Source: Phycisphaerae bacterium
Lineage (GTDB): Bacteria; Planctomycetota; Phycisphaerae; Sedimentisphaerales; Anaerobacaceae
Assembly (NCBI GenBank): GCA_012744475.1
Contig: JAAYBV010000050.1
Span: 1-64,000, forward strand
DNA: 64,000 bases
Direction: 5' to 3'
Part shown: one piece after another, positions 1 through 64,000 of the stretch
How the letters are laid out: each line of letters begins with the position of its first letter
Position numbering within the stretch: position 1 is the first letter of the stretch
The notes under the pieces: model-generated
The model's database searches: none
What the model was told of the DNA's origin: nothing
The model's input: the letters and a program-made list of their open reading frames with translations, nothing else
Made by a program: the position numbers and the translations under genes

Positions 1-1
1 C

Positions 2-169
2 GGGGCGACGACGACGCTGCCGCCGGCCCTGGGCGCGACGACGCAGAACTGGCTGGCGCGGTCGCAGTACGCCGCCGACGGATATTTTGCCGGCTCGCTG
101 GATGACTTCGTGATCTACAGCCGGGCCCTCTCGCCCGGCGAAGTCCGCTACCTAGCCGGCGACCGGTAG
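2..169 (+). CDS. C-terminal fragment of a LamG-like (concanavalin A-like) secreted protein
   Basis: The open frame runs in from the left edge and stops at 167-169, leaving 55 residues. The end has the signature of a LamG/concanavalin A-like jelly roll: AGSLDDFVIYSRALSPGEV, that is, the last beta strand (F-x-G-x-[LI]-D-D-[FV]) followed by a short helix. This pattern closes LamG domains in many planctomycete and Bacteroidetes secreted glycan-binding proteins. The rest of the protein lies outside the window, so its enzyme domain, if any, is unknown. A strong hairpin follows 35 bases after the stop. Confidence 0.7.
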   Translation, partial: GATTTLPPALGATTQNWLARSQYAADGYFAGSLDDFVIYSRALSPGEVRYLAGDR

Positions 170-203
170 CGTCCCTGCTTGATACGATGGTTTCGCATGA
201 TCC

Positions 204-236
204 ACCGGGCCTGTGCCACCCCAGCACAGGCCCGGT
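204..236 (+). terminator. Strong hairpin after the LamG-like gene, terminator-like
   Basis: A perfect 13-bp stem (204-216 with 224-236, core CCGGGCCTGTGC) closes over a 7-base loop, 35 bases after the stop of the upstream gene. There is no real T-run after it, so it is either a Rho-independent terminator of the GC-hairpin-only kind or an mRNA 3' end protector. Confidence 0.5.
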
Positions 237-357
237 TCACATGTCCAGAGGACGCGCATTTGTCCTGGACCGACACGTTATCGGGCAAGAGCGATCCCTC
301 ATAACCTGCCAGGAGGTCACGATTTAGCCGGGGAGCTTCAAATACAGCCTCTTCCGA

Positions 358-386
358 TTGACTTTTCCATGCCGAGGGGATATACT
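358..386 (+). promoter_or_regulatory. Sigma70-type promoter upstream of parA
   Basis: TTGACT at 358-363 and TATACT at 381-386 are separated by exactly 17 bases, giving five of six matches in each box. Transcription would start near 393, leaving a 5' leader of about 220 bases before the parA start codon at 616. No other gene on the plus strand lies between. Confidence 0.6.
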
Positions 387-615
387 GTGTTCTGGCAAAC
401 GGGGCGTTCAAACACGCGGTCCGCACATGACAGCCGCGTGGATGGGCGTGTGCACGTTCTGCCGGATTCCACACGGGGGTGGATGCGTACATCAGCCGGA
501 GGCTCCAGGGTATTTCTGCAACGACCGGGCACACGCTGTCGCTGTATGGGCCGAGAGTTGTCACGGCCTCGGGACGGCATTCCGGCCGGGGCGTGCTCCG
601 AGAGGTGGGTGATAC
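387..615 (+). other. Long leader of parA without a recognisable gene
   Basis: The roughly 220 bases between the predicted transcription start and parA hold no convincing open frame. I recognise no riboswitch class in them. The region is GC rich and could fold extensively. Confidence 0.3.
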
Positions 616-1512
616 ATGCGGACCATCGCGATGGTCAATCAGAAGGGTGGGTGCGGCAAGACCACCACGGCGATCAACACCGCCGCTGCCTTCGCCACGC
701 AGGGGCAGCGCGTCCTGCTGGTGGATCTGGACCCGCAGGCCCACGCCACCATCGGTCTGGGCTATGACCCCGACGCCTTCGACCGCACTGTTTACGATCT
801 TCTCAGCGGTGCCGAGAACAGCCTGCACGCCGTGGTCACGCACACGCAGACGGAGGGGCTCGATCTGCTGCCCTGCAACGTGCTTCTGGCCAGCGCCGAG
901 CTGGAGCTGGGGGCCGTACCCGGCAAGGAACTGCTGCTCGGACGCGGCCTGGCGGACGCACGCCAGGACTACGATTTCTGTGTCATCGATTGCCCGCCGT
1001 CGCTGGGCATTCTGACGCTGAACGCGCTCGTCGCCAGCACGGATATCATTGTGCCGGTGCAGGTGCACTACTACGCGCTGGAAGGGCTTAAGCGGTTGCT
1101 TGAGACGATACGAGTCATTCGCGACCGTTTTCATCCCTATTCAATGGAGAACATCAGCCTGCTTCTGACGTTTGTCGAAGAGCGGCGAACGTTCAGTCGG
1201 CAAATCCAGCAGCAGATGCGCGAGATCTTCGGAGACCTGGTGTTCGATACGGTGATTCATCGCGACGTTCGGCTGCCGGAATCCCCCAGCGCGGGCGAGT
1301 CCATTCTGACGTATGCCCCACGAAGCCGGGCGGCGGCCGACTACCGGGCGCTGGCTCGTGAGATTACCGACGGCGAGGCCAAACCGGACGAGCAATGCGC
1401 CGGCTCGGTTATCCGTCGCGGCATCCAGAAGCATCTGGTCAACCTCTTCGACGGCGTCTGGATCCCCAAAGGCGCGCGCACCTACCGCCCGGGAATCATC
1501 GAGTCCACCTGA
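616..1512 (+). CDS. Orphan ParA/Soj-family P-loop ATPase
   Basis: 298 residues. The protein opens with the deviant Walker A of the ParA/MinD class (KGGCGKTTTAIN, residues 10-21), then VLLVDLDPQAHAT (A' box) and VIDCPPSLG (Walker B). ParA-type ATPases dimerise on nucleotide and bind DNA non-specifically to position chromosomes, plasmids or protein cargo. No ParB gene follows, so this copy is an orphan and may position something other than a chromosome. The usual fold ends near residue 255. A further 40 or so residues (around GVWIPKGARTYRPG) form a C-terminal extension that I do not recognise. GAGAGGTGGGTGATAC precedes the start and supplies a ribosome site. Confidence 0.85.
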   Translation: MRTIAMVNQKGGCGKTTTAINTAAAFATQGQRVLLVDLDPQAHATIGLGYDPDAFDRTVYDLLSGAENSLHAVVTHTQTEGLDLLPCNVLLASAELELGAVPGKELLLGRGLADARQDYDFCVIDCPPSLGILTLNALVASTDIIVPVQVHYYALEGLKRLLETIRVIRDRFHPYSMENISLLLTFVEERRTFSRQIQQQMREIFGDLVFDTVIHRDVRLPESPSAGESILTYAPRSRAAADYRALAREITDGEAKPDEQCAGSVIRRGIQKHLVNLFDGVWIPKGARTYRPGIIEST

Positions 1513-1587
1513 GAGACCCGCTTCCACCGTTGTTGGGCACAGACCTGCGAGCGGACCGGCCTTGCCTGATCGCGTCCGCTGTGTTCG

Positions 1588-1800
1588 TCATTGCTTCTGC
1601 TGTGTCTTCCACGCCAACAGGAAGAAGATCGCGGCGGCCGTCACGCAGAACGCGATGATGAGATTGTAGCTGATCGGGTCGAGCGAGCCGTAGCCCAGGA
1701 ATTCGTATCGCGCGGGCGACGCGCGCCAGGGTCGGCGTCCCAGGGTTAGCACGATGGCAACGAAGGCCCACAGATTGCCGGCGACGAAGTACCTCAACAT
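1588..1800 (-). CDS. Small two-helix membrane protein
   Basis: About 70 residues, beginning MLRYFVAGNLWAF. Two hydrophobic segments (about residues 5-20 and 46-65) are joined by a short loop containing YEFLGYGSLDP. Two ATG codons lie six bases apart (1806 and 1800). I chose 1800 because GGAG then sits 8 bases upstream, against 2 bases for the first. Longer in-frame extensions upstream are rich in Arg and look non-coding. The function is unknown. The gene is divergent from the polysaccharide lyase and convergent with parA. Confidence 0.55.
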   Translation of the reverse strand: MLRYFVAGNLWAFVAIVLTLGRRPWRASPARYEFLGYGSLDPISYNLIIAFCVTAAAIFFLLAWKTQQKQ

Positions 1801-1916
1801 ATCCATTTCTCCAACAGCAATGCGGCTGCCCGCACGACCGGCGCCAAAAACCTGCCCTGTTTGCCTGGCGATTGTCTCGCGAGACCGGCGGGCTGTCAAA
1901 CACCGTCCTTATGGGC

Positions 1917-1945
1917 TTGGACGGGGAAGACCGATCTGCTATGCT
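1917..1945 (+). promoter_or_regulatory. Promoter of the PL8 lyase gene
   Basis: TTGGAC (1917-1922), a 17-base spacer and TATGCT (1940-1945) predict a start near 1952, about 43 bases before the lyase ATG. Confidence 0.5.
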
Positions 1946-1994
1946 GTGGGGGACGAACCTCAATATGTAATCTCGGATTGGACGGGACTGTTCC

Positions 1995-4082
1995 ATGCGA
2001 AGACAGAGTCTCCTGCCGGCTGCTGCAACCACTCTCGCATTTTGGATGACCGGCGTGTGTGTCGCCGGCGGCAGCGGGGACGTCTCGCTGCTCCGCGATC
2101 AGATGATCGAGTGGTACGGGCGTGGCGCGCCGCGGGCAGGGGTCGTCGAGAGGTACATCCACGGACAGAGACCCGACGGTTCCTGGCCGGACATTGACTA
2201 CGCCAACACGGACCCCGGCGGGTGGCGGACCTACGAACACCTGGGACGGACCCTGGAGATGGCCAGGGTGTACCGGGCTGCGGGGCATCCGATGGCGGAC
2301 AATCCGGCGTTGCGTGCGGCCGTCGTGGCGGCCATCGAGCATTGGACGAACGAAGACTACGTCAATTCGAACTGGTGGTATCCGCAGATCGGTGTGCCCG
2401 ATGCGCTGGCGCCGACGCTGGTGCTGATGGCCGAAGCGGCGCCAGGCGACTTGCGAGACAAGGCTATACGGCAGATTCTTGGCCGCAGCAAGATGGGCAT
2501 GACCGGCCAGAACAAGGTCTGGCTGGCCGGGATCGCGTTCATGAAAGGTCTGCTCTGCGACGATGCTGCAATGATGCGCGAGGCGCGAAATCAGATCTTC
2601 GAAGAGCTTCATGTCACGATCCAGGAGGGTATTCAGCCGGACTACTCGTTTCACCAGCACGGCCCGCAATTGCAGTGGGGCAACTACGGCGCCGCCTTCA
2701 GCGCGGACATGATCCAGTGGGCCAGCATCTTCCGGGACACGGACTACGCTCTGACGCCCGAACAGATCGATCTGCTCGGACGCTATCTCCTGGAAGGAAC
2801 CGCCTGGATTGTCTGGAACGGGCGGATGGATATCAGCGGATGCGGCCGGCAGATCTTCCGCGATTGCCAGGCGAGCAAGGGACGCTCCGTCATTCGCCAT
2901 CTCGATCTGATGGCGGAGATTGACCCCACCAGGGCCAATCTCTATCGAGACGCGATCGCCTGCAATCAGCCGGGCCAAGCCAACACCTTCGTGGCACATA
3001 AGCACTTCTGGCGATCCGATATCAGCGTTCAGCGCCGGCCGAATTGGTACGCGTCGGTGAAGATGTGCAGCACCCGTGTGATCGGCGCCGAAACCTGCAA
3101 CAATGAGAACATGCTCGGCCTGCACCTGGGTGATGGGGTCACGTACTTCCAGCGGACCGGGCAGGAGTACGAGGACCTGTTTCCCGTCTGGGACTGGCGG
3201 CGCCTGCCCGGGACGACATGCGAGCAGGACCAGGGAACGCTTGTGCCAAGCTCGGCACTGTGTCGGGGTCGCAGCGATTTCGTCGGTGGCGTTTCGGGCG
3301 GCCGATGCGGCCTCGCGGCCATGGAATACCTCCGCGACGGTCTGAGCGCCCGCAAGGCGTGGTTTTTCCTCGAAGACGCGGTTGTCTGCCTGGGGGCTGG
3401 GATAGCGTGCGACACGCCCGAGACGGTGCTGACGTCGGTGAATCAGTGTGCTGCGAACGGTCCGGTGACGATTTCCGTCGACCGCCGACTGGGTCACCTG
3501 TCGAAAGGCCAGCGTTCAACCGGTCCGCACGAATGGCTCCATCATGATGGGATGGGCTACGTCTTCCTGACGCCGGGCAAGACCACCGCCGGTGTGCTGA
3601 CACAGACTGGCACGTGGCACGATGTGCACCGCCGGGAATCGACGCAGCCCGTCGAGCGGGACGTGTTCAATCTCTGGATCGACCATGGGGCCAGACCCGA
3701 TGCGGAACAATATGCTTACGTGGTCTGTCCCGATGTTTCCGTCGAGGCAATGAGGAGGCTCTCTGAGGCGCCTCCCGCGCGCATCGTGGCCCAATCGAAC
3801 GAGTTGCTGGCGATCGTGAGCCATGACGGAAAGCTGTTACAGGCCGCCTTCTTCCGGCCCGGGCAAGTTACATGGGGCGACGGTCGGACCCTGGCGGTCG
3901 ACGAGCCGGCCCTTGTCATGCTCGACGAAACCCGGGTCTTTCCCCGTCTCCGCGTTTGCGATCCGACCCAGAAGCGAAAGGCGCTCCGCGTCCGGCTTTC
4001 CTGGTACTCCAAGGCCGAAATCGTCGTTCCCCTTCCGGAAGGAGGATTCGCCGGCCAGACTGTGGATGTAAACCTTCATTAG
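1995..4082 (+). CDS. Secreted polysaccharide lyase family 8 (hyaluronate/chondroitin/xanthan lyase type)
   Basis: 695 residues with a signal peptide (about 1-24). PL8 enzymes cleave uronic-acid-containing polysaccharides such as chondroitin, hyaluronan or xanthan by beta-elimination outside the cytoplasm. The N-terminal alpha/alpha toroid is recognisable. An aromatic patch SNWWYPQIGVP lies around residues 125-135. The catalytic Asn is in TGQNKVW (N173). The His/Tyr pair is in QHGPQLQWGNYG, H222 and Y231, with the 9-residue spacing of chondroitinase AC (H225/Y234). The remaining C-terminal part (about 370-695) is beta-rich, as in the family. The substrate cannot be read from the sequence. The gene stands alone behind its own promoter. 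Confidence 0.85.
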   Translation: MRRQSLLPAAATTLAFWMTGVCVAGGSGDVSLLRDQMIEWYGRGAPRAGVVERYIHGQRPDGSWPDIDYANTDPGGWRTYEHLGRTLEMARVYRAAGHPMADNPALRAAVVAAIEHWTNEDYVNSNWWYPQIGVPDALAPTLVLMAEAAPGDLRDKAIRQILGRSKMGMTGQNKVWLAGIAFMKGLLCDDAAMMREARNQIFEELHVTIQEGIQPDYSFHQHGPQLQWGNYGAAFSADMIQWASIFRDTDYALTPEQIDLLGRYLLEGTAWIVWNGRMDISGCGRQIFRDCQASKGRSVIRHLDLMAEIDPTRANLYRDAIACNQPGQANTFVAHKHFWRSDISVQRRPNWYASVKMCSTRVIGAETCNNENMLGLHLGDGVTYFQRTGQEYEDLFPVWDWRRLPGTTCEQDQGTLVPSSALCRGRSDFVGGVSGGRCGLAAMEYLRDGLSARKAWFFLEDAVVCLGAGIACDTPETVLTSVNQCAANGPVTISVDRRLGHLSKGQRSTGPHEWLHHDGMGYVFLTPGKTTAGVLTQTGTWHDVHRRESTQPVERDVFNLWIDHGARPDAEQYAYVVCPDVSVEAMRRLSEAPPARIVAQSNELLAIVSHDGKLLQAAFFRPGQVTWGDGRTLAVDEPALVMLDETRVFPRLRVCDPTQKRKALRVRLSWYSKAEIVVPLPEGGFAGQTVDVNLH

Positions 4083-4159
4083 CACGCGACGCAGCGTTTG
4101 CAGCGTGGCCGTCAGGGCACTGGGGGGAATCCGGATGTACACCGTGGTCACAACGAGTC

Positions 4160-4699
4160 TCAAGCCTTCGCCAGCATGGCCCTCCAGCGGTTGATGTGGC
4201 CGTCCTCGTCGGCCTGGTCCTTCTCGACGACCCTGCGGGTCTCATCGTCCCAGTCGATGGTCTCCAGCAGTTCAGCGTAGTGGTGGACCGCCTTGGATTC
4301 CACCCAGATCCCGGTTCGGAACATGGCCTTCTTGCCGAGCATCCGCGAGCCGAAGCCGAAGGCGAACCCGACCATCCAATACGCGGCCCGCAAGATGCTC
4401 GGACGGAAGCCGTACTCGTACAGCTTGATCTGGAAATCCTGATAGTGGCCCATCTCGTTGCACATCGCGGCGACGAGCTGGCGGTTGACCTCGTTACGCT
4501 CCCGGGTGAGCTGGAATTTATAGATCGTCTGGGCCATCAATTCCAGGGTATGGAGAGTGCGCAAGCCCTTCCGGACAGCCGCGAGCCGCTCCGGCGGGAA
4601 TCCTTCTCCCCGCATCTTGAAATCCGCATCGCGCATCTGCGGGCGGATAATGGAAACATCGTACTTCGTTTTCGTCGCCGATTCTTGCTTCTCAGCCAT
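4160..4699 (-). CDS. COQ7-like ferritin-fold di-iron protein
   Basis: 179 residues. The four-helix di-iron ligand set of the COQ7/ferritin-like class is complete: E53 (TLELMAQ), E82-x-x-H85 (NEMGH), E134 (VESKAV) and E165-x-x-H168 (DEDGH). COQ7 itself hydroxylates demethoxyubiquinone at the membrane, and a hydrophobic stretch at 102-118 fits membrane association. Menaquinone is the usual quinone in this group of bacteria and no ubiquinone gene is nearby, so the substrate is open. GGGGAG seven bases upstream supports the start. The gene is last in a minus-strand run after the Ntn hydrolase, with a gap of 91 bases. Confidence 0.7.
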   Translation of the reverse strand: MAEKQESATKTKYDVSIIRPQMRDADFKMRGEGFPPERLAAVRKGLRTLHTLELMAQTIYKFQLTRERNEVNRQLVAAMCNEMGHYQDFQIKLYEYGFRPSILRAAYWMVGFAFGFGSRMLGKKAMFRTGIWVESKAVHHYAELLETIDWDDETRRVVEKDQADEDGHINRWRAMLAKA

Positions 4700-4790
4700 C
4701 CGAGACTCCCCTTAATCCACTTCCACATGACCGGTTTACAGACCTTCCGTGACTTCCTATACGCCGCTTGACTGAAGTGGTTCAGCCTGG

Positions 4791-5894
4791 TTAGTGGGGC
4801 GATGTTGTTTCCGGGTAGGCGGCCAGCATCTCGATGAGTGCGTCGGGCAACTGAGCGATCATGGGTGTCTGCCGGACGGTGTAGAAAACGAGCCATCGGT
4901 TCACGTCCCCATCGTAGTCGGCAAGATGCGGATTCAGCAGACCCACGTGCGTAGTGTTGATGCTGATCGTGCGGACCGGGGTCTTCGGCGTGAAGTCGAG
5001 GTCCTTGAAGCGGACGGTCCGGACCTCGGCGCATCGCTGGGTCCTATAGTGGATTTCAAGGTTCCTGAGATCGTAGACGATGCTCCATTTCGTCGCATCA
5101 CCCTGACGAACGGCGGCCAGCGTTTCAAAGGCGTACCGGATCGCCTTTGGGCGTGAGTCGTCCGGCCGATAGTCTTTGAGCCGATCCGCTGCGACGACAA
5201 ACCGGTCGAGAGAATCGTGCGAACCTTTTCGCATCGGCCGCGTGCCGCCGAATCCTTCATGCTGGCCGAGGAAGCCGAGTGATTCGGCGCACGTATTGTT
5301 CGTGATCAGCTTGTGGGGCAGCTCGTTGCCTGCGTGGCAGATGAGTCTGCCGTCAATGAACTCGACGACCGCCGCACTGCCCTGTGCATCGCTGACGAAG
5401 AAGTGCAGAGGCATGGGCATAGAAGGCGAGATGCGGACGGCCTTGTCCGTGGCGATGACCTCGTCCACAGTTCGGCTGTTGTCGAGCTGATATTGCACCC
5501 AGGCGGTTACGGCGGGCCGCCGGTCGGGCGCCGGATTGCGGGCCGCCGCCAACATGAGCGTCTCGACGACCAGGCCGACCTCATTCATCCCCCCGTTGGG
5601 CATTTCCCGTCCATACTGATTGAACGTGACACTGCCGTATTGGGAGACCCACTCGGCGGCGTTCTCCGCCGGGTCGAGCATCAGCGCTCGCTTGGCGATG
5701 CCGCTCTTGTTGACGATCAGCAGGCCCTGGTCGAGATGCCAGTCGTAGTTCTTGCCCGCCAGCAGGTCCTCCTGAAGGAACGCCGTGCACGCGCAGGTGT
5801 TGGCGATGCAAGAAAGAACGATCGCAATGAATGCGGTCAAGACCATCAACCGTTGCCGCGCAGAAACCTGCTCTGATGTGACAGGCATGGCCAT
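4791..5894 (-). CDS. Secreted linear-amide C-N hydrolase, penicillin V acylase / choloylglycine hydrolase family
   Basis: 367 residues. A signal segment (about 10-33) ends immediately before CACTAFLQ. Cleavage would expose the Ntn nucleophile Cys36 of the family's C-T-x-F motif. GKNYDWH (D51) and the PNGGMNEVGL block are the other conserved signatures. These enzymes hydrolyse amide bonds in penicillin V, bile-acid conjugates or N-acyl homoserine lactones. The substrate here is unknown, and export suggests an extracellular amide. GGGAG seven bases before ATG fixes the start. It is 45 bases downstream of the aldolase gene on the same strand, so the two may be co-transcribed although no metabolic link is evident. 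Confidence 0.75.
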   Translation of the reverse strand: MAMPVTSEQVSARQRLMVLTAFIAIVLSCIANTCACTAFLQEDLLAGKNYDWHLDQGLLIVNKSGIAKRALMLDPAENAAEWVSQYGSVTFNQYGREMPNGGMNEVGLVVETLMLAAARNPAPDRRPAVTAWVQYQLDNSRTVDEVIATDKAVRISPSMPMPLHFFVSDAQGSAAVVEFIDGRLICHAGNELPHKLITNNTCAESLGFLGQHEGFGGTRPMRKGSHDSLDRFVVAADRLKDYRPDDSRPKAIRYAFETLAAVRQGDATKWSIVYDLRNLEIHYRTQRCAEVRTVRFKDLDFTPKTPVRTISINTTHVGLLNPHLADYDGDVNRWLVFYTVRQTPMIAQLPDALIEMLAAYPETTSPH

Positions 5895-5939
5895 GCGATA
5901 GCTCCCGAAGAAGTATGTGTGCCTTCGTCGCCGCGCGAC

Positions 5940-6734
5940 TCAGCTCTTGAGGACGTTGAGGGCCTCGCTGACGCCGGCGCCGTGGTGAACCATCTGGCTC
6001 AGTGCCCGGATCATCCTGTCGGGGTGCTCATGTTGAAAGGCGTTGCGTCCGATGGACAGTCCCGTTGCGCCCGCCTCCAGCGCGCCTTCGACCATGCGGA
6101 AGATTTCTTCGTCGCTGCCCATCTTGGGCCCGCCGGCGATCACCACCGGCACGGGGCAGCCTCTGACCACCTCGCGGAACGACTGTGCGCTGCCGGTGTA
6201 GACGACCTTGACGATGTCGGCCCCGAGTTCGGCCCCGATGCGGGCGGCCAGCTTGGCGTGCTCGACGTCGTACTCGTCACGGACCTTCGGGCCGCGCGTG
6301 TAGACCATCGCCACCAGGGGCATCTGCCAGAACGCGCAGCGTTCACCGACCAGGCCGAACTGGCGGAGCATCTCACGGTCGGTTTCCGCGCCCACGTTGA
6401 CGTGGATCGAGACCGCGTCGGCCCCGAGCTTGATCGCCTCCTCGACGGTGCAGACCAGTTCCTTGGCGTTGGGGTCCGGGCTCAGCGACGTGCCCGCCGA
6501 CAGATGGATGATCAGGCCGACGTCCTGACCGGTCCCGCGATGGCCTGCTCGGACCATGCCTTTGTGCATGAGGATCGCGTTGGCGCCGCCGGAGACGACC
6601 TTGCTGATGGTCGTCCGCATGTCCGCCAAGCCCTCGATCGGGCCGACCGTGACGCCGTGGTCCATCGGGACGATGACCGTCTTCTGCGAGTTGCGGTCGA
6701 TGATGCGTTCCATTCGTATGGCTTTGCCGATCAT
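5940..6734 (-). CDS. DhnA/ADH-synthase-type class I aldolase
   Basis: 264 residues, matching archaeal 2-amino-3,7-dideoxyheptulosonate (ADH) synthase / class I fructose-bisphosphate aldolases of the DhnA type. The opening [28 protein letters not shown] (Asp25), AMVYTRGP (Tyr145, proton donor) and DIVKVVYTG (Lys176, Schiff base) all fit. The Lys-Tyr spacing of 31 equals that in MJ0400 (Lys184/Tyr153). ADH synthase starts the alternative aromatic pathway of methanogens. Sitting directly downstream of aroB, it may feed the shikimate route here, but ordinary fructose bisphosphate aldolase activity is also possible. I start at 6734 because AGGAG lies 8 bases upstream; the ATG at 6752 lacks a site. 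Confidence 0.75.
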
Positions 6735-6830
6735 GGCTGAATCTCCTGACATTCCGGATTTCGGACTTCCAATGGCGGATGGGACCTGCGGCTGGGCCGC
6801 ACACGCTCATCCGCACCAGACTTGCGCCCT

Positions 6831-6859
6831 ACTGTACTTGCCTTTGTGTCCAAGGCAAG
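6831..6859 (-). promoter_or_regulatory. Possible promoter/operator of the aldolase gene, with an 8-bp inverted repeat
   Basis: On the minus strand TTGCCT (6858-6853) and TACAGT (6836-6831) are 16 bases apart. A perfect inverted repeat, CTTGCCTT/AAGGCAAG (6837-6844 and 6852-6859), covers the -35 box and exactly fills the spacer, the position of a repressor operator. The T-run lies before the hairpin on the minus strand, so this is not a terminator of aroB. Confidence 0.35.
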
Positions 6860-6884
6860 AAAAAAGCACCTCGCCCGGAGCGCG

Positions 6885-7991
6885 TCACCGGTCATCCACC
6901 ATCGATTGTGTCACTTTTTCGACGATGCGGCGGTCGACTTCCAGGGCATACTGACCGTCGGGGCAGTGGACCCGGCCGAGCTGGCCGAGCAGAACGAACC
7001 TGGGCCATCGGTCGATCGCCTTCTTGTCGTGCCTGATGAGGTCGATCAGTTTCTCTGCATCGAGGTCCGGGGGCAGTGTCACCGGGACGCCGAGTCTTGA
7101 GAGCAGTGTGGTGACGCGTTCGAGCCGGCCGGGCTCGGAGAGGCCCATCTCGATTTCGATGCGGCCCGCGGCGACGATCCCGATCGCGACCGCTTCGCCG
7201 TGCAGCAGCCGATAGTTGCTCGCGGACTCGACGGCGTGTCCGATCGTGTGGCCGTAGTTGAGCATCCGTCGCTGGTTTCGCTCGTCAGGGTCGGCCTCGA
7301 CGACGCGGCCCTTGATCGCACAGTTGTGCTGCGCGAGCGTCTGGAGGACCTCGCCTTGACGGTCGAGAATGACGTCCATCTTCTGTTCGAGGAATTCGAA
7401 GTACTCCGCGTCGGCGATCAGCGCGTGTTTGACCGACTCGGTCAGGCCACTGCGATATTGTCGCTCATCGAGCGTCCGCACGGTCGCGACGTCCACGTAC
7501 ACCGCCGCCGGGTGCCAGAAGGCCCCGAAGGCGTTCTTGCTGACGCTGGAGTCGACGCCGGTCTTGCCCCCGATGGCGGAATCGGCCTGGGCCAGCGTCG
7601 TCGTGGGGATCTGGACGATGGGCACGCCGCGTTTGAAGATCGCCGCCGCAAAGCCGGCCACGTCGCCGACCGTGCCTCCGCCCAGCGCGACCACGACCGT
7701 ATCGCGTCCAAGGTAGGCCTTCTCCATTGCCTCGACGATGGCCACGGCGGTGGTGATGTTCTTGGAGACCTCGCCGGGCGGGTCGATGACGAAGTGGGGT
7801 ACCGGCCGGCCGCCCAGCAGCGTGTCGAGGTGGCCGGCGGCGACCACATTGGCATCGGCAATTACGAACGGCCGGCGGTGGCCGAACGCGCTCTTGATCT
7901 GCGGCCACAGGTTTGCCAGGAACCCGCTGCCGACAGCGACTTTGTAGCTCCCCGGCCGGGAGGCCGGGACCTTGATTTCCAGTTCGTGCAT
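6885..7991 (-). CDS. aroB: 3-dehydroquinate synthase
   Basis: 368 residues, full length. AroB converts DAHP to 3-dehydroquinate using NAD and a divalent metal, the second step of the shikimate pathway. The glycine-rich dinucleotide block GGGTVGDVAGF, the motif TTLAQADSAIGGKTGVD, and the metal ligands in LTESVKH (Glu), NYGHTIGHAVE (His) and LLHGEAVAIG (His) are all present. This is the classical enzyme, not the archaeal DHQ synthase II. The only in-frame ATG is at 7991. It has no good ribosome site of its own and may be coupled to a seven-codon open frame just upstream. It is divergent from aroDE and followed by the ADH-synthase-like aldolase. Confidence 0.95.
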   Translation of the reverse strand: MHELEIKVPASRPGSYKVAVGSGFLANLWPQIKSAFGHRRPFVIADANVVAAGHLDTLLGGRPVPHFVIDPPGEVSKNITTAVAIVEAMEKAYLGRDTVVVALGGGTVGDVAGFAAAIFKRGVPIVQIPTTTLAQADSAIGGKTGVDSSVSKNAFGAFWHPAAVYVDVATVRTLDERQYRSGLTESVKHALIADAEYFEFLEQKMDVILDRQGEVLQTLAQHNCAIKGRVVEADPDERNQRRMLNYGHTIGHAVESASNYRLLHGEAVAIGIVAAGRIEIEMGLSEPGRLERVTTLLSRLGVPVTLPPDLDAEKLIDLIRHDKKAIDRWPRFVLLGQLGRVHCPDGQYALEVDRRIVEKVTQSMVDDR

Positions 7992-7993
7992 AG

Positions 7994-8017
7994 TCAGACT
8001 TTGTACTCGAAGCTCAT
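7994..8017 (-). CDS. Possible seven-codon leader frame of aroB
   Basis: A strong Shine-Dalgarno (GAGAGGAGG, 8040-8032) precedes ATG at 8017, which opens the frame MSFEYKV and stops at 7996-7994, two bases before the aroB ATG. The aroB start itself lacks a site at the right distance, so translation may reach it by coupling. The peptide contains Phe and Tyr, but only one each, so classical aromatic attenuation is a weak idea. Confidence 0.3.
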   Translation of the reverse strand: MSFEYKV

Positions 8018-8064
8018 TCGCGAATCAGGATCCTCCTCTCCTGCATACCATCCGACGAACCGGT

Positions 8065-8093
8065 ATCTTATCGTATCGACCGGGGCAAATCAA
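8065..8093 (-). promoter_or_regulatory. Promoter of aroB
   Basis: On the minus strand TTGATT (8093-8088), a 17-base spacer and TAAGAT (8070-8065) give a start near 8058, about 67 bases before aroB and upstream of the short leader frame. Confidence 0.55.
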
Positions 8094-8163
8094 GCCCAAC
8101 TTGCTCCGAATCCTGCCCGAGTCTTGCTCGGGGTCGGGCGAGTTGGTATATGTTGGAGCCGTT

Positions 8164-9738
8164 ATGACCTATTTGGCGGTTCCCATATCGGCGAAGAATG
8201 CGGCCCAGACCGCAGAGCAGGTCCGCCGCGCCGTCGCCGGCGGGGCCGAGATGCTCGAATTGCGGATGGACTACCTGGAAGGGCTTTCGCCGGACCTGGC
8301 GAGAGAGGTCCTGAGGCGGACCCGGGCCGTGGCCGGCGCGTCCGTGCCTCTGATTGTGACCTGCCGGGACCCACGCGAAGGCGGTGCCGTTGACTACCCT
8401 GAGTCGCTGCGTCTTGAGGTTCTGACGGCGGCCCTGCGCGAAGGGGCCGAGTTCGTCGATGTCGAGTTCGTCAATTTCCGGAAGTCTGCGTTTGGCCACA
8501 GAATAGAGTCGGCTCTGGCGTCGTCGCCGAAGGGCCGGCTGATACTCTCGGCCCATGATTTCGCCAAGCCGTTCGGCGACCTCAGGAGACTTCATCGCGA
8601 CATCGTGCAGGCCTTTCCGGCGGCCGTGCCCAAGCTGGTCCACACCGCACGCCATATCAACGACTGCTTCCAGGCGCTCGATCTGCTCCACGAGGCGGAC
8701 AGGAACGGCATAGTGCTGTGCATGGGCCAAGCGGGTCTGATCAGCCGGGTGCTCACGAAGAAACTCGGCGGGCTTGCCACCTTCGCCAGCCTCGACGAGG
8801 CCAGTGGCACCGCGCCGGGCCAGGTGACGCTGGATGCGTTCAAGAGACTCTACCATCACGATTCGATTGACCGCGGGACGACCCTGTTCGGCGTGATTGC
8901 CGATCCGGTGGGCCATTCGCTCAGTCCGGCCATTCACAACGCCTGCCTGGCCGACAAGAGAATCAACGGGGTCTATCTGCCGCTGCTGGTCCAGGGCGGC
9001 CGCGAGGAGCTGTTCGCGTTCCTCGATAACGTGCTGGCGCGACCATGGCTGGACTTTCGAGGCTTCAGCGTCACGATCCCGCACAAGCACAGCGCCCTCG
9101 ACTACGTGCGGCAGAAGGGCGGTCTCGTCGAGCCTCTGGCCGAGCAGATCGGCGCCGCCAACACGCTGGTTCTCGATTCGCGAGCGACGAGCGACGAGCG
9201 ACGGCTTTGTGTCTGCAACACCGACTATGCCGGGGCGCTCGACGCCATCGCCGACGGCATGGGCATCTCCCGCGAGGGGTTCCGCGACATGCCCGTCGTC
9301 GTCGTGGGAGCCGGGGGCGTTTCACGGGCCATCGTCGCAGGCCTGACGGATGCCGGCGCCAAGGTGACCGTCTACAATCGCACTGTCGAGCGGGCCGAGC
9401 AACTGGCCGCCGATTTCGCGTGCGCCTGTGCCGGCCTCGATGCACTCTCACATCTCGACGCCCGGCTCCTCGTCAACTGCACCAGCATCGGGATGCATCC
9501 CAAGATTGATGCAACGCCTGTCCCGCCGGAGGTGCTCAAGCCCGGCATGGCGGTCTTCGACACCGTTTACAACCCCGCCGAGACCCTGCTGCTCAAACAC
9601 GCCAAGGCCGCCGGCGCCAAGACCATCGACGGCCTCGCCATGTTCGTCAACCAGGCCCTCGCCCAGTTCCGCCTCTTCACCGGCCAACCGGCCAACCCCA
9701 CCCTCATGCGCGGCGTCGTCCTGGACAGTCTGCGATGA
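8164..9738 (+). CDS. aroDE: Bifunctional 3-dehydroquinate dehydratase (type I) / shikimate dehydrogenase
   Basis: 524 residues. Residues 1-230 are type I dehydroquinase: EMLELRMDYLEG, catalytic H131 (SAHDF), Schiff-base K157 (VPKLV), R195 (GLISRV) and GTAPGQ. Residues 240-524 are shikimate dehydrogenase: FGVIADPVGHSLSPAIHN, SVTIPHK, CNTDYAGA and the NADP loop VVVGAGGVSRA followed by NRT. The fusion performs steps 3 and 4 of the shikimate pathway, as in plants and many planctomycetes. I start at 8164 with GGAG five bases upstream; the frame is open further up but unlike coding sequence. A heptamer repeat lies inside the AroE part (9181-9201). A weak TTGCTC-17-TATATG (8124-8152) could be a promoter but would leave almost no leader. 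Confidence 0.95.
   Translation: MTYLAVPISAKNAAQTAEQVRRAVAGGAEMLELRMDYLEGLSPDLAREVLRRTRAVAGASVPLIVTCRDPREGGAVDYPESLRLEVLTAALREGAEFVDVEFVNFRKSAFGHRIESALASSPKGRLILSAHDFAKPFGDLRRLHRDIVQAFPAAVPKLVHTARHINDCFQALDLLHEADRNGIVLCMGQAGLISRVLTKKLGGLATFASLDEASGTAPGQVTLDAFKRLYHHDSIDRGTTLFGVIADPVGHSLSPAIHNACLADKRINGVYLPLLVQGGREELFAFLDNVLARPWLDFRGFSVTIPHKHSALDYVRQKGGLVEPLAEQIGAANTLVLDSRATSDERRLCVCNTDYAGALDAIADGMGISREGFRDMPVVVVGAGGVSRAIVAGLTDAGAKVTVYNRTVERAEQLAADFACACAGLDALSHLDARLLVNCTSIGMHPKIDATPVPPEVLKPGMAVFDTVYNPAETLLLKHAKAAGAKTIDGLAMFVNQALAQFRLFTGQPANPTLMRGVVLDSLR
9181..9201 (+). repeat. Three tandem CGAGCGA heptamers inside aroDE
   Basis: Three perfect copies of CGAGCGA run from 9181 to 9201, 21 bases and therefore in frame. 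They encode the loop SRATSDERR between the AroE motifs GAANTLV and CNTDYAGA, where family members usually have a shorter hairpin. The same heptamer occurs in inverted orientation in the VWA gene at 46500-46520. Confidence 0.7.
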
Positions 9739-10598
9739 GTACCGTGCCAAGACAAATCGTCCTCGACAAGAGTGCATTCGATGGAACCAAGATCGACGCA
9801 CTGCGCGACTTTGCGAAGCTTCACCCTCTCCTTGTCTCTGAGGTGCTCCTCTACGAGTCTGGGACAAGCCAGAGATTCAAGGATAGGCAGTTGCTGAGCC
9901 GTTGCCGCGATCTTCTCCTGGCTGGCGCCTCCTACTGTTCTCGCACCGAGGATCTCATCCGCTGGGAGGGGCAGCACTCACGTCCCTTTCCCCGACTGCT
10001 TGCAGACAGCCGGAGGACCTGTGGAATCCGCTTAGGCCCCGCAAGATCGGATCACGCTTTCACTGATGAGGAGATTGCCGCAGAGCAGCGTGTCGGCTTC
10101 GAGTATGCCAAGGCCTTCCTCTTGGATCCTGTCCGAGACCTGCTTGGCATGGCAAAAACCCGTCGTTCAGATGTGCCAGATTTCAGAGGATTGCCGAAGG
10201 ATATTTCGGCTCGTTTGGCGGCGTTCGCAGCCACTGTGGACCATGTCTCTTTTCGGAAACTCGCGCTGACTCAGATGCCCAGGAATTGGGTAGAGGATGA
10301 GGAGAAGTTCTGTTTGTCGAGTGAGTGGATGGCGTGGCAGTTCTTTCGCCTCCTCGATATTATCCAGCGCGAGTATCTCTATCTCCACCAAGTCGGTGGC
10401 TCCCTGCGCGAGAAACGCGCGGAGCACGACTATCAGGACATAGGTTACGTTCTGCTGCTGAGTCGTGCCGATGCTATTATTACGCGCGACAGGCAGTTGG
10501 TTGAGCCGTTGGTGCGGGTTGCCTTTCCAGAGAAGGACGTGTTCTCGTCGCTGGAGGAGGTGCCGGAGTCGTACCGCTGTGACTGGATGGGCGATTGA
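9735..10598 (+). CDS. PIN-like domain protein, putative nuclease
   Basis: 287 residues, overlapping the aroDE stop by four bases (ATGA), so translation is likely coupled. The N-terminus IVLDKSAFDGT (D11) and LLVSEVLLYE (E36/E41), and the C-terminus DIGYVLLLSRADAIITRDRQL with two further acidic positions, follow the order of PIN-fold metal ligands (D, E, D, D). PIN proteins are usually RNases, often toxins of 130-150 residues. This one has a long helical middle (about 50-250) and no antitoxin beside it in the usual order, so the toxin role is doubtful. Its link with the shikimate gene is unexplained. Lower GC in the third codon position than its neighbours suggests a later arrival. Confidence 0.55.
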   Translation: MSTVPRQIVLDKSAFDGTKIDALRDFAKLHPLLVSEVLLYESGTSQRFKDRQLLSRCRDLLLAGASYCSRTEDLIRWEGQHSRPFPRLLADSRRTCGIRLGPARSDHAFTDEEIAAEQRVGFEYAKAFLLDPVRDLLGMAKTRRSDVPDFRGLPKDISARLAAFAATVDHVSFRKLALTQMPRNWVEDEEKFCLSSEWMAWQFFRLLDIIQREYLYLHQVGGSLREKRAEHDYQDIGYVLLLSRADAIITRDRQLVEPLVRVAFPEKDVFSSLEEVPESYRCDWMGD

Positions 10599-10608
10599 CG
10601 AGTGCTGG

Positions 10609-10638
10609 TTGCCTATGCAGGAGGGTTGTTGGTATACT
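10609..10638 (+). promoter_or_regulatory. Promoter of the MNT-HEPN pair
   Basis: TTGCCT (10609-10614), an 18-base spacer and TATACT (10633-10638) predict a start near 10645, about 36 bases before the MNT start. Confidence 0.5.
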
Positions 10639-10680
10639 GGACATTGGTTTTCAGTGGAGTGGTTTTGAGGACATGTGCTC

Positions 10681-11001
10681 ATGGTGGCGATGAGCAGGAT
10701 TGAGGAGTTCGGTCGGAGGATCGGGCGGGAGTTTGGGGCCGAGAAGGTGATTCTCTTCGGCTCCCACGCGAGGGGTACGCCGGCGAGCGATTCCGATGTC
10801 GATCTGCTGGTCATCGGTCCCTTCCGCGGACGCAGCGTCGATACCTCGGTGGCGGTTCAAATGAAACTGCGTCCGGGTTTTCCGGTCGACCTGCTTGTGC
10901 GGACGCCTGAGAAGGTTCGCGAGCGAATCGCGATGGGCGACACATTCATGCAGGAAATCCTGTCGCAGGGGATAATCCTCTATGAAGCCAATGACCGCTG
11001 A
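10681..11001 (+). CDS. MNT-type minimal nucleotidyltransferase
   Basis: 106 residues. GSHARGTPASDSDVDLLV (from about residue 27) is the pol-beta nucleotidyltransferase signature GSx10DxD, with D39 and D41 as metal ligands. Proteins of this kind are the antitoxin partner of HEPN RNases; in characterised pairs they AMPylate the HEPN protein. GAGG ten bases upstream supports the ATG at 10681; a GTG at 10675 and an ATG at 10690 are alternatives. The reading frame overlaps the HEPN gene by 20 bases. Confidence 0.85.
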   Translation: MVAMSRIEEFGRRIGREFGAEKVILFGSHARGTPASDSDVDLLVIGPFRGRSVDTSVAVQMKLRPGFPVDLLVRTPEKVRERIAMGDTFMQEILSQGIILYEANDR

Positions 11002-11368
11002 ATGGGTAGCCAAGGCGGAAGGGGACTTCGCGACGCTGGAGCGAGAGTCGCGCGTTACGGACCGGCCCAACTTCGAGGGCATTTGTTTCCACGCCCAGCA
11101 ATGTGCGGAGAAGTATTTGAAGGCACGTCTTTGCGAGGCCGGGCTCGCGTTCGGGAAGGTGCACGATCTCGTCGCATTGCTCGAGTCGGTACTGGATGTT
11201 GAGCCCTCGTGGGAAACTCACCGCGAGAACCTGGCCTATCTGTCAGGGTTTGCGGTCAGCGTACGTTACCCGGGCGACTCGGCCGACCGGGACTGTGCGC
11301 TCGATGCCCAACGTAGATGTCGCGTCTTTCGGGCGGTGGCGCGTCAATCTCTGGAGTTGGATGCCTGA
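10982..11368 (+). CDS. HEPN-domain protein, partner of the MNT protein
   Basis: 128 residues, all helical. EGICFHAQQCAEKYLKA followed by HDLVALLE and VRYPGD is the pattern of COG2250-type HEPN proteins. HEPN members of toxin pairs cut RNA through an R-x4-6-H motif. I do not find one here: no His follows an Arg at that spacing in the last third. This copy may therefore be a non-catalytic or divergent HEPN. It overlaps the MNT gene and is transcribed with it. Confidence 0.8.
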   Translation: MKPMTAEWVAKAEGDFATLERESRVTDRPNFEGICFHAQQCAEKYLKARLCEAGLAFGKVHDLVALLESVLDVEPSWETHRENLAYLSGFAVSVRYPGDSADRDCALDAQRRCRVFRAVARQSLELDA

Positions 11369-11401
11369 GGTCCAGCGATGGTTGAACGGCCGGCCGATTC
11401 G

Positions 11402-12334
11402 TTACGGCTGGGTGATGTAGCGGTCGACGTTCTGCCGGGTGACGAGTTCGAAGGGGATCAGGACTGTCTTTTCGTAGGGCTGGCCTCTGACGATCTTGAC
11501 GGCGGTTTCGAGGGCGGTGGCGGCCTGGCCTCGGGCGTTCTGGAAGACGGTGGCGTCGAGCCGGCCCTCTTTGACGGCGGCCAGTGCGTCGGCGATGGCG
11601 TCTACGCTGACCAGCACGATTCTGTCCTTGACGCCGGCGGATAGCAGAGCGTTCAGCGCCCCCAGGCCCATCTCGTCGTTCTGGGCAAACACGGCGTCGA
11701 TGCCGTCCCGGTAGGCCTGAAGCCAGTTCTCCATCAGCGCCATTCCTTCCTCACGCGACCAGTTCGCGGTCTGCTCGGCGATCAGCTTCAGGTCGGGGTA
11801 GTTCCTCAGGGCGGCGCGCGCCCCTTCGGTTCGCTTGATCTCCGCCGCCTGGCCGGGATAACCGGTCATCATCAGGAGCCGGCCTCTGCCGCCGAGCCGT
11901 TCGGCGATGTACTTGATGGCGATTTCGGCCGATTCCTCATCGCGCGAGCCCACGAACGCCGTCGGCTCGGATCGCGTTTCGGAATTGACGTTGACGACCG
12001 GTATGCCGGCGGCGATGGCCTTGTCGACGGCGGGCGAACTCGCCTCCACTTCACACGGATTCAGGATGATAGCGTCCACCCGCCGGGTGATGAAGCTCTC
12101 GATCTGCTGAATCTGCTTCTCGGCGCTCCGTTCGGCGTCGGTGACGATCAGCGTGACGTCCAGTTCGGCGGCCTTGGCCTCCATCGCCTCTCGGATGTCG
12201 ACGATGAATTCATTCGACAGATTCAGAAGGCTGACCCCGATCACAAGCCGATCCGAGTTGGATCCATCGGGTTTCATGAGCCACAGTATCACGACCAGGA
12301 CCGCGACCAGAAGGACGACAATGAGTTTTCGCAT
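11402..12334 (-). CDS. Periplasmic sugar-binding protein of a ribose-type ABC importer
   Basis: 310 residues. The N-terminal hydrophobic segment (about 4-20) lacks a lipobox Cys and is either a signal peptide or an anchor. The mature part is a type I periplasmic binding fold of the RbsB/LacI kind: IGVSLLNLSNEF at the first strand, QIQQIESFITRRVDAIILNP, GIPVVNVNSET, and FAQNDEMGLGALNALL in the hinge region. It delivers a sugar to the permease encoded upstream. The gene is last in the operon, after ATPase and permease. The ligand cannot be predicted safely. Confidence 0.85.
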   Translation of the reverse strand: MRKLIVVLLVAVLVVILWLMKPDGSNSDRLVIGVSLLNLSNEFIVDIREAMEAKAAELDVTLIVTDAERSAEKQIQQIESFITRRVDAIILNPCEVEASSPAVDKAIAAGIPVVNVNSETRSEPTAFVGSRDEESAEIAIKYIAERLGGRGRLLMMTGYPGQAAEIKRTEGARAALRNYPDLKLIAEQTANWSREEGMALMENWLQAYRDGIDAVFAQNDEMGLGALNALLSAGVKDRIVLVSVDAIADALAAVKEGRLDATVFQNARGQAATALETAVKIVRGQPYEKTVLIPFELVTRQNVDRYITQP

Positions 12335-12386
12335 GACTGCCGACTCCGTGCACCGCGCGATATCTGCGAGCCCGCCAGCAGCGTGA

Positions 12387-13340
12387 CTATCTCGAACGCT
12401 TGCGGCGGTCGAGAATCACGGCGCCGATGATGATGAGCCCCTTGACGACCTGCTGATAGTACGAGGAAACGTTCAGCAGGTCCAGGCCGTTGTTCAGTGT
12501 CCCGATGAGCAGCGCGCCCAGGAGGGTGCCGGTGACAGAGCCGATCCCGCCGGACAGGCTCGTGCCCCCGATGACCACGGCGGCAATCGCGTCGAGTTCA
12601 TACGAGATGCCGGCGTTCGGCTGCCCGGTAGTGATCCGCGAAGCCTGGACAATGCCGGCCAGACCCGCCAGCCCCGCGCAGATGGCGTATGAGGCGACCT
12701 TGATCCCATGCGTATTGATGCCGGAGGCGCGGGCCGCTTCTTCGTTGCCGCCCACCGCGTAGACGTATCGGCCAAAGGTGGTTCTTCGCAGAATAAAGCG
12801 CGAGACCAGAAAAACGCCCGCGAGGATCAGGATCGGGATGGGAATGCGCAGCACGCTTCCGTTGCCGATGAAATTGAATGACGCCGCCAGATTCGAGACG
12901 GGCCGGCCCCCGCTGAGGATCAACGCACCGCCCCGCGCGATGGTCATCATTCCCAGCGTTGCGATGAACGGCGCAACACGAAACCGCGTGATAACCAGAC
13001 CGTTCAGTACGCCAATGAGGACTCCGCCCAGGATGCCCACCGCGATCGGAACGGCCAGCGGATAGGTATCAGGATGGGCAAACGTCGCCGCCAGGACGCC
13101 CGTCACAGCCACCACCGAGCCGAGAGACAGGTCGATGCCGCCAGTGAGAATCACATAGGTGACTCCGACCGCCAGGATGGCGTTGATGGAGATCTGACGC
13201 AGGACGTTGATGGCATTCTGCGGAGTCAGAAATGCCGGTGAACGAATCGAGAGCACCGCGCAGATCGCCGCAAACGCGATCACCAGGCCATATTTCTGCA
13301 TCGCATTCCCATCGCGGGGCACGATGTTATGCTCGGGCAT
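12387..13340 (-). CDS. Ribose-type ABC transporter permease
   Basis: 317 residues with about eight to ten membrane segments. Conserved pieces include VGVTYVILTGGIDLSLGSVVAV near the N-terminus, GRYVYAVGGNEEAARASGI (the cytoplasmic loop that contacts the ATPase) and VVIGGTSLSGGIGSVTGTLLGA near the end. This is the RbsC/BPD_transp_2 family. AAGGA with suitable spacing precedes ATG 13340. It lies 38 bases after the ATPase gene and 52 before the binding protein gene. Confidence 0.9.
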   Translation of the reverse strand: MPEHNIVPRDGNAMQKYGLVIAFAAICAVLSIRSPAFLTPQNAINVLRQISINAILAVGVTYVILTGGIDLSLGSVVAVTGVLAATFAHPDTYPLAVPIAVGILGGVLIGVLNGLVITRFRVAPFIATLGMMTIARGGALILSGGRPVSNLAASFNFIGNGSVLRIPIPILILAGVFLVSRFILRRTTFGRYVYAVGGNEEAARASGINTHGIKVASYAICAGLAGLAGIVQASRITTGQPNAGISYELDAIAAVVIGGTSLSGGIGSVTGTLLGALLIGTLNNGLDLLNVSSYYQQVVKGLIIIGAVILDRRKRSR

Positions 13341-13378
13341 CGTTCAAATCCTTTCCAAGCTGTCCGGCGAGCCCGCCG

Positions 13379-14875
13379 CTAATTGGCCATCGCATTGCGC
13401 AGAATGTTCGCGGCGGACGCCTGGTCTCGATCCAGTTGTCTGGTCACGGCACCGCTGCTGAGAACGATGACCCGGTCGCTCATTCCCACCACCTCGGGCA
13501 GCTCCGAAGATGCCATCAGTATGGCCTTGCCCTCATGGGCGAGGCGGCCCATCAGTTTGTAGATCTCGGCTTTGGCGCCGACGTCGATGCCCCGGGTCGG
13601 TTCATCGAGGAGCAGCACATTGGGCTCGCCGAGCAGGGCCCTGGCCAGCACGGCCTTCTGCTGGTTGCCTCCGCTGAGGTTGGCAACCATCTCGCGGGTG
13701 TCAGGCGATTTGATTCGCAGGTCACCGACCATTCGTTCCACCAGTTTCTCTTCCCGCCCCCATGAGACGATGGGGCCCCATGAACAAAGGTCCAGATTCG
13801 AAAGTGTGATGTTGGCTCGCAGCGAAAGGCAGGGCACCAGACCCGTAGTCTGTCGGTCTTCGCTGACCAGGCCCAGGCCCAGTCGCAGAGCGTCGGCAGG
13901 GCTCCGGATGGGAACCTCCTTGCCATTGACTAAGATCTGACCTTGATCGTATCGGTCGAGCCCGAAGAGGCAGCGGATGATCTCGGTTCGCCCTGCGCCC
14001 ATCAGACCCGCCAGGCTGACGATCTCACCCCTGTGAAGATCGAAACTGACGTCGTGAAAGGCGCCTTTGCGGCCCAGGTTGCGCACGCTCAGGATCACCG
14101 GCCCCGGCCGGCGGGTCCGTCTGGGGAAGACGTCCGCCAGTTCGCGGCCCACCATCATGGCGATCACGCGGTCCGCATCGATCTCGGAGACCCGCGCAGC
14201 GCCGACGACCCGGCCGTCACGCAACACCGTGACCTCATCGGCGATTCGGAAGACCTCCTCGAGACGGTGTGAGATGTAAATGACCGTAACGCCTCTGTCC
14301 TTCAACTGGGCGATGATCCCACAGAGCCGTTCGACTTCGTGCTGCGAGAGAGAAGAGCTGGGCTCATCCATGATCACGATCTTCGCATGGTACGAGATGG
14401 CCTTGGTGATCTCCACCATTTGCCGCTCGGCGACGTTCAGGTCTTTCATCAATCGGTCCGGTTCGAGGTCCAATCCCACCTGGTTCAGAAGCTGTTGGGT
14501 CTGTCGGCGTGCCTCTCTGCGGTCGATCCGCTTGAGGAACCTGGAGGCGGGCTCTCTGCCGAGCAGCAGGTTCTCCGCGACAGTCATGTGCGGCACGTAC
14601 ATCAGCTCCTGGTGGATCATCGAGATGCCGGCCTCAAGGGCCTGCCGCACGCCGGCATGGGTCAGACGTTGTCCCAGGAGGAGAATCTCGCCGGCATAGT
14701 CTGTGTAGAACCCCATCAGGATCTTCATCAGGGTGGACTTTCCGGCTCCGTTCTCGCCGATCAGCGCATGGACCGTGGCCGGCCTGAACCGGATGCTGAC
14801 CCGGTCCAGGGCCTTGACTCCGGGGAAGCTCTTCGAAACATCCCGAAGCTCCAGAACGCAGTTCTTGTGCTCCAT
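13379..14875 (-). CDS. Ribose-type ABC transporter ATPase with two nucleotide-binding domains
   Basis: 498 residues in two ABC domains. Domain 1 has GENGAGKSTLMKI, LNVAERQMVEI and VIMDEPSSSL. Domain 2 has the degenerate Walker A GLMGAGRTEII, then LSGGNQQKAVLAR and LLLDEPTRGIDVGAK. This tandem arrangement, with a degenerate second Walker A, is the hallmark of RbsA/MglA/XylG importers. It is the first gene of the operon (A, C, B). There is no sugar kinase, RbsD or LacI-type regulator beside it. Confidence 0.92.
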   Translation of the reverse strand: MEHKNCVLELRDVSKSFPGVKALDRVSIRFRPATVHALIGENGAGKSTLMKILMGFYTDYAGEILLLGQRLTHAGVRQALEAGISMIHQELMYVPHMTVAENLLLGREPASRFLKRIDRREARRQTQQLLNQVGLDLEPDRLMKDLNVAERQMVEITKAISYHAKIVIMDEPSSSLSQHEVERLCGIIAQLKDRGVTVIYISHRLEEVFRIADEVTVLRDGRVVGAARVSEIDADRVIAMMVGRELADVFPRRTRRPGPVILSVRNLGRKGAFHDVSFDLHRGEIVSLAGLMGAGRTEIIRCLFGLDRYDQGQILVNGKEVPIRSPADALRLGLGLVSEDRQTTGLVPCLSLRANITLSNLDLCSWGPIVSWGREEKLVERMVGDLRIKSPDTREMVANLSGGNQQKAVLARALLGEPNVLLLDEPTRGIDVGAKAEIYKLMGRLAHEGKAILMASSELPEVVGMSDRVIVLSSGAVTRQLDRDQASAANILRNAMAN

Positions 14876-14944
14876 CGGGCTGCCTTGGCCTTCCGTATGC
14901 TGCGCCGCGGTCCGTATTCCGCCTTCTTCGGCGGATCGACGGGC

Positions 14945-14973
14945 ATTCTATGGGGATGCGTTCCACAGTGCAA
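14945..14973 (-). promoter_or_regulatory. Promoter of the sugar importer operon
   Basis: On the minus strand TTGCAC (14973-14968), a 17-base spacer and TAGAAT (14950-14945) place the start near 14938, about 63 bases before the ATPase gene. Confidence 0.5.
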
Positions 14974-15075
14974 TTGACTTGCCACGCGGGTGTCGTTCCG
15001 CGTTTTGCTCCATGGATGGCGCAACATCTTGGCTCGCCGGGCGTCTGTGCGTAGAGAAGACAGGCTTGGGCAGGC

Positions 15076-15104
15076 TTGTCGCCAGCCCTGGTCGGACGTA
15101 TAAT
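15076..15104 (+). promoter_or_regulatory. Promoter of the gene at 15173
   Basis: TTGTCG (15076-15081), a 17-base spacer and a perfect TATAAT (15099-15104) give a start near 15111, about 62 bases before the ATG. Confidence 0.6.
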
Positions 15105-15172
15105 CGCCTCCTGAATCAGACGTGAGGCATTGTGCGAAGAGAAGGTCCCGTGCGAGTGGCAGGAGTGTCGTA

Positions 15173-16504
15173 ATGGCCGGCCTTGGCAAGATTTACGTTT
15201 TCTGCATCGTTCTGTTGGCCGTTGCCGGTTTGGTCTCTGCGGCGCGCCCGTCGTTCGGGTCTGCCGGATCCGACGATCGCTGGGGCCAGACGGGTGTCTT
15301 CTTTCGGGAGCACTGGGCCGAGTTCGACGCCACGATCAGTAATTCGTCCGGCCGGATGCTGCGGGTCAACGACGCCGAACTGAGCCTGCACCCAGAACAC
15401 GGCAGGAGGCCCGAAGCCCGCGCCAACGGCCTGACCCTGATCGACGTGCCGGAGGACCTGTTCGCGTTGCAGGGCGCCGATCTCTACCTCGAAGTCTGGG
15501 GCGGGCACCCCAAGACCGCCAACAAGCGTTTTCTCCTCAACGGCAAGCAGGTGTACGCCATTCCCGACGACGGTTGCGAGGCGGGGCACTGCGCGTACAG
15601 CTATCCGCTGGTCTCGTTGAAGGTCGAGCAGTTGGTCAGCGGCCGCAACGCGGTGCAGTTCGCCTGCGACCGGGGCCAGACTTTTTGGGGGCATTTCATC
15701 GTTGATGGAGCGGCGATCCGCTGCTATCTCAAGCCCGGCCATCCCGATTTGGCCGCGCGAGGTCTCCAGGGTTTCTCGGCGGGCGTCGAGCTGCAAGCCC
15801 AGCACGCCGCCCTCGGCGACGAGGTTTCTATCACGCTGACGTGTCCAAAACCGATGGAAGCGGAGATCGAGTCGGTCGAGTACTTCGCCCGGTACGATGG
15901 CTACGACGACGACGGCGATGGGCAGACCAACGACTGGCATGGCTATACGCACGATCGGCGGCACGTCCATCACATCGGCAAGGCGACGGCGGGCCCGTTT
16001 CCCATCGTCTGGGACACGCGGATGATCCCCGATCAAGATGGGCCGATGGCGCTGCGGGCGCTGGTCCGCCTGAAGGGAGGGCTGTGCTACTGGACACCCG
16101 TCCTGGACGGGCTCGAATATGCCAGAGGACGCCATCGCGTGCAGATGTACGCGTGCCGCGACATGCCTGTGCCGTTCTGGTCGCGGGCGTCGCAGGTCCG
16201 CACGGCTACGATTAACCTTCCGCAGGACCTGTCGGACGTCGAATCGGCAAGGCTGATCGTGAGGATCTGGGATGGAGGCGAGGGAAACGTGAAGGAGCCG
16301 TTCAAGATCAACGGTCATTCTTACTCGATCACGTCCAGTCGCGCTATTCACGACGTGGTGCATACGGATGTGGAGGTCGATCCATCGCATTTGAAACCAG
16401 GGCCGAATACGCTGACCCTGCTCAGTGACACGGAGCATCACGGGATCGAGGTGCTGCTGCCGGGCCCGTGTCTGGTGGTACGTTACGATAATTCAAGACG
16501 TTGA
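15173..16504 (+). CDS. Secreted protein with a duplicated beta-sandwich module, function unknown
   Basis: 443 residues with a signal peptide (about 1-23). GGAG seven bases upstream fixes the start at 15173. Two related modules can be aligned by eye. Residues about 102-185 (LYLEVWGGHP, then FLLNGKQVYAI, and a strand ending AIRCYL) resemble 359-435 (LIVRIWDGGE, then FKINGHSYSI, ending LVVRY). Such pairs are typical of carbohydrate-binding-like jelly rolls. Between them (about 210-350) lies a different beta-rich domain with a DDDGDGQTNDWHGY segment that could bind calcium. No catalytic motif is visible. The next gene is 46 bases away and probably in the same transcript. Confidence 0.6.
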   Translation: MAGLGKIYVFCIVLLAVAGLVSAARPSFGSAGSDDRWGQTGVFFREHWAEFDATISNSSGRMLRVNDAELSLHPEHGRRPEARANGLTLIDVPEDLFALQGADLYLEVWGGHPKTANKRFLLNGKQVYAIPDDGCEAGHCAYSYPLVSLKVEQLVSGRNAVQFACDRGQTFWGHFIVDGAAIRCYLKPGHPDLAARGLQGFSAGVELQAQHAALGDEVSITLTCPKPMEAEIESVEYFARYDGYDDDGDGQTNDWHGYTHDRRHVHHIGKATAGPFPIVWDTRMIPDQDGPMALRALVRLKGGLCYWTPVLDGLEYARGRHRVQMYACRDMPVPFWSRASQVRTATINLPQDLSDVESARLIVRIWDGGEGNVKEPFKINGHSYSITSSRAIHDVVHTDVEVDPSHLKPGPNTLTLLSDTEHHGIEVLLPGPCLVVRYDNSRR

Positions 16505-16550
16505 CGAGAGGTTGCACGAGATACGCGGTTTTTTTTGAAGGGAGATTGCG

Positions 16551-18755
16551 ATGAACGGGTTGCGGAGATTGTCATGGATTTGTTTGTCGTTGCTGGTTGT
16601 GGCCGGTTTCGTCGTCACAGACGTGGCGGCGGCCTCAGCGGTCGAAGAACTGACCAGGGTGATGCCCGATGACACCGTGTACTTCATCGCCACCAGCGGC
16701 TGCGACGCGCTGAAGGACGAATGCGCCAAGACCATCTTCGGCCGGATGTGCAGCGATCCGCAGGTCACCAGCTTTGTGACGCAGATCAAGAATGAGCTGA
16801 TGACCAAGGTCGGACACGAGGATGAGCGTGCCGAGGTGGCCCAGATGGTCCAGATGGCGATTGGGTACGGCCAGTTGCTCCTGAAGAGGCCCATCCTCAT
16901 CGGAGCGGCGCGGGCCGAGACGGTGGAAGGGCCGCCGGCGTGCTTCTTCGGCATCCTCGACGCGGGCGACCGCAAGCCGGAACTGGAAGCGGCGCTGGCC
17001 CAGGTGGAAGCCATGATCGGCGAGGACGAGATCGGCCAGATCGACGTCGGCGCCTTGAAGATGCACAGCCTTAAGGACAACGACGATGTCCCGCTCTACT
17101 GGGGCTGGGTGGGCAACTACCTGATTGTGGGCGTCAACGATCAGCAAGGGGTGGCGACGAAGTACCTGGCGAGCCCGCGCGCGACGCCGACCGACCATCT
17201 CAAGAAGGTCCCCGGCCACGGCGATGTCCTGGCGGTGTACGAGGATTTGCAGCAGATCTGGCAGATCGTGCAGAGCTTTGCCTTTCGGGAAGGGGGCCAG
17301 GACGATCTGATTCCCATCAAGCTGGCCCTGGACGAGCTGGGCGTAAGCAAGATCGGCACGATTGTCGGTCGGGTCGGCATCTCCGGAACCGATCTGGTCT
17401 CCGATTCGTTTGCTCAGGTGCCTGAGCCGAGGACCGGTCTGTTCGCGGCATTCAAGCCAGTCGATCCCGCCATGCTTGGCGTGGTGGATGCCCAGGCGGT
17501 GACCGCCGGGGTGGTGAACGTCGACCTCGGGCACATCTACGACACGATCATGAAGACGGTCAAGGCGGTTTCGCCCGATGAAGGCTATCCGGAGGTCCAG
17601 GAAGGCCTGGCGGAACTGGAGTCTGAGGTGGGCATCCAGCTTCGCGACGGCCTGCTCCAGAGTCTGGCCGGTCCCGTCGTGCTCTATTCGCTTCCGGCCG
17701 GGAGGATGCCCGAGGCGCCGATGGGAGGTTTGGTCGCGATGCTCAAGCTCCGCGACGCCGCGCTGTTTGAGAAGACTATGGCGACACTGGGCGCCTTCGT
17801 CAGCGAGAAGGCCGAGGGCATGCTCCAGGTCGGCTCTCAGACCGACGAGCAGGGGCGCACGATCCACGTCTGGGCCAGTCCGGTGCTGGCCTTTGCGCAG
17901 GTGATGCCGACTTGGTCGGTCGTCGGGGATCAGGTGGTGATCGGCTCCAACACCGCTCTGTGCACGATGGGGATCAAGCGGGTGGCCTCCCCAAGCCAGG
18001 GCGTCTCGTCGTTGCTGGACACCGAAGGTTACAAGAAGGCCACCACCGATCTACCTGCGAACCTGCTGAGCCTCAGCTACATCGACTCGCAGGCGCAGTT
18101 CACGCAGATGATGATGCAGCTTCGGCAGGTCTGGCCCCTGGCGACGATGGGCGCGATGAAGGCGGGCATCAAGCTGCCGGTGATGCTGCCGGACCTCGGC
18201 GCGATCATCAAGGACATGCAGCCGGCATGTGAATACGGCTACGCCCGCCCGGACGGGTTCTACTCACACTACCGCGGCACGGGGCTTGAGGTCAGCCTCC
18301 GAGGCGTGGCCGGGGGGGCACTGGCAGCCGGCGTCCTCATGCCGTCTCTGGCCCGGACCCGGCAGTTGGCCTTTCGGATGACGTCGGGGACGAATTTGTC
18401 GTCGATCGGCAAGGCCTGCCTGATCTATGCGAACGATCATGAGGATGAGCTTCCGCCAAACCTCGAAGCGCTTGTCACCGAGGCGGAACTGCCTGCCCAA
18501 TGCCTGGAATCGAAACGCAAACCCGCGGATTTCGACGGACCCAGCTACGTCTACATCGCGGGTCAGACCACAGCGATGTATCCCGGAAACATCGTGGCCT
18601 ACGAAGACACGCGGTACTGCACGGAAGGCGTCAACGTCCTGTTTCTGGACTCTCACGTGGAGTTTATGAAGCCCGGTCAATTCCGTCAGGAACTGAAGGC
18701 CACATACGAGCGGCTGGGCCGCGAGATGCCGGAGATCCGATTCAGAGACGAATGA
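16551..18755 (+). CDS. Secreted planctomycete-type protein with an H-X9-DG-like C-terminus
   Basis: 734 residues with a signal peptide (about 1-29) and a ribosome site AAGGGAGA. The body (about 30-580) is a large alpha/beta domain of the DUF3352 flavour (VEELTRVMPDDTVYFIAT at the start). It contains long helices and no recognisable active site. The last 110 residues (LIYANDHEDELPPNLEAL, then VNVLFLDSHVEFM) match the tail of planctomycete pseudopilin-like proteins (H-X9-DG). The N-terminal methylation motif of true pseudopilins is missing, so the tail has been joined to another domain. Function unknown. The gene converges on the GH57 gene with 18 bases between the stops. Confidence 0.6.
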   Translation: MNGLRRLSWICLSLLVVAGFVVTDVAAASAVEELTRVMPDDTVYFIATSGCDALKDECAKTIFGRMCSDPQVTSFVTQIKNELMTKVGHEDERAEVAQMVQMAIGYGQLLLKRPILIGAARAETVEGPPACFFGILDAGDRKPELEAALAQVEAMIGEDEIGQIDVGALKMHSLKDNDDVPLYWGWVGNYLIVGVNDQQGVATKYLASPRATPTDHLKKVPGHGDVLAVYEDLQQIWQIVQSFAFREGGQDDLIPIKLALDELGVSKIGTIVGRVGISGTDLVSDSFAQVPEPRTGLFAAFKPVDPAMLGVVDAQAVTAGVVNVDLGHIYDTIMKTVKAVSPDEGYPEVQEGLAELESEVGIQLRDGLLQSLAGPVVLYSLPAGRMPEAPMGGLVAMLKLRDAALFEKTMATLGAFVSEKAEGMLQVGSQTDEQGRTIHVWASPVLAFAQVMPTWSVVGDQVVIGSNTALCTMGIKRVASPSQGVSSLLDTEGYKKATTDLPANLLSLSYIDSQAQFTQMMMQLRQVWPLATMGAMKAGIKLPVMLPDLGAIIKDMQPACEYGYARPDGFYSHYRGTGLEVSLRGVAGGALAAGVLMPSLARTRQLAFRMTSGTNLSSIGKACLIYANDHEDELPPNLEALVTEAELPAQCLESKRKPADFDGPSYVYIAGQTTAMYPGNIVAYEDTRYCTEGVNVLFLDSHVEFMKPGQFRQELKATYERLGREMPEIRFRDE

Positions 18756-18773
18756 CGGGTCAGAAGTGCAGGA

Positions 18774-20240
18774 TCAGAAGTCGGCATTGAGGATTTCGAT
18801 GGTCCGGCGGCACAATTCGCGGCCGTAATCGGTCCAGGCGCCCTCGCCCCAGTAGCGAAAGCAGCTCGTCTGCGTCGTCAGCAAATGGTAAAGCGCGTTA
18901 CGGTATCGCGCGTCGGTCGTTGGAACGCCGGCAGCGAGCACTTTCTCGGCGAACAGGGCGCTGGCGTTCTGCATGGGCCCGAGCACGTGGTCGTAGCCGC
19001 GAACCCAGGAGATGTTGGCGGTCCAGCTTCCGCCTTCCATGTGGAAGCGGCCATCCTCTTTGCGGAGTTCGGCAATGGCTTCGTCGAGCTTCTCCGGCCC
19101 AGCGCCGTCGGTGAATCGGTCCCAGAGGCGCTTCTGCATGATCGGCTGGATCGCGGGAAAGTCCGCCTCTCCGATTCCGAGGCGGTCGAGGTACTCCAGG
19201 TACTCCGTGACGTTGGCCGGAACGGTCGCACTGTTTGAGGCCTCGGCCACTACATTGAGGAACTTGGGCGGGAACTCGTTCATCATCACGCCGCCGTTTT
19301 CGCCGTCGGCGATCTGCGTCACGAGCAGCGGGATCGACCGGCCCGCCAGCTCCCGGCGGCCCAGACCCTTGGCCTCGTAGTACGGCTGCATCTGCCCGAT
19401 GAGCTTGGTGTCGCTGCCCTGCGTCTTGACGATGGCGGTGATGCTCAGCGTCTGTCCCCGGGAGTTCTTCGCCACCAGTCGGTGCGGCACGTGGGGCATG
19501 TGCACCGGTCCGCCGTCCTTGATCCGCTCGACCGTATGCTCCTGGACGAGGATCCAGCGATAGCCGCAGTCCTTCAGCGTCCTGACGAACTCGTAGCAGA
19601 CGTCCGGGTGGTTGGGAAGGGCCATCTCCGCCGGGGAGAAGCCTCGCACGCGGGCCAGCGCCTCAAGCCCGAACAACGCGGCGAAGAAGTGCTGCCACGC
19701 GCGGACGTGCAACCGGTAATCCTGTACGGGAGTCGAGGGCGCCACGGGGTGTCCCCACGCGGACCCGAGCCACTCGACGCAGGGCCGATACGCCCGCTCG
19801 CACGTGATCTTGCGAAGCCGGTCGATCACGTCGGTCGCGCCCATCCGGCAGAGCCCATCGAGCAGACAGCCCGAGTAGTCAAACATCACGCGAGGCTGTT
19901 TGCCTTCGGAGACGAGTTGCGGGATGAACCGGCCCATGCGCTCGTAGCACGAGCGGAATACAGAGGCGTTGTGGTTGTCCCCAACATGGGGATGGTTCAT
20001 CATGTGTTCGAGGTTGCTGATGATCCGCGCCGTGCGGAGGTCGTCGCCTCCGGCCGGGATCAGCGGCTGGTGCATGTGCAACGCAATCGCGAACGCACTC
20101 TGGATACGGTCGAAGTCGATCCCGCTCTCGGGTAGGTAGAACGGCCCGCTGCGGCTCATCGTCTCGGCGATGCGGTCCTCGGACCCACACAGGTTGGGCA
20201 GTCCATTGATGTACTCGCGGGTCAGGGCTGGCTGGTTCAC
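18774..20240 (-). CDS. Glycoside hydrolase family 57-like protein
   Basis: 488 residues, cytoplasmic (no signal). GH57 enzymes act on alpha-glucans with a (beta/alpha)7 barrel. The family motif 1 is ALHMHQPLIP (55-61), motif 2 is VMFDYSGCLLDGL, EWLGSAWGHP follows, and GFSPAEMALP resembles the G-x-W-x-P-E nucleophile motif (E205). The start is a GTG with AAGGAAGGA eight bases upstream. It is the last gene of a three-gene minus-strand operon after the ABM and PPC genes, whose products have no obvious link with glycan metabolism. Whether it is an amylase, branching enzyme or transferase is not clear. Confidence 0.75.
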   Translation of the reverse strand: MNQPALTREYINGLPNLCGSEDRIAETMSRSGPFYLPESGIDFDRIQSAFAIALHMHQPLIPAGGDDLRTARIISNLEHMMNHPHVGDNHNASVFRSCYERMGRFIPQLVSEGKQPRVMFDYSGCLLDGLCRMGATDVIDRLRKITCERAYRPCVEWLGSAWGHPVAPSTPVQDYRLHVRAWQHFFAALFGLEALARVRGFSPAEMALPNHPDVCYEFVRTLKDCGYRWILVQEHTVERIKDGGPVHMPHVPHRLVAKNSRGQTLSITAIVKTQGSDTKLIGQMQPYYEAKGLGRRELAGRSIPLLVTQIADGENGGVMMNEFPPKFLNVVAEASNSATVPANVTEYLEYLDRLGIGEADFPAIQPIMQKRLWDRFTDGAGPEKLDEAIAELRKEDGRFHMEGGSWTANISWVRGYDHVLGPMQNASALFAEKVLAAGVPTTDARYRNALYHLLTTQTSCFRYWGEGAWTDYGRELCRRTIEILNADF

Positions 20241-20298
20241 TTGCAGGGTCCTTCCTTGTGTCGTATCGACAGTATCACTTGGGCGATCCGTGGTCTGG

Positions 20299-20736
20299 TC
20301 ACCCCACGCGCAGCAGGTTCCAGCCGGTGGCCGGATCGAGCTTGCGGCCCGCCTCGATCCCCACGATCTCGACGATCGTCACCTCCAGGATCAGGAAGGT
20401 CTTGGCGCCGCCGCGAGGGCAGCCCACCAGATTCTCGCCGCCCCGGCCCATCGCCGCGTGCAGGTGCAGTTTCGGACCTTTGTCGTCGCAATAGATCGTT
20501 CCGACGCCGAACGCTTCGCCCGGACCGGTGAACGTGCGGAAATCGGCCTCGATCCGGGGCTCCTCCTGTTTGGGGCCGACGACAACGTCGGCCTTGCGGA
20601 AGCCCCCGGTGATCAGCACGGCGGCACAGCGAATCTGTTCTTTCTGCGCGATTTGTTCGATGGACTCGTACAAATCCTCGCCTTCGAAAAGCCTGGCGGC
20701 GATCACGCGACCGGTTTGTCCGACCGAATACTCCAT
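20299..20736 (-). CDS. PPC/DUF296-domain protein
   Basis: 145 residues. The domain found in plant AT-hook proteins and in stand-alone prokaryotic proteins is complete: GEDLYESIEQIAQKE, the GGFRKADV segment, and the GPKLHLHAAMGRGG block with its His-x-His, then FLILEVTIVEI. Prokaryotic members are small trimers proposed to bind DNA or a ligand; the role is not established. ATG 20736 is preceded by a GGGGG stretch, while the frame upstream to 20760 lacks a site. It lies 27 bases after the ABM gene. Confidence 0.75.
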   Translation of the reverse strand: MEYSVGQTGRVIAARLFEGEDLYESIEQIAQKEQIRCAAVLITGGFRKADVVVGPKQEEPRIEADFRTFTGPGEAFGVGTIYCDDKGPKLHLHAAMGRGGENLVGCPRGGAKTFLILEVTIVEIVGIEAGRKLDPATGWNLLRVG

Positions 20737-20763
20737 GCTAAACCCCCATGGTGACGGCAATCG

Positions 20764-21066
20764 CTACGGCTGAACCTCGTGCCACAATGTGACGTCCAGT
20801 GGCTCGGCCAGCAGATCGCCCGCCGCGGCGACGAACGCCTGTAGATGAGGCTTCTGGAGGTGCTCGTCCAGATCGGCCTGGCTTCTCCAGATCTCGACGA
20901 ATACGAACACGCACGGATCGTCGTTGGACTGATGCAGCGCGTAACTGATGCAGCCGGGCTCTCGTCGTGTCGGGCCGATCAGCCCGGTCAGCGTCTCCTC
21001 AACTTGCCGCAACTTCTCTGCCCTGGCCCTCACGCGGGCCAGCACGGTCAGCGCCTGTTCCGACAT
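20764..21066 (-). CDS. Antibiotic biosynthesis monooxygenase (ABM)-domain protein
   Basis: 100 residues, the usual size of ABM dimeric alpha+beta barrels. TVLARVRARAEK, REPGCISYALHQSNDDPCVFVF-type strands and EIWRSQADLDEHLQKPH match the YgiN/quinol monooxygenase group. Of two ATG codons at 21072 and 21066, the second has GGAG at a spacing of seven. It leads the ABM-PPC-GH57 operon. The substrate is unknown. Confidence 0.8.
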   Translation of the reverse strand: MSEQALTVLARVRARAEKLRQVEETLTGLIGPTRREPGCISYALHQSNDDPCVFVFVEIWRSQADLDEHLQKPHLQAFVAAAGDLLAEPLDVTLWHEVQP

Positions 21067-21110
21067 CTGCATTCTCCTGCAAAGAACAGCCATTTCTATT
21101 GAATGATGCC

Positions 21111-21139
21111 ATCGTCGGCGGTATCCCGCCAAATGTCAA
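21111..21139 (-). promoter_or_regulatory. Possible promoter of the ABM-PPC-GH57 operon
   Basis: A perfect TTGACA on the minus strand (21139-21134) is followed after 17 bases by GACGAT (21116-21111), a weak -10. A small palindrome, GGCGG-tatc-CCGCC (21117-21130), lies in the spacer and could be an operator. Confidence 0.35.
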
Positions 21140-21211
21140 CGCCAAAACCCAGGTTCGTAGTGACGCCGTCAGGCGTTCTCCTGCAATCTGCCTCCGTTCG
21201 CGCCTCCGGCC

Positions 21212-21240
21212 TTGGCACAGAGCGAGTATCCCGATAGACT
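21212..21240 (+). promoter_or_regulatory. Promoter of the creatininase-like / Gfo operon
   Basis: TTGGCA (21212-21217), a 17-base spacer and TAGACT (21235-21240) predict a start near 21247, 67 bases before the first gene. Confidence 0.5.
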
Positions 21241-21313
21241 CTCTTGCAGGGCCAAGGCACCCACGTGCGTGCAACTCATCGATTAGGGCAACTGCAAGTG
21301 AAGGAGACAGGCC

Positions 21314-22294
21314 ATGACTGGAAAGCTTGGACGGCGGGAGCTGCTCGGCGTCGGTGCGGCAGGCACGTTGCTCGGCTCTTTTGCATACGCACACGAAACG
21401 GACGCTTCGGACACCTCTGCATCGAAGGACGTTCGGCTGGAGTTCCTTCGTCCAAAGGAATTGGAGGCGGCGCGGGCGGCCTGTGCGACGATCTTCCAGC
21501 CGCTGGGCACGATCGAATGGCACGGCGTCCACAATGTCGTGGGGGTCGATGCAGTCAAGGCGCATGCGCTGTGCATCCGAGCGGCCCAGGCCGGCGGGGG
21601 TGTGGTCGCGCCGGCGTTGTACGGTGGCGTCGGCGGGCTGAGCGAGGCGCACACGTTCATCATGGACGCCGAAGATGACGTGTTCAGCAGATTGCTGCGG
21701 CCGTGGCTCGAGCAGCTTTGTCGGGAGATGGCCCGCGATGGGTACCGCGCGATCATCATTCTCACAGGGCACTACGGCGCGGCGCAGCAGATCGTCGTGC
21801 GCGAGACCGCCGTGCGTATGAGCCGGGCCCTGGCGATTCCCGTGCTGGGTACTCCTGAGTACATGCTGGCGCTGGATGTGGACTACACGGGCGACCACGC
21901 CGCATGGGGCGAGACGTCGCTGATGATGCATTTGTATCCCGACACGGTCAGGCTGTCGCGACTGGGCGACCCGCCGCACCGAGGGGTGCACGGACGCGAT
22001 CCGAAATCACAGGCGTCGGCCGAGGACGGACGCGTGCTCACCGAGACGATTGTATCGAGGCTGGCCACGCTCGCGCGAAGAATGCCCACGTGGGACTACA
22101 AGACGCTCGACCGTTTCGTTGACGCGGAGGCGGCGCTGGTCGCCAGGCAGCTTGCGGCCCCACGGGGTAGAGAGCCCATCTGGGCTGCGTGGAGCAACAT
22201 CGGTACAGCGATGCGCGACTACGGCAAGCTGCTCGCCGAGGAGCGTTTCGAAGAGATCAAGGCGTGTGTCACCAAGCTCGGTGTCAACGGGTGA
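21314..22294 (+). CDS. Tat-exported creatininase-family amidohydrolase
   Basis: 326 residues. The N-terminus LGRRELLGVGAAGTLLG is a twin-arginine signal. The body follows the creatininase pattern: PLGTIEWHGVHNVVGVDA (Glu and His metal ligands), a loop GGVGGLSEAHTF, ILTGHYGA (canonical GHGG) and GDHAAWGETSLMM (canonical H-A-G-x-x-E-T-S). The family hydrolyses cyclic amides or opens lactam/ester rings with two metals. AAGGAG precedes the start. The Tat-tagged Gfo/Idh/MocA gene follows after 35 bases, suggesting a common extracytoplasmic pathway. The substrate is unknown. Confidence 0.75.
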   Translation: MTGKLGRRELLGVGAAGTLLGSFAYAHETDASDTSASKDVRLEFLRPKELEAARAACATIFQPLGTIEWHGVHNVVGVDAVKAHALCIRAAQAGGGVVAPALYGGVGGLSEAHTFIMDAEDDVFSRLLRPWLEQLCREMARDGYRAIIILTGHYGAAQQIVVRETAVRMSRALAIPVLGTPEYMLALDVDYTGDHAAWGETSLMMHLYPDTVRLSRLGDPPHRGVHGRDPKSQASAEDGRVLTETIVSRLATLARRMPTWDYKTLDRFVDAEAALVARQLAAPRGREPIWAAWSNIGTAMRDYGKLLAEERFEEIKACVTKLGVNG

Positions 22295-22329
22295 TCCATC
22301 AAGCTACGCTCGATAGGAGAGGTCGGATT

Positions 22330-23559
22330 ATGGCAAGGACAAAGAATCAATCGAAGCGGAGACTCCGTCGTCGCGACTTCCTCATCGGCGCCGGTGCGGC
22401 GGCGTTCTCCATCACGGCCGCCCGGCATGGCGTCGTCCTCGCGGCAGCCGCCAACCGTCGAATCAAAGCGGGCGTCATCGGCGTCGGCCAGCGCGGCACG
22501 ATGATCACAGACATGCTTGCCAAACACGGTGGCTACGAGGTCTGGGCGGTCGCGGACTACTTCGCGCCCGTCGCCAGGGCGGCGGGGGAGCGGTTCGGTG
22601 TCCCCGAGGCCAGACGCTTCTCCGGCCTTTCGGCTTGCGACAAGCTCGTTGCCAGCGGCGTCGACGCCGTCTTCCTGGAGACTCCGCCGTACTGCTTCCC
22701 GGACCACGTCGATGCCGCTGTCAATGCAGGTCTTCATGTGTATATCGCCAAGCCCTTGGGCTGCGATGTGCCCGGCTGCCTGCGCATCCGAGACGCCGCA
22801 AGGAAGGCAACGACGAACAGGCAGGTCTTCCTTTGCGACTTCCAGACGCGAACCGATCCATTCTTCATCGAGGGCGTCCAGCGCGTGCGGAACGGCGCCA
22901 TCGGCCCCATTGCGATGCTCGGCTCGGAATACAACGACGAGAGTTTCAACGATCCGCCCAAGACTGCGACGATCGAGAGCCGCCTGCAGCAGTTGATCTG
23001 GGTCAACGACGAGGCCTTGGGCGGCAGCTATCTCGTGAACGCGGGGATTCACGCGATCGATGTGGCGCTGTGGATCGCCGGGCAGATGCCGGTCAGTGCG
23101 ATGGGGGCCTCGCGCATCGGCCGGGCCGATCCGCATGGGGACTCGCACGATGTCTATTCCGTCACGTACGAGTTCGCCGACGGGCTGATTCTGAACCATC
23201 GAGGCGAGCACCTCAAGAACCGGTTCGAGTTCCGCTCGGACTGTTTCGCCCAGGGCCGCGATGGCTACCTGGAGACCGGCTACACCACACAGGTCCGGAT
23301 TCTCGGCAATCGAGCCGGCTGGCGCGGCGGTGATGTCGTGGATCTCTATCCCAGCGGGGCCAGGCGGAACATCGACACGTTTCACAAGTGCGTTACGGAT
23401 GGTCTCTACGACAACCCGACGGTCGAGCCAAGCGTCAATGCAACGCTGGCGACGATCCTCGGCCGCGAGGCGGCGCGCCGCAGGACCAGGCTGGCACTGG
23501 ACGAGCTGCTCCGCGAGAACCGAAGGCTCGAGGCCGATCTGACCGGCCTGAGGGCCTGA
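22330..23559 (+). CDS. Tat-exported Gfo/Idh/MocA-family oxidoreductase
   Basis: 409 residues. A twin-arginine signal (RRRDFLIGAGAAAF, about 13-26) precedes the Rossmann start IKAGVIGVGQRGTM. The family hallmark around the active-site Lys is HVYIAKPLGCD (canonical E-K-P). The C-terminal part contains the substrate domain with GGSYLVNAGIHAIDVALW, where the His and Asp are typical. The family oxidises or reduces sugar and inositol carbons with a tightly bound NAD(P). AGGAGAGG precedes ATG 22330, and upstream in-frame sequence belongs to the previous gene. It is second in an operon with the creatininase-like gene. Confidence 0.85.
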   Translation: MARTKNQSKRRLRRRDFLIGAGAAAFSITAARHGVVLAAAANRRIKAGVIGVGQRGTMITDMLAKHGGYEVWAVADYFAPVARAAGERFGVPEARRFSGLSACDKLVASGVDAVFLETPPYCFPDHVDAAVNAGLHVYIAKPLGCDVPGCLRIRDAARKATTNRQVFLCDFQTRTDPFFIEGVQRVRNGAIGPIAMLGSEYNDESFNDPPKTATIESRLQQLIWVNDEALGGSYLVNAGIHAIDVALWIAGQMPVSAMGASRIGRADPHGDSHDVYSVTYEFADGLILNHRGEHLKNRFEFRSDCFAQGRDGYLETGYTTQVRILGNRAGWRGGDVVDLYPSGARRNIDTFHKCVTDGLYDNPTVEPSVNATLATILGREAARRRTRLALDELLRENRRLEADLTGLRA

Positions 23560-23595
23560 CCTGCCGGCCGCTGTTTGTCGCAGGACACGAACCGA

Positions 23596-24417
23596 TCAGA
23601 ACAGGTGTTTGGAGCCGGATAGTTCGCTACGGAGCCACCCCGGCCGGTCGGTCGTTATGCCGTCGACACCGATCCTGACGAGGCGGGCTGCTTCCGCAAC
23701 GTCGTTGACCGTCCAGACGTACAGGCCCAAACCGGCATCTCGGACACTCTTGGCGAATTCCTTCGTGACGCCGGCATAATGCACGTTCAGGCCGTCCAGG
23801 CCGGCGGCAGCCGCCTGGTCGGCGAGGGTCTTGTCGTGCGGAATCCACGCCTCGGTCTGCTCGTCCTTCTTCGTGCCGACCAGCCAGTACGTGGGGATGT
23901 CCGGCATGAGTTGCTTGGAGGCTGTGACCGTCTCCAGACCGAAGCCGATGATCACGATCTGCGGTCGTTTGCCGCTTTCGACGATGATCTTCTCCAACGC
24001 CGGCAACACCTCCGGGCCGCACTTGATCTCCACAAAGAGCTTCTTGCCGGCAGGCACCGTCTCGACGATTTCTTCCAGCACGGGGATGCGCTCGCCCGCG
24101 AAGCTCGCGTCCTTGAAACTCCCGACGTCCAGACGGCGCAGTTGCTCTGCGGTGCAGTTCGCGACCTCCAGCTCCTCGCCGCCGGTCCGCTTGGTCGTGC
24201 GGTCGTGGATCACCACGACCCGCTGATCCGTCGTGAGATAGACGTCGACCTCGACGGCGTCGGCGTTCTTTTCCCAGGCCAGCCTGGCCGAGGCGACCGT
24301 GTTCTCCGGGGCCAGATACGAAGCCCCTCGATGCGCGACGATTTCCATTTTCGATGCGCAACCTGCGAACAGAACGAGGGCTGCCGATAGCAGTCCGAAG
24401 CGTGGAAGAGTCTTCAT
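23596..24417 (-). CDS. Glycerophosphodiester phosphodiesterase, predicted lipoprotein
   Basis: 273 residues. LVLFAGCASK is a lipobox, so the protein is probably membrane-anchored outside the cytoplasm. EIVAHRGASYLAPENT, DAVEVDVYLTTDQRVVVIHD and FVEIKCG are the GDPD signatures (catalytic His pair and the Glu-x-Asp metal site). The enzyme releases glycerol phosphate from glycerophosphodiesters. I take ATG 24417 with GGAG ten bases upstream; the longer frame to 24462 overlaps the GH16 gene. Last gene of the NUDIX-GH16-GDPD operon. Confidence 0.85.
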   Translation of the reverse strand: MKTLPRFGLLSAALVLFAGCASKMEIVAHRGASYLAPENTVASARLAWEKNADAVEVDVYLTTDQRVVVIHDRTTKRTGGEELEVANCTAEQLRRLDVGSFKDASFAGERIPVLEEIVETVPAGKKLFVEIKCGPEVLPALEKIIVESGKRPQIVIIGFGLETVTASKQLMPDIPTYWLVGTKKDEQTEAWIPHDKTLADQAAAAGLDGLNVHYAGVTKEFAKSVRDAGLGLYVWTVNDVAEAARLVRIGVDGITTDRPGWLRSELSGSKHLF

Positions 24418-24458
24418 GCGATGCGTTCTCCAATCCGTCGAATCGACAAAGGCGACAG

Positions 24459-25238
24459 TCACTTGCTCTGGTAGACGCGGACGTAGTCGACGAAGTATTT
24501 CTGCGGCAGAATGCCATCGTCTGTGCCTTGGGCGCCGCCCCAGGAACCGCCATACGCCGCGTTGAGGATCAGGTAGTGCGGCTTGTCGAACGGCCAGACG
24601 TCATTGCCCGTCCTTTCATTGACGAACGTGAAGTACTTCGTCTTATCCACGAAGAAGTCGATGTGATCTTCAAACCACTCGATGGCGTAGACGTGGAAGT
24701 TCTGCGACGGATCGGTGACCTCGATGCGGTTACCCTTGTTGGTGCCCAGGACGTGGTTATACGCCTTGGTGTGGACGTTGGCGTGAATCTTCAACGGATC
24801 GAAGCCGACGTTCTCCATGATGTCGATTTCACCGCAGGCGGGCCAGCCGATCTCGCGATTGACGCCGAGCATCCAGATCGCCGGCCACATGCCCTTGCCG
24901 GTCGGCAGCTTGGCGCGCACCTCGATCCGACCGTAACACCACGACGCCTTCCATCGCGTGTGCAGGCTGGCCGAGGTGATGGGATGGCCTTCGAATCCGT
25001 CCTTTCGCGTCTCGATGACGAGGCAACCATCCTCGACGCGTGCGTTCTCGGGCCGAGCCTTGGTGTAGAATTGCAGCTCTTTGTTGCGGATGTAGCCCTG
25101 CTCGTAGTCCCATTTGTTCGGATCGGGCGCCCCGGCGAGCTGGAACTCGTCCGACCAGACCAGTTTCCATTCCTGGGCGCCGGCGGCAGTCGTCAACAGC
25201 ACCACGATGATTGACAGGCAGTTCATCAGCTTGGTCAT
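24459..25238 (-). CDS. Secreted glycoside hydrolase family 16 (laminarinase-like)
   Basis: 259 residues with a signal peptide cleaved after about residue 21 (TTAAGA-QE). The catalytic motif GEIDIMENVG gives E137 (nucleophile), D139 and E142 (acid/base) in the ExDxxE bulge form found in beta-1,3-glucanases and lichenases. WSDEF, KWDYEQG, GMWPAIWML and the C-terminal FVDYVRVYQ are further family pieces. It acts on beta-glucans outside the cell. AAGG precedes the start. It is 24 bases behind the NUDIX gene and 41 ahead of the lipoprotein GDPD. Confidence 0.9.
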   Translation of the reverse strand: MTKLMNCLSIIVVLLTTAAGAQEWKLVWSDEFQLAGAPDPNKWDYEQGYIRNKELQFYTKARPENARVEDGCLVIETRKDGFEGHPITSASLHTRWKASWCYGRIEVRAKLPTGKGMWPAIWMLGVNREIGWPACGEIDIMENVGFDPLKIHANVHTKAYNHVLGTNKGNRIEVTDPSQNFHVYAIEWFEDHIDFFVDKTKYFTFVNERTGNDVWPFDKPHYLILNAAYGGSWGGAQGTDDGILPQKYFVDYVRVYQSK

Positions 25239-25262
25239 GGTCCACCTTTCGTAAGAAGCCTG

Positions 25263-26000
25263 CTACCGCGATGGGGTCGGGTGATCTTCCGCTTTGGGAT
25301 GGTGTTTGCCTGCTGGTCTTGAGTCGATACCGATGATGTCAACATGGACATCTTGCGTGGTCCTGGGACGCGTTGCCAATTCCAGGCGGCTCATCACCTG
25401 CGGCAGGCCATCGAGGCACAGTTGCGACCAGGTCTCCATCGTGGCGCGCACCGCCTGCAACTGCTCGATGGTCAGAAAGTCCATCTGTGTGATCATCTGC
25501 TCGCGCTTGGTGACGTTCGGTGTGTCCAGGACCCAGCAGTGTACGATCCCCAGGTGAACCTGGCCGACCTCATTGGAATCGTCGTTGAGCAGGGCTACTA
25601 CGTGGTCGGCATACTGGGCCTCGACGCAGACCTCTTCACTGACCTCTCGCTCAACGGCTTCGCAGTACGTCTTATAGAAATCGGCGCTGAACAGCGTCCA
25701 GTCCACGGGATTGATGTGTCCTCCGATGCCGATGGACCGATTCCCGACGAGTCGTGTCTCGCCGGCCCGCTTGCCTCGGACGTAAGTGAGGCACTTGCCA
25801 TCGCAGGTCATGATGACATAGGGGATGAGCTGCTTGAAAGAGGGGTCCTTCTCCGCCTGCGGTCGCGGAATGAAGCGCGGAGCGCCCTGGGCGAAAAGGG
25901 CGCCAAGATACCTCTCGACATCGAAATTCAGGCCGTGAAAGCTCCCCACCGCATCGAGGATCCTCCGTTCGACAACCAGTACCTGCTCTTCCTGGGGCAC
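25263..26000 (-). CDS. NUDIX-domain protein, predicted phosphohydrolase
   Basis: 245 residues, cytoplasmic. A NUDIX-type core is visible: SIGIGGHINPVDW, then a loop of about 15 residues and EAVEREVSEEVCVE, corresponding to G-x5-E-x7-R-E-U-x-E-E with a longer loop than standard. VIMTCDGKCLTYVR forms the first strands. Such proteins hydrolyse nucleoside diphosphates linked to another group; the substrate is not predictable. The start is GTG with AAGGAG seven bases upstream. First gene of the operon with GH16 and GDPD. Confidence 0.7.
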   Translation of the reverse strand: MPQEEQVLVVERRILDAVGSFHGLNFDVERYLGALFAQGAPRFIPRPQAEKDPSFKQLIPYVIMTCDGKCLTYVRGKRAGETRLVGNRSIGIGGHINPVDWTLFSADFYKTYCEAVEREVSEEVCVEAQYADHVVALLNDDSNEVGQVHLGIVHCWVLDTPNVTKREQMITQMDFLTIEQLQAVRATMETWSQLCLDGLPQVMSRLELATRPRTTQDVHVDIIGIDSRPAGKHHPKAEDHPTPSR

Positions 26001-26077
26001 GCGACCACTCCTTCTGCCTGTTGACGTTTGGACGGCATGCCACGGCCGTGCTGGCCCGCCGTGACACCGTCAGGGGC

Positions 26078-26106
26078 ATAGTACCGAAATCGACCCAGGC
26101 GGTCAA
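26078..26106 (-). promoter_or_regulatory. Promoter of the NUDIX-GH16-GDPD operon
   Basis: On the minus strand TTGACC (26106-26101), a 17-base spacer and TACTAT (26083-26078) give a start near 26071, about 71 bases before the GTG start. Confidence 0.55.
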
Positions 26107-26178
26107 GCTACGGGCCCCGGACGGCGAATCGCCTTGCGGGTCACATTTTTTTTTCGACGATTTCCCAGGACGAGCGGC

Positions 26179-26226
26179 TTGACTTGCTAAACACATGTTT
26201 TAAACTGTCGTATTAAACGAGTGTTT
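26179..26226 (+). promoter_or_regulatory. Upstream RND-operon promoter (P1) with two palindromic operator-like sites
   Basis: TTGACT (26179-26184), a 16-base spacer and TAAACT (26201-26206) form a promoter. AAACACATGTTT (26189-26200, arms AAACA/TGTTT) ends exactly at the -10 box, and AAACGAGTGTTT (26215-26226, arms AAAC/GTTT) sits at the predicted transcription start. The copies are 26 bp apart. This is the layout of a TetR/AcrR-type repressor region over an efflux operon, although no regulator gene is adjacent. Confidence 0.5.
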
Positions 26227-26397
26227 TCGCAACCATTGGCGGCCTGTTTGCGACTGTGATATCAGGGTCCTGGGGCCCGGCGTTTACGCCGGACTGGAAT
26301 GCCACTGATGGCTGTGAGAAGAGTGCGGAAGCCATGCTCATTTTGTGCCGGTTTTCACGGATTGGCTGGGCTCCAATGAGGCTATCGATCGCTGACC
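26227..26397 (+). other. Intergenic stretch between the two RND promoters
   Basis: No convincing gene. It holds a tight hairpin, CCGGCG-TTTA-CGCCGG, around 26278-26294. Earlier, at 26146-26154, a run of nine T is not preceded by a convincing stem. Confidence 0.3.
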
Positions 26398-26426
26398 TTG
26401 CGTAAGGGTAGACGCAGAATTATAGT
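26398..26426 (+). promoter_or_regulatory. Proximal RND-operon promoter (P2)
   Basis: TTGCGT (26398-26403), a 17-base spacer and TATAGT (26421-26426) predict a start near 26433, about 62 bases before the adaptor gene. Confidence 0.5.
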
Positions 26427-26494
26427 AAGAGGCTTGGCTGGCACAGCCCGGGACGCGGGTGCCTGTTCCTGTTGCCAAGAGACGGGTAGAGTTC

Positions 26495-27607
26495 ATGAGC
26501 GACAAATCGAAGAAGAGCCAGGGGTCTAAGGAGAGTCGCGGTCGCTTTCGGCGGATTGCGACCAAGACAGTGATCGCCCTTGTTGCGGTGGGGGCGGTGG
26601 TTGCCATTGCCATGATGCCGCAGCCGAGCAAGGAGGCTCCGCCCACGGAGGCGCCCCCGGTGAATGTCTCCGTGATGGAAATCGTTCCGGAGGGGACGCT
26701 GGCGGACACGTTCATCCTTCCCGCCGTGATCGAGCCCAATCGCGTGGTGACCGTATCAGCGGAAGAGGCGGCGGCCATTGCACGTATTCTGCCGAAGGAG
26801 GGCGACGCGGTGCGGCGGGGCGATCTGCTCGTCCAGCTCAAGACGGATCTCATTCAGCCTCAGTTCGCAACCGCCGAGGCCAGATACAAACGCGATCAGA
26901 TCGAATACGAGCGGATGACGGCGCTGGTGAAGGAAGACGCGGCGCCGCAGCAGGATTTGGACAATGCCGTTTCGCAGTTGGCGGCCAGCAAGGCGGCGTT
27001 CGAGGAGGCTCGCGCTCGCCTGGACCGAACGCATGTTCTCTCGCCCGTCAACGGGGTGCTCAACGATCTGCCCGTCGAGGAGGGCGAATACGTCTCGCCC
27101 GGCACGCCGGTGGCGGAAATCGTGGAGATTGACACCGTCAAGGTCGTCGTGGACATCCCGGAAAAGGACATCGCGTTCTTCTCCGTAGGACGGGAGGCGG
27201 AGGTCCTGGCGACCGTCAAGGGCTGTGAGAAATCCGTCGCGGGCAAGGTCACCTACATCAGCCAACTGGCCAACCGGCAGACGCGATCGACGCCGGTCGA
27301 GATCGCGTTGGACAACCGTCAGGGGCTGCTGCGGAGCGGCCAGATCGTCCGCGTGCGCCTGACGCGTCGCGTGATGAAGGACGCCATCCTGATTCCGCTA
27401 CTGGCGGTGATTCCCCTGGAGGACGGCTACGCGGTCTACGTGGTCGAGGGTTCACAGGCCAAGCGGCGCGACGTTCAACTCGGCGTCATCCATGGCGACC
27501 AGATCCAGATCGTCAGCGGGTTGAGACCCGGCGACAAGCTGATCGTGGCCGGGCACCGTTTTGTTGCCCCGGGCCAGAACGTCAATGTCCAGTCGGAGAC
27601 GAAGTAG
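26495..27607 (+). CDS. RND efflux periplasmic adaptor (membrane fusion protein)
   Basis: 370 residues with one N-terminal membrane segment (about 23-42). The order barrel / lipoyl / helical hairpin / lipoyl / barrel of HlyD-AcrA adaptors is present: ARILPKEGDAVRRGDLLVQL, a coiled hairpin (about 110-170), LSPVNGVLNDLPVEEGEYV, then a beta-barrel domain with VVVDIPEKDIAFF and a membrane-proximal end VQLGVIHGDQIQIVSGL. It links the inner-membrane pump to an outer-membrane channel, which is not encoded here. The RND gene starts 5 bases after its stop. Confidence 0.88.
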   Translation: MSDKSKKSQGSKESRGRFRRIATKTVIALVAVGAVVAIAMMPQPSKEAPPTEAPPVNVSVMEIVPEGTLADTFILPAVIEPNRVVTVSAEEAAAIARILPKEGDAVRRGDLLVQLKTDLIQPQFATAEARYKRDQIEYERMTALVKEDAAPQQDLDNAVSQLAASKAAFEEARARLDRTHVLSPVNGVLNDLPVEEGEYVSPGTPVAEIVEIDTVKVVVDIPEKDIAFFSVGREAEVLATVKGCEKSVAGKVTYISQLANRQTRSTPVEIALDNRQGLLRSGQIVRVRLTRRVMKDAILIPLLAVIPLEDGYAVYVVEGSQAKRRDVQLGVIHGDQIQIVSGLRPGDKLIVAGHRFVAPGQNVNVQSETK

Positions 27608-27612
27608 ACGCC

Positions 27613-30600
27613 ATGCTCCTCACCGATGCCGCGATTCGAAACCGGACCACTGTCGCCGTCCTGGGCTTGATCATCGTTCTGCTGGGCGCCACCAGCTATG
27701 TCTCGCTGCCGCGCGAGGCGGCTCCGGACATTCCCATTCCCTATATCATGGTGACGACCATGTACGAGGGGGTCTCCCCCGAGGACATTGAGACGTCCGT
27801 CACGATGAAGATCGAAAAGGAACTCAACGGGATTCGAGGCGTTGAAGAGATTTCCTCCAGCAGCGCCGAGGGCATGTCGCTGATCAGCGTCGAATTCGAC
27901 CCGGATGTGCCCAGCGAGGTCGCGTTGCAGCGGGTGCGCGACCGTGTGGACATGGCGAAGGGGGAACTGCCTCAGGACGCGGAAGAGCCGATCATCAAAG
28001 AGATCAACTTCGCCGAGTTGCCGATCATGTTGATCAGTCTGTCGGGCGATGTTTCGCCCGTGCTGCTCAAGGAGATCGCCGACGACGTGCAGGACGTGCT
28101 GGAAGCGACGCCGGGTGTCCTGAAGGTCGAGATGGCCGGCGATCTCGAACGGGAGATTCGCCTGGAGTTCGATCCCGACCGCCTGGCCAAGTACAACCTG
28201 ACCATCCCCGAGATCCTGTCGCTGATTCCGTCGGAGAACGTCAATATCTCCGCCGGAGGGCTCGAGACTCCGGGCACGAAGTTCAACGTGCGCATCCCCG
28301 CCGAGTTCGTGACGCCGGAAGAGGTGGACCATCTGATGCTGACCGCTCGCGATGGCACCCCCGTCTACCTGGCCGACGTCGCGACGGTGCGATATACGTT
28401 CAAGGACCGGACCAGCTTCTCGCGCCTCAACGGCGCGGACACGATCACGCTGAGCGTCAGCAAACGCGTCGGCGCCAATGCGGTGCAGATCTCCGATCGC
28501 ATCAAGGCGGTGATCGCCGAAGCGCAGAAACGTGTTCCCTCGGCCCTGAAGTTCGACATCACCTACGATATGTCGGAGATGGTTCGTGACACGGTGGCCG
28601 ACCTCGAGAACAACATCATCTCTGCCCTGATCCTGGTGACGCTGGTTCTGCTGCTGTTTCTCGGCTGGCGTCCGAGCACCATCGTGGCGATGATCATCCC
28701 GCTGAGCATGCTCATCACCTTCTTCCTGGTCCAGGCCCTGGGCTACACCCTGAACATGATCGTCCTGTTCAGCCTGATTCTGGTCCTGGGCATGCTGGTG
28801 GACAATGCGATCGTGATCGTGGAAAACATCTATCGGCACCTTCAACTCGGCTACGGCTTGACCGAGGCATCGATTCTCGGGGCCCGTGAGGTGGCTTGGC
28901 CGGTGACGACGTCGACCCTGACCACCGTCTGCGCGTTCTTCCCGATGATGTTCTGGCCGGGCGTCATGGGCGACTTCATGAAGTACCTGCCCATCACGCT
29001 GTCCCTGGGTTTGATGGCTTCCCTGTTCGTCGGTCTGGTGTTCAACCCGGTGATCTGCTCGATCTGGGCGGGCCGGGCGCCCAAACCCCATCAGAAGGAC
29101 CACTGGTCCCTGCGAGCCTATCGTCGCGTCCAGGAGGCGGGGCTGTACAATCCCGGCCTGACCCTGTTCCTGTCCTTCTGCCTGCTGGTCGGCCTGGGAA
29201 TCCTCTACGCCAAGATCGGCAAGGGGACCGAGTTCTTCCCGGAAGGTGACCCCGAACGCGCCGTCATCGACATTCGCGCACCGCAGGGGACGAACATCCA
29301 CGAGACCGACCGAATCGCCCGTCTGATCGAGGAGCGGCTCGAACCGTACAAGCCCTGGCTCAAGCACGTCATCACAAACGTCGGATCGGCGGGAGGGACC
29401 AACATGGGCCTGATGGCCAGCGCCGGCGGGTCCCACCTGGCCGGTGTCACTCTGGTGTTCCACGATTTCGTCGAGCGGACGAGGCCGTCCAACGACGTCC
29501 TCGTGGAGATTCGTCAGGCGATTGCCGACATTCCCGGCGCGGAGATCAAGGTCGAGAAGGAGGAAGAAGGCCCGCCGAGCGGAGCGCCCGTCACGGTCCG
29601 TGTCATGGGCGAAGACTTCAAGACGCTCGAGCGGCTTAGCGAGCAGGCCCGGCGTCTGATCGCGGCGGTTCCCAATGTCGTGAACCTGCGCAGCGATTTC
29701 GAAGGGGCGCGCCCGGAACTGGCCTTCACCGCCGACCGCCGCGTGGCGATGCTACTGGGCGTCAACACCGCCACCGTGGGCAACTTCCTCAAGATGGCGG
29801 TGTTCGGCAGCAAGGTCGGCACCTACCGCGAGTACAACGAGGAATACGACATCACGGTGCGCCTGCCTGTGGAGGACCGCACAAAGGTCGACGATCTGTA
29901 CCGTCTTCAGGTTCCCAACACGGCTGGCAATGCCGTCCCGCTCAGCTCTCTGGGCACGTTCACCTATCGCGGCGGCTTTGGAACGATCAACCGTGTCGAC
30001 CAGAAACGCGTCGTCACACTTACCGCCGACGCCGAAGGCCGTCTCGGATCGGAAGTCCTCGCCGACGTGCAGAGACGCCTGCACCCACTGGGCGATCCAC
30101 GACTCACGGAAAGGGACGTGCTGGATTGGGATGCGTTGCGCCAGACCCTGAAACGCGGGCAGACAGAAGCATCCCACCCGGCGGGACGCATCTGGGCGGT
30201 TTTGACCACGCGCGGCGCTTCCTTCTGGTCCAGGGCTGCGATATCGAAGGAGGATCTTGCCTCGCTTCTCTCGGCGGATACTTTCGAAGAGGAGCAGAAG
30301 GAGCGTCTTGTTACCCTGCTGAACACCGCTTTGGGCAAGCCCGATCTGTATCATCCGGATGCCTTCTCCGATCCCGATCTTCCTCAGGAAGCTGCTGCCA
30401 TGGTCACGAAGGGCCCGGAGAATCTGACGCAGGCCGAGGTGTTGTTTCTGAACAGGGAATTGCTCGTGTCCGTCTGGCCTGATGTGATCGCCCGCCCCAT
30501 ACGCGTGGCGCTGCCGCTGGGCTACGAGATTCGCTACGCCGGCGAGAAAGAAGAGCAGGACAAGGCGCAGGCTTTCCTGTCCAAGGCCTTTGCGATCGCG

Positions 30601-31179
30601 CTGCTGCTGGTGGTGATGGTCCTGGTGATCCAGTTCAATTCACTCATGGTGCCGTTCATCATCATGACGACCGTGGTGCTGTCTCTGATCGGTGCGCTGA
30701 GCGGCTTGCTGGTCTGCGGCCTGCCCTTCGGGATCATCATGACGGGGATCGGGATCATCAGTCTGGCGGGCGTGGTGGTCAACAACGCGATCGTGCTGCT
30801 GGCCTACACGCAGCAGTTGCAGAGGGAGGGTATGGGCCTGATCGAGGCGGCCTCCACGGCTGGCGTCACCCGTCTGCGGCCTGTGCTGCTGACCGCAGGG
30901 ACCACCATTATCGGACTGATTCCCATGGCGGTCGGCGTCTCGTACGATTTCCATACCTTCACGTGGGCCACCAAGAGTGAATCGACCCAATGGTGGCGCA
31001 ACATGGCGGTCGTCGTCATCTTCGGCCTGGGCTTCGCCACGCTCCTGACGCTGGTGGTGGTTCCGTCGCTCTACGTGATGCTCAGTCGGCTGTCTCTGTG
31101 GCTGGGCTTCGGGCGTTCCCACGTCGACCAGACCTCCAGCACACCCAAGTCCGAGGTGGCGGGCGCCTGGCCGTCGTGA
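27613..31179 (+). CDS. RND-superfamily efflux transporter with an unusual internal insertion
   Basis: 1188 residues, against about 1040-1060 for the family. TM1 with an IPIPYIMVTTMYEGVSPEDIE pore entrance, the TM4 proton-relay motif GMLVDNAIVIVEN (about 394, D then N instead of the usual D-D) and the TM10 motif AGVVVNNAIVLL identify an RND permease. The extra length is a block of about 130 residues (about 826-955) between ADVQRRLHPL and the conserved PLGYEIRYAGEKEEQ, in the second porter half before TM8. It contains WDALRQTLKRGQ and SKEDLASLLSADTFEEEQ, is mostly helical and shows no family I know. The substrate is unknown. The start overlaps no other gene. Confidence 0.88.
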   Translation: MLLTDAAIRNRTTVAVLGLIIVLLGATSYVSLPREAAPDIPIPYIMVTTMYEGVSPEDIETSVTMKIEKELNGIRGVEEISSSSAEGMSLISVEFDPDVPSEVALQRVRDRVDMAKGELPQDAEEPIIKEINFAELPIMLISLSGDVSPVLLKEIADDVQDVLEATPGVLKVEMAGDLEREIRLEFDPDRLAKYNLTIPEILSLIPSENVNISAGGLETPGTKFNVRIPAEFVTPEEVDHLMLTARDGTPVYLADVATVRYTFKDRTSFSRLNGADTITLSVSKRVGANAVQISDRIKAVIAEAQKRVPSALKFDITYDMSEMVRDTVADLENNIISALILVTLVLLLFLGWRPSTIVAMIIPLSMLITFFLVQALGYTLNMIVLFSLILVLGMLVDNAIVIVENIYRHLQLGYGLTEASILGAREVAWPVTTSTLTTVCAFFPMMFWPGVMGDFMKYLPITLSLGLMASLFVGLVFNPVICSIWAGRAPKPHQKDHWSLRAYRRVQEAGLYNPGLTLFLSFCLLVGLGILYAKIGKGTEFFPEGDPERAVIDIRAPQGTNIHETDRIARLIEERLEPYKPWLKHVITNVGSAGGTNMGLMASAGGSHLAGVTLVFHDFVERTRPSNDVLVEIRQAIADIPGAEIKVEKEEEGPPSGAPVTVRVMGEDFKTLERLSEQARRLIAAVPNVVNLRSDFEGARPELAFTADRRVAMLLGVNTATVGNFLKMAVFGSKVGTYREYNEEYDITVRLPVEDRTKVDDLYRLQVPNTAGNAVPLSSLGTFTYRGGFGTINRVDQKRVVTLTADAEGRLGSEVLADVQRRLHPLGDPRLTERDVLDWDALRQTLKRGQTEASHPAGRIWAVLTTRGASFWSRAAISKEDLASLLSADTFEEEQKERLVTLLNTALGKPDLYHPDAFSDPDLPQEAAAMVTKGPENLTQAEVLFLNRELLVSVWPDVIARPIRVALPLGYEIRYAGEKEEQDKAQAFLSKAFAIALLLVVMVLVIQFNSLMVPFIIMTTVVLSLIGALSGLLVCGLPFGIIMTGIGIISLAGVVVNNAIVLLAYTQQLQREGMGLIEAASTAGVTRLRPVLLTAGTTIIGLIPMAVGVSYDFHTFTWATKSESTQWWRNMAVVVIFGLGFATLLTLVVVPSLYVMLSRLSLWLGFGRSHVDQTSSTPKSEVAGAWPS

Positions 31180-31193
31180 TGCGCGCAAAGAGA

Positions 31194-31226
31194 CGAGGCC
31201 GCGAGTTGTCGCACCCCGCGGCCTCG
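31194..31226 (+). terminator. Hairpin after the RND gene
   Basis: A perfect 10-bp stem (31194-31203 with 31217-31226, core GAGGCCGCG) begins 14 bases after the RND stop codon. The following sequence has only two T residues, so termination strength is uncertain. Confidence 0.45.
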
Positions 31227-31402
31227 GTTGCGATGTAACTCCGGAGGGTTCGGAGATTACTCCATACTGTGTTCCACTCCCGATGGACCGTCCCGATCCC
31301 CGTGAGAGGGGCTGCCTCTTTGCCCTCTACAACGGTAGTGCCGAACCTCGCGGTGGCCGTAACGCGGTTTTTCTCCTGTCCGGCGATCTCCATGCGCAAG
31401 AG

Positions 31403-31438
31403 AAAACCCTGCCCGCTCTATCGAGGGAGGGCAGGGTT
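31403..31438 (-). terminator. Terminator of the subtilase gene
   Basis: AACCCTGCCC / GGGCAGGGTT form a 10-bp stem (31405-31414 and 31429-31438) with a 14-base loop. On the minus strand it is followed by TTTT at 31406-31403. It lies 28 bases after the subtilase stop codon. Confidence 0.65.
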
Positions 31439-31466
31439 CGATATGCCTTCGACAGGGAAGCTGTGG

Positions 31467-34400
31467 TTACTGAATGACGTCTCCGGTCACCTGGACGTCG
31501 TCGATATTCCAGCCGGCGTAGGTGACCGATTCATCGGTCGGACCGATGCCCCATCGGAAATAGAGCGTTGGTTGGCCGTCGCCGATCGACGCAGGCACGA
31601 GGTATTCCATGAATCGCCACGATTCGTCAGAGACATGGGAGTTGCCGACCGCCCAGAGGTCGGTCCAGTTGGCGCCGTCGCTGGAGACCTGGACGCATGC
31701 GTCGTCATACGGCGCCTCGATCCCGAGCCATCGCCAGTACCCCAGTCGAACGTTGGCATAGCCTTCGGAATTGACCGGTCCCATGGTCGCGTATCGCGTT
31801 TCCGCCATCCCGTCCTCATAGTCTCCATCGAGGGCGTACCCGATCACGCTCTGTCCGGTGCGGCCGGAGGCAGGATCCCCGTTCCACGAACCGTTGCCCG
31901 CCGGGGCGCCCCAAGTCCATCCTTCGTCAAGCTGCCAGGCCGGGTCCGTGTCCATGTTGGCCGAATAGATGGCGTCAGGCGCCACGGCGATTGCGACGCT
32001 GCGGCTGGTCTGGTGGATGCCGTCGGTGACCAGGAAGGAGAAACGGTAGGTGTGGAAGACCTGGTCCGTCGTGGGTTTCCAGGAAACCGTCAGCGCGTCG
32101 GCGTCGAAATAGGCGCCCTCCGGCAGATTGCCGACCACGAAGCGCAGTGGACGGTCTTCCGGGTTTGTGGCGCGCAGCTTTAGGAGCAGCCGTTGTCCCG
32201 GCTGGATCTGCTCCGTCGCGTCGTCCAGGTCGAGCGTGGGGGCCTTCGAAGTCCACGCGGAGTTCTGCGGATCATGCCTTGTGGCCCCCCAGTCGGTGGC
32301 GTCCGGGTTGTACTGACCGGGCAGGTCCACGACGTGGAACCGATAGTCGTAGCCGCCGACCAGAATCTCGATGTCGCCGTCCTGATCGAGGTCGCTGATC
32401 GCGGCTGTGCAGTAGACTTCGGTCGGCAGGGTCAGCATGGGGAATCCCGTCACGGTCGAGCCATCCGCCTCCCAGGCGATCAGCGGCGTGCCCGCCGCGC
32501 CGACCAGAATCTCCTTCTGGCCGTCCCCGTCGATGTCGGCGATCAGTGGCGCGCTGTCGCCGGGATCGCCCATGACGGTCTTCGGGAACCCGGTCTGCGT
32601 CATCTGCCGGCCCTGATGGTCCAGGGCGTAGACCTGCGTGAACGAGTAGCCGTCGGACTCCACGTAGCTGTTGACATAGACTTCGCTGCGTCCGTCGTTG
32701 TCGGTGTCTGCGATACTCAGCGAGCCCTCGGTGTCGAACGGATCTCGGAGCCGGGTCTTCCAGATGGTGCTGCCGTTGAGGCCGACGGCCTGCACGCCGT
32801 CCTCGACGCAGAAGACCAGTTCGGGCTGCCCGTCGCCGTCCAGATCGGCGATGGCGGTTCCCTTGCTGCTGCCGCCTCGCCACTTCTTGACGAGTTGGCC
32901 CTGGTGATCGAGGATGTGCGCATAGATGTTGCTGACGCCGGGACCGTAGCCGCACACGGCGATTTCCACGTCACCGTCCCGGTCGAAGTCGGCCACACTG
33001 ATGGAGCCTTCGCAGGCGTAGCGTCGCTGCCAGAGCGAGGTGCCGTCGGCCTGAAAAGCGTAGAGACCGTCCATTTCACCGGGGTCCGCATTGAGGCCGA
33101 CGAGGATTTCGCTGTCGCCGTCACCATCCAGATCCGCCAGCACCGGATAGCCGACGATGCTGTAGTACCAGCCGCCCAAGGCGATGGGCCAGCCGTCTAC
33201 GTACTGGCCGCTCTCGGCGTGCCAGGCGCAGACGATCCCGTCGTAATTGCACGTTCCGACAATCTCGTAATCCCCGTCGCCGTCGATATCGCCGACCGCG
33301 CAGTAGGGCGGGTCGTAGGCAAAGGGCAGTTCCTGAGGCCAACCCGGCAGGGCCGTGCCGTCCTCGCGCCAGACCGACAGCCGGGGGACGCCGTCGAGGT
33401 TGGTCCAGGAGATGGAGGACTGAACGATTTCGTTGCGTCCATCGCCGTCCACATCCATGCAGATCGGTCCACCGAAGAACTGATCGTCGGGCGGATAGGC
33501 GACACTGCTTGGCGCCGGCCATGGGGTTTGCGCCGGCGCCCATCGGACGCCGAAGATCTTCCGGTCGTGGTGCGGCTGTCCCTCGGTCGTCACCGTGAGT
33601 CTCAGTTCAAACGTGCCGGCGCCGGGGCAGGCCAGTGCGAGCCGTACGAATCCATTCGGGTCGGTCGGGCCGGCGCCTTCGGCGACGAGCATCCAGTCGT
33701 GGTTGCCGTAGGTGCTGTACTCAAGGCGATAGCTGTCACCGTGAACGAACAGAAGCACGTCGATGGCATTGACGTCGGCGGCGAAGGACTCCGCCTGCCG
33801 GGGAGCGACGATTTCGCCGAGGGGATGTCTCTGGCCGGCCGCCTGGAGGGCGGCATAGGCGTTGACGCGTCCGGTCCCGATGTAACCAAGGTCGGGATCG
33901 ACCAAGCCGTAGTAGACGGGGTCGGTCGTGTTCTCCAGGACCGCGCGAAGCTCGACGTGGGTCAGGTTGGGCTCATGGGCCAGCACCAGTGCGGCGACCG
34001 CCGCGACATACGGCGCCGAAAACGACGTCCCGGCCGTGGCGATGTACTCGCCGTTCAGATCGGTGGTCACGATGTCCGTTCCGGGAGCCGCGATATCCAC
34101 CCACGATCCGAAGGTGCTGTGGTCTGTCTTGGCGTCTTCGCCGTCCGTGGAGGCGACGGACATGACGTTGTAGTAGCCGGCGGGATAGTGGATCGCGTCC
34201 GTCGCGGAATTGCCTGCGCTGGCGACCAGCAGGATGCCGTGAGCATAGGCATTGTCGATAGCCCGCTGCACGATCGGATCGCCGTTGGGGCCGAACTCGT
34301 CGGCGCCGAAGCTCATGTTCAGGATGTCGGCGCCGTTGGCGGTGGCGTAGTACAGACCTTCGGCCACCTCTGTTGTCGTGACGTAAACGCTCACGCGCAG

Positions 34401-35231
34401 CGGCATGATGCTGCACTGCCAGTTGACGCCGCAAACGCCTTCGCCGTTGTCGCCGACCGCCGCGATCACGCCGGCGACCATGGTTTCGTGTCCCTCGACG
34501 CCATAGGTGGTCGACTCGGGGGTCACTTGGTTGTTGTGGCTCTCGAAGTTGTATCCGTGTACGTCGTCGACGTAGCCGTTGTTGTCGTCGTCCAGGCCGT
34601 TGTCGGGAATCTCGTCGGCGTTCAGCCAGATGTTGTCCTTCAGGTCGGGATGATTGACGTCCACGCCGGTGCCCAGGACGGCCACCACGACGTCGCGACT
34701 GCCCGTTGAGATGTCCCATGCGTCGGTCATCTGAATCAGTTGGTGTGCGTACTGGTCCGCGAAATCGGGATCGTTGGGCACGCGGGACAGATGGTACACA
34801 TAGTTGGGCTGGGCGGACTCCACGTCGGGATCGCGGCGAAGTTGCGCGCAGATCGCCTCGACATCGCCTTCGATTCTCAGTCGATGGAACGACGCTCTCG
34901 TCTGCTTCGCGGAAGCCGCTTTGTTTCCGGCGTCGAGACAGACCGACTGGCGAACCTCGAATGGATGGCGTTTCTGGAGACGAAGCAGGACCGCCTCGTC
35001 GGTCTGCGAAGCCGTCTCAGGGGCCGATGCAGAGGTCGCCTTGAGCTTCACGAGGACCTCGCCAGGGACGTAACGCAGTCCGTCGGCTGGGTTCGAGCTT
35101 TGTAGAGCGGCACTTGTCTCCGCCTCTTCCTGGTGGGCCTGCTGTTCTGCGGCCCACAGCGGTGCGAGGGCGGTCATCACCAGCACAGCCACCGTGGTCC
35201 CCAGGGTCTTGCTCCGATTGCGTGTCTTCAT
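31467..35231 (-). CDS. Large secreted S8 subtilase with FG-GAP/VCBS-like repeats
   Basis: 1254 residues. A signal peptide (about 1-28) and a propeptide-like region (about 50-150, YVPGEVLVKLK) precede the peptidase domain. The triad is D191 (VLGTGVDVNHPDL), H248 (EGHETMVAGV) and S403 (GTSFSAPYVA), with oxyanion N341 (SAGNS). Residues about 585-1000 carry repeated FG-GAP/VCBS-like units with DxDGDG cores (DVDGDGRNE, DIDGDGDYE, DLDGDGDSE, DFDRDGDVE, DLDGDGQPE, DTDNDGRSE), a seven-bladed propeller candidate binding calcium. A cadherin-like Ig unit and a C-terminal jelly roll (about 1090-1250) follow. It is an extracellular peptidase, probably surface-displayed. AAGGGAGAG supports the start. Confidence 0.92.
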   Translation of the reverse strand: MKTRNRSKTLGTTVAVLVMTALAPLWAAEQQAHQEEAETSAALQSSNPADGLRYVPGEVLVKLKATSASAPETASQTDEAVLLRLQKRHPFEVRQSVCLDAGNKAASAKQTRASFHRLRIEGDVEAICAQLRRDPDVESAQPNYVYHLSRVPNDPDFADQYAHQLIQMTDAWDISTGSRDVVVAVLGTGVDVNHPDLKDNIWLNADEIPDNGLDDDNNGYVDDVHGYNFESHNNQVTPESTTYGVEGHETMVAGVIAAVGDNGEGVCGVNWQCSIMPLRVSVYVTTTEVAEGLYYATANGADILNMSFGADEFGPNGDPIVQRAIDNAYAHGILLVASAGNSATDAIHYPAGYYNVMSVASTDGEDAKTDHSTFGSWVDIAAPGTDIVTTDLNGEYIATAGTSFSAPYVAAVAALVLAHEPNLTHVELRAVLENTTDPVYYGLVDPDLGYIGTGRVNAYAALQAAGQRHPLGEIVAPRQAESFAADVNAIDVLLFVHGDSYRLEYSTYGNHDWMLVAEGAGPTDPNGFVRLALACPGAGTFELRLTVTTEGQPHHDRKIFGVRWAPAQTPWPAPSSVAYPPDDQFFGGPICMDVDGDGRNEIVQSSISWTNLDGVPRLSVWREDGTALPGWPQELPFAYDPPYCAVGDIDGDGDYEIVGTCNYDGIVCAWHAESGQYVDGWPIALGGWYYSIVGYPVLADLDGDGDSEILVGLNADPGEMDGLYAFQADGTSLWQRRYACEGSISVADFDRDGDVEIAVCGYGPGVSNIYAHILDHQGQLVKKWRGGSSKGTAIADLDGDGQPELVFCVEDGVQAVGLNGSTIWKTRLRDPFDTEGSLSIADTDNDGRSEVYVNSYVESDGYSFTQVYALDHQGRQMTQTGFPKTVMGDPGDSAPLIADIDGDGQKEILVGAAGTPLIAWEADGSTVTGFPMLTLPTEVYCTAAISDLDQDGDIEILVGGYDYRFHVVDLPGQYNPDATDWGATRHDPQNSAWTSKAPTLDLDDATEQIQPGQRLLLKLRATNPEDRPLRFVVGNLPEGAYFDADALTVSWKPTTDQVFHTYRFSFLVTDGIHQTSRSVAIAVAPDAIYSANMDTDPAWQLDEGWTWGAPAGNGSWNGDPASGRTGQSVIGYALDGDYEDGMAETRYATMGPVNSEGYANVRLGYWRWLGIEAPYDDACVQVSSDGANWTDLWAVGNSHVSDESWRFMEYLVPASIGDGQPTLYFRWGIGPTDESVTYAGWNIDDVQVTGDVIQ

Positions 35232-35255
35232 GCGTGCTCTCCCTTCTGTTGTCGT

Positions 35256-35435
35256 TCACGATTCTTCGGTATCACTCACAGGGCGGCAGACTGATCTGGT
35301 CCGTTCGATGGAGAAAAGCAGCGTACGCCATGCCGGCAGGCGCGCACGCCATGCGAAATCCAGAACGAGTCCTCCTCCCTCCAACGCGTTTGCTCCGAGT
35401 TCCTCTGTGGACCGCCAAACCAGTTCCTCGCTCAT
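35256..35435 (-). CDS. Possible 59-residue protein in the subtilase leader
   Basis: ATG at 35435 opens a 59-codon frame ending at 35258-35256, 25 bases before the subtilase start. GAGGG lies six bases upstream. The protein, starting MSEELVWRSTEELGANALEG and rich in Trp, Arg and Glu, resembles nothing I know. Its third-position GC is lower than in neighbouring genes, which weakens the case. The alternative is an untranslated leader of about 235 bases. Confidence 0.3.
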   Translation of the reverse strand: MSEELVWRSTEELGANALEGGGLVLDFAWRARLPAWRTLLFSIERTRSVCRPVSDTEES

Positions 35436-35473
35436 GGGAAGCCCTCGCCTTCCGCACAGGGCCTATACTACCC

Positions 35474-35501
35474 ATCATAACGCCCCTATGGATGAGGTCA
35501 A
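35474..35501 (-). promoter_or_regulatory. Promoter of the subtilase gene
   Basis: On the minus strand TTGACC (35501-35496), a 16-base spacer and TATGAT (35479-35474) give a start near 35466, so the transcript would begin with about 235 bases before the subtilase, including the 59-codon frame. Confidence 0.5.
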
Positions 35502-35589
35502 CCTCTATTCCCGCCGGAAACACCTCGATCTGCTTGGAATGGGACGGACATCATGCCTGGGAGGGGGACTGTCCCTTACGACGCTCCGT

Positions 35590-35638
35590 TTGCGTGTGGG
35601 ACGGGACGCTTGCGTGTCCCAACGGTCGGGGAGATAAT
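35590..35638 (+). promoter_or_regulatory. Promoter of the NTF2-like gene, with a direct repeat
   Basis: TTGCGT (35610-35615), a 17-base spacer and GATAAT (35633-35638) predict a start near 35645. The octamer TTGCGTGT occurs at 35590-35597 and again at 35610-35617, a 20-bp period that places the second copy on the -35 box, as in activator sites. The rest of the 35232-35747 gap shows nothing more. Confidence 0.4.
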
Positions 35639-35747
35639 GCGTTCGTCGGCGCAGGCGGAACGAGCTGTCCGACCGGTGGTTGCGGCTGAAGCACCGGCGC
35701 AGCAGGCACGCGCTGCAAGTGGGGTGGTCTGGCGGGAAGGAGAGACG

Positions 35748-36149
35748 ATGAGCGCCGAACAGGTAGCCAGGCGGTTTGCCGATGCGATCAGCCGCCAGGA
35801 CGTGGAGGGCATCTGCTCGCTGATGACGGCGGACCATCAGTTTGTCGACCCCGGCGGCCAGGTTGTGGCCGGCTGCGAGCCGATGCGCGACGCGTGGATC
35901 GCCTATTTCCGGATGGTCCCCGACTACACGATCGAGGTTTCTGAAGTCTATGGTCGGCGTGACAACGTGGTTCTGCTGGGCCAGGCGAGCGGGACCTACA
36001 CCGCCGACGGGACGCTGCGGCCGGAGAACCACTGGGTGACTCCCGCTGCCTGGAAGGCGGTCGTGAGAGGCGATCGTATCGCTCTCTGGCAGGTCTTCGC
36101 TGACAACGAGCCGATGCGTATCATCATGAGCAGAGAGCAGGCGCATTGA
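35748..36149 (+). CDS. NTF2/SnoaL-like small protein
   Basis: 133 residues with the cone-shaped NTF2 fold pattern: EQVARRFADAISRQDVEGICSLMTAD-type first helices, then QFVDPGGQVVAG and a curved sheet ending IALWQVFADNEPMRIIMS. SnoaL-like members are isomerases, hydrolases or stress-related binding proteins; no catalytic residue is diagnostic here. AAGGAGAG precedes ATG 35748; the longer open frame upstream starts before the predicted promoter. The next gene begins within 15 bases. Confidence 0.7.
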   Translation: MSAEQVARRFADAISRQDVEGICSLMTADHQFVDPGGQVVAGCEPMRDAWIAYFRMVPDYTIEVSEVYGRRDNVVLLGQASGTYTADGTLRPENHWVTPAAWKAVVRGDRIALWQVFADNEPMRIIMSREQAH

Positions 36150-36163
36150 GGGGTCGCGACGCG

Positions 36164-36745
36164 ATGCAGAAGACGGATCAAGCGATCTTGTCGCAAGGCA
36201 GTTGGGCGGTCGAGGGCGTGTTGACGGTGACCTTCCCGACGGCGGCTTGTCTTCTGACGGCGCGGATGGCCTTCGGGGCTCGGGCGATTTCGCCCGCTTC
36301 GCCTGCGTTCCAGGTGGTTGTCAACGGCTTTCTGGTCGGCGTGCTCGTATTTGCGGCGCGCCGCTGGAGGTCGGCCGGTCTGTTGACTGCTGCTGTTGTG
36401 CTGACCGTCGGCATGCTGGGTTTCGCCCCCGGCGCATCGGCGCGGGTCGCGGTGCACACCATCGTTCTGATGATTGCCCTGACCGGCATCGTATTCGTGA
36501 ACGCGAGGCTTCTGCCCCGACCTTCGCGTCCGAGCTTCTGGCGGACGTTTCTGGCGTGGGCGGCTGTCTCGATCGCGCTCTATTTCCTGGCGGGTATGCT
36601 CCTGTTGCTTCTGTTCCGTGCGGCGGAGGTTGCGCCATTCCTGCGCCTCTACGCGAGATTGTCCACGGCCTTGGGCCTCGGCCTTGCCCTCGGCTTCGCC
36701 CTCCGCGGCCGCCTTGCCCCCGTCTTCTGTCGGGGGACCGCATGA
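36164..36745 (+). CDS. Multi-span membrane protein of unknown function
   Basis: 193 residues with five or six hydrophobic helices (for example TVTFPTAACLLTARMAF, FLVGVLVFAA, TAAVVLTVGMLGF, VAVHTIVLMIALTGIVFV, AWAAVSIALYFLAGMLLLLL). I recognise no family. ATG 36164 has GAGGGG ten bases upstream; a TTG start at 36146 overlapping the previous stop is possible. It probably shares a transcript with the NTF2-like gene and perhaps the C39-like peptidase, 100 bases downstream. Confidence 0.55.
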   Translation: MQKTDQAILSQGSWAVEGVLTVTFPTAACLLTARMAFGARAISPASPAFQVVVNGFLVGVLVFAARRWRSAGLLTAAVVLTVGMLGFAPGASARVAVHTIVLMIALTGIVFVNARLLPRPSRPSFWRTFLAWAAVSIALYFLAGMLLLLLFRAAEVAPFLRLYARLSTALGLGLALGFALRGRLAPVFCRGTA

Positions 36746-36845
36746 TGCCAAGATGGTTGAGGGTACCGGGAGATTCGCAGCGATTGAGTTCTCACGTGCC
36801 TTGTCGGGTGTGTATGGTCTGGAGAGACTTCGGGAGAGGATTGAC

Positions 36846-37685
36846 ATGTCACCGGTAGTATCGGCATTTCTTGAGACATTGGGCGTTGTGGCACTCGCAG
36901 GCGCCGGCGTTCTGTCAGGCCTTCGCTGTTCGAGATGGCGTCAGCCCTGGTGGTTACTCGGCTATGTAGCGCCATTGCTGCTGATGATCGCCATCAGCTT
37001 GTCGCGCTGGTGGCCGCGGCTGGAACAGCATCCCCCGTTTGAATGGGTCATGGCAGGGCGGGTGGAGTTTGCGTTGCTGGCGGTCATCTGTACCCTGCTG
37101 CTGACGACGCCGCTGTCCCGTCTGTCGCGCCGACGCGACCGGGTATGGCTCTCGATCCTCATGGTCGTCTGTGTGATGAATCTGTCGGTGCTGCCCTTTC
37201 TGGCCCCGGCCATGAACTACCATGAGCTTGCGAGTCTCCAGACCACCGTGGATTATGGCGGCGTGTGCATTCAGGGCACAGGATACACCTGTGGACCTGC
37301 GGCGGCGGTGACAGCGCTTCGCGTCATCGGCATCGAAGCGGAAGAAGGGGAACTGGCTATCCTGGCTCACACCACGCGTTTTACTGGCACGCAGCCGGAT
37401 GTCCTCTGCCATGCGATTATGGAGCGGTATGGTGTGCCGTGCCGCCAAGTCCATTTCTGTAGCATCTCAGAACTCTGCGACCGGGTGCCAGTGATCGCCG
37501 TGGTCAAGTTCGCCTTTCTGATCGATCATTTCGTGACAGTTCTGGATGTGGCGGAATCTGTGGTTGTGGTCGGCGACCCCTTGCAGGGACGCATTGAGAT
37601 GACACACGAGGAGTTCACGTCTCGCTGGCGCAGGTATGGCATTGTTCTGCGTCGTTCGGATCCGATCCCATCTAAGGCGATCTGA
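36846..37685 (+). CDS. Membrane-anchored C39-like cysteine peptidase
   Basis: 279 residues. Four hydrophobic segments fill the first 122 residues. The C-terminal half is a papain-like C39 domain: CIQGTGYTCGPAAAVTALR with Q143 (oxyanion) and C149 (nucleophile), DHFVTVLDV with H228, and VVGDPLQGRI with D244. In bacteriocin exporters this domain trims leader peptides at a double glycine while fused to an ABC transporter. Here the transporter is absent and four helices replace it, so the target is unclear. GGAGAGGA lies just upstream of ATG 36846; the frame is open further upstream but overlaps the previous gene. Confidence 0.7.
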   Translation: MSPVVSAFLETLGVVALAGAGVLSGLRCSRWRQPWWLLGYVAPLLLMIAISLSRWWPRLEQHPPFEWVMAGRVEFALLAVICTLLLTTPLSRLSRRRDRVWLSILMVVCVMNLSVLPFLAPAMNYHELASLQTTVDYGGVCIQGTGYTCGPAAAVTALRVIGIEAEEGELAILAHTTRFTGTQPDVLCHAIMERYGVPCRQVHFCSISELCDRVPVIAVVKFAFLIDHFVTVLDVAESVVVVGDPLQGRIEMTHEEFTSRWRRYGIVLRRSDPIPSKAI

Positions 37686-37752
37686 ATCGTGGGCAATACA
37701 TCACCTGTCCGCCGTGCGCGGACAACGCCGAGGCTTCCGGGGCAAAGAAGAC

Positions 37753-37788
37753 GGGCCGGCCGTTCGCGGCTCGCCGAACGGACGGCCC
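37753..37788 (-). terminator. Terminator between the convergent C39 and isomerase genes
   Basis: A 14-bp stem with one mismatch (37753-37766 with 37775-37788, GGGCCG-CCGTTCG arms) closes over an 8-base loop. On the minus strand it is followed by TCTTCTTT, so it mainly serves the isomerase gene, whose stop is 29 bases upstream. Confidence 0.55.
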
Positions 37789-37816
37789 GCTCAATGGTCC
37801 TGGGTTACCCTATCGG

Positions 37817-38803
37817 TCAGGCCAGCGCCTGCTTGCAGAACTGAACACACTTGGTCGTCTCGGCGACGGAGTCCGAACCCTGCGGGACGGGGTACTCCAG
37901 CTCGATGTCGGCCGGGATGTCCCACTTTTCTCTCTTGAGCAACTGGAGGACCAGCGCCACCGGCGTGTCGCCCTGGCCGAATGGCATGTTCGGGCCGTTG
38001 TTGACCTTGCGGTCCTTCAGGTGCAGGCTGAGAATCCGATCGTGGAACTTCTCGATGATCGGAATCGGAGACTGATTGGTGCCCGCGACGTAGTGGCCGA
38101 TGTCGAAGTTGATCCCGAGGTGCTTGCCGTAGGACAGAATCGGTCCATCGTAGGTCGTCGGCGTCATCTGCGTGTGGTTGTGAAAGCCGATCATGATTTT
38201 GTGCCGGTCGGCGATGGGGCCGAGCCGCTTGGCCGCGTCTTCCGACAGCTCGCGCGTGATACCCCGGGCGCCGAGCGCCTTGGCGACGTTGAAATAATAG
38301 TCGATCTCGCCGTCGCTCATGTTGCCGTCGCCAATATTGCCAAACTTGACGATGTGAATGTTGACGCCCGCATCATTGTACATCTTGCGCAGCGCCCGGA
38401 ACTTCTCCATCGGAGCCGATAGACGCCACTGGAGCTGTGCCTCGCGGTTCTGCTGCATGGCCTTGCGCTGCTCGTCGGTCATCTCTCGGCGTCCGCGCAT
38501 CGCAGCGGGGACTCCGGCGTACTGTTCGACCGGCTCGCCCATCAGCTCGATCGAGCTGATCCCGCACTGGACGACGTACTTGAGGATGTCCTCCGCCGTG
38601 CCGGGCAGGTCGCGGAAGCTGTAGGTAATCGTCCCGATCTGCACGCCGTTGAAATTGGAGTTGGGTTTGCCCGCCGCCTGGGCTCCGACGCGGCGCATCG
38701 CGCCCCCCGGCGCCATGGCCAGGGCCGCCACCGCCGCCGCTCCGCCCAGCAGCTCTCGCCGGGACATTGTTCGTCGTTCGTTCGCTCGTTCGTTGCTCTT
38801 CAT
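37817..38803 (-). CDS. Tat-exported sugar phosphate isomerase/epimerase-like TIM barrel
   Basis: 328 residues. SRRELLGGAAAVAALAM is a twin-arginine signal. The barrel follows the xylose isomerase-like AP endonuclease fold: GTITYSFRDL, CGISSIELMGEP, MIGFHNHTQM, NFDIGHYVAGTN, ILSLHLKDRK and DIELEYP carry the His/Asp/Glu metal ligands. Members isomerise or dehydrate sugars and inositols. GAGGAG seven bases before ATG 38803 sets the start. It lies 70 bases after the Gfo/Idh/MocA gene in the same direction, a pairing that suggests one sugar-oxidation pathway. The region before the Tat motif is encoded by a (CGAA)n-like simple repeat. Confidence 0.82.
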   Translation of the reverse strand: MKSNERANERRTMSRRELLGGAAAVAALAMAPGGAMRRVGAQAAGKPNSNFNGVQIGTITYSFRDLPGTAEDILKYVVQCGISSIELMGEPVEQYAGVPAAMRGRREMTDEQRKAMQQNREAQLQWRLSAPMEKFRALRKMYNDAGVNIHIVKFGNIGDGNMSDGEIDYYFNVAKALGARGITRELSEDAAKRLGPIADRHKIMIGFHNHTQMTPTTYDGPILSYGKHLGINFDIGHYVAGTNQSPIPIIEKFHDRILSLHLKDRKVNNGPNMPFGQGDTPVALVLQLLKREKWDIPADIELEYPVPQGSDSVAETTKCVQFCKQALA

Positions 38804-38873
38804 GGTCGTGCTCCTCAATGCGCCAACCGCTCCGTCAGATCACGTTACGGGCGGTCACTATGGGTTTTTGCCG

Positions 38874-40214
<1,341 letters not shown>

Positions 40215-40283
40215 GGTCTGTGCCTCCACCCAAAAAGGATTTCGAACGTGCTACGGCCGTCATGCCTCTGTTTCATGCCCCAT

Positions 40284-40312
40284 AGACTACCGCACGAGCC
40301 GCGTCACCACAA
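40284..40312 (-). promoter_or_regulatory. Possible promoter of the Gfo-isomerase operon
   Basis: On the minus strand TTGTGG (40312-40307), a 17-base spacer and TAGTCT (40289-40284) put the start near 40277, about 63 bases before the oxidoreductase gene. The boxes are weak. Confidence 0.35.
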
Positions 40313-40465
40313 TCTTATCTTCGGCACAACCGGTACCAGCCCCATGGCATGCCTGCCACTTGGCAGATGGTGCGTCCTGTATCGGCCGGCACGCCGTCGA
40401 GCTGTTTGGCGAGTCCGCACACCTCGGTATCCCCTCCGAGCATGTGCCTGGCAGGCAAGCAGGGT

Positions 40466-40495
40466 TTGACAGCATGAGCCAGACGGCGGTAGAAT
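40466..40495 (+). promoter_or_regulatory. Promoter of the gene at 40520
   Basis: A perfect TTGACA (40466-40471), an 18-base spacer and TAGAAT (40490-40495) predict a start near 40502, leaving an 18-base leader with an AAAGGA ribosome site. Confidence 0.55.
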
Positions 40496-40519
40496 CGCAG
40501 CCCAGAGAAAGGACAGGAT

Positions 40520-41902
40520 ATGTCGGAAACGAGCGGAGAAGCGATCTCGTCGGAATGCGACGACATGGAGCGGCGCCGGCGACGCTTTCGCTGGTGGCCT
40601 GTGGTCCTGATTCTGCTCGTCCTGCTGGCCCTGGGTCTCCTCTCGCGGCGGCTGTACTGGCGGTGGCAGTTCGAGGCGCGCGTCGCGGCGCTGGAAGCGG
40701 CGGGGTATCCTGTCCGAGCCGAACAGCTCGAAGCGATGTATCCGCCGCTAGCGCCGGGGCAGGCGAACGCGGCGGACCTGCTCAGAGAGGCGGCCGAGCT
40801 CTATCGCGATTCGCTGTCGGTCCAGGAGGTCAAGCTGCTGCCGCTGGCGGGGGATGGCGAGATGCCGGCGCGCGGCCAGCCGATGCCCCCGGACGTGAAG
40901 GAGATTGTGACGCGGTTTCTCGATGAGAATCGCGAAGGTGTCGAGCGGGTTCATCGAGCGGTCCGTCTCGATGCCTGCCGATATCCTGTGCCCTGGTCGT
41001 TCGATGACGCGGCCGATTGGTCTTTGCACAGGACGTATCGCAGCGGCAGTTTGCTTTGTCTGTCGGCGTTGCAGTCGTTCGACGACGGGCAGGCGGAGGC
41101 GGCGGTCGATGCTCTGATTGCGGCCCTTCGATTGGCGCGATTTGTGCGGCAGGTGCCGACACTGAGTGCGATGCTCACGTATATCGAGGCGTGCGATGAC
41201 GTGGCAGTGACCTTGGAGTGGGGGCTGGGCCGGGGCAGTCTTGCCGATGGGCAATTGCACCGGCTCCAGCAGGCGATCGGCGAAAGCGACAGACCCGAGA
41301 CCATGGCGCAAGCCCTGGCATGCCATCGCTGCATGCTGCTGCCTGGGTTTCGGCGGCTGGAACGGTATCCGAACAGGCTGCCTCGGGCGCCGATTGCGGC
41401 GGTCTACGGGGCGATGGGATTGCCATCGCGTGATGGGACCCTGTTCATCGATGTGGCAGAGTCGTATATCGATGTCACGCGGAAGACGATGTCCCGCTGG
41501 CAGGCGGAGATGACGCAAGTCCAGACGCAGTGGGAGCCACGGCTTCGCCGTTCCATGCTCCTGGCGGACATGGCCGAAGGCGGGTTCTCGGGTGCTCTGA
41601 GAATCTGGCTCTCGCGGACCGCTCGGATCGAATGTGTGCGGGCGGCTCTGGCGGTCGAGCGGCATCGCCTGGCCCAAGGCGCTTTGCCGGAGGCCCTCGC
41701 CGACTGCGCTCCGGGTCTTCTTGAGAATGTCCCTGCCGATCCGTTCACAGGCAGAGAACTGCGGTACGAGCGGCTGCGGTCGGGGTTCGTGGTCTACAGC
41801 GTGGGCGAGGATGGGCGGGACGATGGAGGCTGGGAACCTCCGTCTCGGTCCCAAAGAGCTTTGGGCCAGACGTACGACATCACGTTCGGAGTCGAACGGT
41901 AG
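40520..41902 (+). CDS. Membrane-anchored planctomycete protein of unknown function
   Basis: 460 residues. One transmembrane helix (about 26-41, WWPVVLILLVLLALGLLS) follows a basic cytoplasmic stretch. The rest is a mostly helical extracytoplasmic domain. The last part (LAQGALPEALADCAPGLLENVPADPFTG, written here in pieces: GALPEAL, VPADPFTG, then GFVVYSVGEDGRDDGG) is a tail shared by many planctomycete proteins, resembling the C-terminal beta-sheet of pseudopilins (DPFTG ... Y-S-x-G-x-D-G). No enzyme motif is visible. The gene is separated by 150 bases from the operon that follows. Confidence 0.55.
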   Translation: MSETSGEAISSECDDMERRRRRFRWWPVVLILLVLLALGLLSRRLYWRWQFEARVAALEAAGYPVRAEQLEAMYPPLAPGQANAADLLREAAELYRDSLSVQEVKLLPLAGDGEMPARGQPMPPDVKEIVTRFLDENREGVERVHRAVRLDACRYPVPWSFDDAADWSLHRTYRSGSLLCLSALQSFDDGQAEAAVDALIAALRLARFVRQVPTLSAMLTYIEACDDVAVTLEWGLGRGSLADGQLHRLQQAIGESDRPETMAQALACHRCMLLPGFRRLERYPNRLPRAPIAAVYGAMGLPSRDGTLFIDVAESYIDVTRKTMSRWQAEMTQVQTQWEPRLRRSMLLADMAEGGFSGALRIWLSRTARIECVRAALAVERHRLAQGALPEALADCAPGLLENVPADPFTGRELRYERLRSGFVVYSVGEDGRDDGGWEPPSRSQRALGQTYDITFGVER

Positions 41903-42052
41903 AAATGCGGCCGCGACTGGAAATCCACCTGAAACCGTGTAACCTTTGCGAATGCGGCACGTCCTATTGAATAGGCGTGCGTGAACACAGCAGCAGGTCG
42001 GCGGCGTGCCTGAACACCAGTGTGCAGGTGCGGCGTTGCGGGAGCAGTGCAG

Positions 42053-43711
42053 ATGTCCTTGGCGAAGTCATTTGGAAGGAAGGTCCGGGCGGTCCGCATC
42101 CGGTGCGGAGTGAATCTGTTTTTGCGCCAGATGGGCCGCGTACTGGTCGTTGCGGGCATCGTCGCCTCGCTGGCGATCCTCGTCGAGCGTCTGCTGGCGG
42201 TGCCCGTCCGAACGCCCCAGAGCCTGTGGGTGTTTGCGGCGGCCTCGGTCGCACTCGTTCTCGTCCCGTGGCTGCTGAGGTTGCCCAGCCGCATGCAGGC
42301 GTCCCTGCTGCTGGATGAGCGACTGAAGCTCAGCGAGCGGTTCAGCACGACGCTGGCGCTGGCGAAGTCTGACGATCCCTTTGCCATCGCGGCCCGGTCC
42401 GAGTCCCTTCGTACCATCGAGGGTGCAAACCTTCGCGGGCATTTTCCCATTCGGGTGTCACGCGGGTGGTTCTACGGCGCCGCCGTGTGGATCGTCGCGA
42501 CAGCGCTGGTCCTGTTCCTGCCGCAGAAGGACCTGCTCGGATTCCTTCGAGACCGGCAGCAGAGACAGCAGCAGGCGGCGGAGGTCCGCCAGACCCAGAC
42601 CGACGTCCGCCAGACCACGGATGCCGTCAAGGCGGCGGTAAAGGGCCTGGGCGATCCGAACCTGGCGGAAGACCTGCGTAAGCTCGACGGGCTGGCCGAG
42701 GCGGGGACGCCCGAGGAGATGAAGCGGCAGGCGATCAAGGCCCTGGGCGACCTCTCGGAGAAGATCAAGCAGATGCAGAGCAGCGCCCAGGTCGATGCGG
42801 CCGAGGTCATGCAGCAGATGCTCAAACGCCTGCGCGGCTCGGCCGATCCGTTCTCACAGCAGATTCGCATGGCGATGGCCAAGGGCGACTTCGCCCAGGC
42901 CGCTAACATGCTCGGGCAGTTGCAGAAGCAGTTGTCTGAGGGGACTCTGCCCGCCGAGAAACGTAAGGAGATGGCCGATCAGTTGCAGCGGTTGGCCCAG
43001 GAACTCCAGAAACTGGCTCAGGACAAGCGCGAGCTGGAGCAGGAACTGGAGAAGCTCGGACTCGACAAGAAAATGGCCCAAATGACGCGGGAGCAGTTGG
43101 AGCAGGCGTTGCGTCAACAGGGGCTCAAGCCCGAGATGATCGAGCAACTCATGCAGAAGGTCGCGGCCTGCCAGGCGGCGCAGGGACGTTGCGCTGCCCT
43201 GGGACAGGGCTTCGGGGCGGCCGGTGGCGGCGCGGGCGGCCTGATGGCGGACGAACTGACCGACGCGATCGATCAACTCAACGCGATCGAATCACTTCAT
43301 CAGGAGGCGATCATGCTGCGGGCCAGCCTCGACGAGATCGGCCGCTGCATGGGGTGTCTTGGCGAGGGCATGTGTTCCGGCATGGGAAAGGGCTGGAGAA
43401 TCGGCTCCGGCGGGGGGCAGGGCGAGGGCATCGGTACCTCGCCGGGGGCCTACTCGAAGCCGATGGAGATCGACAGCGATACGAAGACGACACGGTCCGT
43501 GGGCAAGTCGGACGATGGGCCGATCATCGCCAGTTGGTATTTCAAGGACGCGCAGGTCAAGGGTGAGGCGCGGCGCAACTTTGCTGAAGTGGTGCAGGCC
43601 GGGCGGGCCAGCGCCGCCGAAGCGATCAGCGAGAATCAGATCCCGCGCCGCTATGAGGAAGCGGTGAAGGAATACTTCAGCCAGTTGGAGAGCAGCGGTC
43701 CTACGCCGTGA
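42053..43711 (+). CDS. Membrane protein with a long coiled coil, first gene of the MoxR/VWA/ABC run
   Basis: 552 residues. Three membrane helices (about 26-45, 57-75 and 139-158) are followed by a coiled-coil region (about 175-375) rich in Gln, Leu, Lys and Glu, then a Gly-rich stretch (about 385-475) and a conserved-looking end (GPIIASWYFKDAQVKGEARR, IPRRYEEAVKEYFSQLE). Genes of this kind stand before MoxR-type operons in planctomycetes, but no function is established to my knowledge. GGGAG nine bases upstream supports ATG 42053. The VWA gene follows after 12 bases. Confidence 0.6.
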   Translation: MSLAKSFGRKVRAVRIRCGVNLFLRQMGRVLVVAGIVASLAILVERLLAVPVRTPQSLWVFAAASVALVLVPWLLRLPSRMQASLLLDERLKLSERFSTTLALAKSDDPFAIAARSESLRTIEGANLRGHFPIRVSRGWFYGAAVWIVATALVLFLPQKDLLGFLRDRQQRQQQAAEVRQTQTDVRQTTDAVKAAVKGLGDPNLAEDLRKLDGLAEAGTPEEMKRQAIKALGDLSEKIKQMQSSAQVDAAEVMQQMLKRLRGSADPFSQQIRMAMAKGDFAQAANMLGQLQKQLSEGTLPAEKRKEMADQLQRLAQELQKLAQDKRELEQELEKLGLDKKMAQMTREQLEQALRQQGLKPEMIEQLMQKVAACQAAQGRCAALGQGFGAAGGGAGGLMADELTDAIDQLNAIESLHQEAIMLRASLDEIGRCMGCLGEGMCSGMGKGWRIGSGGGQGEGIGTSPGAYSKPMEIDSDTKTTRSVGKSDDGPIIASWYFKDAQVKGEARRNFAEVVQAGRASAAEAISENQIPRRYEEAVKEYFSQLESSGPTP

Positions 43712-43723
43712 CATTGTTCGAGT

Positions 43724-46690
43724 GTGGTGCTTGTGAGTGATACGTACGGCTTCCATTTCGGTCAGCCCTGGTGGCTTCTGGCGAGCGTGGCGATTGTTCC
43801 GCTGGTCTGGCTGGCCCATCGGAACCTCGCGGCGTTGGGTCCGGCCCGCCGCACCCTGGCCATTCTCTTTCGCGTTGCGGTCATTCTCCTGCTCGTGTTG
43901 CTGCTGGCTCGACCGATGCTCGCGCGAAGGAGCCGCCGAGCGACCGTGATCGCGGTCGTGGATCGCAGCCGGTCGATCCCGACGCCTCTGGCGGATGCGG
44001 CGCTGGACTATCTGGCCAAGGCGGTCGCGGCCAAAGGGGCGGAGGATCGGTTTGCCGTCGTGGACGTGGCCGAGAGCGCGCAAATCTCCCGGCTGCCGTC
44101 GGGGGACATTGCCTTCGGCCGACGCAACACCATGCTGACAGGACAGCACAGCCGCCTGGCCAGCGGGATCGAGATGGCGATGGCCATCGCGCCGCCCGAC
44201 ACGGCCGCACGCATCGTGCTGATCAGCGAAGGCAATGAGACCGAAGGCGACCTGAAAGCCGTCGCCGGAACCGCGGGCGCCAACAGGATTCCAATCGACG
44301 TCCTGCCCCTGCGGTACCGCTACGACAGCGAGGTGCTGTTCAAGCGTCTGGTGGCGCCCGCCCGCGCCCGCAGCGAGGAGACGATCGACCTGCGTTTTCT
44401 GCTGGACAGCACCGCTTCGGTTCGAGGCAGTCTCTTGCTGACCCTGAACGATCGGCCGCTCGATCTGATGCCGGGCAGCGCCGAGGTGGCCGTCCCGGTC
44501 GAACTGAAGGCGGGGACCAACGTCAAGACGGTGGCGGTCCCCGTTGGGACGCGCGGGCTGCACCACTTTGAAGCGGTGTTCATGCCCGATGATTCGCGGC
44601 AGGACCGGATCGTCGAGAACAACCACGCTTCGGCGGTGACATACGTTGCCGGCCCCGGCTCCGTGCGGGTCTTCGACAGCGAGGACGCCGGCGCGGATAT
44701 CGCCCGGGTTCTTCAGGAGGCGGGCCTTGACGCCTCACACGCCGATGCCGCCGTCGCGCCCGACCAGTTGACGCGTCTTCTGGATGCCGATGCGGTCGTG
44801 TTGGTCAACACGCCTATTCACAATTTCACGATGGCCCAGCAGGAGATGCTGTGCCGCTACGTCAACGACCTCGGGGGCGGCCTGGTCATGGTGGGCGGGC
44901 CCGAGTCGTTCGGCGCCGGCGGATGGATCGACTCGCCCGTGGCGGAGATTCTGCCGGTCGACCTCGATCCGCCCCAGAAGAAGCAGATGCCTCGCGGTGC
45001 GCTGGTGCTGGTGATCGACCGCAGCGGATCGATGGTGGGCGAGAAGGTGGAGGTCTGCAAGGTCTCGGCCGCCGCGTCGGTCAGGCTGCTCAGCCGGCTC
45101 GATTACATCGGCGTCCTTGCGTTCGATGCCGGCTTCGACTGGCTGGTGCCGATGAGGCCGGTTGGGGAGAAGGACGACATCTACGAACAGGTTCGCCAGA
45201 TCGGCGCCGGCGGCGGGACGATCATGGGCCCCGCGATGCAGGCGGCCTTCGATGCGCTCAAGGAGGTTGAAGCGGCGGTCAAGCACGTGGTCCTACTGAC
45301 CGATGGGATGACCAGCGACAGCGATCTGTGCGTCGCGTTGGGCCAGGAAATGGCCAGGAGCCGCATCAGCGTCTCGACCGTGGCGGTGGGCGAGCAGGCC
45401 AACACGCAGCTTCTGTACGATATCGCGGATTGGACGCAGGGCCGGTTCTACCGCGTGACCGACCCGATGAGCATTCCCGAGATTTTTGTCAAAGAAGCCC
45501 AGGTGGTCCGCCGATCGATGATCGTCGAGCAGACTTTCTCGCCACAGGTGGTCTACTCGCTCAGTGAGACGGTCAAGGGTCTGACGCCGCCTCTTCCGGC
45601 GCTCGACGGCTACGTGCTGACCGGTCCGAAGGGTGGACTGAACCAGCTCGTGCTGACCAGCCATGAGGCGGACCCGATCCTGGCGACGTGCCAGTCGGGC
45701 CTGGGACGCTGCGTGGCGTTCACCAGCTCGGCCGACAGCCGCTGGGCGGGGCAATGGGTGCAGTGGCCTGAGTTCACACGGTTCTGGGAGCAGGTGGTCC
45801 GCTGGGCGGGCCGGCCCTCGCAGTCGGCCGACTGCGAGATCTTCGCGGATGTGCAGGGCCAAGATGTCTCCGTCCAGATCGAAGCCTTCGACGACGAGGG
45901 CAAGTTTCTGCAATTCGCAGGCATCCAGGGTCAGGTCCTGACGCCGCAGATGGGAAGCGAATCGCTTGCATTAAGCCAGAGCGGGCCGGGCCAGTACACC
46001 GGACGATTCAGGGCGCCTGAGGCCGGCAGCTATATCGTCAACTTGCAGTACCGCCGGGTTGGCGACGAAGGCGTGCGTCTGGCCAACACGATTATGACGG
46101 TCCCATTTGCCCCGGAGTTTCGCGACCTGTGCGACAATCTGCCGCTCCTGGAGGAGGTCAGCCGCATCGCGGGAGGCCGCATCTTGCCGGCTGATCCGAA
46201 CGCCGCGAATCTGTACGACTACGCTGGGCTGAGTTTCCCGGAGACGAATCTGCCGCTATTGCGTCCTCTGATGCTGATCTGGCTGGGCCTGTTTCTGTTG
46301 GATGTGGCGGTGCGGCGGGTCGTGCTCGACGTGCGCGCGGGCCTGCGACATGTGCAGACCTGGTTTCTGAGGCTCAGCCGGCGCGAGCAGGACCAGACGA
46401 TCTCACGGCTCCAGGCGACGCGGCAGAAGCTTCAGGCACAATGGGCGGCGCGAACGGCCGGGACAGTAGCGTCAACACGGTATGATGGGGCCGAACGCGT
46501 CGCTCGTCCCTCGTCGCTCGTCGCGAGCGATACCGGCAGCGAGAGAGACAAGATCGAGGCGCCGAAAGAGCAAGATAAGCAACCGGAGAAAGCCGCGACG
46601 GGCGAAGAAGCGTCGCATATCGACCGGTTGCTTGCGGCCAAACGCCGGAAGACCGGACAGGACGAGCACGACCACCTGGACAATCGGTGA
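43724..46690 (+). CDS. Membrane protein with two VWA domains and a glutamine amidotransferase-like domain
   Basis: 988 residues. Two N-terminal helices (about 16-58) lead into a first VWA domain (VIAVVDRSRSIP, about 76-235, incomplete MIDAS). A class I amidotransferase-like module follows (DADAVVLVNTP, GGGLVMVGGPESFGAGG, about 345-420; no catalytic Cys at the usual site). A second VWA domain (VIDRSGSMVG, D-x-S-x-S MIDAS, then LTDGMTSDSDL, about 425-600), Ig-like repeats and a C-terminal helix (about 845-865) with a charged tail complete it. VWA proteins of this type work with MoxR ATPases. The start is GTG at 43724, or one of the GTG codons at 43727 and 43733. Its tail region holds a heptamer repeat. 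Confidence 0.75.
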   Translation: MVLVSDTYGFHFGQPWWLLASVAIVPLVWLAHRNLAALGPARRTLAILFRVAVILLLVLLLARPMLARRSRRATVIAVVDRSRSIPTPLADAALDYLAKAVAAKGAEDRFAVVDVAESAQISRLPSGDIAFGRRNTMLTGQHSRLASGIEMAMAIAPPDTAARIVLISEGNETEGDLKAVAGTAGANRIPIDVLPLRYRYDSEVLFKRLVAPARARSEETIDLRFLLDSTASVRGSLLLTLNDRPLDLMPGSAEVAVPVELKAGTNVKTVAVPVGTRGLHHFEAVFMPDDSRQDRIVENNHASAVTYVAGPGSVRVFDSEDAGADIARVLQEAGLDASHADAAVAPDQLTRLLDADAVVLVNTPIHNFTMAQQEMLCRYVNDLGGGLVMVGGPESFGAGGWIDSPVAEILPVDLDPPQKKQMPRGALVLVIDRSGSMVGEKVEVCKVSAAASVRLLSRLDYIGVLAFDAGFDWLVPMRPVGEKDDIYEQVRQIGAGGGTIMGPAMQAAFDALKEVEAAVKHVVLLTDGMTSDSDLCVALGQEMARSRISVSTVAVGEQANTQLLYDIADWTQGRFYRVTDPMSIPEIFVKEAQVVRRSMIVEQTFSPQVVYSLSETVKGLTPPLPALDGYVLTGPKGGLNQLVLTSHEADPILATCQSGLGRCVAFTSSADSRWAGQWVQWPEFTRFWEQVVRWAGRPSQSADCEIFADVQGQDVSVQIEAFDDEGKFLQFAGIQGQVLTPQMGSESLALSQSGPGQYTGRFRAPEAGSYIVNLQYRRVGDEGVRLANTIMTVPFAPEFRDLCDNLPLLEEVSRIAGGRILPADPNAANLYDYAGLSFPETNLPLLRPLMLIWLGLFLLDVAVRRVVLDVRAGLRHVQTWFLRLSRREQDQTISRLQATRQKLQAQWAARTAGTVASTRYDGAERVARPSSLVASDTGSERDKIEAPKEQDKQPEKAATGEEASHIDRLLAAKRRKTGQDEHDHLDNR
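46500..46530 (-). repeat. CGAGCGA-type heptamers inside the VWA gene
   Basis: Read on the minus strand, positions 46520-46500 are CGAGCGA, CGAGGGA, CGAGCGA. An inverted copy (CGAGCGA on the plus strand) follows at 46524-46530. The stretch lies in the low-complexity tail of the protein and matches the three heptamers in aroDE. Confidence 0.65.
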
Positions 46691-46709
46691 CTTGCAGGAG
46701 AAGAACAAC

Positions 46710-47726
46710 ATGACGACGAGCGAGAAAGAAGTGGAAGCACAGTGCCGACAGTTTCGCGAGGTGTTTCTGGCGTTGCGTGGCCAGGTCGCCAAGGTGATCG
46801 TCGGGCACGAGGGCGTCGTGGACGATGTGCTGATCGCGCTGTTCGGCGGGGGCCACGTGCTGCTCGAAGGCGTCCCGGGCCTGGGCAAGACCCTGCTGGT
46901 CCGTACGCTGAGCCAGGCCTTCTCGCTGGAGTTCCGGCGGATTCAGTTCACGCCCGATCTGATGCCCGCTGATATCGTCGGGACCAACATCGTGATGGAG
47001 GACGCCGCGAGCGGGCGGCGGGAGTTCCAGTTCCAGAAAGGCCCGATCTTCGGACAGATCATCCTGGCCGATGAGATCAACCGCGCCACGCCCAAGACGC
47101 AGTCGGCCATGCTCGAAGCGATGCAGGAGCATTCGGTCACCAGCGGTGGTCAGATCCGCCCGTTGCCCTCGCCGTTCATGGTGCTGGCGACACAGAATCC
47201 GATCGAGCAGGAAGGCACGTATCCGCTGCCCGAGGCGCAACTGGACCGGTTCTTTTTCAAACTGCTCGTCGGCTACAGCGACCGTCGGCAGCTCAAGACG
47301 ATCCTCGACCGAACCACCACGGGACATGAATCCCAGGTCGAGTCGGTCGCCGACGGCGAGAAGATCCTGTGGGCGCAGAAGCTGGTGCGCCGCGTCGTGA
47401 TCGCCGACCACGTGCAGGACTATGCGATTCGCCTGGTGCTGGCGACGCACCCGGAGGGTGAGTTCGCGACGGAGATGGTCAATCGGTTCGTGCGGTTCGG
47501 CTCCTCGCCTCGCGGCGTGCAGGCGCTGGTGCTGGCCGCCAAGGTCCGCGCCATGCTGAACGAGCGTTACCATGTCGGGTTCGACGACATCACGCAGTCG
47601 GTGCTGCCGTCGCTGCGGCATCGCCTCCTGCTGAATTTCGAGGGCCAGGCCGAGGGGATTCGAACCGACGAGGTGCTCGGTGATATTATCAAGAATACAC
47701 CAACCACGACAGATCTGAAGGTTTAG
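46710..47726 (+). CDS. MoxR-family AAA+ ATPase
   Basis: 338 residues. Walker A is LLEGVPGLGKTLLV, Walker B is ILADEINRA, and LATQNPIEQEGTYPLPEAQLD carries sensor and arginine-finger regions in the form diagnostic of MoxR. The lid domain is at about 250-330. MoxR ATPases act as chaperones that remodel or activate protein complexes, usually with DUF58 and VWA partners encoded beside them, as here. AGGAGAAG precedes ATG 46710. It lies 19 bases after the double-VWA gene. Confidence 0.93.
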   Translation: MTTSEKEVEAQCRQFREVFLALRGQVAKVIVGHEGVVDDVLIALFGGGHVLLEGVPGLGKTLLVRTLSQAFSLEFRRIQFTPDLMPADIVGTNIVMEDAASGRREFQFQKGPIFGQIILADEINRATPKTQSAMLEAMQEHSVTSGGQIRPLPSPFMVLATQNPIEQEGTYPLPEAQLDRFFFKLLVGYSDRRQLKTILDRTTTGHESQVESVADGEKILWAQKLVRRVVIADHVQDYAIRLVLATHPEGEFATEMVNRFVRFGSSPRGVQALVLAAKVRAMLNERYHVGFDDITQSVLPSLRHRLLLNFEGQAEGIRTDEVLGDIIKNTPTTTDLKV

Positions 47727-47733
47727 GTCTCTT

Positions 47734-47785
47734 AAGTCCTCTTGGTCCCTGAGGACCTACGGGACGAAAAGGACCCAAAGGACTT
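47734..47785. repeat. Palindromic element between moxR and the DUF58 gene
   Basis: The arms AAGTCCT-ctt-GGTCC (47734-47748) and GGACC-caa-AGGACTT (47771-47785) can pair as 7 bp, a 3x3 internal loop and 5 bp. A competing hairpin, GGTCC-CTGA-GGACC (47744-47757), uses the inner arm. GTCC/GGAC occurs six times in about 50 bases, left half in one sense and right half in the other. The element starts eight bases after the moxR stop. Confidence 0.6.
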
Positions 47786-47804
47786 GTTCTGAGAGAAGAA
47801 TCCT

Positions 47805-48713
47805 ATGCCAAGCACGCGATCGACAACGCGAAAGCTGACCGAGTTGCTGGACGCCAGATTCATGGCCCGGCTCGATTCGCTCGACGTGCTCAGCCGCAAG
47901 ATCCTCCAGGGCAAGATGCAGGGCGAGCGGCGGTCGAAGAAGCGGGGCCAGAGCGTGGAGTTTGCCGATCACAGGCCCTACGTCGCAGGCGACGATCTGC
48001 GTTTCGTCGATTGGAGCGTTTACGGCCGGCTCGATCAGTTGTTCCTCAAGCTGTTCCTGGCGGAGCAGGACCTGACGGTCCACCTTCTGACCGACGTGAG
48101 CATGTCGATGAGCGTGGGCGATCCGTCGAAGGCGCAGTTCGTCAAGCGGTTGAGCGCGGCACTGGGCTACGTCAGTCTGGTCAACAACAACCGTGTGACG
48201 ATCAGCCTGTTCGCCGACGGGGTGCGCGTGCGGTTGGCGAACATGCGCGGCCGGGCCTATCTGCCTCAGATGGCGGAGATGCTGCTGACGGCGGATTGCG
48301 GCGGGTTCTCCGATTTCGAGAAGGCCTGCCGCGATGTGGAGAGCAGGCGGATCGGCTCGGGCATCACGGTCGTGTTGTCCGATTTTCTTTTCAAGCAGGG
48401 CTACGAAGCAGCGCTGCGAAGGCTGATCGGCGCCCGTTACGACCTGTACGTGATTCAGGTGCTCAGTCCGCAGGAGATCGAGCCGAAACTGGTCGGGGAC
48501 CTGAAGCTGCTCGATATCGAGGACGCCGATGTGGCGGAGATCACCGTCAGTTCCGCTCTGCTGAAATACTACAGGAGGAACCTGGCGGCCTACTGCGCTG
48601 AGCTGAACGAGTTCTGCACCCGTCGCGGTGCGGTCTATGTGCGAGCGAACTCGACCGATTCGGTTGAGTCGCTGGTCTTGAACTATCTGCGCCGCGTCCG
48701 CCTGCTGGCGTGA
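47805..48713 (+). CDS. DUF58-domain protein
   Basis: 302 residues, soluble. The DUF58 hallmark is clear: GQSVEFADHRPYVAGDDLRFVDWSVYGR split here as VEFADHRPYVAGDD and RFVDWSVYGR (about 46-72). It is followed by a VWA-like fold with LTDVSMSM (degenerate MIDAS) and IGSGITVVLSDFLF. DUF58 proteins are constant partners of MoxR and are thought to present the client or complex the ATPase acts on. The gene follows the palindromic element 20 bases downstream. Confidence 0.88.
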   Translation: MPSTRSTTRKLTELLDARFMARLDSLDVLSRKILQGKMQGERRSKKRGQSVEFADHRPYVAGDDLRFVDWSVYGRLDQLFLKLFLAEQDLTVHLLTDVSMSMSVGDPSKAQFVKRLSAALGYVSLVNNNRVTISLFADGVRVRLANMRGRAYLPQMAEMLLTADCGGFSDFEKACRDVESRRIGSGITVVLSDFLFKQGYEAALRRLIGARYDLYVIQVLSPQEIEPKLVGDLKLLDIEDADVAEITVSSALLKYYRRNLAAYCAELNEFCTRRGAVYVRANSTDSVESLVLNYLRRVRLLA

Positions 48714-48740
48714 GCGCGGAAGGAAGAGAGCAAAGCACCT

Positions 48741-50705
48741 ATGCAATGGCTGACACCTTTCGTCGGACTTCTTGCTGCGGCGGTGGCGGTGCCGCTGTTA
48801 TTGCTGCTCTACTTCCTCAAGCTCAAGCGGCGCGAGGCGGTGGTGTCGAGCACGCTGCTCTGGAAGCGAGCCGTCCAGGATTTGCAGGTCAACGCGCCGT
48901 TCCAGCGGCTGCGTCGGAACCTCCTGCTCCTGCTCCAGTTGCTGGCGCTGACGGCCATGCTGGTGGCCCTGGCCGGACCGGTCCTGTCACTGGACCGAGG
49001 ACCGGGACAGCGCTACGTCGTGCTGATCGACCGCTCGGCCAGTATGAACGCGACGGACGTGACGCCCAGCCGGCTGGCAGAGGCGAAGAAACAGGCGAAG
49101 GTCTTCGTCGAGTCACTGCGGAGCAGCTCTGCGATGGCCCTGGCGGACCGCGCCGACCATGCGATGGTCATTGCCTTCGATCGTCACGCCCGGGTGATGT
49201 GCAACTTCACCTCCGACAAGCGTCAACTCATGGTGGCCATTGACGCCATTGAGGCCGGAGACGGGACGTCGCAACTGAGCGAAGCCGTAACGGTCGCTCG
49301 GGCGTTCGCCCAGTCTCCGGGGCCGGACAGCGGGCCTCGCAGCGATGAAGGGCTTGCCCGGATGGTCCTGTTCAGCGACGGACGCATCGATGACCTGGGC
49401 GCCATTGCGGTCGCATCGGATGAGTTGGTCTATCATCGCATCGGCGAGTCGGCCGACAACATTGCGATCACTGCCATGAAGGCACGACGCTCGTACGAGC
49501 AGCCGCAGCAGGTCGAAGTCTTCGTATCGCTGGCCAACTACGGGACGCAGAGCGCTGCGCGGGATGTGCAGCTTGGCATCGACGGTGACGTTCGCGCCGT
49601 CCGCTCCGTCACGATCCCGCCTCGCCAGGAGGGCGACGAGACCCAGGAGTGGACGCCCGGCAAGGTGGCGGTCAGCTTTTCGTTGACTCACGAGGGGCAG
49701 GGGGTCGTGGAGGTTCGGCAGTTGGAACCTGATGCGCTGGCGTGTGACGATGCCGCGTGGAGCGTCCTCGATCCGCCCCCAAAACTGTCGGTACTGCTCG
49801 TCACGGAAGGCAATCCCGTGCTGGAGTCGTCGTTGCGTGCCTGCCCGATTGCACGGCTGGACCCGTGCGCGCCCGCCGCATTCGATGCGATGGAGCCGTC
49901 GGCCTTCAGCCTCAGTCCGTACGACGTGATCGTGCTGGACCGCCATGCACCGCTTCATCTGCCGCGGTCCTGCTATCTTGCGTTCGGGGCCGTGCCTGCG
50001 GGGATCGACGTCAACTCTCCGGGCGAGCTTGAGAATCAGGTGATCGTCGATTGGCGGTCGCGGCATCCGGTGCTGCAATACGCGAACCTGACGAATCTCT
50101 TCGTGGCGCAGACGCGAGCACTCCAGTTGCCGCGCGACGCCGAGGTCCTGGCCGAGTTCGGCGAGTCGCCTGCGATCGCGCTGGTGCGTCGGCACGGCAG
50201 CACCTTCCTTCTGGTTGGCTTCGACGTTCTGGCGAGCAACTGGCCCTTCGAGCCGAGCTTCGTGCTGTTCTGCTACAATGCGTTGAGCTACCTGGCGGCG
50301 CAGCAGGGTGGCGGCGGGCCGCACGAGCTGGCGGTGGCCGAACCGATCGTCATCGACGACGTTGCGGCCGGAGGCGAGGTCGCGGTGACGCTGCCCGACG
50401 CGTCCACGGTGCAGGTCGCGCCCGACCCCGGAGGGACGGCCCGTTTCCCGGGGACGTATCGTGTGGGCCTGTACGCCGTGGACGTGCCGGAGGAGCCGAG
50501 GCGGTTCTATGCGGTCAACCTGGCCGATGAGAACGAGAGTCGCATCGAGCCTGGCGATGAAATGACGTTTGAGACGATGACGGTCTCGGCGCAGCCCCAG
50601 GGCGTCCAGCGGGCCAATGTTCCATTATGGCCGGCGCTGGTGCTGACGGCGCTGGTGCTTGCGTGTGTCGAATGGCTCATCTACAATAAGAAGGCGCGGA
50701 TCTGA
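48741..50705 (+). CDS. BatA-type membrane VWA protein
   Basis: 654 residues. The N-terminal BatA module is present (LLLLLYFLKLKRREAVVSST and a second helix about 57-76), followed by a VWA domain with YVVLIDRSASMNATD (D-x-S-x-S MIDAS) and ARMVLFSDGRIDD. A large extracytoplasmic beta-rich part (about 235-610) precedes a last helix (about 630-648) with a KKARI end. Bat proteins were described in aerotolerance of Bacteroides but are general envelope components. It is placed 27 bases after the DUF58 gene. Confidence 0.85.
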   Translation: MQWLTPFVGLLAAAVAVPLLLLLYFLKLKRREAVVSSTLLWKRAVQDLQVNAPFQRLRRNLLLLLQLLALTAMLVALAGPVLSLDRGPGQRYVVLIDRSASMNATDVTPSRLAEAKKQAKVFVESLRSSSAMALADRADHAMVIAFDRHARVMCNFTSDKRQLMVAIDAIEAGDGTSQLSEAVTVARAFAQSPGPDSGPRSDEGLARMVLFSDGRIDDLGAIAVASDELVYHRIGESADNIAITAMKARRSYEQPQQVEVFVSLANYGTQSAARDVQLGIDGDVRAVRSVTIPPRQEGDETQEWTPGKVAVSFSLTHEGQGVVEVRQLEPDALACDDAAWSVLDPPPKLSVLLVTEGNPVLESSLRACPIARLDPCAPAAFDAMEPSAFSLSPYDVIVLDRHAPLHLPRSCYLAFGAVPAGIDVNSPGELENQVIVDWRSRHPVLQYANLTNLFVAQTRALQLPRDAEVLAEFGESPAIALVRRHGSTFLLVGFDVLASNWPFEPSFVLFCYNALSYLAAQQGGGGPHELAVAEPIVIDDVAAGGEVAVTLPDASTVQVAPDPGGTARFPGTYRVGLYAVDVPEEPRRFYAVNLADENESRIEPGDEMTFETMTVSAQPQGVQRANVPLWPALVLTALVLACVEWLIYNKKARI

Positions 50706-50737
50706 CTTTGCATCATTGCGGATAGCGGGAGTTTCCT

Positions 50738-52946
50738 ATGAAGAAGCTGACGGCCATGGTCCTGCTGGGGCTGATCTGTGTGACGTGTGCCCACGCGGCC
50801 GACGACGATGAGTTCGACGTGTCTTTCTCCTGCGGGTGGGATGGGTACTACCGGCCGATGGAATGGACGCCCGTCGAAGTCGGCATCAGCAGCGATCTGA
50901 AAGAGCCCTTTGGAGGGACCTTCATCGTCTCAGCGCCGCAGGACGGCCTGAACACGCTGAACGTGATGCGCGCGTTTGTGCTGACTCCCGGAGTCCCGCA
51001 GACCCTCTCGCTGGTGACCAAGCTGGCGTTCGGAATGGGCCGGTGCCGTCTGGAGATTCGCGACCAGCGGGGCCGCATGCGATGGGACCAAGGCCTGGAG
51101 ATGTGGGACTACTCCAGCGGCAATCGTCTGATCCGTGTGGTTCAGGAGCGAGACCTGCTCGTCGGCGTGGTCGGCACGCCGCAATTCGGACTTCTAAGGC
51201 TGCCCCGCGAGAGCCTCTGCGTCTCCAATCATGGTTCGGGCAAGGTCTGCGTCGGAAACAAGCCGCTTCGCATGGTGCCGTGGGACTGGACCGGATTTGT
51301 GAGCCTCGATTTGCTCGTGCTGTACGATCCGGACTGGACGCTGTTGCGTGACGAGCAGCTCAAAGCGATCGGCAGGTGGGTCTCCAACGGGGGCAGGCTC
51401 CTGATTGTCCTCGGGCGGCATCCTCCCGGCCAGAACAATCCGCTGATACCGTATGTCCCGTTCCAAATCGGCGAGCCCAGGCAGACCGTGCTTGCTTCTG
51501 CGGCGCTGGCTCAGTGGCAACTGGACGCAACGCAGAACCAGACGGTGACGGCGTGGCCTCTGTTTCCCAAGCCCAACGCCGCGCCGCTCGAGGGCATCAA
51601 GATGGACCAGGGCGGATACCTCTACGGCCTGGGTTATTCCGGATTCGGGCGAGTAGCAGTGCTGGGCTTCGACCCCGCCCAGTTGGGCCAGTCCCAGGCG
51701 ACGCGGGCAGCCGGTTTCTGGACCACGCACATCGCCGCTTGCCTGGTCGGGCCAGGCGATGCACTCGAAGAGACGCATCTGACGCCTGATGGTGTCGCCA
51801 CGAGCCTGGGTGCGGTGAGTGGTCACAGGCGTTCGATTGCGCTGGCGCCCTCGGGCGAAGACCCGTCGCAGGACGAGGCCAGTCGCAGCGGACGGTACGG
51901 CGAAGACAACCGCTATCGGATCAGTCTCGCTCAGATCGCGGGCAATCAGGTGATGGAGTATCTGTACCGGCTCAAACAGATGCGTCCTTTGAGCATTTGG
52001 TGGGTTATTCTCACGCTGACGGCGCTGGCGCTGCTGCTGGGTCCGGTCGATTACCTGGTGCTCAAACGTCTGGATCGCCTGCCGTGGACGTGGGTGACCA
52101 GCACGGCGTGGATCGTGATCTTCACGGTCGCCGCCTACTACGGCGTCCAGGCCCTTCGCGGCGGCCGGATGCAGTTGCGGGCGGTCTCCGTGCTCGATGG
52201 CGTCGGCAGCGCGGACTGCGCGTGGGCAACCTGCTATGCAGGTCTGTTCTCTCCGCGCAGCGCTGATTACCGGCTCGAAGGGTTGGCTCCCGGCCAGTGG
52301 TGGTCCGGGATCGCCCCGAGCCAGGAGGAGATGTGGGCGCACCATCGCGAGTCGGCGATGCGGCAGATTCGCTGCGTTCAGGAAGACGGCTCAAACCTTC
52401 CCGTTTCGGTGCCGATCAATATCTGGACCGTGCAGTCGCTGGTGGGCGAGACGCCGCTGGGCAGCCTGCCTTTTGACGCCAAGGTGGACAGACGCGGACA
52501 GGAACTCGCCGTCGAGATAGCGAACTTCTCCGACGAGGCCATCGTCTCCGCCGTGGTGGTGATGGACGACGCCTGCGTGGAGGTCGGGCCGGTGGCGGCG
52601 CGGGCGACCCGGTCGTTTCAGCCGAAGGCGCGAGCGTTCAATCCGTGGCGCCAGACGCAGCGCATGATGGCCAATCCGACGGGCGGCAGAGGCATGGCGT
52701 CGTTCACCGTCCCGCGATATCCCGATTCGGTGCCTCTGCCGGCGGCCAATGCGTTCCTGGCGCCGGGTTGCTTCGACCGGACGCAGACGATGCATGCCCA
52801 GCTTCGCCAGGGGGCGGCCATCGTGTGTGCCGTGTTTGTCGATGCCCCGCCGCCCTTCGGCATCCAGGACCGCTCTTATGATGTCGATCACATCAAAGTC
52901 GCCAGGCAGATCGTCTTTCCCAGAGGGGCGAGTAAGGAAGAGAACC

Positions 52947-52954
<8 letters not shown>
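50738..52954 (+). CDS. Large membrane protein of the MoxR/VWA/ABC operon
   Basis: 738 residues. A signal peptide (about 1-21) is followed by an extracytoplasmic region with an amidotransferase-like fold (LDLLVLYDPDWTLLRDEQL, then GRWVSNGGRLLIVLG). Two membrane helices follow (WWVILTLTALALLLGPVDYLVL at about 424-445, and a second at about 455-472), then a further domain (about 480-738). No catalytic residues are visible. It resembles the domain layout of planctomycete proteins that always sit between BatA and an ABC-2 transporter. Its last eight bases overlap the ATPase gene, so the two are translationally coupled. Confidence 0.6.
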
Positions 52955-53873
<919 letters not shown>

Positions 53874-53922
53874 GACGGGTTGCGATTATGCCATATCCTG
53901 GAAGACATGCGAACCGCGGTTC

Positions 53923-54022
53923 TGCCATTTCGAGCGCAGTCGAGAAATCTGGCCGGGATCCGAAAGCGCATACCGTCTATGGCCAGACCCCTCGACTTCA
54001 CTTCGTTCCACTCGGGGTGACA
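53923..54022. repeat. 100-bp interspersed palindromic element between ATPase and permease genes
   Basis: The left end TGCCATTTCGAGCGCAGTCGAG and the complement of the right end TGTCACCCCGAGTGGAACGA (with a later AGTCGAG) share the pattern TG-CA--CGAG--AGTCGAG--TCTGG. Inside, TCTGGCC (53948-53954) pairs with GGCCAGA (53981-53987). Imperfect ends of this kind (CATTTCGAGCGCAGTCGAGAAATCT family, CGAG-rich) are known from dispersed non-coding repeats of several environmental bacterial groups. It fills the first half of the 313-base gap before the permease genes. Confidence 0.6.
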
Positions 54023-54034
54023 AACGCGGGGGGG

Positions 54035-54130
54035 ATGGAGCAGATCAACATGGTGTTCTTCCCCTGCAATTGGATAGTCCTGGAGCAGTCCAAGGTGACA
54101 GACGTATTTGCACGTGAGGACTTCACCTGA
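54035..54130 (+). CDS. Possible 31-residue open frame after the palindromic element
   Basis: ATG 54035, preceded by a G-rich run, opens a frame of 31 codons (MEQINMVFFPCNWIVLEQ and so on) ending at 54128-54130. No family is recognised. It may be a remnant or chance frame in an otherwise gene-free gap. Confidence 0.2.
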   Translation: MEQINMVFFPCNWIVLEQSKVTDVFAREDFT

Positions 54131-54186
54131 TCTATATGAGATGGCCAGACCACCGTCTGCCACACGCAACAGCACCTGGGAAGATT

Positions 54187-55893
54187 ATGATGACGTCGCA
54201 GACCACCAGAATACTGGAGCAGATCAACCCGCTGCGGCTGGCCGGGCCCTTGTTCGACAAGGAGCTGCGCGTGGCCAGCCGGCGGCGACGGTTCTATGCG
54301 ATGCGTTGTGTCTATATTTGTCTTTTCGGCATCGTCGTGGTCTACACGTGGCTGCTCGTGGCGCGTCCCGGACACAAGTCCACGCCCCTGGTCTGGGCGT
54401 CGCGCATGTCGGAGGTGGGCAAAATCGTCACCGCCGCGATCGTCTGGTTCCAGTTCATCATGGCGCAACTCCTCACGGCGATCCTGCTCAGTGGGGCCAT
54501 CGCGACGGAGATTCGCCACAGAACGCTCGATGCGCTCCTGGTGACACCGATCAGCGACGTTCAGATCGTTACGGGCAAGCTCGTCAGTGGATTGCTCCAG
54601 CTTGTTCTTCTGCTGGCCGTCAGTCTGCCTCTTCTGGCGATCGTTCGGGTCTTTGGAGGGGTCCCCTGGAACTTCCTGGTCTGTGGCCTGTGCCTGACGT
54701 TCGCGACGGCGGTGCTCGTCGGCGCGCTGAGCCTGTGCCTCAGCGTCACGAACCGCCAGGCGCACCAGGTGGCGACCAATGCCGTCGGGGTGTGTATGCT
54801 GTTCTGGTTCTGTACCGGAATGCTGATCGCGGTACTGGTGCAGACGAGCCGACTGAGCAACTCAACGGCGACAGGCATACTGGATCTCACGAGTCCCTAC
54901 GTCGTCCTGTTCCGCCAGACACGGGCGATGCTGTTGGCCTCCGGCCCGGGACCGGTGGTCTTCCCGTGGCCGGTCCATTGCCTGGTCGCGCTGGGTGCGG
55001 CGGGGGGGCTGTTGCTGCTGTCTGTCTGGCGACTGCGAAAGGCGGCCGCCGGCGCGATGGTCAGTGCCTCGCCCGAGGGCCAGAGCGCCGGAGCGGAAAG
55101 ACCAGGTCGCCTCTCCTGGCTGGGACGCCGGGCCATTCGCCCGGTCAAGGGCTCGCCCATCGTCTGGAAGGAGCTGTGCCGGCCTCGCGTCCCGAGAAAC
55201 CGACGAGGTATTCTGAGCGTGGTCTTTCTGACGATCGCCATTGCCCTTGTCGTTGGCTGTGTCGTGGTCCTGATTGTGGTTGGCCATGCGCCGGTCGCGT
55301 CGGTATGTGCGGGTGCGGCCTCTGTCTTCACGTTGCTCTTCATCCTGGATGTGACCACTTCGGCCGCCGGCGCCATTCCGCGAGAGAAGGAGGCCCGCAC
55401 CTGGCCGATCCTGCTGGCCACGCCGCTGGGCAATGGCGAGATCGTCCGCGGCAAGGCGTTCGGGGCCATCCGGAGGAGCTGGCCTCTGCTGGCGGTGGTG
55501 GTCATACTGACGCTGGCGGCGATGCTCTTGGCGCCTGAGGATGGCCGTCACTCGGAATCGGCACTGCTCCAGATGGGGATGTCGGCAGTCAGCCTGTCAG
55601 CGACCCTCGTCTTTCTGATCACTCTCGGCTTGTACGTGGGCACGCGGGTCAGAACCGCGACGATGGCGGTCGTCGCCACGCTCGGAATCTACGTGGGGAC
55701 ACAGATGCTGATCGGATTTCTGTTCTTGATCCTGGCAGTGCCAACAAGTCATTCTTCTCGATTCGTGATTGCCAATCGCCCGTTCCTCCTGTCCATCGTC
55801 AGTCAGGTTGTCCCGGCGATGCTCTATGCCGGCGCGGGGCTGCTTCTGGCGCGCGGTGCGGTGGTCCGTTTGCGACGAAACGTCTTCTCGTAG
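54187..55893 (+). CDS. ABC-2 permease, fused double half (paralog 1)
   Basis: 568 residues, about twelve helices in two halves. Each half opens with a similar amphipathic motif: GPLFDKELRVASRRRR (about 37-52 of the longer frame) and GSPIVWKELCRPRVPRNRR (about residue 330). Each half has the ABC-2 pattern GAIATEIRHRTLDALLVTPIS or GAIPREKEARTWPILLATPLG, where the E-x-x-x-x-T-x-x-x-L-L-x-T-P segment contacts the ATPase. The protein therefore is a full transporter pore in one chain. ATG 54187 or 54190 follows GGGAAG. First of three tandem paralogs. Confidence 0.8.
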   Translation: MMTSQTTRILEQINPLRLAGPLFDKELRVASRRRRFYAMRCVYICLFGIVVVYTWLLVARPGHKSTPLVWASRMSEVGKIVTAAIVWFQFIMAQLLTAILLSGAIATEIRHRTLDALLVTPISDVQIVTGKLVSGLLQLVLLLAVSLPLLAIVRVFGGVPWNFLVCGLCLTFATAVLVGALSLCLSVTNRQAHQVATNAVGVCMLFWFCTGMLIAVLVQTSRLSNSTATGILDLTSPYVVLFRQTRAMLLASGPGPVVFPWPVHCLVALGAAGGLLLLSVWRLRKAAAGAMVSASPEGQSAGAERPGRLSWLGRRAIRPVKGSPIVWKELCRPRVPRNRRGILSVVFLTIAIALVVGCVVVLIVVGHAPVASVCAGAASVFTLLFILDVTTSAAGAIPREKEARTWPILLATPLGNGEIVRGKAFGAIRRSWPLLAVVVILTLAAMLLAPEDGRHSESALLQMGMSAVSLSATLVFLITLGLYVGTRVRTATMAVVATLGIYVGTQMLIGFLFLILAVPTSHSSRFVIANRPFLLSIVSQVVPAMLYAGAGLLLARGAVVRLRRNVFS

Positions 55894-55910
55894 GATTCAA
55901 CAGGTTGCCG

Positions 55911-57743
55911 ATGGCTTCGAGCACAAACCATGTGCGGCGTCTCAATCTCGGATGGCTGACCGGGCCGATCTTCGAGAAGGAGCTGCGCGTCTCGAGCCGT
56001 CGGCGGCGGAACTTCGCTCTACGGTTCTTCTACATCGCGCTGCTGACGATCTTCGTGGCGATGGTCTGGATCAGCGTCGTGCATTATCACGGCAGCGTCG
56101 GTTTCATGCAGAGCCGCATGGCGGCCGCCGGCAAGCAGATCATCGTGACGGTGGCGTTCTTCCAGTTCATCACGACCCAGATCCTGGCCGTCATCATGCT
56201 CAGTACCGCCATCAGTGACGAGGTGTACCATCGTACGCTCGGGCTGCTCATGACCACGCCCATCAACAGCCTCCAGATCGTGATGGGCAAGATGCTCAGC
56301 AAGCTGCTGCAACTGATCCTGCTGCTGGCGATCACGCTGCCGATCCTGGCGATTGTCCGCGTCTTCGGCGGCGTCTCCTGGAGTTACCTTCTGTCGAGTC
56401 TGTGCATCACGTTGACGGCTGTGTTGCTGAGCGGCTCGGTCAGCCTGGCCTTCTCCATCCGCAACCGGCGGGCCTACGCCGTCATCCTCAAGACCGCTTT
56501 CGTCCTGGGGGCCGCATACTTCGTTCTGCCCGGCGCCCTCGGCACGCTGACCAACGCCTTCATGCCTATCCTGGGAGGCATCGGCCACCTTCGGGGGGTG
56601 TTCACTTCCAATGCGGCGGTTGCGATGCTGCACTTGAACCCGTTCCTGGCGATGTGGCAGGCGACCGAGGTCATGATGTCGCCGGGCGGCAGGACGATCC
56701 CCTTCTCCTGGCCGGTCCACTGCGTCTCCATGCTGGGTTTCTCGGTCGTGGTGCTGGCCTGGTCGGTGAAGGTCGTGCGCAAGACGGCGCTGCGTCAGGC
56801 CACCGGACAGCTCGATCCTCTGGCCAGGGCCAGGAGAAAGGCGTCGCGTGCGAATCCGATGTCCGACTCGTTAGATGGACCGATCAAACGGGTCATCGGG
56901 CCGCCGATCGTCTGGAAAGAGCTGCGGGCCCCCTTCATCCAGGGCGTGGACAACCGCAACAGCTACATTGGCCTTCTCGTGGCGGTCATCGCGCTGTGTG
57001 TGACCTATCTGGCCACCGCCCGGCAGGGCGCCCTGGACGAGAGCTACTCGCACGTTTCCTACGGCCTGCTCTTTGTGCTGATGGGCATCATCTTCGGCGT
57101 GGTGTTCTCTGCGACCCGAGTGACCAGCGAACGCGAGTCGCAGACGTGGCTGCTGCTGCTGACGACCTCCCTGGGGGATTGGGACATCCTCGTGGGCAAG
57201 GCGGTCAGCGCCTTTCGCCGGTGCCTGCCCATCTGGGGTCTGCTGGCCGGACACGTGTTGCTGTTCATCTTTGTCGGGTACATCCATCCCATCGTCGCGT
57301 TCCACCTTCTGCTGGTGGCCGTGTGGGTGAGCTTCTTCGTCGTGGCCGTCGGGCTGTACTTCAGCTCGCGTTTCGGGCGCACAACCTCGTCGGTTGTCGC
57401 GAGCTTCGGGCTGCTGCTGACTCTGTGGGCGGCCGGGCCGGTGCTGGCCATCGTGCTCGGCACAATGATCCAGAAGATGGATGTGTTTGTCACGTACATG
57501 ATGTTTCATCCGGCGATTCAGACCGAGCTGATCTTGAACGCCGCCGGTGGCGCGCAGAACGCCGATCTGCCGCTGGGGAGTCTCGTTTACGCCGGCGAAC
57601 GCGTGATCTTCGGAATCAACCAGGAGGTGTTTAGCTTCTGGAAGATGACCGGCATCCTGGCCGGCACGGCCCTGGTCTACATCGCCGCAGGCGCGCTCTT
57701 CCTCTGGCGCGCCAAGGTCCGGCTTCGCAAGAGCCTCTTCTGA
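55911..57743 (+). CDS. ABC-2 permease, fused double half (paralog 2)
   Basis: 610 residues with the same plan as its neighbours. The first half opens GPIFEKELRVSSRRRR and contains STAISDEVYHRTLGLLMTTPIN. The second half opens GPPIVWKELRAPFIQG and contains ATRVTSERESQTWLLLLTTSLG. About twelve helices are predicted from the hydrophobic runs. The linker between halves is short (about 300-325), unlike paralog 3. ATG 55911 is 17 bases after the previous stop; a TTG two codons upstream is possible. Confidence 0.8.
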   Translation: MASSTNHVRRLNLGWLTGPIFEKELRVSSRRRRNFALRFFYIALLTIFVAMVWISVVHYHGSVGFMQSRMAAAGKQIIVTVAFFQFITTQILAVIMLSTAISDEVYHRTLGLLMTTPINSLQIVMGKMLSKLLQLILLLAITLPILAIVRVFGGVSWSYLLSSLCITLTAVLLSGSVSLAFSIRNRRAYAVILKTAFVLGAAYFVLPGALGTLTNAFMPILGGIGHLRGVFTSNAAVAMLHLNPFLAMWQATEVMMSPGGRTIPFSWPVHCVSMLGFSVVVLAWSVKVVRKTALRQATGQLDPLARARRKASRANPMSDSLDGPIKRVIGPPIVWKELRAPFIQGVDNRNSYIGLLVAVIALCVTYLATARQGALDESYSHVSYGLLFVLMGIIFGVVFSATRVTSERESQTWLLLLTTSLGDWDILVGKAVSAFRRCLPIWGLLAGHVLLFIFVGYIHPIVAFHLLLVAVWVSFFVVAVGLYFSSRFGRTTSSVVASFGLLLTLWAAGPVLAIVLGTMIQKMDVFVTYMMFHPAIQTELILNAAGGAQNADLPLGSLVYAGERVIFGINQEVFSFWKMTGILAGTALVYIAAGALFLWRAKVRLRKSLF

Positions 57744-57760
57744 CGACGATGGGAGAACCA

Positions 57761-59563
57761 GTGATTGACATGGCACCGAAGCGATGGGCGCCGACGGTGA
57801 GTCTGTCCTGGCTGACGGGGCCGATCTTCGACAAGGAGCTGCGCGTCTCCAGCCGGCGTCGCCGCAATTATGTGCTGCGCTTCGTCTATGTGGTGTTCTT
57901 CCTGGTATTTGCCAGTCTCATCTGGATGGAGGAAATGCCGAGCGGCGCCGGTTCGGTGTACCAGGTCTCGCGCATGGGCCGGGCGGCCCAGCAGATCGTG
58001 GTGTCCGTCGTCTGGTTCCAGTTCATCGCTTCTCAAGCCGTTGCCATCGTCATGCTGAGCACCGCGATCAGCGATGAGATCTACAACAAGACGCTCGGCC
58101 TGCTGATGACCACGCCGATCAGCGGCTTTCAAATCGTCATCGGCAAGCTGCTCAGCAAGCTGCTTCAACTGGCGCTGCTCCTGGCAATCACGCTGCCGCT
58201 GCTGGCGATCACGCGGGTTCTCGGCGGTGTCCCGTGGGGATATCTGGTCGGCGGGCTGTGCGTCACCCTCAGCACGGCGCTGTTTTGTGGGGCGCTGAGC
58301 CTGTTCTTTTCGATCTTCACGCGCAAGGCGTACGCCGCGATCATCACGACCGCGATAATGGCCGCCGTGTGGTTTGGCCTGGTGCCTGGAATCAGCATAC
58401 CGGCCCTTCACAACGTCATCTCGGAACGAGCGATCACCGACGCATTGTGTCGCGTGAATCCGTATTGCATGCTGGTTGCCGACACCATCCGCCTGATGAC
58501 AGGTCAGTCGATCAGTTCCGTCCATTGGACAGCCCACTGCGGCGTATCGCTGGCCGGCTCGGCGCTGCTGCTGTTCTGGGCGACCGTCTTCGTCCGCAAG
58601 GCGGCGCTGCGCCAGGCGGTGGGGTGGCAGCCTCAAGTCCGTGGGACTTGGGGATGGCATAGATCGGGACGGGATGCAGAGAGACACCCTCCCCTCCCGA
58701 TGTCTATCGGGACGCTTGAGGCCGCCACACGAAGGTCTTTGGTCCGGCGTGTGACGGGCTCGCCGGTGTTCTGGAAAGAGCGTCGTTCGCCGCTGCTGGG
58801 TCGGCTCGGTCTCGGCAAGATTGTTATCGGGATCGTCTTGATCGCATTGGCGGTTCTGGCCTACGTTTCGTGCGCCAGGCAGAACATGCTCAACGACAGC
58901 GAGACACAGGTTGCCTATGTGGTCGTCTTTTTCGCATTGGGGACGCTGTTCGCGGCGGTCCTGCCGGCGACGTGCATCACGAGCGAGAAGGAATCGCGGT
59001 CGTGGCCCATTCTTCTGACGACGCCGATCTCGGACCGGGCCATCCTCTGGGGCAAGTTCCTCGGCGCTGTGCGTCAGTGCTCGATCGCGTGGCTGCCGCT
59101 GTTCGCGCACGTGGGCCTGTTCACGGTGTTGGGGACGATCCGTCCGATTGGCGTCGTGCAATTGGCTGTTGTGGCGGCTTGGTTGACCGTGTTTCTCTGT
59201 GCGACCGGGTTGTATTTCACAAGCCGCCTTGCGCGAACGACGACTGCCGTGATCGCCAATGTCAGTCTGGCAGCCGGCCTTTGGGCGCTGCTCCCTCTGT
59301 TCCTGGCCATTGTCGACGAGGTGTTCCGGATTCACGGTGGCTTTCCGTCGGTGTATGAGGACATGAACCCCTTCGTTCAGGCGATCGTCATTACCGACGC
59401 AACGGCGCGCCGACAGCTCCATGACTACAATTGGATGCAGGATGGAATGCGTCGGGCCGGCGAAGCGACCAAATGGATCCTGCTCAACGGTGCGCTCTAT
59501 GTCGTCATCGGACTGGGCTTCCTCGCGCGCGCCCGGGCGCGCCTCCGGCGAAATCCTGTCTGA
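57761..59563 (+). CDS. ABC-2 permease, fused double half (paralog 3)
   Basis: 600 residues. The first half has GPIFDKELRVSSRRRR and STAISDEIYNKTLGLLMTTPIS. The second half has GSPVFWKERRSPLLGRLG and ATCITSEKESRSWPILLTTPIS. It is closest to paralog 2. GTG 57761 is my start because GGGAG lies five bases upstream; ATG 57749 and ATG 57770 are in frame as well. The linker between halves is longer than in paralog 2 because a 105-bp palindromic element is inserted in frame (58624-58728). Last gene of the run; the next gene has its own promoter. Confidence 0.8.
   Translation: MIDMAPKRWAPTVSLSWLTGPIFDKELRVSSRRRRNYVLRFVYVVFFLVFASLIWMEEMPSGAGSVYQVSRMGRAAQQIVVSVVWFQFIASQAVAIVMLSTAISDEIYNKTLGLLMTTPISGFQIVIGKLLSKLLQLALLLAITLPLLAITRVLGGVPWGYLVGGLCVTLSTALFCGALSLFFSIFTRKAYAAIITTAIMAAVWFGLVPGISIPALHNVISERAITDALCRVNPYCMLVADTIRLMTGQSISSVHWTAHCGVSLAGSALLLFWATVFVRKAALRQAVGWQPQVRGTWGWHRSGRDAERHPPLPMSIGTLEAATRRSLVRRVTGSPVFWKERRSPLLGRLGLGKIVIGIVLIALAVLAYVSCARQNMLNDSETQVAYVVVFFALGTLFAAVLPATCITSEKESRSWPILLTTPISDRAILWGKFLGAVRQCSIAWLPLFAHVGLFTVLGTIRPIGVVQLAVVAAWLTVFLCATGLYFTSRLARTTTAVIANVSLAAGLWALLPLFLAIVDEVFRIHGGFPSVYEDMNPFVQAIVITDATARRQLHDYNWMQDGMRRAGEATKWILLNGALYVVIGLGFLARARARLRRNPV
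58624..58728. repeat. 105-bp inverted-repeat element inserted in frame in permease paralog 3
   Basis: GTGGCAGCCTCAAG (58624-58637) and CTTGAGGCCGCCAC (58715-58728) are inverted ends matching at 13 of 14 positions. Inside are CAAGTCC-GTG-GGACTTG (58634-58650) and an ATAGA/TCGGGA dyad (around 58660-58712). The length is 105 bases, that is 35 codons, and the gene reads through it as a Trp/Gly/Arg-rich linker. Paralog 2 has no such stretch. Confidence 0.75.
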
Positions 59564-59609
59564 TCCTGCTCTCATTTGCCCTCGCCAACGGCACTCGGAC
59601 GCTTGAGCC

Positions 59610-59638
59610 TTGTTCGCATTGCCGTCTCGGGGTATGCT
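59610..59638 (+). promoter_or_regulatory. Promoter of the GH101/DUF5696-like gene
   Basis: TTGTTC (59610-59615), a 17-base spacer and TATGCT (59633-59638) give a start near 59646, 40 bases before the ATG. The gene is therefore probably independent of the permease operon. Confidence 0.5.
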
Positions 59639-59685
59639 GGGATCGCTCTGAAACCAATGTCCGCACAGTTCGGGAGGTACGCACG

Positions 59686-61929
59686 ATGGCACGTCAGATC
59701 ACAGACATGATGGTCAGGCCCAGGTTATTCTTGGCCGTAGTGTTTCTTCTTGTTTGGGTCGTAGGCGGTTGGACCGGAGCCGCGACCTTAAGGAGTCCCG
59801 CCCTGCGCGTGGAGATCGACGATGTAACAGGCCAATGGCGGTTGTCGGACGAACGTTCCGGCGTGATGTGGCCTTCTGAGGGCATGGCGAGTCCGGGCAG
59901 AGCCGCCTGGCTCGAAGGGGATTTCGCCCGGGCCGAACGCGGCGGTGAGAATTCGGTGCGGCTGGTCAAGGAAAGCGGCAGGGCGGTCACATTCGCACTG
60001 GTGCACGGTGGCGAGGCGCTGGAGATTCGCTACGAGAGCGCGGACGACGCGACGATTCGCGTACTTGACGATGCCCTGACGATCGCGGGCGACGACGACG
60101 GCTACGTGATCGTCCCGTGCCGGGAGGGCCTGCTGGTGTCTGCCGATGGAGACAAGGCTTTCAAGCAGACCTTCGGCACCTCGGACTACGAGGGCTGCCA
60201 CATGAGCATGCTGGGCCTGGTCAAGCGAGGCTCGGCGCTGATCGTGACGTGGGACGATGCCTACGTGTTTCCCGAATTGGAGCGTGCGGTCCCGGAAGGG
60301 CAGGCCGAGGGCCGCAAGCTGACGACGACGTTCGAGATGCGGCGCAGCGCCAAGGTCTTGCGGCTGATGCCCCTGGGACGCGGCGATTGGAACGACATCG
60401 CGCGAGCGTACAGGCAACACGCCGGCCAGCGGGGGTTCGCGGCAACGCTGCGCCAGAAGATCGAGCGGGACAAGCACCTCGAACGAATGGTCGGCGCATC
60501 GAACGCCAAGCTGTGGACCTGTCTGGCGCGCCGGATGAACGAGGACAGCACCGCTGAGGAGTCGGTCCAGGTCCGCTGGACATTCGACGAGGCGGCCCGG
60601 ATTGCCGAACACCTGCACAACGACGTGAAGCTCGACCGTTGCTTCTTCATGATGGGCGGCTGGACCGAGGGCGGCTACGACTGCCGGCACCCGGACAACC
60701 TGCCGGCGAATCCCGAGTGCGGCGGCAACGAGGCGCTGGCCGATGCGGTCCGGCGCGTGCAGACACTGGATTACGTCGCCTGTCTGCACGACAACGTGCA
60801 GGACATGTACCGGGACGCCAAGAGCTGGGACCCGGGATTCATCGAGAAGCACCGCGACGGCTCCCTGATCGCCGGCGGGCGCTGGCTGGGCGGCCGGGCC
60901 TACATGGTCTGTGCGCCGAAGCAGTTGGAGCTGGCCCAGAGGCCCCAGAACCTGCCTGCGATTCGCGAGCTTTTTGCGCCCTGGAGCTACTTCATCGACA
61001 CGACGTACGCCGTCGGGCCGCGGGAATGCTTCGACCCGAACCATCCGATCGGACGCAACGACGATATCGCGTGGAAAATCCGCCTGAGCGACTACGCGCG
61101 AAATGTGTTCGGCCTCTTCGGCAGCGAGTGCGGGCGCGAGTGGGCGCTGCCCCACAGCGACTTCTTCGAAGGGCTGGTCGGCGTAAGCGGGCGGTACTAC
61201 CACAACCTCAAGCCCGAGGAGTTGGGCGCGACCGTGATTCCGTTCTTCGAGATGGTCTATCACGACTGCCAGATCTGCTACGGCAAGTACGGCTACCGCG
61301 CTGAGGAGGCCGGCGAGTACATCGCACACCACGTCCTGTGCGCCAGGCCGCTGCACTACCATTCATTTCCCGACCATCTCTACTGGCAGTCGGAACGCCG
61401 GACCGAGCCGGAGACGCCCACAGCACCTCTGGCCTACTACACGCGCAGCGACGGTGGCTGGGCGGAGGGGATGCACCCGCTGGACGTGTTCATCAAGAAC
61501 ACGCACGAAGTGCTGGGCCCACTGCACCGTGTCACCGCCTATGACCGGCTGACGCAGTTCGACTATCTCTCCGACGACCGCAACGTCAGGCGAGCGGTTT
61601 ACGGGAGCGGCGCGGACGCAACGACCGTCATCGTCAACTTCGGCGCGGCCGATGCCGAGGTGGCATGCGAGCTTGGCGGACGCACTATCCTGCCGCCCTG
61701 GGGCTTCGTCGTCGAAGGACCTCGGTTCGTCGCCTTCCACGCGAAACGCTGGAGCGGCACGGACTACGCGCAGGCGGCCCTGTTCACGCTTCAGTCGGCC
61801 GACGGCAAGCCTCTGAAGGAGTCGGCGTCCTTTCGCGTCTTCCACGCCTTCGGTTCGGCTGCACTCTCCTGGCAAGGCCGGACTCACGAGGTCCGCCGCG
61901 AAGAGGTCATCGAGCAGCGCGTCCAGTGA
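59686..61929 (+). CDS. Secreted GH101/DUF5696-like glycosidase candidate
   Basis: 747 residues. A signal/anchor segment (about 11-31) precedes a beta-sandwich (about 35-215, RVEIDDVTGQWRLSDERSG), as in retaining glycosidases with an N-terminal supersandwich. A TIM-barrel-like centre follows (RCFFMMGGWTEGGYDCRHPD, then VACLHDNVQDMYRDAK, YFIDTTYAVGPRECFDP, FGSECGREWALPHSDFFEG), where D and E at strand ends are candidate catalytic residues. The C-terminal domain is all beta. This layout resembles GH101 and DUF5696 proteins; assignment to a defined family is not certain. GGGAGG eight bases upstream sets ATG 59686. Confidence 0.6.
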   Translation: MARQITDMMVRPRLFLAVVFLLVWVVGGWTGAATLRSPALRVEIDDVTGQWRLSDERSGVMWPSEGMASPGRAAWLEGDFARAERGGENSVRLVKESGRAVTFALVHGGEALEIRYESADDATIRVLDDALTIAGDDDGYVIVPCREGLLVSADGDKAFKQTFGTSDYEGCHMSMLGLVKRGSALIVTWDDAYVFPELERAVPEGQAEGRKLTTTFEMRRSAKVLRLMPLGRGDWNDIARAYRQHAGQRGFAATLRQKIERDKHLERMVGASNAKLWTCLARRMNEDSTAEESVQVRWTFDEAARIAEHLHNDVKLDRCFFMMGGWTEGGYDCRHPDNLPANPECGGNEALADAVRRVQTLDYVACLHDNVQDMYRDAKSWDPGFIEKHRDGSLIAGGRWLGGRAYMVCAPKQLELAQRPQNLPAIRELFAPWSYFIDTTYAVGPRECFDPNHPIGRNDDIAWKIRLSDYARNVFGLFGSECGREWALPHSDFFEGLVGVSGRYYHNLKPEELGATVIPFFEMVYHDCQICYGKYGYRAEEAGEYIAHHVLCARPLHYHSFPDHLYWQSERRTEPETPTAPLAYYTRSDGGWAEGMHPLDVFIKNTHEVLGPLHRVTAYDRLTQFDYLSDDRNVRRAVYGSGADATTVIVNFGAADAEVACELGGRTILPPWGFVVEGPRFVAFHAKRWSGTDYAQAALFTLQSADGKPLKESASFRVFHAFGSAALSWQGRTHEVRREEVIEQRVQ

Positions 61930-61999
61930 CGCAGGAACGATGCATGCCCAAGGAACTCGGTGGGAGGATGGGCGATTGGCGGCATTTGGAAATGCAAAA

Positions 62000-62071
62000 A
62001 GCGGCTGATGAGACTCGAACTCACAACATCGACCTTGGGAAGGTCGCGCTCTACCATTGAGCTACAGCCGC
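62000..62071 (-). tRNA. tRNA-Gly (anticodon CCC)
   Basis: A full cloverleaf on the minus strand: acceptor GCGGCTG/CAGCCGC (7 bp), D arm GCTC-AATGGTA-GAGC, anticodon stem CGACC/GGTCG with loop TTCCCAA, T arm GTGAG-TTCGAGT-CTCAT. The anticodon is CCC, reading GGG. The discriminator base is U, as in bacterial tRNA-Gly. CCA is not encoded. Five T residues, counting the discriminator, follow at the 3' end and may terminate transcription. Confidence 0.95.
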
Positions 62072-62083
62072 AACTACGATTGA

Positions 62084-62113
62084 ATTGTATGGCCCCTTGG
62101 GGAACCCTGTCAA
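62084..62113 (-). promoter_or_regulatory. Promoter of tRNA-Gly
   Basis: On the minus strand a perfect TTGACA (62113-62108), an 18-base spacer and TACAAT (62089-62084, five of six) lie 13 bases before the tRNA 5' end. Confidence 0.7.
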
Positions 62114-62212
62114 GCAAAAATCCTGCCCGGATTGTGTCCGGTCATCCATGGGTGCAGGTGTGAACCGTCGGTACGAGAGCGGCATGAAGGCCGCAGAAGG
62201 GGATGTCAACCG

Positions 62213-62974
62213 ATGGAGTCGACGCAGATTCAAGCGAACCGCCTCTATGGCGACTTGGCTTACCTTTGGCCTCTGGTCAGTCCTGTCGAGGACTATGCCG
62301 CCGAGGCTCGATGCTGGCGGGATGTGCTCCGGAGCAAGCTCGGACCCGGACGGCACTGTCTTCTCGAACTGGGCGCTGGCGGCGGGCACCACCTCTCGCA
62401 CCTGACCGCCGACTTCGAGGCGACCGCTGTCGACCTCTCGGAGGCCATGATGCGGCATTCGAGACGCCTGAATCCTGGCGTCGAGCACCTTGTGGGCGAC
62501 ATGCGGACCGTGCGTCTGAACCGGAAATTCCAGGCCGTGCTCGTTCACGATGCGATCAGCCACATGCAGACGGAAGCCGATCTGAAAGCGGTGTTCGCCA
62601 CCGCCGTGGCGCACCTGGAGCCGGGCGGGGTCTTCATCACTTCCCCGGATCACTTCCGCGAGACTTTCCGCGATCCCACGGTGGACTCCAGCACGAGATC
62701 CGACGGCGAAACGGAGCTGACGTTCATCGAATTCACCTGCGACCCGGACCCCGCTGACACGACGATCGAGACGGTCTTGTTCTATCTGATTCGTAAGCGG
62801 GATGGACTGCGGATCGAAACGGACCGACTCACGACAGGGCTGTTCGGCCGTCAGCGGTGGTTGGACCTGATGGCCGAGGCTGGCTTTCGGGTCGAGTGCC
62901 ACCAGCGCGACGTGGGCGATGTGGCTGCGCAGCCGGACCTGCTGGTCGGCACGCTGTCCGGCGCGGCGACTTGA
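62213..62974 (+). CDS. Class I SAM-dependent methyltransferase
   Basis: 253 residues. Motif I is LLELGAGGGHHLSHL, motif II is ATAVDLSEAMM, and VLVHDAISHMQTEADLKAV with LEPGGVFITSPDHF follow the order of UbiE/SAM_MT_11-like enzymes. It transfers a methyl group from S-adenosylmethionine to an unknown acceptor. AAGGGGAT about ten bases upstream supports ATG 62213. It is divergent from the tRNA gene. Confidence 0.85.
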   Translation: MESTQIQANRLYGDLAYLWPLVSPVEDYAAEARCWRDVLRSKLGPGRHCLLELGAGGGHHLSHLTADFEATAVDLSEAMMRHSRRLNPGVEHLVGDMRTVRLNRKFQAVLVHDAISHMQTEADLKAVFATAVAHLEPGGVFITSPDHFRETFRDPTVDSSTRSDGETELTFIEFTCDPDPADTTIETVLFYLIRKRDGLRIETDRLTTGLFGRQRWLDLMAEAGFRVECHQRDVGDVAAQPDLLVGTLSGAAT

Positions 62975-62999
62975 TTTGTTCGGCCCACCGTGCTATGAA
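62971..62999 (+). promoter_or_regulatory. Promoter of the esterase gene
   Basis: TTGATT (62971-62976, overlapping the methyltransferase stop codon), a 17-base spacer and TATGAA (62994-62999) predict a start near 63006, about 79 bases before the esterase ATG. Confidence 0.45.
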
Positions 63000-63045
63000 G
63001 GGGGCACCGGATGTGGATGTGTCCGGTCGCGATGCCGGACACTGA

Positions 63046-64000
<955 letters not shown>

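Follow-up and report, generated by a model that had tools for sequence, protein, structure and literature searches.

A probable REP doublet read in frame within the linker of a planctomycete ABC-2 type permease, and its relatives in other genes of the lineage

The window, a stretch of 64,000 nucleotides from a Phycisphaerae bacterium, carries three ABC-2 type permease genes on the plus strand: P1 (54136..55893), P2 (55905..57743) and P3 (57749..59563), all assigned on the basis of their open reading frames and matches to Pfam ABC2_membrane families, with hydropathy as further evidence for P3, a protein of 604 residues. Within P3 lies a 105-bp unit (58624-58728) bounded by inverted arms of 14 nt each (58624-58637 and 58715-58728), which are complementary at 13 of 14 positions (93%) and enclose 77 nt. 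An earlier note on this DNA had described these inverted ends and a unit whose length is a multiple of three and which the gene reads through; the arms and the reading frame bear this out, as the unit amounts to 35 codons and the open reading frame at 57749-59563 continues across it. The residues it touches, 292-327 (GWQPQVRGTWGWHRSGRDAERHPPLPMSIGTLEAAT), sit between two hydrophobic segments of P3, one ending near residue 288 and the next starting near residue 347. The same note had the linker absent from the sister permease. This is right for the sequence, as neither P1 nor P2 carries the element by linker comparison or by our covariance model R1, which found no REP in either, but not for the linker itself: both sister permeases have one at that place, unrelated in sequence to that of P3 and 14-16 aa shorter (43 and 41 aa from RK to the conserved P, against 57 aa in P3).

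Our preferred reading of the unit at 58624-58728 is a pair of facing REPs, a doublet of the REPIN/BIME type, and not one terminal-repeat element. The left REP (58624..58659, plus strand) is intact, with a GTGG head and a stem formed by CCTCAAGTCC and GGACTTGGGG, and it scores 58.3 bits with R1, a model for which this very copy was among the 34 sequences used. The probable right REP (58685..58728, minus strand) is degraded and has a different palindrome as its tip, TCCCGATAGACATCGGGA at 58695-58712 on the minus strand. With filters off it reaches 16.2 bits, barely above the 15.5 bits of the left REP when read on its reverse strand with the same model, and its E value of 0.44 in 123 kb is by itself non-significant; we accept it on three grounds, namely the match of its outer end at 13 of 14 positions, its location at the place of the second REP in the family and a copy on contig C27 that aligns over both arms. 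Since members of the family usually have a YGK triplet just before GTGG, as the base composition at 141 distinct REP heads indicates, the unit is probably nearer 58621-58731, and we take 58621..58731, with the base triplets ahead of GTGG at both ends and no strand assigned, as the probable full REP doublet.

A blastn search of the own genome with a 151-bp query from this region gave 40 matches, itself included, one of which spans both arms (C27:44092-44187, 74% identity to the query). No further REP copy was found by R1 in the window, and an Rfam scan of 58400-58900 with E values up to 1 returned no match. The inverted ends expected of a MITE of a DDE transposon are present at the unit, and the closest homologues, at 56-59% identity, are too distant for a target site duplication to be read from them. 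The consensus REP is free of stops in five of its six frames, the 105 bp of the P3 copy in three.

The repeats to which the left REP belongs, here type A, share the layout GTGGCAGCCTCAA-[palindromic tip]-TTGGGGATGG. The exact pattern GGCAGCCTCAAN{2,22}TTGGGGATGG has 153 matches in the own genome and none for the reversed control, so that the further genome copies that the earlier note had proposed to look for are there in number. A looser pattern allowing up to two mismatches has 102 matches versus 33 in its control, and the loose matches therefore include chance ones. R1 places at least 147 hits at at least 111 sites, counts that are lower bounds, as scoring covered 150 of 5863 candidates. 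The model derives from an alignment, A1, of 34 REPs chosen from 55 listed, and the invariance of the arms in it is partly by construction, since the search expression fixed most arm bases and left the tips free. The stem retains a fixed T.G wobble, and the tips are very variable and change as whole palindromes: across the 34 REPs, pairing holds in 97.5% of cells, with two-sided changes in 34 cells compared with 7.4 in shuffled alignments. When two-sided changes are counted by pair instead, there is no excess over shuffles (3 versus 2.5), and in 8 of the 34 REPs one tip pair does not form.

Nearly all model hits start with GTGG (143 of 147; three have an altered head and one begins at model position 4), and the 36 close pairs all have the inverted arrangement, GTGG facing outward, with a span of 110-116 bp in 27 of them, compared with 105 bp for the P3 copy. 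In their character as dispersed, high-copy imperfect palindromes of 20-50 nt, and in their conserved 5' tetranucleotide, a variant of GTAG, these repeats agree with what defines a REP; inverted pairs at a preferred spacing, the mark of a REPIN or BIME, are a feature of the family. The exact pattern is present in 21 of the 61 genomes searched, the own one included, and a scan of genome contigs found it in at least 80 records, with 79 planctomycete names and one Verrucomicrobia among the matches listed. Separately, four of six contig ends inspected in the own assembly (those of C10, C22, C24 and C26; loci L132, L141, L147 and L151) break within a near-identical subfamily of REP doublets, which suggests recent copies beyond the resolution of the assembler.

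To place the P3 insert among its relatives, we read 13 homologous permease loci from 12 genomes of the same genus, family and order, comprising 12 open reading frames compared together and one (L068) that a filter had dropped and that was read separately; further, paralogous or weak matches, including loci L073-L088, are outside this set. R1 detects no REP at any of the 13, and the insert is absent from all 13 linkers. Both observations that the earlier note would have taken as refuting its reading, the lack of another genome copy and the same linker conserved in distant orthologs, thus came out the other way. For the seven of the 12 open reading frames caught by the RK-to-P expression, the linker measures 39-46 aa, against 57 aa in P3. 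Without the insert, P3 would keep a native linker of 22 aa, 17-24 aa less than these seven, and its 35 codons occupy the place of about 17-24 in them. We therefore reject a clean insertion: native linker must also have been lost, during the insertion or afterwards, and linkers as variable as these fit either order. No close relative offers an empty-site allele from which the joint and the age of the insertion could be read, the nearest homologues being 56-59% identical and three genomes of the same genus (G001, G004 and G005) giving no match. An AlphaFold2 model of the permease, built on three alignment rows, was too poor to use (mean pLDDT 48.7, with residues 293-361 below 50).

The family was probably spread by one of the REP-associated tyrosine transposases (RAYTs), enzymes that, in the part of PMC8266576 considered here, cleave REPs in a manner dependent on the tetranucleotide. 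One protein of the own genome, encoded on contig C22 (L040:1490-2246), passes the cut-off of NCBIfam NF047646 for this family, and two relatives are weaker. The C22 gene is flanked by GTGG-headed hairpins of a sister type, type B (GTGGCAGCGGCAAG...CTTGCCGATGG), with two preceding the gene and an inverted one following, and the weaker C77 gene (L091:1398-2048) lies between GTAG-headed hairpins (GTAGGGGCGAGGCATGCCTCGCCC), so that the genome has no fewer than two kinds of REP head. None of the three RAYT-like genes of the own genome adjoins a type A REP; C32, the third, has no REP beside it. Among 31 RAYT-like loci compared, four encode proteins 49-61% identical to the C22 RAYT, the others 26-39%, and in a tree of RAYT-like proteins 120-400 aa long these four and C22 form a five-protein clade with a support of 0.998. 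Hairpins headed by GTGGCA lie close to the RAYT gene at all five loci of this clade, and in G023, from another genus, the RAYT gene stands between a type A REP and a close variant of it with a CCTCAT...ATGGGG stem. A RAYT of the C22 clade is thus, to judge by these neighbourhoods, the best candidate for the spreader of type A REPs. The C22 protein itself resembles known RAYT/TnpA-REP proteins in passing the family cut-off and in its GTGG-headed flanks, and its activity on type A REPs is putative, as is a REPtron that would pair type A REPs with a cognate RAYT; GTGG-headed REPs with their RAYTs are tabulated for Pseudomonas putida in the portion of PMC2817692 (Nunvar 2010) consulted.

The permease is not the only gene that appears to have taken up such repeats. 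REPs are by definition mostly extragenic. By a crude screen with a codon model trained on the window, which is blind to copies that broke a gene, 9 of the 111 sites combine an open frame with a coding signal, weak at two of them (L145, 1.9; L171, 2.8). The strict version of the screen, which overlooked the P3 gene, retained 5 sites of the 111; the relaxed version retained 40, eight of them positive on both sides, to which L112 from the strict screen was added to give nine. Matches to Pfam identify the hosts as a squalene-hopene cyclase relative (L126), a FAD oxidoreductase (L144), a zf-HC2/DUF4139 protein (L163), endonuclease V (L168), an M56 peptidase (L186) and a ParA-like ATPase (L145); the hosts at L171 and L112 have no Pfam match. 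The same pieces of peptide (WQPQ...LGDG, ...LEAAT) recur in frame in unrelated proteins, and the hosts found have no evident function in common. In the FAD oxidoreductase the insert is absent from all seven homologues that cover the site, an eighth (L342) falling short of it. In endonuclease V (L168:1231-2016, contig C47), residues 74-104 face four residues that lie between the aligned segments of the solved chain 2w35_A; about 27 extra residues surround the REP relative to this chain.

The DUF4139/zf-HC2 insert (L163, contig C44) is common to four species, namely the own one, G004 (L345), G005 (L346) and G001 (L350), and absent from six other homologues aligned. Its left arm is identical to the own copy at 30 of 30 positions in G004 and at 28 of 30 in both G005 and G001; the upstream flank is identical at 49, 29 and 56 of 60 positions in G004, G005 and G001, and the downstream flank at 50, 56 and 53 of 90, respectively. 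In G004 and G005 the arm is therefore better conserved than either flank, in G001 better than the downstream flank alone. G005 keeps both REPs, with two stem-breaking changes in the left arm. Constraint, gene conversion or chance could each be the source of this conservation.

Taken together, we consider it very probable (about 87%) that the permease insert is a non-autonomous, GTGG-headed REP doublet that was copied in by transposition and has since been carried as tolerated filler. The origin of the P3 linker in a mobile element, the part of the earlier note's proposal that spoke of a miniature mobile element in frame, is well supported by the many copies elsewhere, the doublet structure, the presence of a RAYT in the genome and the 13 homologues without the insert. 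A doublet of 105-111 bp would have been copied into the permease gene through single-stranded DNA, presumably handled by a RAYT, for which an enzyme of the C22 type may have served; it would have landed, in a stop-free frame, in the loop that joins the transmembrane halves and whose side of the membrane is predicted, replacing part of the old linker or accompanied by its loss, and would then have been carried along, apparently neutral, with its right half decaying. Against this account stand the weak right REP, the position of the own RAYT beside type B REPs with a pairing of type A and RAYT seen in another genus only, the lack of a close empty-site allele and an insertion that is not a clean addition.

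For the earlier note the element had been domesticated as a linker, which would mean that the REP-encoded peptide is useful to the permease, through spacing, partner binding or membrane contact, and is kept by selection. The open frame and a left arm that still fits the family consensus at 58.3 bits would agree with this, as would the DUF4139 insert of the same family, shared by four species with its left arm so well kept. However, we found no relative that shares the permease insert, whose right arm has degraded and which sits in a linker that is hypervariable among homologues; moreover, the DUF4139 arm shows no excess over the upstream flank in G001 (28/30 versus 56/60) and has its stem broken in G005, and the REP hosts are without evident common function. 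Neutral retention fits P3 equally well, so the claim of domestication is not supported for this gene; we regard selection for the peptide as improbable, and tolerated filler in a variable loop, the simpler account, as most likely. A wider form of the idea, drawing on the recurring peptide pieces and the DUF4139 insert, is that proteins of the lineage have repeatedly gained new loops from REP doublets, by exaptation over tolerance and with the permease linker as another case; this appears to us similarly improbable.

A role at the level of DNA or RNA, in which the in-gene hairpins would be a pause, processing or protein-binding site tuning expression and the peptide a by-product, seems unlikely to about the same degree. 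Such roles have been proposed for REPs in the part of PMC3733652 considered, and the region folds somewhat better than shuffled sequence (RNA z -1.70, with 8 of 200 as good; DNA z -2.05, with 6 of 200), but this excess is weak and the position is in the middle of a gene. We hold it to be very improbable that two permease halves were misjoined at a repeat during assembly. The assembly does consist of 118 contigs, and four of the six inspected ends stop in the near-identical doublet subfamily, but the spacer of the P3 doublet differs from that of this subfamily, a single frame runs through the two halves, homologues contain both in the same order and positive codon scores flank the insert on either side. 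A chance palindrome or ordinary divergence of linkers that do vary in these permeases, with no mobile element involved, is refuted by the 40 blastn matches, the R1 hits, the 153 dispersed exact matches against none reversed and the doublet architecture of the family.

In-frame REPs and palindromic elements of this kind have already been described, and copies within genes are a known but uncommon outcome. The Rickettsia palindromic elements (RPEs), the classical example, are not known to share sequence with the present REP family. As described in the part of PMC10969869 considered, RPEs stand in frame in unrelated genes, nearly half of them being genic; they are, like our repeats, palindromic and of similar size, in another host, a likeness by description. 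REPINs, as set out in the part of PMC3116915 (Bertels and Rainey 2011) consulted, are inverted REP doublets linked to RAYTs, in which the distance to the next neighbour has peaks at 71 and 110 bp. The present family shares with them the inverted doublet with its spacer, the dispersal and the high copy number, but belongs to another sequence family and organism, and the P3 copy is intragenic whereas those counted there are extragenic. Also comparable are the GTAG/CGTC REPs of PMC3733652 (Di Nocera 2013): the sections considered report intragenic copies in frame, dimers too, many of them in DNA repair genes, list Planctomycetes among the REP-bearing phyla and give a GTGG head for most O. terrae GTAG-20 elements. 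In-frame REPs and dimers and the GTGG head are thus common to both; the target genes differ, as do the fixed T.G wobble and the very variable tips found here, the comparison with the 24 families of that study being by description.

A literature search found no paper joining the terms REPIN, intragenic, protein and insertion. Our analysis adds a REP family with in-gene copies in a planctomycete, probably of the Sedimentisphaerales type, to the cases from Rickettsia, Proteobacteria and a Verrucomicrobium. With the DUF4139 insert present in four species beside lineages without it, one can now ask whether peptides that come from mobile DNA drift or get used.
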